Below the pieces are notes generated by a model. It did no database searches. It had not been told where the DNA came from and worked only from the letters and a program-made list of their open reading frames with translations. Both the position numbers and the translations under genes were made by a program. Shown here one piece after another: positions 1-36,377 of a stretch of DNA of 36,377 nucleotides. Each line of letters starts with the position of its first letter. Positions within the stretch are counted from its first letter, which is position 1. Source of the DNA: Chloroflexota bacterium (GTDB lineage: Bacteria; Chloroflexota; Dehalococcoidia; SM23-28-2; RBG-16-64-32); assembly GCA_005882715.1 (NCBI GenBank), contig VBEI01000100.1, positions 1 to 36,377 on the forward strand, read 5' to 3'.

Positions 1-1
1 C

Positions 2-169
2 GGATTCGCGCGCGTGTTCGTCGGTGTGCACTGGCCATCCGAGGTCGCGGCCGGTGCCGCAATTGGCATCGTTACCGGTGCACTTGCCGCACAAACTGTC
101 TCGTGGTGGACACCGCTTCAGGCACAGGCGTCGAAGTTTTTCCCAAGTTGGATGGTCGCCTCGCCGTAG
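2..169 (+). CDS. PAP2-family phosphatase, C-terminal fragment (truncated by window edge)
   Basis: Frame 2 reads GFARVFVGVHWPSEVAAGAAIGIVTGALAAQ..., resembling the R-x(n)-GVHxPSDVxAG motif of PAP2 phosphatases; ends at TAG 167-169. Confidence 0.65.
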   Translation, partial: GFARVFVGVHWPSEVAAGAAIGIVTGALAAQTVSWWTPLQAQASKFFPSWMVASP

Positions 170-203
170 AAAGGTGCGCGAATGATCTGCTCAGACGAAA
201 ATC

Positions 204-278
204 TGGAGCCAACGGTGAGATTCGAACTCACGACCTGCGGTTTACGAAACCGCTGCTCTACCGCTGAGCTACGTTGGC
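204..278 (-). tRNA. tRNA-Thr (anticodon CGT), CCA encoded
   Basis: Reverse complement GCCAACGTAGCTCAGCGGTAGAGCAGCGGTTTCGTAAACCGCAGGTCGTGAGTTCGAATCTCACCGTTGGCTCCA folds as a cloverleaf; anticodon loop TTCGTAA, T-loop GTTCGAATC. Confidence 0.95.
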
Positions 279-398
279 TCCCGTTTTTTGAAACCGCTCC
301 CACGTCCGGCGGGTAACGTTGGCCCCGAATCTATCTTAAGCAGCCCACTGGAGCCCGGCAACGAAACCGCCGCAAAACCGAGAACTGATAGCCGACAG

Positions 399-1193
399 CT
401 ATATCTCGACGCGCTCGACGTCCCGCACAGATGTCCGCAGCAGCCGGCCCGCGACCCGCTTGAAGACGTCGGCGTCTCCTGTCGTGTAGAAACCATATGT
501 GGGCTTCGGGTTTGCCGCCAATGCGTCCCGCTCCCGCAACAACTGCCGCACCCGGCGCGCTACAGGCCGGGACGGGTCGTACAGGTGCACGCCCCGCCCC
601 AGCATGCGCTTGATCCGCCCGCGCAGGAACGGATAATGCGTGCAGCCCAGACCGACCACATCCGCCTCGCTGCCGCGCACCGGCGCGAGGTGCCGCTCCA
701 GCAGCGCAGTTGTCGCCCGCGTGCCCACCTCGCCCGCCTCCACCATGTTCTCGAGACCATCGCAGCCGACGTTTATGACCCGCTTGTCCGGCGCGAACTC
801 CTCAATTAGTCCCGCAAGGTATGGACTCTGCGCAGTCGCCGGCGTCGATAACACCGCGATCGTCCCCGTCCGTGTCCGCCTCGCCAGCGTCTTCACGACA
901 GGCACGACACCGACGAACGGGATCTCCGGGAAGCTCTCTCGCAGATAACCGATCGCGTGCACCGTCGCCGTGTTGCAGGCGACCACGATCATTTTCACGT
1001 CCCGCTCGATCAGGAACCCGGCGATCCGGCCAGTCAGATCGTGCAGCTCAGCGGTTGACTTCTCGCCGTAGGGCACGTGTCCGCTGTCCGCGAAGAAGAT
1101 CAAGCTTTCCTGTGGCAGCATGCGCCGGATCGCTCTCCAGATCGAAAGCCCGCCGACGCCCGAATCGAAGACGCCTATCGGCCGGTTGTCCAT
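399..1193 (-). CDS. murI: Glutamate racemase
   Basis: MDNRPIGVFDSGVGGLSIWRAIRRMLPQE..., VACNTATVHAIGYLRE and VGLGCTHYPFLR motifs. Confidence 0.95.
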   Translation of the reverse strand: MDNRPIGVFDSGVGGLSIWRAIRRMLPQESLIFFADSGHVPYGEKSTAELHDLTGRIAGFLIERDVKMIVVACNTATVHAIGYLRESFPEIPFVGVVPVVKTLARRTRTGTIAVLSTPATAQSPYLAGLIEEFAPDKRVINVGCDGLENMVEAGEVGTRATTALLERHLAPVRGSEADVVGLGCTHYPFLRGRIKRMLGRGVHLYDPSRPVARRVRQLLRERDALAANPKPTYGFYTTGDADVFKRVAGRLLRTSVRDVERVEI

Positions 1194-1308
1194 CGACTGA
1201 TCTTCCTCATTACGGTCATCGTACCAGATATATGAACGCGCTTAACGATGGAATCGATACCCGCGCCCTCCCTCATACCCTTTACCCAGCGCGACGCAAC
1301 CTCAGATA

Positions 1309-2073
1309 ATGGCCCTCGTGCCTGAAAGCCCTAGCATCCTCGCCGTTATCCATCGCCTCGCGTTCGTTCTCGCGGCCACCGCGCTTCTTGTTCTCGCCTT
1401 CGCCTGCGGCAGCAACGAAGAGGCGAACAACTCGTCACAATCCACTGTCGCCGCGACATCCAATAAGAGCGTAGCGTTCCCGTCCTTACCGACCTCGACC
1501 GCCGCAACAACAAGCTGCCAAGCCCCTTCAGGCACGCCTCCGGAGGTGCAAGTGAAATCTTATCCTCAGCGCCCACCGCTTACCATCGACAAGTCGCATC
1601 AGTTCATCGCCCACGTCTATACCACGCGCGGACACTTCATCATCCAGCTCTTGCCGGACCTCGCCCCGGAGCACGTCAACAGCTTCGTCTTCCTCGCCCG
1701 CGACAAGTTCTTCAACGGCACCACCTTCCACCGTGTCATCCCCGGTTTCGTGGCTCAGGGCGGAGATCAGACAGGCAGAGGCAACGGCGGCCCCGGTTAC
1801 AGCGTGCCTTTGGAGCCCAGCCAGGAACCCTTCGTGCGCGGAATTGTCGGTATGGCCCGCTCCAACGACCCCAATAGCGCCGGGAGCCAGTGGTTCGTCA
1901 CCCTCGGCGACGCGCCCAACCTCAACGGTTCGTACACCGTCTTTGGGAAGGTCGTTCAAGGCATGGAAGTAGTCGATTGCCTCTCGCCGCGCGACCCCTC
2001 AGTCAACCCCAATGCTCCACCGGGCGACGCCATAATCGACCTCGCGATTCAGGAGATAGCGCCCGGCGGCTAG
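1309..2073 (+). CDS. Cyclophilin-type peptidyl-prolyl cis-trans isomerase, exported (possible lipoprotein)
   Basis: N-terminal hydrophobic segment ending LAFACGS; cyclophilin core FHRVIPGFVAQGGDQTGRGNGGPGY...GIVGMARSNDPNSAGSQWFVTL. Confidence 0.92.
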   Translation: MALVPESPSILAVIHRLAFVLAATALLVLAFACGSNEEANNSSQSTVAATSNKSVAFPSLPTSTAATTSCQAPSGTPPEVQVKSYPQRPPLTIDKSHQFIAHVYTTRGHFIIQLLPDLAPEHVNSFVFLARDKFFNGTTFHRVIPGFVAQGGDQTGRGNGGPGYSVPLEPSQEPFVRGIVGMARSNDPNSAGSQWFVTLGDAPNLNGSYTVFGKVVQGMEVVDCLSPRDPSVNPNAPPGDAIIDLAIQEIAPGG

Positions 2074-3420
2074 TTTCCTGACCCATCCCGCGCAACCGGA
2101 AGCGTAAAGCTCACCTCCAGACCGCCCTCTTCCCTGGGCGCCAGCCAGATGCGCCCGCGCTGTGCCTCCACCAGCCGCCTACACACTGTGAGCCCCATGC
2201 CCATGCCGCGCACGCGCTTCGGAATCTGGCTCGAGCGATAGAAACGCTCGAACACGGCATCCCGCTCTTCTTCGGGAATACCGGGGCCCCGGTCGAGCAC
2301 CGAAATGATGATCTCGGCGCCGCCGTTCATCGCCGCCCTAAGCTCTATCGGCGACTCCGGCGGCGCGTACTTCTCTACATTGCTCACGAGGTTCCTCAGC
2401 ACCTGCTCGACATATGTCGGCTCAGCCAGCGCCGCGGCTAGCTCGTCCGAAACATCAACAACAATTTCCCGCTCAGGCCGGCTTTCGCCAAAGCTGCGCG
2501 CGAACCGACGGATCACATGCTGCACCAGTACCGGTTCGGTCGTCAGTTGCTCCCCCAACTCCAGCCGCGCGAGGTTAAGCAGGTCCTCGATCATCCGGTA
2601 CACCGTGTCCGTCTCCTGCTCGACGTCCTCGAGTAGCGATACCGTTTCCTGCTCATTAATCCGGCCGCTCATCCGCCGGACTGCCTTGATCCCCCCGTAA
2701 ATTAGCATCATCGATGTGCGCAGCTCGTGTGAGAGCAGGCCCAGGAACTCGTCCTTCGCTTCGTTCGCGCGTCGCAGCTCCTCGACGATCCGGTCTTTCT
2801 GCCGGTTGCTCGCCTCCAGGTCGGCCGTCCGCTCCTGCACTCGACGCTCGAGTTCATCCCGCGCCCGGGTCAGGTCCTCCTCGGCCTTCTTGAGCCCCGA
2901 AATGTCCTGCAGAACCCAGCTCGCGCCGATGACGTGTGACTCGTCATACATGATGCTTGCGGCCGAAACCGCGATATCTACTGGCTGCCGGTTGCGAGGC
3001 TTTACATGAGAGACCCATCGCCGAGGCGTATGCAACCATCCGCTGCTTGAGCGCCTCGCGAAAGAGGTGCCGGTCCTTAACTGGCAGGTAATCGAAGAGG
3101 GACTTCCGGCCCACGAAGCGAGGAGTCAGGCCGAGGAGGCGAATTGCTTCGGCGTTTGCCTCCTCGATCCGGCCGCCCGCGTCCGTCACGATGTAGGCCA
3201 GCGGCGCTCCCTCAAAGAGATCGCGATAGTGCCGAAGTGGCTCATCCACGCTCGTAATCCCCGCTTGCGGCGGGGCTAATGCGGAAGCCGGCAATAACAG
3301 GCGCGGCCGCCCGCTCACATCGACGCCGCCACGGCCTTCCCGGCCCGTGCGCTCGCGGCTAGCCTCGCGCCTCTCGCTCGCAGACACGCTTCCTTGCTCC
3401 GCACTTGGTCTTCGTATCAT
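2070..3420 (-). pseudogene. PAS-domain sensor histidine kinase, split by a frameshift (ORFs 2944..3420 and 2070..3035)
   Basis: Upstream ORF has a PAS N-terminus (HYRDLFEGAPLAYIVTDAGGRIEEANAEA); downstream ORF in another frame has the PAS C-terminus (RWVSHVKPRNRQPVDIAVSAASI...GASWVLQDISGLKKAEEDL), HisKA (LGLLSHELRTSMMLIYGGI) and HATPase (LRNLVSNVEKYAP, DRGPGIPEEERDAVFERFYR). Confidence 0.8.
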
Positions 3421-3865
3421 CCGATGTTGCGACTGGGCGCGAGCGCGTAGCTCAGGGCGTTCAGACGCCCGCTCGCACGGCCAACGCTACGACATCAAAC
3501 TAGCCGTTCGCCTGCGCCCCGTTGCTGCGTGACGAGGCGCGGAGCTTCGCGTCTTCTGGGCGACGCCGCAGCCGGCCGATCTTTCCCCCTCTTCCGGTAC
3601 ATTGCCTGATGGCGTTCGATAAGCCCCGGCTTGATTAGTCCCGCCCGTCCTGGCTTCAAGCGGCGCGAACCACCTCCAGGCTCTCTAGTTTAAATTGCTT
3701 TAGTCAGGTGTCAAGCAATAGCAGCGAGAGTGAGTTCGCAGCGGTGGATACCGCCCTGGGCGCACGGTGCCAACATGAATCAGCGGCGGCCGCGCCTCGA
3801 CATGCGGAAAAGCCGACCGGGAAGGCCATTTGTCATTCCGAGCACCCGCGGCCTGTGAACGCTGG

Positions 3866-4831
3866 CTACGACTCCCCCGCAGAGGCCTGCCCGCCGTGGA
3901 GGGAATCTGTCGGGGTCACCACGGGCATAACATCGGTGCGAATTCCGAGGCCCCGCACGCCCTTCACCTGCCGCTCCGCATGGTACGAAGACCGCACGAG
4001 CGGGCCTGCCTCGACATGACGAAATCCAAGCGCCAGCGCGTCCTCCCGTAACCCGGCAAACTCGTCCGGATGGTAGTAGCGAACGAGCGGCAGGTGCTTC
4101 GCGCTAGGCTGCAGGTACTGCCCGAGCGTCAGCACATCCACTCCCGCGTCGACGAGGTCCCCAAACACCATGAGCAGCTCGTGCTTCGTCTCCCCCAGCC
4201 CGACCATCAATCCACTCTTCGTGACCGTCTCGGGGTCCAGCTCCTTCGCCAGTCGCAGCAACTCCAGCGACCGCTCGTAGCGCGCCTTTGGGCGCACGCG
4301 CCGGTACAGGCGTGGCACCGTTTCCGTGTTGTGGTTCAGTATCTCCGGCCGCGCCCTCATTACCGCCGCCAGTGCATCCCAGTTCCCCATGAAATCCGGG
4401 ATCAGGACCTCGACGCTCGTCCCCGGCGATAGCCTCCGGATCCAGCAGATCGTCGCCGCGAATATCGACGCCCCTCCGTCCGGCTCATCATCCCGGTTGA
4501 CCGATGTCACGACCGCGTGCGTCAGGCCCATCTCCCGCACGGCATTCGCCACTCGCATTGGCTCCAGTTTGTCGAGCGCTCCCGGCCGTCCGGACTTCAC
4601 CGCGCAAAACCCGCACGCTCGCGTGCACGTGTCGCCTAGGATCATGAACGTCGCAGTCCCCGCCTCCCAGCACTCGCCGATGTTCGGGCAATGCGCCTCC
4701 TCGCACACGGTGTGCAGACGCCCCTCGCGCATGATGTTCTTAAGGCGGATGTAGTTCTCTCCGCCCGGAAACCGCACCTTTAGCCACGGCGGCTTGCGTT
4801 CCCGTACGACGCTAGTCGGCTGTTTCAGCAT
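3866..4831 (-). CDS. lipA: Lipoyl synthase
   Basis: [13 protein letters not shown] and [10 protein letters not shown] (two Fe-S motifs of LipA), [38 protein letters not shown]. Confidence 0.96.
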
Positions 4832-5019
4832 TGCGACCCTATTTTAGCAGTTGCCCACGAGTGTCATCCCGAGCTAAGACGGGCGGGGACGACCGAGAGG
4901 GCTGGAGGGCGAGGGATCTCTCACCCCGCCATACTGTATGTCGCTCAGGGTCTGCTGGCGCCCAACCTCGTACCTCGTACCGCGTACCTCGTACTTCGCC
5001 CTTCCTGTAGGATTGCACC

Positions 5020-6366
5020 GTGCACACTGGCCTCATTCCGTCCGAAGACAACATATTCTCCTGGATCCGAGAGGTCTTCGCTCAAGGCATACGCCGCCCG
5101 GGCTACCCGGCCGACCGCTGGGCGGAAGACTGGCTCCAGCAACAGTTCCGCGCCTTCGGCCTCGAACGAGTTCGCGGGGAACCGGTCGAAGTGGCGTGTT
5201 GGGAGCCTCGCGAGGCGACGTTGGCGGTCGCCGCGCCCGGCTCCACGCTCAGCATTCCTTGCTTCCCGCTCCCCCAATCTGCTCCCGTTAAAAGTCTTGA
5301 GACGGAACTCGTCGCCTTCGATCCAGCGCGACCGGAGGCGGTCAACGGCGCCTTCTCACTCTACGAAATCGTCCTCAACAGAGTCCCCCAGACGGTCCTT
5401 GAGTCGCGCGCGACCTGGTCCTACGATCCCGACGGAAGCTACGCCTCGACCAGGCACATCTTCCCTTTCGGCCGGGAGATCCAGAACGTGATGGAGCCGT
5501 CGGTGTCGGCCGGCGCCGCCGGCTTTATCGGGGTGCTGCGCGACTATCCCGGCGATTCCAACCAATACTACGTTCCCTATGACGCCATCCAGCGTCCCAT
5601 CCCAGGCGTCTGGATTTCCGGCAGCGACGGCCGCCGCCTCCGCGAACTGCTCGCCGCCGCGCCGTTGCGGGCGATGCTATCTACCGAGTCCGTCCGTGAG
5701 ATGATCACGGCCTACAACATCGTGGGCGAACTTCCCGGCGCGGACGAGGAGATGGTCATCATTGGCTCGCACCACGACGGCCCCTGGGCCTCGGCCGTCG
5801 AGGATAGCTCCGGGATCGCTCTGGTGCTCGCGCAAGCCGAGTACTGGTCGCAAGTGCCACAGGCCGAACGACCACACCGCCTGCTCTTCCTGCTCAACGC
5901 CGGGCACATGGCCGGCGGGGCTGGTCAGCGCACATTCGTTGAGTCCCACTCTGGCGAACTCAATAGCGTCGTTCTCGAACTCCACCTCGAGCATGCGGCA
6001 AGCGAGTTCAGCGATGAGACGGGCGAACTCGCGCCCACGGGCCGCCCGGAGTCACGCTGGTGGTTCACATCCCTCATTCCCCGCCTCGAGAACGCCGTAC
6101 GCTCCGCGATCGAGGCGGAGGACCTGCGCCGCTCGATGGTCGTGCCGCCCACGATGTTCGGCCCGAAGCCAACGACCGACGGCGCCGACTTCTATCTAGC
6201 CGGTGTCCCGCTCGTCAACTACCTCACCGCGCCGTTCTACCTCTTCGACGCGATGGACACCCTGGACAAAGTCCACCGCCCCAGCCTCGTGCCCGTCACC
6301 CGCGCTGCTATCCGTGTCGTCGAATCCACTATGGGTGTGTCGGCATCAGCGATGCGCGCCGGTTAA
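5020..6366 (+). CDS. M28-type zinc aminopeptidase-like protein with PA-like insert
   Basis: YNIVGELPGADEEMVIIGSHHDGPWASAVEDSSGIALVLAQA and later GADFYLAGVPLVNY; arrangement typical of M28 peptidases. GTG start. Confidence 0.75.
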   Translation: MHTGLIPSEDNIFSWIREVFAQGIRRPGYPADRWAEDWLQQQFRAFGLERVRGEPVEVACWEPREATLAVAAPGSTLSIPCFPLPQSAPVKSLETELVAFDPARPEAVNGAFSLYEIVLNRVPQTVLESRATWSYDPDGSYASTRHIFPFGREIQNVMEPSVSAGAAGFIGVLRDYPGDSNQYYVPYDAIQRPIPGVWISGSDGRRLRELLAAAPLRAMLSTESVREMITAYNIVGELPGADEEMVIIGSHHDGPWASAVEDSSGIALVLAQAEYWSQVPQAERPHRLLFLLNAGHMAGGAGQRTFVESHSGELNSVVLELHLEHAASEFSDETGELAPTGRPESRWWFTSLIPRLENAVRSAIEAEDLRRSMVVPPTMFGPKPTTDGADFYLAGVPLVNYLTAPFYLFDAMDTLDKVHRPSLVPVTRAAIRVVESTMGVSASAMRAG

Positions 6367-6458
6367 CGTCCACCCTCCGTCTGCCACGCAGCATCCCACG
6401 GAATCATGGCGCGTCCCGCTTCGGCCTGTTGTGCGAGCCACGTTGCACTCATAGCATT

Positions 6459-7124
6459 ATGAATAAGATGCGCATCATCCTCCTCATCGGCGACTCTACC
6501 CTCGCGCCCTATACGGGCCCGCTCGAGGCCGAAGGGTTTGCCGTCCAGCACCTGTTCCCCGGCGCCTCTGAGCCCTCCACCGGATCGCCCGATGCCGTCG
6601 TCATGGACCTCTCGTCCGCCGCAGAAGACCCCCGGGCTCGCCGCTACCTCGAAGCGGCGTCAGACGGCGAAACGCCAGCCGTCATCACGTTGCTACCGTC
6701 CGCCGGCTTACAAACCGTCGATCCGGCGTCCATCCGCGATGACTTCCTTCTCAACGGCGCGACGGCCGAAGAGCTCTGCGCGCGTGTCCGCCGCGCCCTC
6801 TACCAGCGTCACGGCGTGGACACGCGAAATACGCTAAAGCATGGCGACCTCGTGATGGACCTCGCGAACTACACCGTCCACATCGCCGGCCGTCCCGTCG
6901 AGCTCACTTACAAGGAGTACGAGCTCCTCCGTTTCCTCGCCACCAACCGTGGACGCGTCTTTACTCGTGAGATCCTCCTCAGCAAAGTCTGGGGTTACGA
7001 CTTCTACGGGGGCGCCCGCACCGTCGACGTCCACATCCGCCGCCTGCGCGCCAAAATCGAGGATCGCCACACCCCCTTCATCGAGACCGTCCGCAACGTC
7101 GGCTATCGCTTTCGCACCAGCTGA
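6459..7124 (+). CDS. OmpR/PhoB-family response regulator with degenerate receiver, GlnR-like
   Basis: Winged-helix C-terminus GDLVMDLANYTVHIAGRPVELTYKEYELLRFLATNRGRVFTREILLSKVWGYDFYGGARTVDVHIRRLRAKI...FIETVRNVGYRF; ATG at 6459; directly upstream of amtB. Confidence 0.88.
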   Translation: MNKMRIILLIGDSTLAPYTGPLEAEGFAVQHLFPGASEPSTGSPDAVVMDLSSAAEDPRARRYLEAASDGETPAVITLLPSAGLQTVDPASIRDDFLLNGATAEELCARVRRALYQRHGVDTRNTLKHGDLVMDLANYTVHIAGRPVELTYKEYELLRFLATNRGRVFTREILLSKVWGYDFYGGARTVDVHIRRLRAKIEDRHTPFIETVRNVGYRFRTS

Positions 7125-7258
7125 CTCGAATCTGCCATCTCTATAGGGGCGGGCGAAGGCCCTCCGATTGTCGGCTTGCCGTCGTCAGGGTCCTGCGCCC
7201 GCGAGTCCGAATGCCTCGCCCCGGCGCCGCGGCGCCCGAAACCCCTTGTCTACCTTCT

Positions 7259-7274
7259 GTAACAAACGCGTAAC
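7259..7274 (+). promoter_or_regulatory. Direct-repeat operator candidate GTAAC-N6-GTAAC upstream of amtB
   Basis: GTAACAAACGCGTAAC, 11-bp phased repeat; TATCGT hexamer begins 49 bp after the box start. Confidence 0.6.
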
Positions 7275-7354
7275 ATCACGCCCATTCCGTGCCGCCTGCT
7301 GGCCTGCTATCGTTCCCATCAAAATATTTGTCCCATAGGAGGTACTTATAGGCA

Positions 7355-8731
7355 ATGCCACCGGAGATAAACAGCGGCGATACCGCATGGATGCTGGCGG
7401 CGGCGGCTCTCGTCATGTTCATGACGCCCGGCCTCGGCTTTTTCTATGCAGGTTTCACCCGCAGCAAGAACGTGCTCGGCACAATCATGCAGAGCTTCAT
7501 CGTAGTTGGGCTTGTGGGTGTGCTGTGGGTCCTGATCGGCTACACGCTCGCCTTTGGCCCAACCGAAGGGGGAATCATCGGCAACCTCAGCTTCATCGGA
7601 TTCAAGGACGTAGGCATCATCCCCGACGACAAGGCTGTGGTGGGCAACGTCACCTGGGGTCCGACAATCCCTCACGAGGCGTTTGCCATATTCCAGGCGA
7701 TGTTCGCCATCATAACGCCGGCACTCATTACCGGCGCTTTCGCTGAACGTGCGAAGTTCAGCACCTTCCTGGTCTTTATGGCCGCCTGGTCACTGCTCGT
7801 GTACGCGCCGGTAGCCCACTGGATTTTTGGTGCTGGCTGGCTCGGCATCGCGGACTCGGGTGGCATAAACGCGCTGGACTTCGCCGGCGGCGCGGCGATC
7901 CACGTCAATGCCGGTGCCGCCGCATTGGCCGCGGCCCTGCTCTACGGCAGGCGCAAGGGCTTCGGCAGAGAACCTATGGAACCACACAACGTCACCTACA
8001 TTGTGCTAGGCGCGGCGATCTTGTGGTTCGGCTGGTTCGGCTTCAACGCCGGTAGCGCGGGGGCCGCGAGTGGTCAGGCGGCAAACGCCTTCGTCGTCAC
8101 GAACACCGCCGCCGCCTCGGCCGCCCTTTCCTGGATGTTCGCCAGCTGGGCCCTTACGGGAAAGGCAAGCGTGATTGGGGCTGCTGCTGGCGCTGTTGCC
8201 GGACTGGTGGCAATCACACCGGCCTCGGGCTTCGTCCAACCCTGGGCTGCGATCGTCATCGGCAGCGTGGCAGGCGTTGTATGCTACCTGGCGGTGCGCG
8301 TGCGTGAACGCTCCGGCGTTGACGACTCATTGGACGTCGTTGCAGTACACGGCGTAGGCGGCACCTGGGGTGCGCTGGCAACCGGTCTCTTCGCCACAGC
8401 CGCCGTTAGCGGGCTCGCGGACAACGAGGGGCTATTCTACGGTCACCCCGCACAGGTCCTCGACCAGCTCGCCGCGATTGCCACGGTTTGGATATACTCT
8501 TTTGCCGTCACCGCCATAATTCTCAAAGTACTGGACCTCACGTTGGGCCTGCGGGTCACCGAGGACGAGGAAGAGCTCGGCCTCGACGTCACCCAGCACG
8601 GAGAGCGCGGTTATGTGCTCGACGAAGGTGCTGGTCTAGCCGTTGTCCAGTACGCCGAAGGGCCGCCGCCCGCGCCTACTTCTGCGCCGAGAGTGCAGCC
8701 CGAAAGCGCCGGCAGCGGGGCCGGGTCCTAG
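7355..8731 (+). CDS. amtB: Ammonium transporter
   Basis: GDTAWMLAAAALVMFMTPGLGFFYAGFTRSKNVLGTIMQSF, DFAGGAAIHVNAGAAALAAAL, FGWFGFNAGSA, VHGVGGTWGALATGLFA; SD AGGAGG at 7338. Confidence 0.97.
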   Translation: MPPEINSGDTAWMLAAAALVMFMTPGLGFFYAGFTRSKNVLGTIMQSFIVVGLVGVLWVLIGYTLAFGPTEGGIIGNLSFIGFKDVGIIPDDKAVVGNVTWGPTIPHEAFAIFQAMFAIITPALITGAFAERAKFSTFLVFMAAWSLLVYAPVAHWIFGAGWLGIADSGGINALDFAGGAAIHVNAGAAALAAALLYGRRKGFGREPMEPHNVTYIVLGAAILWFGWFGFNAGSAGAASGQAANAFVVTNTAAASAALSWMFASWALTGKASVIGAAAGAVAGLVAITPASGFVQPWAAIVIGSVAGVVCYLAVRVRERSGVDDSLDVVAVHGVGGTWGALATGLFATAAVSGLADNEGLFYGHPAQVLDQLAAIATVWIYSFAVTAIILKVLDLTLGLRVTEDEEELGLDVTQHGERGYVLDEGAGLAVVQYAEGPPPAPTSAPRVQPESAGSGAGS

Positions 8732-8911
8732 CGCAATGTGTCATTCTGAGCGAAATGAAATTCTTCGAGGCATGCGCGTAATTCTGCGAAGGAATCCTCT
8801 ATGACGTGGGAGCGAGCGCCCAGACATGCTAGATCCGTGCTAGGGAACCCACCTTGAGTGGACGGGAATCGCGAGCAAGAGGCGAAGGCCTTTTCCAAGC
8901 GTCGTCAGACC

Positions 8912-8938
8912 GGGGTCTGGGGGTGTCCCCCAGACCCC
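8912..8938. repeat. Perfect 12-bp-stem hairpin GGGGTCTGGGGG-TGT-CCCCCAGACCCC
   Basis: Read directly; stem 8912-8923 / 8927-8938, 3-nt loop, no following T-run. Confidence 0.95.
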
Positions 8939-8992
8939 CCTTAGGGGCGGGTTGGGACAGCGCGCCGTTAGGAGACAAGGAGCAGTAACGAA

Positions 8993-9334
8993 GTGTACAA
9001 ACTAGAAGCGATCATCCGACCGGAGAAGCTGGACGACGTGAAGGAAGCGCTGGCGGCCGCCGGCCTCACCGGACTGAACATCGTGCACGTCACCGGCCGA
9101 GGCGCTCAGAAGGGCATCGTTCACATGGGCCGAGGCGGCGAGACTTATACCGTCGATATGCTCCCAAAGGTCAAGATCGAGGTCGTCGTCAAGGAGGCCG
9201 ACGCCGACCGCGTGGTCAAGCTCGTCTGCGACGCAGCCCATACGGGCAATATCGGCGATGGCAAGATTTTCCTTATCCCCGTGGCCGACGCCATTAGGGT
9301 CCGCACCGGGGAAAGAGGTGACGCAGCAGTCTGA
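8993..9334 (+). CDS. glnB: Nitrogen regulatory protein P-II
   Basis: MYKLEAIIRPEKLDDVKEALAAAGLTGLNIVHVTGRGAQKG...TVDMLPKVKIEVVV...TGNIGDGKIFLIPVADAIRVRTGERGDAAV. Confidence 0.96.
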   Translation: MYKLEAIIRPEKLDDVKEALAAAGLTGLNIVHVTGRGAQKGIVHMGRGGETYTVDMLPKVKIEVVVKEADADRVVKLVCDAAHTGNIGDGKIFLIPVADAIRVRTGERGDAAV

Positions 9335-9422
9335 TAACAGGGAAGCAGGACTGAGGAGCAAGGAGTTCCGATTTTTCGCGGGATATTCTGGCTACTGGCT
9401 CCTATCTCCTGGATCCTGCCGT

Positions 9423-9438
9423 GTAACACAGCCGTAAC
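9423..9438 (+). promoter_or_regulatory. Direct-repeat operator candidate GTAAC-N6-GTAAC upstream of glnA
   Basis: GTAACACAGCCGTAAC; consensus -10 TATAAT begins 48 bp after the box start. Confidence 0.65.
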
Positions 9439-9470
9439 GTACGCACCTGCCATCGGCAGGGATGCACGCA

Positions 9471-9476
9471 TATAAT
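9471..9476 (+). promoter_or_regulatory. -10 element TATAAT of glnA promoter
   Basis: Exact TATAAT 33 bp upstream of the glnA start; weak -35 (TGCCAT at 17-bp spacing). Confidence 0.55.
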
Positions 9477-9508
9477 CGCAAACGCAGGAAAGACCGAAGG
9501 AGGGACAA

Positions 9509-10954
9509 TTGACAACCGCAACAGACGTTCAGAAGGTCGCCGATCTGATCAAGAAGAACAACCTCCAGATCGTTGACCTCAAGTTCGCCGACCTGCCCGG
9601 CCTCTGGCAGCACTTCTCTATCCCGCCCAAGGACATGGTCGACTTCGATGACTTGCAGGGGTCGATCTGGGTGGACGGCATCGGCTTCGACGGCTCTAGC
9701 ATCCGTGGCTTCCAGGAGATCCAGGAATCCGATATGATCCTCATTCCGGACCCCGCTACCGCGCGCATCGATCCCGCTTGCGAAGTGCCTACCCTCAGCG
9801 TCCTCTGCGACATCGTCGACCCTGTGACCAGAGATCCCTACACCCGCGATCCTCGAGGAATCGCCAAGAAGGCGGAAGCGTACCTCAAGTCCACCGGTCT
9901 CGCAGACACTTCCTACTGGGGCCCTGAACTCGAATTCTTCGTCTTCGATGACATCCGTTACGACCAGAACGAGCATGAGGGCTACTACCACATCGACTCA
10001 ATCGAAGGTCAATGGAACACCGGCAGCAACACTCAGCCCAACCTCGGCTACAAGCCCCGTTACAAGGAAGGCTACTTTCCGGTCCCACCGCACGACACAC
10101 TCCAGGACATTCGCAGCGAAATGGTCATCGAGATGGAGAAAGTGGGAATCCCAGTCGAGGTGCACCACCATGAGGTAGCCACCGCCGGCCAGAACGAGAT
10201 CGACATGCGATTCACAAGCTTGACGCAGATGGCGGACAATGTCCTCTGGTACAAGTACATCGTAAAGAACGTCGCCCGCAAACACGGCAAAGTCGCGACC
10301 TTCATGCCCAAGCCTCTGTTCATGGACAACGGTTCCGGCATGCACACCCACCAGTCGCTCTGGAAGAACGGTAAGCCCCTCTTCTTCGACCAGAAGGGGT
10401 ACGCCCTTACGAGCGAGATGTGCCGCTGGTACGCCGGAGGTCTGCTCCGCCACGCCCCCGCTCTCATGGCCTTCTGCGCGCCCACGACGAACTCCTATAA
10501 GCGCCTCGTCCCGGGCTACGAAGCGCCGGTGAACCTCGTCTTCTCCGCCCGCAACCGTTCGGCCGCCGCACGTATCCCGATGTACACCTCCAACCCCAAG
10601 GCCAAGCGCATCGAGTTCCGCCCACCCGACCCGACTGCGAACCCCTACCTCGCCTTCTCCGCGATGCTTATGGCCGGCCTCGACGGCGTCCAGAAGAAGA
10701 TGGATCCAGGCGCCCCGCTCGAGAAGAACACGTACGAGCTTTCTCCTCGCGAAGAGCGCCGCCTGAAGACTGTCCCCGGCTCCCTCGACGAGTCCCTGCG
10801 CGCCCTCGAGGCCGACAACGAATTCCTTCGCCGTGGCAACGTCTTCACCGACGACGTCATCGAGACATGGCTCTCCTACAAGCGCGAAAACGAGATCGAC
10901 CCCGTCCGCCTGCGCCCTCACCCCTGGGAGTTCCACCTCTACTTCGACGCCTAG
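9509..10954 (+). CDS. glnA: Glutamine synthetase type I (beta-like, candidate adenylylation Tyr present)
   Basis: [93 protein letters not shown] start after AAGGAGGGAC. Confidence 0.97.
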
Positions 10955-10978
10955 CCGCGGCGAGGGAGCGCCCCGAAT

Positions 10979-11195
10979 TGTCATTCTGAGCGAGATGACG
11001 GTCTTGTTAATCGGCGGTTACTTCGCGAAGGAATCCGGCGGTCGTGTGGGGTGTGAACGGCTCTCTTGTCAGCGAGAGTGCTCATGGGGCCGCTGCGGTG
11101 ACACTACCCAGATGTTGACCCCACAGCTCCTCCACCAGATTCCTTCGCCGAGAGAAGTCCCTCAACGCATAAAGCTCCCGGCGCTCAGAATGACA
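10979..11195. mobile_element. MITE-like element with 14-bp perfect terminal inverted repeats
   Basis: TGTCATTCTGAGCG (10979-10992) ... CGCTCAGAATGACA (11182-11195); subterminal GCGAAGGAATCC / GATTCCTTCGC also inverted. Confidence 0.65.
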
Positions 11196-11209
11196 CGAGA
11201 GGCGCGGCG

Positions 11210-12538
11210 GTGACCGGGGACCCCCGAGACTACGTCCTACAGACCTGCCGCGAGCACGACGTCAAGTTCATCCGCCTCTGGTTCACCGACATCCTTGGCT
11301 CCCTAAAGAGCGTCGCCATCACCGTCGAAGAGCTGCCCGAAGCCCTCGAAGAGGGGGTCGGCTTCGACGGCTCCTCCATCGAGGGCTTCGCTCGCATCGA
11401 CGAGTCCGACATGATGGCGATGCCGGACCCTACCACGTTCGCAATCCTCCCCTGGCGCCCCACCGAGCGCCGTGTGGCCCGCATGTTCTGCGATATTACC
11501 CACCCGGACGGTTCCCCATTCGAGGGTGACCCACGCTTCGTTCTCCGCCGCAACCTCCAGCGCGCCACCGACCTTCATTACACCTTCTACGTCGGCCCGG
11601 AGCTCGAGTACTTCTACTTCGCGAACTCAGACACTCCGCAGACCCTAGACGTTGGCGGCTACTTCGACCTGACCCCTCTCGACGCTGGCACCGACCTCCG
11701 CCGCGAGACCGTCCTCACCCTCGAAGAGCTCGGCATCCCCGTCGAGGCCTCTCACCACGAAGTCGCGCCCTCCCAGCACGAGATCGACCTGCGCTATACC
11801 GACGCCCTCACCATGGCGGACAACACCATGACCTATCGCCTGGCTGTCAAGGAGGTCGCCTTCAAGAACAACGTTTACGCCAGCTTCATGCCAAAGCCGC
11901 TGCGGGACGAAAACGGCTCCGGCATGCACGTCCACCAATCCCTCTTCAACGGCGAGCGCAACGCCTTCTTTGACGCGAGCGACCCGTACCACCTCTCCGC
12001 CCTCGCCCGCAGCTATGTCGCCGGTCTCCTGCGCCATGCCAAGGAGATCACGCTCGTTACCAATCAGTGGATCAACTCATATAAGCGTCTCGTCCACGGC
12101 TTCGAAGCGCCCGTCTATCTCTCCTGGGCCCGCCGCAACCGCTCCGACCTCATCCGCGTGCCGCAGTACAAGCCCGGCAAAGAGAACGCGACCCGCATCG
12201 AGTACCGCGCAGCCGACCCCGCCTGCAACCCCTATCTCGCCTTCGCCGCCATGCTCGCCGCCGGCCTCGAGGGCATCGCGAAGGAATACCCTTGCCCGGA
12301 CCCAGTCGAAGAGAACGTCTTTGAGATGACCGATCAGCAGAAGAAGGAGCGCGGCATCGACCACCTCCCCGGCAGCCTCTGGGAAGCTGTCGAATATGCC
12401 GAAAGCAGCGATTTACTGCGCCGCTGTCTGGGCGACCACCTTCACGAAAGCCTGCTCACCAACAAGAAGATCGAGTGGAGTAACTTCCGAAGACAAGTAA
12501 CAGACTACGAATTGAAGCGCTACCTTCCGATCCTGTAA
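11210..12538 (+). CDS. Glutamine synthetase type I (alpha/GlnA2-like)
   Basis: GVGFDGSSIEGFARIDESDMMAMPDP, NGSGMHVHQSLFNGERNAFF, NSYKRLVHGFEAPVYLSWARRNRSDLIRVP, C-terminus NKKIEWSNFRRQVTDYELKRYLPIL. GTG start. Confidence 0.95.
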   Translation: MTGDPRDYVLQTCREHDVKFIRLWFTDILGSLKSVAITVEELPEALEEGVGFDGSSIEGFARIDESDMMAMPDPTTFAILPWRPTERRVARMFCDITHPDGSPFEGDPRFVLRRNLQRATDLHYTFYVGPELEYFYFANSDTPQTLDVGGYFDLTPLDAGTDLRRETVLTLEELGIPVEASHHEVAPSQHEIDLRYTDALTMADNTMTYRLAVKEVAFKNNVYASFMPKPLRDENGSGMHVHQSLFNGERNAFFDASDPYHLSALARSYVAGLLRHAKEITLVTNQWINSYKRLVHGFEAPVYLSWARRNRSDLIRVPQYKPGKENATRIEYRAADPACNPYLAFAAMLAAGLEGIAKEYPCPDPVEENVFEMTDQQKKERGIDHLPGSLWEAVEYAESSDLLRRCLGDHLHESLLTNKKIEWSNFRRQVTDYELKRYLPIL

Positions 12539-12610
12539 GCGCGTGCAGTGTAGGCGGGCAGCTTCAGGCGGCGTAGGCTGCTGACCGGCCACCGGCACTG
12601 GCCTCCGCCG

Positions 12611-14263
12611 TTATGGCACGCAGGCCGTCCCGAATAGCCCCGTTAACCGTGATATATCACCGATGACGTCGATGAGGCGGTCTGGCGGGTCGGGCGCCAC
12701 GTCGTAGCGCGCGGGCGCCGGAGGCACGCTCTGCGCGAACGCGCCTGTCACCTTCGAGATGTCGCCGATGATGTCCACGAACCTGTCATCGTTTATGTCA
12801 GCCGGCCAGGGTGACACCGGCTCCCCGAAAGCTGGCCCCCGCTCGTCGTCCGGCGTCGTCGTATCCGCGCAGCGGTCCAGTACATCAGTCCCGATCACCG
12901 CTTCCGAGGCGTCGCTGAATGTGTCGTTGTCGTCATCGAGATCGCAGGCGTTGCCGTGGCCGTCGCCGTCCGAATCCGGCGTCGCGGCGCAAGTGAGCCG
13001 GTAGACGGCGCTTTGGAAGGTAATCACGAGCAACTCCCCGTTGGGAAGCTCGGCGAAGGATGTTATGTTGTACGGCGAATCGACCAGCTGCACCGGATTG
13101 CTGGTGTCTGCGGGGTTCACGGCCCAGATCCGCCCGGAGCAATAGTCCCCGTACACGTACCAACCGTAAATCTCCTGCAACACCGTCCCGCGATAGATAT
13201 AGCCGCCCGTCACCGAACAACCAAGGGTGTGGGCGTACACAGCCCGCGGGAAGATAAAGGGGCTCGGCGGGGATGTGCAGCCGGCCGGCTCAAATGAAGC
13301 ATTGCCTTCATAGCAGTCCCAACCGTAGTTCCCGCCTTTTGCGATCTTCTCTACCTCCTCCCACGCATCTTGACCGACGTCGGCCATCCAGAGGTCTCCG
13401 CTCACCCGGTCGAAGCTGTAGCGCCAGGGATTGCGCAGGCCGTAGGCCCATAGCCGGTCGTCTCCGGCCACTCCCACGAACGGGTTATCAGCCGGGATCG
13501 AGTAAGTTTGCTGCCCGGTCACATTGATCCGGATCATTGCTCCCAATAGGTCATTAATGTCCTGCCCGGTCTCATTAGGGTCGCCTGCCCCGCCGCCGTC
13601 TCCAATCGATAAGTAGAGGTAACCGCCGGGCCCGAACAGCAAGCGGCCGCCGTTGTGATTGCTTTGAGCGATCTCCTGGTCGATATCGAGTACCACCGTC
13701 TCGCTCGCTTCCACCATGTCGTTGTTTACCACGGGCATTCGCGCGATCCGTGAGCAGCGTGTGATCGGCGCGCATCTCGTTGCCAGCGGCGTGTAGTAAA
13801 CATAGACGCGGCTGTCGCCTGTGAAGTTCGGCGAGAAGGCAAGGGATAGAAGACCTTCCTCACTGCTCGACCTTACGAGGCCGGATAGGTTACCGAACTC
13901 AGTCCGGGCGAAGGCCCCGGTCAGCGAGACACGCCATACGACGCCGCCCTGGGTGACCACCACTGCCTCATCCGGCTTGCCCGGAATCAATGCGAAATCG
14001 ACCATGCTGCCGATATTCGCCGTCGTCACGTCCTGCACGAGCGCATATCCGTTAGGGGTTGGCGCCGCCTGCGCGGCCGGCGCATCGCCTCGGCCCACGA
14101 CCAACGACGCCAGTGTTACAACGCTGAGGACCGCGAAGATGGCGAGCCTGCGCGCGAGCGAGCCGCCGGGATGCCTGTCCGCCGTGCGCCTATTTCGGGT
14201 TCCCTCCTTCTTCTCGGCCCGGTCGGGAACGCGAGAGCCGCAATCGGATGGCGTCGCGTGCAT
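12611..14263 (-). CDS. Exported PQQ-dependent sugar (sorbosone/glucose) dehydrogenase-like beta-propeller with C-terminal dockerin-like repeats
   Basis: SEEGLLSLAFSPNFTGDSRVYVYYT, GGRLLFGPGGYLYLSIGDGGGAGDPNETGQDINDLLGAMIRI, AYGLRNPWRYSFDRVSGDLWMADVGQDAWEEV. Likely start ATG 14263 (MHATPSDCG...) after AGGAGGTCACC rather than 14455. Confidence 0.88.
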   Translation of the reverse strand: MHATPSDCGSRVPDRAEKKEGTRNRRTADRHPGGSLARRLAIFAVLSVVTLASLVVGRGDAPAAQAAPTPNGYALVQDVTTANIGSMVDFALIPGKPDEAVVVTQGGVVWRVSLTGAFARTEFGNLSGLVRSSSEEGLLSLAFSPNFTGDSRVYVYYTPLATRCAPITRCSRIARMPVVNNDMVEASETVVLDIDQEIAQSNHNGGRLLFGPGGYLYLSIGDGGGAGDPNETGQDINDLLGAMIRINVTGQQTYSIPADNPFVGVAGDDRLWAYGLRNPWRYSFDRVSGDLWMADVGQDAWEEVEKIAKGGNYGWDCYEGNASFEPAGCTSPPSPFIFPRAVYAHTLGCSVTGGYIYRGTVLQEIYGWYVYGDYCSGRIWAVNPADTSNPVQLVDSPYNITSFAELPNGELLVITFQSAVYRLTCAATPDSDGDGHGNACDLDDDNDTFSDASEAVIGTDVLDRCADTTTPDDERGPAFGEPVSPWPADINDDRFVDIIGDISKVTGAFAQSVPPAPARYDVAPDPPDRLIDVIGDISRLTGLFGTACVP

Positions 14264-14345
14264 GGGTGACCTCCTCCCATGAGCTCCGGCCCGGACCATT
14301 ATACCCGTCCCCCTCCCGTGGACCGCCAGGCGGAGCGGGCCGCGC

Positions 14346-16406
14346 CTATCGTTGCTCGCTAGGCTGTGTCTCCTGCGGTTTGCACCCGGGTGGCGCGAAC
14401 GGATTGGCCGCTGCCCAGCGGCCGACCGGACACACGTCGATTCCGCTTCCGGCACACCGCTTTCTCGCCGTGATGTCCGGCTCCGAGAGGGGCCCGCTCA
14501 CCTTAACGATTGGCAGGCGCGCCAGTCCACCTGCGACCAGGCGGTCCAGTTGCGCATTATCCCGGATGCGATACAGACTGCCGCAGCGCATCACGAAAGG
14601 CGTGGTGCCACTTACCTCCTGGAGCAGCGTCCCCTCTTGCGGCCCCTCTGGAATGGCGCCCAGCGCGCCCGGCGGGACTACTGTCACCTCCGCCGAAAGC
14701 GACCCCGCCGCTATCAACGCCTCTCTCCGTCCCGCGTCCGTAAGCGCAAATTTCATCCCGGAGGCGATCTGCCACTCCGCGTTGCTTGCCAGCTCCTGCA
14801 CGCGTGCGCCGTCCCGGGGCGCCGTAGGCAGCGCCGCCAGCGTGCCATCGGGAACGATGTTCAGCCGCCATTCCAGCGCACTCTTGCGCACGAGCTGGTT
14901 TCTCACCATAGCGTCAGGGAGCGGAAACTTGGCTCCGGCCGCCACCTGCCACTCCGCGCTGCTGCTTAGCTCCCGCACCCGTGCGCCGTCATGTGGCGTG
15001 GTCGGTATCTGTGCCAGGGAGCCCAACGGTACTATGTACGGCGTCGCTTCGAGAGCACCCGCGCCGATCAACGCGTCCCTGACTTCCGGCGATGGCAAAG
15101 GGAATCTGGCGCCGGCCGTGATCTGCCATTCCGTCGCGCTGCCCAGCTCCATCAGCTGCGTGCCCTCCCTCGGCACGTTGGGTATCTGGCTCAGCCCGCC
15201 CGGCGCTACTGTGTGGACCTGTTGGAACCCCAGCCCCATCGCGTATAGAGCGTCCGGGCTGGGTATTGCGAATTTCGCACCGGCGTAGACCGCGTAAACA
15301 GTCGGAGAACCGGCCTCCTGCAGAAGAGTCCCGTCCCACGGAACGTCGGCCACCGTCTGGAGCATCCCGGCTCCCACGATCCAGTAGTCCCCAGGACGTC
15401 GGCCCATGGCTGCGAGCGCGTCAGGGCTCGGGATATGGAACTTCGCCCCGCTATACAGCACGTAGAGCGCTGGACTCGACTCTTCCTTGAGGATGCAGCC
15501 GTCCCACGGACACGGCGACCATACCCAGTACGAAGGCCAGGCCGAGGCTACGGCCTGAGTCGGTTCCCATATGTTCCAGGCGGCCTCCCAGACCTCTGGC
15601 CGCACCACGCCCCGCCGCCAGATACTAACTCTCGAGGAACCCGCGGATCGAGCGGCATCCATCGCTGCCAGGAACTTATCTCCGCTTGTATCCCCCTCGA
15701 GCATCGGGATGTACTCAAGCTGCCTCCCCGGGGCCAGCCAGCTCAAATCTGCGTGCGCCTGGCTCACGCAACCACTGGGATCAGCCCAGATTCCCTGGTC
15801 CGCATACAGCTCCCAGTAGCACATCGGCAGCGCCGCGTTCGCGGTCGACAGCCATTTCCAGGTCCCCGAGTCCTGCCATGTCCACGAGCGGGGATCGTAT
15901 ATCACGCCGAGGTTTGCCTCTGGCCGCTCCGCTCTCAGGCGCCACCAGAACTGTTCAGCCAGGTAGTTGCAGTCCCAGTAACAAAAGCCGTCGAACGGTT
16001 CCACGTCCGCGTAAAGCGCCTTGACTCCCGTGTCCAGCACCGCTTCCGCCATCGCCACTTGCCTCTCGACGTCAACTCCCTTAGGAACGAACCACGCGAC
16101 CACCTCGATACCCTTCGCGTTGTAGTCGGCAATCAGACGCCTCAGGCTCGCTGGCCCCGTGACGGCCTTGGAGTTACCGTCGTAAGTGGACATCCAGTCG
16201 GTCCCATCGTGCGTCTTTATGTGCACCGTTCCCACGGGCAGGAGAGTATCGTCGCCCTCTACGCCCGGGTAGTCTTGTGCGAACTGCCAGACGACGGTCT
16301 CGATCTCTATCGCCTTGGCCGGTCGCGGAGTGAAGTCCACGCCGAAATGCTGGCCGCCAACGGCCAGCATTGTCAGCAACGCTAATGCAGCTGCGAATCG
16401 GCGCAT
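14346..16406 (-). CDS. Secreted protein: N-terminal TIM-barrel/glycosidase-like domain plus six ~57-aa C-terminal repeats
   Basis: Signal peptide MRRFAAALALLTMLAVGG; barrel-like IEVVAWFVPKG...VKALYADVEPFDGFCYW; repeats of P-x-x-G-x-x-(L/V)-x-E-...-A-G-A-K-F-x-(L/I)-P. Confidence 0.75.
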   Translation of the reverse strand: MRRFAAALALLTMLAVGGQHFGVDFTPRPAKAIEIETVVWQFAQDYPGVEGDDTLLPVGTVHIKTHDGTDWMSTYDGNSKAVTGPASLRRLIADYNAKGIEVVAWFVPKGVDVERQVAMAEAVLDTGVKALYADVEPFDGFCYWDCNYLAEQFWWRLRAERPEANLGVIYDPRSWTWQDSGTWKWLSTANAALPMCYWELYADQGIWADPSGCVSQAHADLSWLAPGRQLEYIPMLEGDTSGDKFLAAMDAARSAGSSRVSIWRRGVVRPEVWEAAWNIWEPTQAVASAWPSYWVWSPCPWDGCILKEESSPALYVLYSGAKFHIPSPDALAAMGRRPGDYWIVGAGMLQTVADVPWDGTLLQEAGSPTVYAVYAGAKFAIPSPDALYAMGLGFQQVHTVAPGGLSQIPNVPREGTQLMELGSATEWQITAGARFPLPSPEVRDALIGAGALEATPYIVPLGSLAQIPTTPHDGARVRELSSSAEWQVAAGAKFPLPDAMVRNQLVRKSALEWRLNIVPDGTLAALPTAPRDGARVQELASNAEWQIASGMKFALTDAGRREALIAAGSLSAEVTVVPPGALGAIPEGPQEGTLLQEVSGTTPFVMRCGSLYRIRDNAQLDRLVAGGLARLPIVKVSGPLSEPDITARKRCAGSGIDVCPVGRWAAANPFAPPGCKPQETQPSEQR
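14469..15512 (-). repeat. Six tandem ~57-aa (about 170-bp) protein repeats within the secreted protein
   Basis: Repeat starts: CPWDGCILKEESS, PWDGTLLQEAGSP, PREGTQLMELGSA, PHDGARVRELSSS, PRDGARVQELASN, PQEGTLLQEVSGT. Confidence 0.9.
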
Positions 16407-16559
16407 GGACTTCGCTCCGACCCCAATTCTTGGGCACGAAGGTATGTTTGATGGGATGCACCCGGACCACGTGGTCGCTGTCAGGCTATCGGATAGAGCC
16501 GAAGGCAGTCAACATAATGACCCGTGAGAGGAAGAAACAGCAAAGAGATTCGCCAACAC

Positions 16560-18059
16560 TCACTGTCCCGCCACCGCCGCGCGCCCCACTCCCGCGAATA
16601 CGTCCGCTGTGCTCCCGTCCACCCAGTCCAGCAGCGGCGCCGGGTACAGCCCGATGAACAGCACCCCGGCCACCAACAACGCCAGCGCCCCGTACTCCAC
16701 CCATGGCACCCGCACCGACAGCGGCGCCTCCGCTTTGCCGAGGAACATCTCCTTGATGATCACGAGGTAGTAGTACAGCGAGACAAAGCTCATCGTGACT
16801 GCCACCCCGGCCAGCCACAGCAGGTCCTGGTCTGCCGCCGCCTGGAACAGGATGAACTTCGTTGCGAATCCCGCGAATAGCGGCATCCCCGCCAGCGAAA
16901 ACAATGCAATCGATAGCGATAGAGCAAGGAACGGCGCCGTATCACGCAGCCCCGCAAAGTCCTTGATCTCTTCCTTGCCGGTCCAATTGTAGTAGATGAT
17001 TACGCACACGAACGCCGCCAGGTTCGTGACCACGTATCCCATCATGTGCAGTACGAGAGCGCTTCCCGACTCCGGGGACAGCGCCGCAATGCCCATCAGC
17101 AGATAACCCACCTGTCCAATGCTCGAATAGGCCAGCAGCCGCTTGATATTGCTCTGCTGGATCGCGACCAGGTTCCCGAGCACCATCGTTGCCACCGAGA
17201 GCCCGGCGATGAAGTATCGCCAATCGTCGATCTTCGGCTCGAACGCCTCCGCGAAGAGCTTCAAGAACAGGGCGAACCCACCCGACTTTGATATCGCAGA
17301 TATCAGCGCCGTCACCGGCAATGGAGCACCTTCATAAGCGTCCGGCGTCCACATGTGAAACGGCACGGCTGCCACCTTGAACCCGAGCCCCGCCATGATC
17401 AGCGCCAGGCCTAAGAACAACGCCTCATCAATGCCGCCCGTGTCGGTTGACAGCGCCTTGCCGATCTCGCTATAGTGCGTCGACCCGGTGGTGCCGTAGA
17501 TCATGCCGATGCCGTACAACAACAGCGCCGACGAGAACGCTCCCAGCAGCATGTACTTCAGCCCACCTTCGTTCGATCGCAAGTCGAACTTCGCGTACGC
17601 GGTCAACACGTAAAGGCTGAAGCTAAGGAGCTCCAGCGATATGTAGGCGGTCAGCAGCTCGCTGGCCGCGGCCATTCCGTTTGCGCCTACCACTGCGAGA
17701 AGAATGAAGGCGTAGTACTCCCCCGCGTGCAGCAGGCGCTCCTTTACGTACCGCGCTGAGGCCAGGCAGGCGAAAACGCCGATCAGGCCGAAGAACACCC
17801 GGAACAGCGTGGTGTAGTCGTTGATGTCGATCAGCCCCGCGAAGTTCGTGTCGTTGTCCACCCAGATCAGCGAGACGAGGACAGAGATCAGCGCTCCGGC
17901 CGCCGCGATATATCCAAGCAACTCTTTATCGAGACGTCCCCAGCGCCCGAATCCCCCGGCAGGCCAGAACAGGTCGAGCATGATAAGGAGGCCGGCCCAC
18001 GCGACGAGAATGTACTCCGGGGTCAGCAACTTCCAATCGAAATTCGCGTCCGGCATCAC
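16560..18059 (-). CDS. nuoN: NADH-quinone oxidoreductase subunit N
   Basis: SLELLSFSLYVLTAYAK, FKVAAVPFHMWTPDAYEGAPLPVTALISAISKSGGFALFLKLF, LLAYSSIGQVGYLLMG. Confidence 0.96.
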   Translation of the reverse strand: MMPDANFDWKLLTPEYILVAWAGLLIMLDLFWPAGGFGRWGRLDKELLGYIAAAGALISVLVSLIWVDNDTNFAGLIDINDYTTLFRVFFGLIGVFACLASARYVKERLLHAGEYYAFILLAVVGANGMAAASELLTAYISLELLSFSLYVLTAYAKFDLRSNEGGLKYMLLGAFSSALLLYGIGMIYGTTGSTHYSEIGKALSTDTGGIDEALFLGLALIMAGLGFKVAAVPFHMWTPDAYEGAPLPVTALISAISKSGGFALFLKLFAEAFEPKIDDWRYFIAGLSVATMVLGNLVAIQQSNIKRLLAYSSIGQVGYLLMGIAALSPESGSALVLHMMGYVVTNLAAFVCVIIYYNWTGKEEIKDFAGLRDTAPFLALSLSIALFSLAGMPLFAGFATKFILFQAAADQDLLWLAGVAVTMSFVSLYYYLVIIKEMFLGKAEAPLSVRVPWVEYGALALLVAGVLFIGLYPAPLLDWVDGSTADVFAGVGRAAVAGQ

Positions 18060-19561
18060 GACGTGATTCCCGGTATATTGGCCACGGTATCCGATATGCG
18101 GTCAATGAAGGGCGTTGGCCAGAGCCCCATGAACAGCAAGAACGCGATCAGCAGCGCCCCCGCGAACTGCTCGCCCAGACGCATCTCCCTCAAGCTCTCC
18201 CATTTCTCGTTGAGAGGCCCGAAGTAGGCGCGCGCAAGCATTCGCAGAATGTAAGTGGCCGTAATCGCCGCCGCCAGGATCCCGGCGGCCCCCGCCCAGT
18301 AATAACCCGCCCGAAAAGTCCCCACGAAGATGTGAAACTCCGCGATGAATCCCGCTAGCCCCGGCAGCCCGAGCGACGACAATCCCGCAATCGCCCAGAA
18401 CGCCGAGTGTCGGGGCATCTTCTTTGCGATTCCCCCGAAGGTGGTCATATCCCGTGTGTGTGCTTGGTCATACAGCGCGCCCACGTTCGCGAACATGAGG
18501 GCCGTCATCGCTCCGTGCGCGAACATCTGGAGCACCGCCCCGCTGACGCCGATGTCGTTCATCGTCGCAAGCCCCATAAGTACGAAGCCCATGTGGCTCA
18601 CGCTCGAATAGCCCACCATGTACTTAAGGTCCGTCTGCGCCAGCGCCGAAATTGCTCCGTACAATGCGCCGATCACGCCCAGAGTCATCAGCACCGGCGC
18701 CCAGAACTCCGCCCCTTCGGGCAGCAGTGTCATCCCCACACGCAGGATCCCAAACGCCCCAAGCTTCATCAGTACTCCGGCGTGCAGCATTGAAACGCCG
18801 GTGGGCGCTGCCACGTGGCCGTCCGGCGACCACGTATGGAATGGCCACATCCCCGCAAGCACGCCGAAGCCGATCATGTAGAACGGGAACACCGCCTTCT
18901 GGAAGCCCGAGTCGTACTGCACCTGCCCTAGCACCGGCAAGTCAAACGTGCCCCTGTCCGCCTCCACGAACGTCGCGAATATGCCAATGAAAATCAGCAC
19001 ACTCCCTGCAACAAGGTAGAGCACGAGCTTCATCGCCCCGTACTCCTTCGTCCGGACGAACGTGCCGAAGTTGCTGCTCGCCCCCCAGACGGCAATCAGC
19101 AGGTACATCGGCAGCACCGCCACCTCGTACCAGAAGAAGAGGAAAAATAGGTCCTGCGACTCGAAGACTCCGAACACGCCCGCAACGAGCAGGAACAGCA
19201 ATACGAAGAAGTCTTTGTTCCGGTAGCTGATGTTCCAGGAGACGAATACGGCTGCGAATATGACGAGGCCGGTTAACAGCACAAGCGGCGCGGCGATCCC
19301 GTCGACGGCAAGGTGCAATGAGATTCCGTTCTTGCCCAGGAATCCAACGTTCTCAAGCCAGTCCAGGCGGAACCCGAAACGCAGCCCCCTGCCACCTTGA
19401 AACTCATACGCAAAGAACACGATGAGTGACAACGCGAACTGTATCCCGGCTGAAACCAGGGCGACATACCGTACAAGCTGCGGATAGCGCGACGGCACCA
19501 GCATGATTAGCACCGCTGTGCACAGCGGCACCGTAACCAGCGCAAAGAGAACTCCGCCCAC
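18056..19561 (-). CDS. nuoM: NADH-quinone oxidoreductase subunit M
   Basis: FFWYEVAVLPMYLLIAVWG, WPFHTWSPDGHVAAPTGVSMLHAGVLMKLGAFGILR, DLKYMVGYSSVSHMGFVLMG. Confidence 0.97.
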   Translation of the reverse strand: MGGVLFALVTVPLCTAVLIMLVPSRYPQLVRYVALVSAGIQFALSLIVFFAYEFQGGRGLRFGFRLDWLENVGFLGKNGISLHLAVDGIAAPLVLLTGLVIFAAVFVSWNISYRNKDFFVLLFLLVAGVFGVFESQDLFFLFFWYEVAVLPMYLLIAVWGASSNFGTFVRTKEYGAMKLVLYLVAGSVLIFIGIFATFVEADRGTFDLPVLGQVQYDSGFQKAVFPFYMIGFGVLAGMWPFHTWSPDGHVAAPTGVSMLHAGVLMKLGAFGILRVGMTLLPEGAEFWAPVLMTLGVIGALYGAISALAQTDLKYMVGYSSVSHMGFVLMGLATMNDIGVSGAVLQMFAHGAMTALMFANVGALYDQAHTRDMTTFGGIAKKMPRHSAFWAIAGLSSLGLPGLAGFIAEFHIFVGTFRAGYYWAGAAGILAAAITATYILRMLARAYFGPLNEKWESLREMRLGEQFAGALLIAFLLFMGLWPTPFIDRISDTVANIPGITS

Positions 19562-19563
19562 GG

Positions 19564-21495
19564 TTAGAGCCTCAACACCAGCAGCAACACCGCCAGACCG
19601 ATAACCCCCGCAACAATCGCGAGCGCATAGTTCGGCAGCTTCCCCGTTTCCAGGAATTTCAACTCGAACCCGGCGAACAGTCCCAAGCCCGCAGAGCCAT
19701 CGACCGCCGTATCGTTCACGATATTGCGGTCAAACCAGGCGACTAGGGCGCCCAATGTGAGGACGACGCGGTTGATGACCCACTGGTAAGCATCGTCGAT
19801 GTAGTATCGGTTGTAGAGCGTCTCGTACACGGGCTGCAGGGCCTCCCCTGCCCGGCGCGCCGGCTCCGCTTTCTCCGACCAGAAATACCAGCCGGCCACT
19901 ATTCCACCTACGGCAAGCGCTGTTGAGAAAATGGCGACGCCCCAGGCGAAGTCGAACTTCTCCGGCTCCGCGAAGAACACGAACTCGCCAAAGCCGCCGG
20001 GGAAGCCCAGCGCCTCCCCTACGAAGCCGAACACCACCAATCCGCCCACCGCCGTAAGCGCCGCAAGCAAAACGAGCGGCAGAGTCATCAGCGATTCGGC
20101 GTCATGCGCGTGTCCCCACCCAACTCGGTCTCTCGCCTCGAAGAGGAACGTCCTGATAAACAGCCGTGTCATGTACAGAGCAGTGATGAACACGCTGATC
20201 AAGGCGAGTATGTAGAGGACCACGTTCCGGTGCTGGTCCAGCGCGTGCAACACCTCGTCCTTCGCCCAGAACCCCGAAAGGGGTATCACGCCGATCATCG
20301 CCAGCGTGCCAATCCCGAACACTGCTGCCGTCACAGGCATTTTAGCCGCCAGGCCGCCCAACTCTCTGATGTCCTGCTTTTCCGTTGCGTGGATCACCGA
20401 CCCCGACGCCAGGAAGAGTAGCGCCTTGAAAAAACCGTGCACCAATAGATACAGCATCGCTGCGGTAACCGAGCCGGAACCAAGCGCGACGAACATCAAT
20501 CCCAGGCTGTTCAGCGTCGAGTAGGCGATGACCCGCTTTATATCAGTTTCAACCAGCCCCATCGTCGCCGACATAAGCACAGTGATTAACCCCAACGCGG
20601 TCACTACGTCCAGTGCGATATCGTCTGCCAGCACGAACAGCGGAAACATCCGCGCCACCATGTACACGCCTGCGACAACCATCGTCGCCGCATGAATCAG
20701 CGCCGAGACCGGCGTCGGGCCCTCCATCGCATCCGGCAACCAGACATGCAGCGGAAATTGCCCCGACTTGCCCACAGCGCCCGCAAACAAGAACAGCACC
20801 GCGATCGTCAGGTACGCGTTTCCACTCAGCCCCAGCCCGCCGATGTCTGCATTGTTGAATCCGCCCCGCGCAGCGAAGTCAAAGATTTCGGTGATATCGA
20901 ACGTCCCCGCCTCACGCCATAGCAATAGGATGCCTATCAGGAAGCCGACATCGCCGATCCGGGTAGTAATGAACGCCTTCTTAGCCGCTTCTGCGGCCGA
21001 ACGCCGCTCCCACCAGAACCCGATCAGGAGGAATGAGCAGAACCCGACACCCTCCCAGGCGGCGTAGAGCAACAGAAGGTTGTCCGCCAACACCAGTGTC
21101 AGCATCGATGCTGCGAAGAGGGACATGCACGTGAAGTACCAACCGTACTTCGGGTCGCCCCTCATATAGGCCACCGAGTAGACCTGGACCAGCAGCGCCA
21201 CGAACGACACGACCGCAAGCATTACGATCGTGATCTGGTCTACGAAGAACCCCAGCCGTATTTCGAAGTTGTCGAACTGGACCCACTCCCAACTTTTCTC
21301 AACGGGAACGAAGTCCGTTCCGTTCGCTTTATCCAAAAAGTCAACAAGGACCGGAAAGAGCAGCAAGAATGACCCGGCGATGGCGGCGATCGCGACAAAG
21401 TCTCCTCCCCGCGGCAGGTACTTGCCGAACAGCAGCAGAATCACGAACGCCGCTGCCGGGAGCGCAGGGATCAGGTAGGCTTCTTGGGCTCCCAC
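19564..21495 (-). CDS. nuoL: NADH-quinone oxidoreductase subunit L
   Basis: LLLYAAWEGVGFCSFLLIGFWWERRSAAEAAKKAF, GKSGQFPLHVWLPDAMEGPTPVSALIHAATMVVAGVYMVAR, DIKRVIAYSTLNSLGLMF. Confidence 0.97.
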   Translation of the reverse strand: MGAQEAYLIPALPAAAFVILLLFGKYLPRGGDFVAIAAIAGSFLLLFPVLVDFLDKANGTDFVPVEKSWEWVQFDNFEIRLGFFVDQITIVMLAVVSFVALLVQVYSVAYMRGDPKYGWYFTCMSLFAASMLTLVLADNLLLLYAAWEGVGFCSFLLIGFWWERRSAAEAAKKAFITTRIGDVGFLIGILLLWREAGTFDITEIFDFAARGGFNNADIGGLGLSGNAYLTIAVLFLFAGAVGKSGQFPLHVWLPDAMEGPTPVSALIHAATMVVAGVYMVARMFPLFVLADDIALDVVTALGLITVLMSATMGLVETDIKRVIAYSTLNSLGLMFVALGSGSVTAAMLYLLVHGFFKALLFLASGSVIHATEKQDIRELGGLAAKMPVTAAVFGIGTLAMIGVIPLSGFWAKDEVLHALDQHRNVVLYILALISVFITALYMTRLFIRTFLFEARDRVGWGHAHDAESLMTLPLVLLAALTAVGGLVVFGFVGEALGFPGGFGEFVFFAEPEKFDFAWGVAIFSTALAVGGIVAGWYFWSEKAEPARRAGEALQPVYETLYNRYYIDDAYQWVINRVVLTLGALVAWFDRNIVNDTAVDGSAGLGLFAGFELKFLETGKLPNYALAIVAGVIGLAVLLLVLRL

Positions 21496-21499
21496 CGTC

Positions 21500-21808
21500 T
21501 CACCACTTCATCATGTCCGCTTCATCCACGTTCGCCGTCGCCTTGTTCCGGTAGAGGCGCAGAATAATCGCCAGCGCCAACCCAACCTCGGCGGCCGCGA
21601 TCGTGATCACGAAGACCGCGAAGATCAGGCCCGTGAAGGCTTGAGGTGAAAGGTAAACCGCAAACGCGATGAAATTAATGCTCACCGCCTGGAGCATTAG
21701 CTCCACGGACATCAGGATTAGCACCGCGCTTCGTCGCGCCAGCACACCGTAAATCCCAAGCGAAAATAGAATCGAGCTAAGGACGAGAAAGTCGTTAATC
21801 GGGATCAC
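21500..21808 (-). CDS. nuoK: NADH-quinone oxidoreductase subunit K
   Basis: FSLGIYGVLARRSAVLILMSVELMLQAVSINFIAFA...AAAEVGLALAIILRLYR. Confidence 0.95.
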   Translation of the reverse strand: MIPINDFLVLSSILFSLGIYGVLARRSAVLILMSVELMLQAVSINFIAFAVYLSPQAFTGLIFAVFVITIAAAEVGLALAIILRLYRNKATANVDEADMMKW

Positions 21809-21857
21809 AGGCGCGATCTCCTGGCTCGTAGCTCTTGGCTCCTGGCTCGTCCCTTCA

Positions 21858-22355
21858 TCATTCCCCTTCCTCCCCCCGCGCCAGAACTATCGCGCCGAGC
21901 AGCGCCACCATCAGCACCAGCGAAGCCACCTCAAACGGCACTGCCCAGGTCGTGAAGAGATCGTTCCCGATCTGCTGGATCGAGATGACGTTGATCTTGT
22001 TCGTGTCGCCTGGCCACTCGGTACTCACCATCGAGAAGATCGACACGACCATAAATGCGCCGGCGGCCAACGCGGCAAAGGGCCGCTGCGGACCGTCAAG
22101 CGCCGCCGGCATGTCCCGCACGCGCGTCAGCATCATCGCGAATAGCACCAGAATCGTGACTGCGCCGCCGTAAATCAGCACCTGCACGATTGCGAGAAAC
22201 TCGGCCGAGAGGAGGATGAAGATACCGGCGACTGAGAGCAGCGAGAGAATCAGAAACAGCGCGGAGTGTACGACATTGCGGGCTGTGACTACGCCGATTG
22301 CACCGACGACGGTGGGAACGGCGACAACGTAGAAGATGACTTCTTCGTACGTCAT
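21858..22355 (-). CDS. nuoJ: NADH-quinone oxidoreductase subunit J
   Basis: VTARNVVHSALFLILSLLSVAGIFILLSAEFLAIVQVLIYGGAVTILVLFAMML. Confidence 0.96.
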   Translation of the reverse strand: MTYEEVIFYVVAVPTVVGAIGVVTARNVVHSALFLILSLLSVAGIFILLSAEFLAIVQVLIYGGAVTILVLFAMMLTRVRDMPAALDGPQRPFAALAAGAFMVVSIFSMVSTEWPGDTNKINVISIQQIGNDLFTTWAVPFEVASLVLMVALLGAIVLARGEEGE

Positions 22356-23248
22356 GCCGCGGGCTCGACCGTGACCGTATCGCCGCGCGAGATACGACCG
22401 CCCGTTGTAACCGTCACCGCCACGCCGACCGCGGGTAGTTCCTTGCCGACGGCGGGCATGAGCACCCGGTGGTGATCTGCGACCGTGCGCAGAATCGCGG
22501 GGTCGTTCGGCAGGTCTCCCTGCGGAAGCGTCGTCATGACGCAGCGCACCATCGTATCGATCACCTGGAGGCGCACGCCGTTGCCAGCTTTCAGTGGCTT
22601 GCCGATCCAGGCGTCTTCGACAAAGCCGCCCTCGTCGCCCTCGGCCTCGATCACCAGATTCGGTCGGAATCGCCGGGCCTCCCAGCGTCCTTCCGGGTAA
22701 ATCTCGCTAAGCTTCGCAAGCGTGCTAGTGGTGAGCAAATGGAGCGGCGTGTAATCGAAGAATGTCTGCGGTGCGCCCAGGCCCAACGGGAGAGTCGTAA
22801 GGCTGTCGCCCTCCGTGTTCTCGACCGCCCGCCCGATTGGAGTCTGGAAATCCAACCAGTAGTGTTCGAAGATAGCCGGCTTCGCCTCCGGCTGCGTCAG
22901 GCTAACTTCGCGTCCTAGGAACCGCGACAGGACAGACGTCGCTGCTGTCTCGTCGCTGCGCAGCCCTGTGCCGTCCGGCAACTTGATAAGCACCGGGGGT
23001 AGGGGCTGGCCGAGGGCAGGGGGTTCAACATACTCCGCGCGACATTCGAACATTCGCGCCCACTTGCGCGGGTTCTTGGCGCTGACGGTCCGCCCGGTCT
23101 CGTTGTCGACGAGCGCGTAGCCCCGATCGCCGACAATGCCGCGCTCGGTTATGTCCGCGACCTCCAGCTCCTCCCCCATCATCGACTTGACGGGGTAGCG
23201 ATGGAGCGACGCTACAGTTCCTGAGCTGACGGCGGTTGGGCTCGGCAC
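22352..23248 (-). CDS. MOSC domain-containing protein (MOSC N-terminal beta-barrel)
   Basis: VASLHRYPVKSMMGEELEVADITERGIVGDRGYALVD...; YWLDFQTPIG; RRFRPNLVIE; RCVMTT. ORF extends to 23488 but that part overlaps nuoI and looks non-coding; GTG at 23248 is a plausible start. Stop overlaps nuoJ ATG. Confidence 0.85.
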   Translation of the reverse strand: MPSPTAVSSGTVASLHRYPVKSMMGEELEVADITERGIVGDRGYALVDNETGRTVSAKNPRKWARMFECRAEYVEPPALGQPLPPVLIKLPDGTGLRSDETAATSVLSRFLGREVSLTQPEAKPAIFEHYWLDFQTPIGRAVENTEGDSLTTLPLGLGAPQTFFDYTPLHLLTTSTLAKLSEIYPEGRWEARRFRPNLVIEAEGDEGGFVEDAWIGKPLKAGNGVRLQVIDTMVRCVMTTLPQGDLPNDPAILRTVADHHRVLMPAVGKELPAVGVAVTVTTGGRISRGDTVTVEPAA

Positions 23249-23264
23249 GGCTTCTATGGCCCTG

Positions 23265-23960
23265 CTACCCCTCGCCGCCTTCCTTCTCCAGCCCCTCCGC
23301 CGCTTCCGGCGTTCCCTGCTCCGCGCTCGCCTTGCTCTCCGGCGGAGCCTCCGCCGTCGGGTCAGGCGTCGGCGCCGACAACGACGGCTTGTCGGGCGAT
23401 GTCCCGTGATGCTTCTCCAACGACGCCGCCTCCGCGGCGGCCGCCGCTTCCTCTTCGTCCATCCTCGGCGCCCACCCAGAGTGCGCAACGCCCATCGGTT
23501 CGCGGAACGGGGTCTCGAGCTCTCCCGTCTTCGACTGGCGAAGCAAGGCCGGCAGGTCCATCACCAGGTCTTGCCGGTCATAGCGCGACAACTCGACCCC
23601 CTGCCACGTGTTGTTCATCACGATCGCGTCAAAGTTACAGACTTCAACGCAGATGTCGCATCGCATACAGCGCGCGTAGTCGATGTAAAACTTATCGACG
23701 ATCTTCTTGCGCTTGCTTTTGCCGGCCGCGAAATTCGGATTGTCCTTCATCGTTACCGTCATGCAATCGACGGGACAGTAGCGCGCGCAGACCTGACAGC
23801 CGGTGCAAAACGGCTCGTTGATATCGAAGTCCCACAGCAAGACAGGAAGCCCGCGTGATCGGTGCGGCAGCGTCTTCTTCTCCGTGGGGTACTGCACAGT
23901 CACCGGCTTCCGCAGAGCCGCCTTCACCGTGGTTTGGATCGCTTTCAGTACCCCTAGCAT
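23265..23960 (-). CDS. nuoI: NADH-quinone oxidoreductase subunit I with acidic C-terminal extension
   Basis: Two 4Fe-4S motifs CTGCQVCARYCP and CMRCDICVEVC; long A/E/P-rich tail after ...GWAPRMDEEEAAAA. Confidence 0.95.
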   Translation of the reverse strand: MLGVLKAIQTTVKAALRKPVTVQYPTEKKTLPHRSRGLPVLLWDFDINEPFCTGCQVCARYCPVDCMTVTMKDNPNFAAGKSKRKKIVDKFYIDYARCMRCDICVEVCNFDAIVMNNTWQGVELSRYDRQDLVMDLPALLRQSKTGELETPFREPMGVAHSGWAPRMDEEEAAAAAEAASLEKHHGTSPDKPSLSAPTPDPTAEAPPESKASAEQGTPEAAEGLEKEGGEG

Positions 23961-24007
23961 CCCGGCTCTTCTCCCGCTTCTTCCTTCTTCCTTCTTCCTT
24001 CTTCCAT

Positions 24008-25135
24008 TTACAGCACACTCCCCACGGTCTGATACCCGGGCTGATAGCGAACGCCGGTCGCGCGCGCCGCTCGATACGTCAGGTAGACGGCGCCGGCCGC
24101 GCCCGCACCAGATAGCGGAATGAGAATTTCGTTCGGCCAGTCATAAACCAGTACCAAGCCATTGATTATGATTTGCAGCAAGGCAAAGGGCAACAACAGC
24201 TGCCAGCAAAACGACATCATCTGGTCGATGCGCAATCGGGGCAGGCTGGCCCGCATCCACATGAAGAATAAGATGAAAGCAGCGGTCTTTACGGCCATCA
24301 TTGCAATCTGAGCCACGACCGGCACGCTCTCATCAAACACGCTCCAGGGCCACTGCCAACCACCCAGAAAGATGAGCGATCCTAGAATTGAAATCAGGAC
24401 CAGATTCACGAACTCGCCGAGTTGGAACATCGACCAGCGTATTCCCGAGTACTCAACAAACGGCCCCCCCACGACCTCAGACTCCGCGACCGGAATGTCG
24501 AACGGCTGGCGATAGAGCTCCGCCAAGCCCGCAATGGCGAAGATTAAGAACGCGAGTGACTGAAACGCGATGTTCGGTGTATCTTCCTGCGCCCCGACTA
24601 TCACCGCGAGGTTCAGGCTCTGCGACAGCATCGCCACGGCCACTATCGCCATGACAAGCGGGATCTCATAGCTGATCAACTGCGCCGCCGCCCGCACCCC
24701 GCCGAGCAGCGCATACTTGTTGTCGGATCCCCAACCGGCCATCACAAAGCCAACGATCGAAAGCCCGGAGACCGCGACAAAATAGAACACGCCGAGAGTT
24801 AGGTTCTGGATGAAGAGATCAGCGGTAAACGGTATCGCAACGACCGCCATGAAAACGGGCACGACGATGACAAAAGGCGCCAGCTCGAACACCCAGCGAT
24901 CCGCCGTCTGGGGGCGCACGTCTTCCTTCGTAAGAAGCTTAATCGTGTCGGCGACACCCTGAAGCGTCCCGTAAGGTCCGACGCGCATCGGCCCTAACCG
25001 CATCTGCAGGCGGCCGATCACCTTCCGCTCAACCCAGGTCAGGATGATCACTGTGACCGGCACCAGTACCGCGATAATCGCCAGGCGCGCGAGCGATTCC
25101 AGCCAGGGGTTACCCGAGACGAGCGCTAGGAACAC
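24008..25135 (-). CDS. nuoH: NADH-quinone oxidoreductase subunit H
   Basis: ERKVIGRLQMRLGPMRVGPYGTLQGVADTIKLLTKED, RQPFDIPVAESEVVGGPFVEYSGIRW. Confidence 0.97.
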   Translation of the reverse strand: MFLALVSGNPWLESLARLAIIAVLVPVTVIILTWVERKVIGRLQMRLGPMRVGPYGTLQGVADTIKLLTKEDVRPQTADRWVFELAPFVIVVPVFMAVVAIPFTADLFIQNLTLGVFYFVAVSGLSIVGFVMAGWGSDNKYALLGGVRAAAQLISYEIPLVMAIVAVAMLSQSLNLAVIVGAQEDTPNIAFQSLAFLIFAIAGLAELYRQPFDIPVAESEVVGGPFVEYSGIRWSMFQLGEFVNLVLISILGSLIFLGGWQWPWSVFDESVPVVAQIAMMAVKTAAFILFFMWMRASLPRLRIDQMMSFCWQLLLPFALLQIIINGLVLVYDWPNEILIPLSGAGAAGAVYLTYRAARATGVRYQPGYQTVGSVL

Positions 25136-25259
25136 CTACTGCCTCCGCTGTCTGTCACCCTGAACGAAGGGAGAGGTCTGTCCGAGCGAGCAGCCCGGCA
25201 TCCTCGGCACACCCCCGGGACGCTGTGCCAGCTAGCCGATTGCCGATTGCCGATTGCCA

Positions 25260-26396
25260 CTATCGGTCCACCTCGCAGAGCACGATATCGATGGACCCCA
25301 GGATGATGATCACGTCCGACACGAAGTTTCCCACCGACATCGCCCGCAGTGCCGACAGGTTCGAGAAGGACGCGCCGCGAACTTTGTGCCGCCACGGCTT
25401 GTCGCTCCCCTGCGACACCAAGTACACGCCGTACTCGCCGCGCGGACTTTCGACGCGCATGTAAACCTCGCCGGCCGGCACTCGCAGCACGCGCTTGAGG
25501 CCTTCGGCCATTATCGGCCCTTCCGGCATCGTCTCCAGAGCCTGCCTGACGATCCAGGCCGACTGATGCATCTCTTCCAGCCGGACCACCAGCCTGTCGT
25601 ACACGTCCCCCTGCTTGCCGGTTGGGATGTCGAATTGGAAGCGGTCGTAAATCGAGTAAGGTTCCGCGCGGCGTATATCGTGCTTAAGGCCTGTCGCCCG
25701 CAACATCGGGCCGGATAGTCCCCAATTGATCCCGTCCTCCACGGTGACAGGGCTGAGTCCACGGCACCGGGCCAACACAACTTCGTTCTCCATCATTAGT
25801 CCGTCGAGTTGCTCCACGCCTCGCTCCACGCTGTCTAGCACCTGCGAGCAGCGTTGGCGGAAGTTGTCCGGCAAGTCCCACGCCACGCCACCGGGCCTGA
25901 AGTAGTTGTACATCATCCGCTCGCCGGTTATCTCCTCGAAAAAGTCCTGGATCGTCTCCCTGTCCCTGAACGCGTACATGAAGGACGTCCCGAACAGCCC
26001 GATGTCAGTGCCGAACGCTCCGAAGAACATCAAATGGCTGGCGATCCGGTTCATCTCCGCGAGCACGACCCGTATGTACTCGGCGCGCTCCGGCGGTTTG
26101 ATACCGGCCAGCCTCTCCACCGCCTCCACGTAGCAATGCTCAGTGTTGAACTGCGCCAGGTAGTCCGTCCGGTCGTGATAGCCGATCACCTGCCGGTAAT
26201 CGCAGTTCTCGGGCAGCTTCTCGTTTCCCCTGTGCATATAGCCGATCACGGGGTCAACATCGACGACTAGCTCGCCGTCGATCGTCAATACCATGCGGAA
26301 AACACCGTGCGTCGCCGGGTGCTGCGGCCCCACATTGACATTGATGTCAATCGTCTCGAGATCGCTCTCGTGCGGCGGTCGTGTCTCTATCGCCAT
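25260..26396 (-). CDS. nuoD: NADH-quinone oxidoreductase subunit D
   Basis: NVGPQHPATHGVFRMVLTIDGE, GYMHRGNEKLPE, SFMYAFRDRE, RVESPRGEYGVYLVS, VIIILGSIDIVLCEVDR. Confidence 0.98.
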   Translation of the reverse strand: MAIETRPPHESDLETIDINVNVGPQHPATHGVFRMVLTIDGELVVDVDPVIGYMHRGNEKLPENCDYRQVIGYHDRTDYLAQFNTEHCYVEAVERLAGIKPPERAEYIRVVLAEMNRIASHLMFFGAFGTDIGLFGTSFMYAFRDRETIQDFFEEITGERMMYNYFRPGGVAWDLPDNFRQRCSQVLDSVERGVEQLDGLMMENEVVLARCRGLSPVTVEDGINWGLSGPMLRATGLKHDIRRAEPYSIYDRFQFDIPTGKQGDVYDRLVVRLEEMHQSAWIVRQALETMPEGPIMAEGLKRVLRVPAGEVYMRVESPRGEYGVYLVSQGSDKPWRHKVRGASFSNLSALRAMSVGNFVSDVIIILGSIDIVLCEVDR

Positions 26397-26407
26397 AACG
26401 GCCCCCC

Positions 26408-26467
26408 GTCATTCTGAGCGACGACCACACCTGAAAGCGAAACACCATATCTGCGCGAAGGAATCCG
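26408..26467. repeat. Dispersed TCATTCTGAGCG...GCGAAGGAATCC repeat
   Basis: Ends match the copies at 8739 and 10979. Confidence 0.7.
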
Positions 26468-26520
26468 GGGAGTAGTCGGCGTTCGAGCGCGGACCAGCGG
26501 CGCCCCGGAGTGGAGTGACG

Positions 26521-27654
26521 TCACTTCTGCTCCTCCGAGAACTTCTTCAGCGCCTCCGCCACGATTTGCCGTTCTTCTTCCGGCGACACGCCCCTCGCCC
26601 GCGCTTCGTTGCGGGTCTTCGTTATCAGCGCGGCCTTCTGCTGAGCCAGCTGTATCTTCGCCGCTCGATCCATGGGCGCAGCGGGCGTGGCGGGAGCTGC
26701 CGCTGCCTGCGCAGGCGCCGCCTGGGGCGCCGCGGCGGCCTGTTCCTGTTCCTCCGAGAACTTCTTCAGCGCCTCCGCCACAATCTGTCGCTCTTCTTCA
26801 GGCGAAACGCCTCTCGCCCGTGCCTCATTGCGTGTCTTCGTGATCAGAGCCGCCTTCTGCTGCGCGAGCTGTATTTTGGCCGCGCGCTCATCGACCGACT
26901 TCGCCGGTGCCGTTGGCGCCGCCGCCTGCCCCGCCGCGTGCTCCTCCTCGAATTTCTTGATCGCCTCCTGCACGGCGGCCTTCTCGTCCTCCGGCGAAAG
27001 CCCCTTCGCCCGCGCGTCGTCCCGAGCCTTCTTCATAATCGCGGCCTTTTGCTGGGCCATCTGGATCTTCAGCGCCTTCTCATCTACGGGCGCAGCCACG
27101 CCGGTGGCCGCTGCCATCTGCGCCTTCGCCTCTTCGATCGTCTTCAGGTAGTCTTCTTGCCACTCCTCGATGTCCGCGAGCGGGTGGCTCTTGCGCATGA
27201 TGTAGTATCCGAGACCCTCCTCCGTCAGCAGCGGCCGCGGGTCGGGATGCCCATCGAAGACTAGGCCGAATAGCTCCTGGGTCTCGCGCTCATGCCAGTT
27301 CGCGGTCTCCCAGAGGTGGCTCACGGACGGAATGTGGGCATCGCTTACGGGGCAGCGCACCTTGATCGCAATCGAATGGCCGTGCTTAAAGGAATGGAGG
27401 TGGTATACGGTCTCGAGGTCCGTTAGCCAGTCAACACCCGAAAGGCAACGCAGGTAATCGAGCGCGAGTCGCTCGTCGTTCTTCGCCGTCTCCATGACTC
27501 GCGCGAAATCCTCGCGGCGAACTGAAACCACCTCGTCGATTGGCGACTGCCCGATCTCCAGCGCGAGCCCCCGTAGCGCTGACTGGAATAGGCGCGCGAC
27601 CGGCCCCGGCTCTATCGGTTCTGCGGGGGCCGCCGTTGGCGCTTCGTGCACCAT
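26521..27654 (-). CDS. nuoC: NADH-quinone oxidoreductase subunit C with three-repeat C-terminal extension
   Basis: CLSGVDWLTDLETVYHLHSFKHGH...ETANWHERETQELFGLVFDGHPDPRPLLT; then three KIQxAQQKAA...KKFxEE modules. Likely start MVHEAPT at 27654; the ORF extension to 27705 runs into the dispersed repeat. Confidence 0.95.
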   Translation of the reverse strand: MVHEAPTAAPAEPIEPGPVARLFQSALRGLALEIGQSPIDEVVSVRREDFARVMETAKNDERLALDYLRCLSGVDWLTDLETVYHLHSFKHGHSIAIKVRCPVSDAHIPSVSHLWETANWHERETQELFGLVFDGHPDPRPLLTEEGLGYYIMRKSHPLADIEEWQEDYLKTIEEAKAQMAAATGVAAPVDEKALKIQMAQQKAAIMKKARDDARAKGLSPEDEKAAVQEAIKKFEEEHAAGQAAAPTAPAKSVDERAAKIQLAQQKAALITKTRNEARARGVSPEEERQIVAEALKKFSEEQEQAAAAPQAAPAQAAAAPATPAAPMDRAAKIQLAQQKAALITKTRNEARARGVSPEEERQIVAEALKKFSEEQK

Positions 27655-27683
27655 CAGTCCGCGCCGATCTTCCCCCGCTCGTT

Positions 27684-27744
27684 TGTCATTCTGAGCGCCG
27701 GCCACATTCGATCGCTGGCGAACGCATCTCCGGGAAGGAATCCG
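27684..27744. repeat. Dispersed TGTCATTCTGAGCG...GAAGGAATCC repeat between nuoB and nuoC
   Basis: Same ends as the other copies. Confidence 0.7.
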
Positions 27745-27829
27745 TGGGGGTGGCGCGGAGTGAGCAGCCCCCGTCCGAAGACCGGAGTCGTCCTTCTCTC
27801 TCGGAGATAGAACGCGTTGTCATCACGAA

Positions 27830-28447
27830 TCATCCAGTGCCGATCTTCCCTCGCTCTTCCATGATCTTCTTCTGCAACGCCAGGAACGCATCCATCAGCG
27901 CCTCTGGCCGAGGTGGACATCCCGGAACGTACACATCGACGGGAATGATCTTGTCGACACCCTGCAGCACCCGGTCGTAACGAGTGTAGGGACCGCCGTT
28001 CGTTGCACACGCTCCCATCGAAATTACCCACTTCGGGCTCGGCATCTGCTCGTACAGCAGCTTGACCGCCGGCGCCATCTTCTTTGTCACCGTCCCCGAC
28101 ACGATCATCACGTCCGACTGCCTCGGCGACGGCCAGGGGACGATGCCGAAGCGGTCGAGGTCATGGCGCGCCATGAACGTCGATATCATCTCGATCGCGC
28201 AGCAGGCCAGCCCGAACGTAAGCGGCCATAGAGACGACTTCCGCCCCCAGGCGATCAGCCAGTCCGCCGGCATCTGCATGATCCCCGGCAGGATCTGCCT
28301 GTACGTAGCCCTCCCCTGCGAGGGGTTAGGGGGCGACCGCTCGAGGGACTTGACCTCGTGCCGGATCTGGGCCGACACCGCGTCGCTTATCGCCTCGCGC
28401 GGGTCGTCCCTCACTTCGTAGACTTCGATGATGGGCTTCTCAGGCAT
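27830..28447 (-). CDS. nuoB: NADH-quinone oxidoreductase subunit B
   Basis: [81 protein letters not shown]. Confidence 0.98.
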
Positions 28448-28824
28448 TACGTCTCTTTACCCCAACTCAGAACGCCCTTCTTCCAGGCGTACAGCAGCCC
28501 AAACCCGAGGATGAGAATGAAGACGACCATTTCCCAGAACGCCTGCGCTCCGATCTTCACGAACGCCACCGCCCACGGAAACAGGAAGACCGCTTCGATG
28601 TCGAAAATCAGGAAGAGGATGGCGAACAGGTAGTACCGGAAGTGTACTTGCGTGCGGCTCCGTCCGATCGGCAGCATCCCGCACTCGTATGTCACGCCTT
28701 TCGTTCGAGTCGGCTGTCTCGGCGCCAGGATGCGGTTGCCGATCAGTGCGCCGGCAACGAGCAGGAATCCCAAGATCGTGGCGATGAGGACGGCGATGTA
28801 ATCGGCGAACAGCTCGGTTATCAC
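28447..28824 (-). CDS. nuoA: NADH-quinone oxidoreductase subunit A
   Basis: [43 protein letters not shown]. Confidence 0.96.
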
Positions 28825-28882
28825 TCAGGCCCTACTCCGCTCGTGCCAACCCTACGCGATTGTTCCAATCGCCACAATCCAG

Positions 28883-28911
28883 ATGCTAGCATGCAGCCAC
28901 ATGAGGGTCAA
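28883..28911 (-). promoter_or_regulatory. Sigma70-like promoter for the nuo operon: TTGACC-N17-TAGCAT
   Basis: Minus strand TTGACC (28911-28906), 17-bp spacer, TAGCAT (28888-28883), about 60 bp upstream of the nuoA start. Confidence 0.5.
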
Positions 28912-28960
28912 TTTAGAAAGCAAACGGTTGTTTAATCGTTGGGCAAGCGTGAGGCAGGGG

Positions 28961-31642
<2,682 letters not shown>

Positions 31643-31750
31643 TAGTCACTCGTGCCTTACAAGGGGGCTGCCTGAATTGTAGGGTGCGGCCTCTCAGCCC
31701 GGCAAGGAAACGTCTTCCATCTTCCCTCCCTCTCTCCCTATAGTGTCGCC

Positions 31751-32509
31751 ATGGACTTGGGCCTTGCCGGCAAAGTCGCCATCATCGCGGGCGCCTCCCG
31801 CGGCATCGGCCGAGCGACGGCCCTCATTCTCGCAGACGAAGGCTGTCGCCTCGCCCTCGCCGCACGCGGCGAAGAGGCGCTTCTCGAGACCGCGAAAGAA
31901 GTCGAGAAGAAGGGCGCCGAAGCCCTCGCGGTCACCTGTGACCTCACAGTCGCCGCCGATGCCGAGCGCCTCGTGCATTCCGCCACCGAGCGCTTCAGCC
32001 GGATCGACATCCTCGCCAACAGCCTGCACTTCTCGGCCGCCGGTGACGAAGACGACGTCTGGCGACAGTCGTTCGACTTCCTCTTCCTACCAGCCGCGCG
32101 CCTCACGCGTCTCGTCGTGCCGCACATGCGCAACGCCGGCGGCGGCAGCATCGTCCACCTCAGCTCCATCTTCGGCCGCGAAGCCGGAGGCCGCCCCGGT
32201 TACAACGCGATGAAGGCCGCCCTCATCAGCCACGCCAAGTCGATGGCCCTCGAATTCGCGCCCAACAACATCCGCGTGAACAGCGTCGCCCCTGGGTCAA
32301 TCGCGGCGCCCGGCGGGACCTGGTGGAAGCGGCAGCAAGAAGACCCCGAAGGCATGTCCAGCTTCGTCAAGGAGAACATTCCGCTCGGCCGTTTCGGCAC
32401 CGCCGAAGAAGTTGCCACCGTCATCGCCTTCCTTGCCTCGCCCCGCGCCTCCTGGGTCACCGGTGCCTGCTGGGTCGTCGACGGCGGCCAGGGCCGCAGC
32501 AACATCTGA
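31751..32509 (+). CDS. Short-chain dehydrogenase/reductase (3-oxoacyl-ACP reductase FabG-like)
   Basis: GKVAIIAGASRGIGRATALILADEG, SRIDILANS, YNAMKAALISHAKSMALEFAPNNIRVNSVAPGSI, WVTGACWVVDGGQGRS. Confidence 0.93.
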   Translation: MDLGLAGKVAIIAGASRGIGRATALILADEGCRLALAARGEEALLETAKEVEKKGAEALAVTCDLTVAADAERLVHSATERFSRIDILANSLHFSAAGDEDDVWRQSFDFLFLPAARLTRLVVPHMRNAGGGSIVHLSSIFGREAGGRPGYNAMKAALISHAKSMALEFAPNNIRVNSVAPGSIAAPGGTWWKRQQEDPEGMSSFVKENIPLGRFGTAEEVATVIAFLASPRASWVTGACWVVDGGQGRSNI

Positions 32510-32721
32510 CCGCTCCCATGTCATTCTGAGCACTGCCAGGGCGGAAAACCTGTTGGCGCTCAAAATCCTATTAGCCGGTGCCACTCACGGATCTAGAGCG
32601 AAGAATCTCGGCGTCCGGCTTCCTGCATCAAGCTTCTTCTCAACCACAACGCATCATCGCCCGTCTCCGCTCTCTGACTTCCTACCTCTTACCTCTTACT
32701 TCCCGTACGATTAGCCCCGCC

Positions 32722-33918
32722 ATGCGCGAAGCAGCCTCCCTCTCCGACCTCTGCGTCCTCGATCTTTCGACGGGCATCGCCGGCGCTTTCTGCACGAAAC
32801 TCTTCGCCGAATTCGGCGCCGACGTCATCACCCTCGAGCCGCCGTCAGGGCACCCGCTCCGCCGCAACGGCCCCTTCGCTGATGACCGGCCCCATCCCGA
32901 GACCGGCGCCCTATGGCTCTATCTCGGCACGAACAAGCGAAGCGCTACGCTGAACATCGAGACCCCCAGCGGCCTTCGCCTACTCAGCAGCGTGGTCGAA
33001 GAGGCCAACATCATCGTGGAGGACTTCGCGCCCGGAAAGATCGACGGACTCGGCCTGAGTTTCAACGCTTTACGTCGCATCAAACGCCGCATCGTACTCG
33101 TCTCGATTACGCCCTTCGGCCAGACCGGCCCCCGAGCCGGCTGGCGAGCTACAAACATCACCTCCTTCGCCTCTGGCGGCCAAATGTCCCTCACGGGCGA
33201 TCCCGACCGCGAGCCGCTTGTCGCCGGCGGCTACCAGGCGGAATACCAGGCGGGCCTTCAGGCGTTCGCCGCCGCTGCCGTCGCCGCCTTCAACGCCGAC
33301 GCCCTAGAAGTGCCCCAGCACGTCGATATCTCGGCCCAGGAATGCATGGCGTCAGCGCTCGAGCTTTACCTGCCGTGGTGGGCCTACCTCAAGCGCGATA
33401 TCTCGAAGCGGCGCGGCAACGTCCTTTCCGCCACGGTCGGCGTCTTTCCAGCAAATGAAGGTTATCTGGGCTTGCACATCATGCCCCGCAACTGGCCCCG
33501 GTTCGCGAAGGCGATCGGCAGTCCGGAGCTCATCGAAGATGAGCGCTTCAAGGACGCCCGGTCCCGCCTCCAGAACAACGACGAGCTCGAAGCCATCGTC
33601 TACGAATGGGCGAGCCGCCAGGACCCGCGGGAGGCCTATCAGGCCGCCGGCGCCGCCCGCGCTCCGATCGCCTTCGTCCACACCATCCGCGATCTGTTCG
33701 AGTCGGAGCAACTCCGCTCTCGCGACTTCTTCCAGCGACTCGAACATCCCGTGTCCGGCGAAATCACGCTCCCCGGCCCGCCCTTCCGCATGTCGGAAGT
33801 CCAATCCCGCCTCGGCCGTGTTCCGCTCCTCGGTGAACACAACGAACAGCTCTACTGCGAGGAAATGGGCCTCTCCCGCCGCGATCTGGCCCGCCTCCGG
33901 GCCGCCGAAGTCATATGA
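32722..33918 (+). CDS. CaiB/BaiF class III CoA-transferase family protein (Glu at expected catalytic Asp)
   Basis: LCVLDLSTGIAGAFCTKLFAEFGADVITLEPPSGHPLRRNGPF, LGTNKRSATLNIETPSG, IIVEDFAPGKIDGLGL. ATG at 32722. Confidence 0.92.
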   Translation: MREAASLSDLCVLDLSTGIAGAFCTKLFAEFGADVITLEPPSGHPLRRNGPFADDRPHPETGALWLYLGTNKRSATLNIETPSGLRLLSSVVEEANIIVEDFAPGKIDGLGLSFNALRRIKRRIVLVSITPFGQTGPRAGWRATNITSFASGGQMSLTGDPDREPLVAGGYQAEYQAGLQAFAAAAVAAFNADALEVPQHVDISAQECMASALELYLPWWAYLKRDISKRRGNVLSATVGVFPANEGYLGLHIMPRNWPRFAKAIGSPELIEDERFKDARSRLQNNDELEAIVYEWASRQDPREAYQAAGAARAPIAFVHTIRDLFESEQLRSRDFFQRLEHPVSGEITLPGPPFRMSEVQSRLGRVPLLGEHNEQLYCEEMGLSRRDLARLRAAEVI

Positions 33919-34033
33919 TGACGGTCCAAATCCTACGCTTAGCCTGCTTCTTACCTCCCACCTCTTACTTCTTACCTCTTACCCCCTACCTCCTTCCTCC
34001 TTCCTTCCCGACGGGGCGGGGCTAGGCGGAGCC

Positions 34034-35278
34034 ATGTACCGCCTTCCCCTCCACGGCATCCGCGTTCTCGACCTGACAATGGCCTGGGCGGGCCCCTACG
34101 CTACTCGCCTGCTCGCCGACATGGGCGCCGAGGTCATCAAAATCGAGAGCATCGACAATTGGGATGTGCTCCGCGCCCTCACCGGCCAGCCGCCCGATAC
34201 CGAACGCGTCTGGGACAAGTCCCCTTACTTCAACCAGACAAACCGCAACAAGTACGGCTGCTCGCTCGATCTCTCGAAACCGCGAGGGCGCGAACTATTT
34301 CTCTGCCTGGCCGCCCAGTCCGATGTCGTGATCGAGAACTTCCGCGCGGAGGTCATGGACAACCTGAACCTCGGCTACGACATGCTTTGCGGCGTGAACG
34401 ACCGCCTGATCATGGTCTCCATGCCCGGCCACGGTAAGACCGGGCCCGAACGCGACTTCGTCACTTACGGCACCAACGTCGAGCAGCTTGCCGGGCTCTG
34501 TCATCTCACCGGATACGAGGGCGGCCCGCCGCACAAGACAGGCATCAGCTACGGCGATCCGATCGCCGGGATCTCCGCCGCCGGCGCCATTGCGCTCGCG
34601 CTGTGGGCCCGCCGCCGCACCGGGCGTGGCCAGTACATCGAACTCGCCCAGCGCGAGAACCTCATCAGCCTGATCGGCGAAGTCGTCGTTGCTTTCTCAT
34701 TGAACCACCGAGAGCCCTCGCGACGAGGCAACCGCCACTCCTCCATGGCGCCGCACGGCTGCTACCCATGCTCCGGCGAGGACGAGTGGATCACGATCGC
34801 CTGCGAGAACGACGCTCAATTCGCAGCGCTGTGCTCAGCGCTCGATCAACCCGGCCTCGCCCGCGATATCCGCTTCGCCGATGTCGTCAGCCGCTATCGC
34901 AATCAGGACGAACTTGACGAGATCGTCGCCGCCTGGACGGCAGGCCGGACGAAGGAAGACGCAGCCGAATCCCTGCAGTCCGCTGGCGTGTCAGCGATGC
35001 CCGTTCTCAGCGTCCCCGAGGTGTTCGCCGACCAGCGTCTGCGCTACCGGGGCTTCTTCGAGCCCGTCTCTCACCCCATCGCCGGCGGTTGGGAGATCGA
35101 CGGCCCGCACTGGCGCATGAGCGAGTCACCGGCTCATATCCGCCTTCCCGCCCCAACCTTCTCCGAGCACAACCGCTACGTCTTTGGCGAGCTCCTCGGC
35201 CTATCCGACGACGAGATCGGGCAGCTCGACGCCGACGGGATCACCGGTTCGGCGCCCAACCGGGCGGTTCATGACTAG
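34034..35278 (+). CDS. CaiB/BaiF class III CoA-transferase
   Basis: HGIRVLDLTMAWAGPYATRLLADMGAEVIKIES, NRNKYGCSLDLSKPRGRELFLCLAAQSDVVIENFRAEVMDNLNLGYD, ISYGDPIAGISAAGAI. ATG at 34034. Confidence 0.95.
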   Translation: MYRLPLHGIRVLDLTMAWAGPYATRLLADMGAEVIKIESIDNWDVLRALTGQPPDTERVWDKSPYFNQTNRNKYGCSLDLSKPRGRELFLCLAAQSDVVIENFRAEVMDNLNLGYDMLCGVNDRLIMVSMPGHGKTGPERDFVTYGTNVEQLAGLCHLTGYEGGPPHKTGISYGDPIAGISAAGAIALALWARRRTGRGQYIELAQRENLISLIGEVVVAFSLNHREPSRRGNRHSSMAPHGCYPCSGEDEWITIACENDAQFAALCSALDQPGLARDIRFADVVSRYRNQDELDEIVAAWTAGRTKEDAAESLQSAGVSAMPVLSVPEVFADQRLRYRGFFEPVSHPIAGGWEIDGPHWRMSESPAHIRLPAPTFSEHNRYVFGELLGLSDDEIGQLDADGITGSAPNRAVHD

Positions 35279-35293
35279 CCTAGTTCGGGTCAC

Positions 35294-35620
35294 TTAAAGC
35301 GTTGAGGCCAACCAAACCGCTGCCACTGCAAGCGGCACGAAAACAAATCCCAGCATGACCGATGGCCAATGCCATCGGCTCTCACGGGCTTGTGCAATAA
35401 AGGCTCTTGGCAGCAATGCTCCAAGTGCGCCGAGCCCAAGAGCGAGAAAGCCTATCCACGCGCTTGCAATAGTAATCAACGTTAGGCTTACACCAACGTA
35501 AACCACGCTCATAGCCAAGCGTGCGGGAAGCCCGGGCGGAATTTCGCCAAATCGCCGCGCAAAAACGAGTCCCGTCGCAACCCCTCCAACGATAAGAAAG
35601 CCCGGGATAAGAATGTCCAC
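35294..35620 (-). CDS. Small hydrophobic membrane protein of unknown function
   Basis: 108-aa ORF with about three hydrophobic segments; no family recognised. Confidence 0.55.
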   Translation of the reverse strand: MDILIPGFLIVGGVATGLVFARRFGEIPPGLPARLAMSVVYVGVSLTLITIASAWIGFLALGLGALGALLPRAFIAQARESRWHWPSVMLGFVFVPLAVAAVWLASTL

Positions 35621-35642
35621 TTTTCGCCTGCCGAATCGCTGA

Positions 35643-36374
35643 TTAGATTCCCGTCGAGACTCCGATCACCACCCCAATGCCAAACGTCAGCGCCGCGGCA
35701 ACAGCGGCGATCGCTACCTGCCGAGCTCCGCTAAACAGCGCCGACCGGCCGGTGAACAGCGACAGGGATGCGCCGACCGCGAACGTGGCGATCGCGCTCA
35801 GCACCGCGCTCGCGGCCACGTAGCCGAAGCTCGCGTCCGCAGCGAACAGGAACGGGATCACCGGCACAAACGCCCCGCCGGCGAAGGCGAAAAATGATCC
35901 GATGGCCGCGCCCCACGGCGAACCCAGCTCCGAGGGGTCCAGACCCAATTCCTCGCGCACGAGTGTCTCCAGCGCGATATCCGGGTCCGCCATCAGACTC
36001 GCGGCCGTGACTTCCGCCTGTTCCTGCGAAAGCCCCTTCGCGCGGTAGATCAGCACCAGCTCCTTCCGCTCTTCTTCCGGATTCAGCCCCAGCTCTTCGC
36101 GCTCGAGCTCGATCTGCCGCTCGAACAGCTCCCTCTGCGCCCGCATCGAGACGTACTCGCCTGACCCCATCGAGAACGCCCCCGCCAGAAGTCCCGCCAC
36201 CCCGGCCAGCAGCACGAAGTTTCCGTCCGTCTGCGCCCCGGCGAACCCCATCACGAGCGCCACGTTCGAGACCAGCCCATCGCTGACCCCAAACACGGTC
36301 GCTCGCAGTGTGCCCCCGCCGCCGGTCCGGTGCCACCCTTCCCGATGCGCGATCGCAGCCGCCGGCTGCGCCAC
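35643..36374 (-). CDS. VIT1/CCC1 (DUF125)-family membrane protein, possibly truncated at window end
   Basis: LRATVFGVSDGLVSNVALVMGFAGA, GLLAGAFSMGSGEYVSMRAQRELFERQIELEREEL, GLSQEQAEVTAASLM, PWGAAIGSFFAFAGGAFVPVIPFLF. Confidence 0.92.
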   Translation of the reverse strand: MAQPAAAIAHREGWHRTGGGGTLRATVFGVSDGLVSNVALVMGFAGAQTDGNFVLLAGVAGLLAGAFSMGSGEYVSMRAQRELFERQIELEREELGLNPEEERKELVLIYRAKGLSQEQAEVTAASLMADPDIALETLVREELGLDPSELGSPWGAAIGSFFAFAGGAFVPVIPFLFAADASFGYVAASAVLSAIATFAVGASLSLFTGRSALFSGARQVAIAAVAAALTFGIGVVIGVSTGI

Positions 36375-36377
36375 CTC

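Follow-up and report, generated by a model that had tools for sequence, protein, structure and literature searches.

The NuoC subunit of complex I encoded in the window (the whole stretch of DNA analysed here, 36,377 nucleotides of the Chloroflexota contig VBEI01000100.1) ends in three copies of a module of approximately 48 amino acids, joined by Ala/Pro linkers and specified by a minus-strand open reading frame (26521–27705). This module is a previously undescribed, lineage-restricted domain on a known complex. A search for a common electron donor of complex I without the NADH module failed (PMC11238625), and a conserved domain of about 48 amino acids, borne only by NuoC in a complex of this kind, opens the donor question to direct testing.

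A repeated helical module on NuoC

The open reading frame, the three C-terminal modules, their Ala/Pro linkers and their positions are as the initial annotation had described them (Table 1). The ATG at 27654 is the most likely start of the gene, because the N-terminus that begins there is common to relatives; an alternative upstream GTG (27705) falls within sequence that separates nuoB from nuoC here and is absent from congeneric genomes.

Table 1. Position of nuoC, its neighbours and the parts of its product, in window coordinates
Feature	Coordinates	Strand	Basis and remarks
nuoD, same operon as nuoC	25260..26396	(-)	Pfam PF00346
Module 3, MDRAAKIQLAQQ...SEEQK	26524..26673	(-)	Profile match, E 5.0e-27; codon comparison with module 2
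Ala/Pro linker between modules 2 and 3, 22 codons	26674..26739	(-)	Sequence between profile matches; length varies between genera
Module 2, DERAAKIQLAQQ...SEEQEQ	26740..26892	(-)	Profile match, E 5.1e-27
Ala/Pro linker between modules 1 and 2, 13 codons	26893..26931	(-)	Sequence between profile matches; varies between genera
Module 1, DEKALKIQMAQQ...EEEHAA	26932..27084	(-)	Profile match, E 5.0e-26
NuoC core domain (Complex1_30kDa)	27175..27528	(-)	Pfam match converted to window coordinates
nuoC, 377 aa	26521..27654	(-)	ATG at 27654; Pfam PF00329, E 1.4e-33
nuoB, same operon as nuoC	27830..28447	(-)	Pfam PF01058

The genes around nuoC follow the order valS-nuoA-B-C-D-H-I-(MOSC)-J-K-L-M-N, which is kept in relatives with the exception of the MOSC gene. 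All of NuoABCDHIJKLMN are encoded in this one cluster (NuoK being assigned by position and by similarity to relatives) and NuoEFG are absent from the operon, which identifies the product as an 11-subunit complex I. A genome-wide search for NuoF in this genome, which is 74% complete, returned a single NuoF-type match, on a contig outside the window (C16).

Each module is predicted to form a helical hairpin composed of a basic helix, a G-[LVM]-S turn and an acidic helix. AlphaFold2 modelled a single module with a pLDDT of 93.2, placing helices at residues 2–26 and 31–50. In a model of full-length NuoC made with 18 sequences, the helix pairs of the tail reached a pLDDT of about 80–91 and the linkers were of low confidence; the core was only partly well modelled, the pTM was 0.33 and the arrangement of the modules is not readable from this model. 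A fold search with the full model returned NuoC structures. On average helix 1 carries a charge of +5.1, helix 2 of -2.9 and the whole module of about +1.5. Eight residues (A10, Q11, K13, R21, A24, R25, G28 and A41) are invariant across 23 module copies.

We did not recover the module as a known domain. None of the 23 modules scored above the gathering threshold of any Pfam family (best E 0.0028, RRM_3), and there was no convincing match among PDB sequences. The nearest solved shapes that Foldseek returned for the module model were hairpins of the cwf21 type (PDB 2e62 and 9l5s; TM 0.78–0.82), with E values above 1 that are not significant. Like the module, the cwf21-type domain is a helical hairpin of about 50 amino acids; however, the cwf21 family was not among the module's Pfam matches at E values up to 1, and a hairpin is a simple shape that can arise independently.

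Several other features of the operon and the window were noted. The MOSC-domain gene lies within the nuo operon, between nuoI and nuoJ (22352–23488); it is also present there in genome G001 and was not found at this position in G006 or G017. Its true start probably lies further downstream than called, since the gene as called shares about 220 bases with nuoI. NuoI itself (23265–23960) has a C-terminal extension of about 60 amino acids rich in Ala, Glu and Pro, so that NuoC is not the only subunit here to bear an unusual tail. A short interspersed element that starts with CATTCTGAGCG flanks nuoC, with one copy in the space towards nuoD (26410–26420) and another in the space towards nuoB (27687–27697), and the motif also occurs at 8742, 9103, 10982, 11182 and 32522, giving seven occurrences in the window against 0.93 expected with one mismatch allowed; the form CATTCTGAGCGNNG occurs 15 times in the genome. 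In the congener G002 the spacing between nuoB and nuoC is just a few bases. Downstream of nuoN, a protein of 686 amino acids (14346–16406) without a match in Pfam or NCBIfam has a recurring motif, of the form LQE-GS-TVYAVYAGAKFAIPSPDAL, in its second half. Finally, two adjacent genes for class III CoA-transferases (32578–35278) were called as open reading frames that overlap by about 460 bases, and one of the two starts is therefore probably misplaced.

Selection and probable conversion among module copies

Modules 2 and 3 share 47 identical residues (RAAKIQ...SEEQ) encoded with 20 codon differences, every one of them synonymous, in agreement with the earlier count of about 20 synonymous differences and no replacements. 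Were these mutations neutral, the chance that all 20 would be synonymous is about 1e-12 to 2e-11, and by the NG86 method, applied to 44 of the 47 shared codons, dN is 0 and dS about 1.08. Assembly error is an unlikely source of the two copies, given the 20 differing sites and the presence of three modules in two separate congeneric assemblies.

Selection and gene conversion followed by synonymous drift had both been put forward to explain this identity, and our data speak for a part played by each. Within each of the two congeneric genomes, copies 2 and 3 are set apart by amino-acid replacements, at 8 of 44 codons in one and at 9 in the other, and in a nucleotide tree, on which bootstrap values for the relevant branches are only moderate, the window's copy 3 falls with copy 2 of the genus, apart from copy 3 of the congeners. 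Because the congeners' copies differ and the tree groups the sequences in this way, it is most likely that copy 3 in the lineage of the window was overwritten by copy 2 at about the time when the species separated, the synonymous changes accruing afterwards. Judged from these sequences, the identity of copies 2 and 3 is thus recent and particular to that lineage. Over the last 12 codons the two copies differ at a single one, a hint of a later and shorter conversion of that segment. Copies 2 and 3 also cluster within genomes or genera in the nucleotide tree for G004, G008 and genus g5.

Purifying selection on the modules is borne out by comparisons between genomes. Pooled over each of four comparisons within genera, dN/dS was 0.01–0.20 for the modules, far below 1 and similar to the 0.05–0.18 obtained for the NuoC core; between genera, the modules had lower values than the core. 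For the linkers dN/dS was higher, at 0.16–0.26 in the window's genus and, for linker 1-2, 0.47 between genera, values that come from small counts, with low values in some other genera and with between-genus dS near saturation. The modules are constrained about as strongly as the NuoC core, and the linkers usually less. The module array offers a clear natural example of repeat copies that are homogenised by conversion and yet remain under purifying selection.

A lineage-restricted domain

A profile built from the 23 modules, searched against 393 genomes of the class, matched 21 of them, with one to three copies each. Carriers comprise all 15 genomes of the window's family, five from two sister families of the order and one, G091, from another family; in other words, the module is present in 20 of the 25 genomes of the order and in a single class genome beyond it. 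Wherever the gene could be read whole, the matches sit in NuoC. In three genomes (G014, G018 and G011) they fall on fragments at contig ends that are not tied to a whole nuoC gene, and the fragments read from G014 and G018 resemble NuoC tail sequence. The single copy in G091 resembles a first module at its beginning and a last module at its end, and it lies near a contig end, so its number may possibly reflect assembly collapse.

Across the phylum, searching 300 genomes gave just four weak, partial matches (E 0.001–0.01), and the two that we read (L117 and L118) are unrelated enzymes; 30 NuoC genes sampled across the phylum have no such tail, and plasmid records gave no match. The module is present in relatives, nor did the profile searches of class and phylum genomes find it spread over unrelated proteins, and we rejected the idea of a general low-complexity repeat, there being no match in an unrelated protein among the 393 class genomes.

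The initial annotation had also suggested, from the missing NADH module, that the modules may dock an alternative electron donor or partner, a proposal that is plausible but fared less well. Loss of NuoEFG does not imply presence of the module, because another family of the same order, f3 (G016, locus L039), has the same operon without NuoEFG and a NuoC that lacks the module. The NuoC proteins sampled in the phylum lack it too. In the f2 genomes of this order the 11-subunit type of complex is apparently absent.

In its gene set and its lack of an NADH module in the operon, the window's complex resembles the 11-subunit complex I (NuoABCDHIJKLMN) of Dehalococcoides and Desulfitobacterium (PMC6005880, PMC11238625); it differs from these in the repeated hairpin tail of NuoC, of which we found no description in the papers searched. 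Long additions to NuoC are known elsewhere: the NCBIfam family NF005832 (430 positions, with the core at 310–423) has a long extra region beside the core, although there the extension is N-terminal. A parallel comes from a member of another family of the class, G055, whose NuoC (L024:1450–2583) ends in two charged modules of about 53 amino acids, 70% identical to each other, on Ala/Pro linkers. No NuoE or NuoF was found beside the nuo operon of G055, and none of the other NuoC proteins sampled from the class had tail repeats of its type. We rejected these repeats as homologues of the module (hhalign probability 1%, no detectable homology). NuoC looks from these cases like a recurrent site for lineage-specific extensions, a pattern that is no more than suggestive.

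Possible roles of the tail and the electron donor

From the invariant polar residues of a hairpin that would fold by itself and is repeated on flexible linkers, we infer a protein-binding arm, and we tentatively favour the reading that the NuoC tail is a multivalent arm for docking a putative partner. Each hairpin would act as an independent binding unit, its conserved polar residues gripping the same surface of the partner, and the flexible linkers would raise the partner's local concentration near the point of electron entry, which would lie exposed where the NuoEFG arm is missing. The partner would most likely be a soluble redox protein, for example a detached NuoE-NuoF-like flavoprotein pair or a ferredoxin, its identity being a guess. 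In favour of a docking arm are the confidently predicted hairpin with its invariant polar residues, the 0 versus 20 codon changes and low dN/dS, the repetition on variable Ala/Pro linkers, the confinement of the module to the NuoC of the 11-subunit complex, with no tail on the second NuoC of the genome, the proposals made in PMC11238625 and PMC5736913, and the occurrence in the genome of a NuoE-NuoF-like pair without nuoG. Against it stand the operon without NuoEFG and without the module in the same order, and a copy number that ranges from one to three.

Other explanations can be set against the same observations. The hairpins might instead associate with one another or with the tails on adjacent complexes, the basic helix of one lying against the acidic helix of another, and so cluster complex I or link it into supercomplexes; the opposite charges of the two helices, the several copies per chain and the exchange of copies by conversion would all suit such pairing, but a single copy seems to be enough in G091 (subject to its position near a contig end), and we consider self-association unlikely. 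Similarly doubtful is a structural cap or assembly aid, whereby the tail would fold onto NuoB, C, D and I and cover or stabilise the surface that NuoG would occupy, or would recruit an assembly factor. NuoC-type domains play a key part in determining how the core complex assembles (PMC7050243), and the tail is conserved and specific to the NuoC of the 11-subunit complex; yet repeats on long, variable linkers are more in keeping with a flexible arm than with a fixed cap, and the sister family represented by G016/L039 manages without the tail.

The basic helix 1 raises the thought that the module binds nucleic acid, membrane lipid or another acidic polymer, which we regard as very improbable, since helix 2 is acidic, the module as a whole is only slightly positive and there is no convincing match to a known family of nucleic-acid-binding proteins. 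Least likely of all is a low-complexity tail without specific function that drifts by duplication. Its composition, rich in Ala, Glu and Lys, and the unrelated repeated tail on the NuoC of G055 might be cited for this, but it is strongly disfavoured by the selection data, namely the absence of replacements among the 20 changes between copies 2 and 3 and module dN/dS values well below 1, and by the eight columns that are invariant in 23 copies from several genera.

A more specific form of the docking-arm reading, to which we attach little confidence, holds that the tail may be a dedicated multivalent platform for the electron donor of the 11-subunit complex, possibly the detached NuoE-NuoF pair, by which this lineage would have reattached an electron input to a complex I without its NADH arm. 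If this were true, G055 would have solved the same problem independently with its unrelated repeated tail. According to one proposal, the 11-subunit complex serves several donors as a docking platform, and the search for a donor in common was without success (PMC11238625). It has also been suggested that this complex may couple with another whose genes lie elsewhere in the genome (PMC5736913). In another Chloroflexi genome the NADH module has been noted to have an operon of its own (PMC5736913). The detached NuoE-NuoF pair is one candidate partner of the tail. Genes for NuoF-like proteins are found all through the class whether or not the module is there too, and their co-occurrence with it therefore gives no support to a partnership.

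The NuoE-NuoF-like pair of the window's genome, without an adjacent nuoG, lies on contig C16 (L042:9398–11862), flanked by a glycosyltransferase/NHL-repeat gene and a PAS-LuxR regulator, and a similar pair is present in G001 and apparently in G017. The NuoF-like protein on C16 has cysteine-containing stretches at both ends, outside its Pfam domains. The same genome contains a second complex I cluster (A, C, D, H, J, K, L, M and N) on contig C72 (L043:3128–12729), and this second NuoC has no tail. We dropped the notion of a second complex I without NuoB and NuoI, as a second nuoI and, in congeners, a second nuoB lie on contigs other than that of the second cluster.
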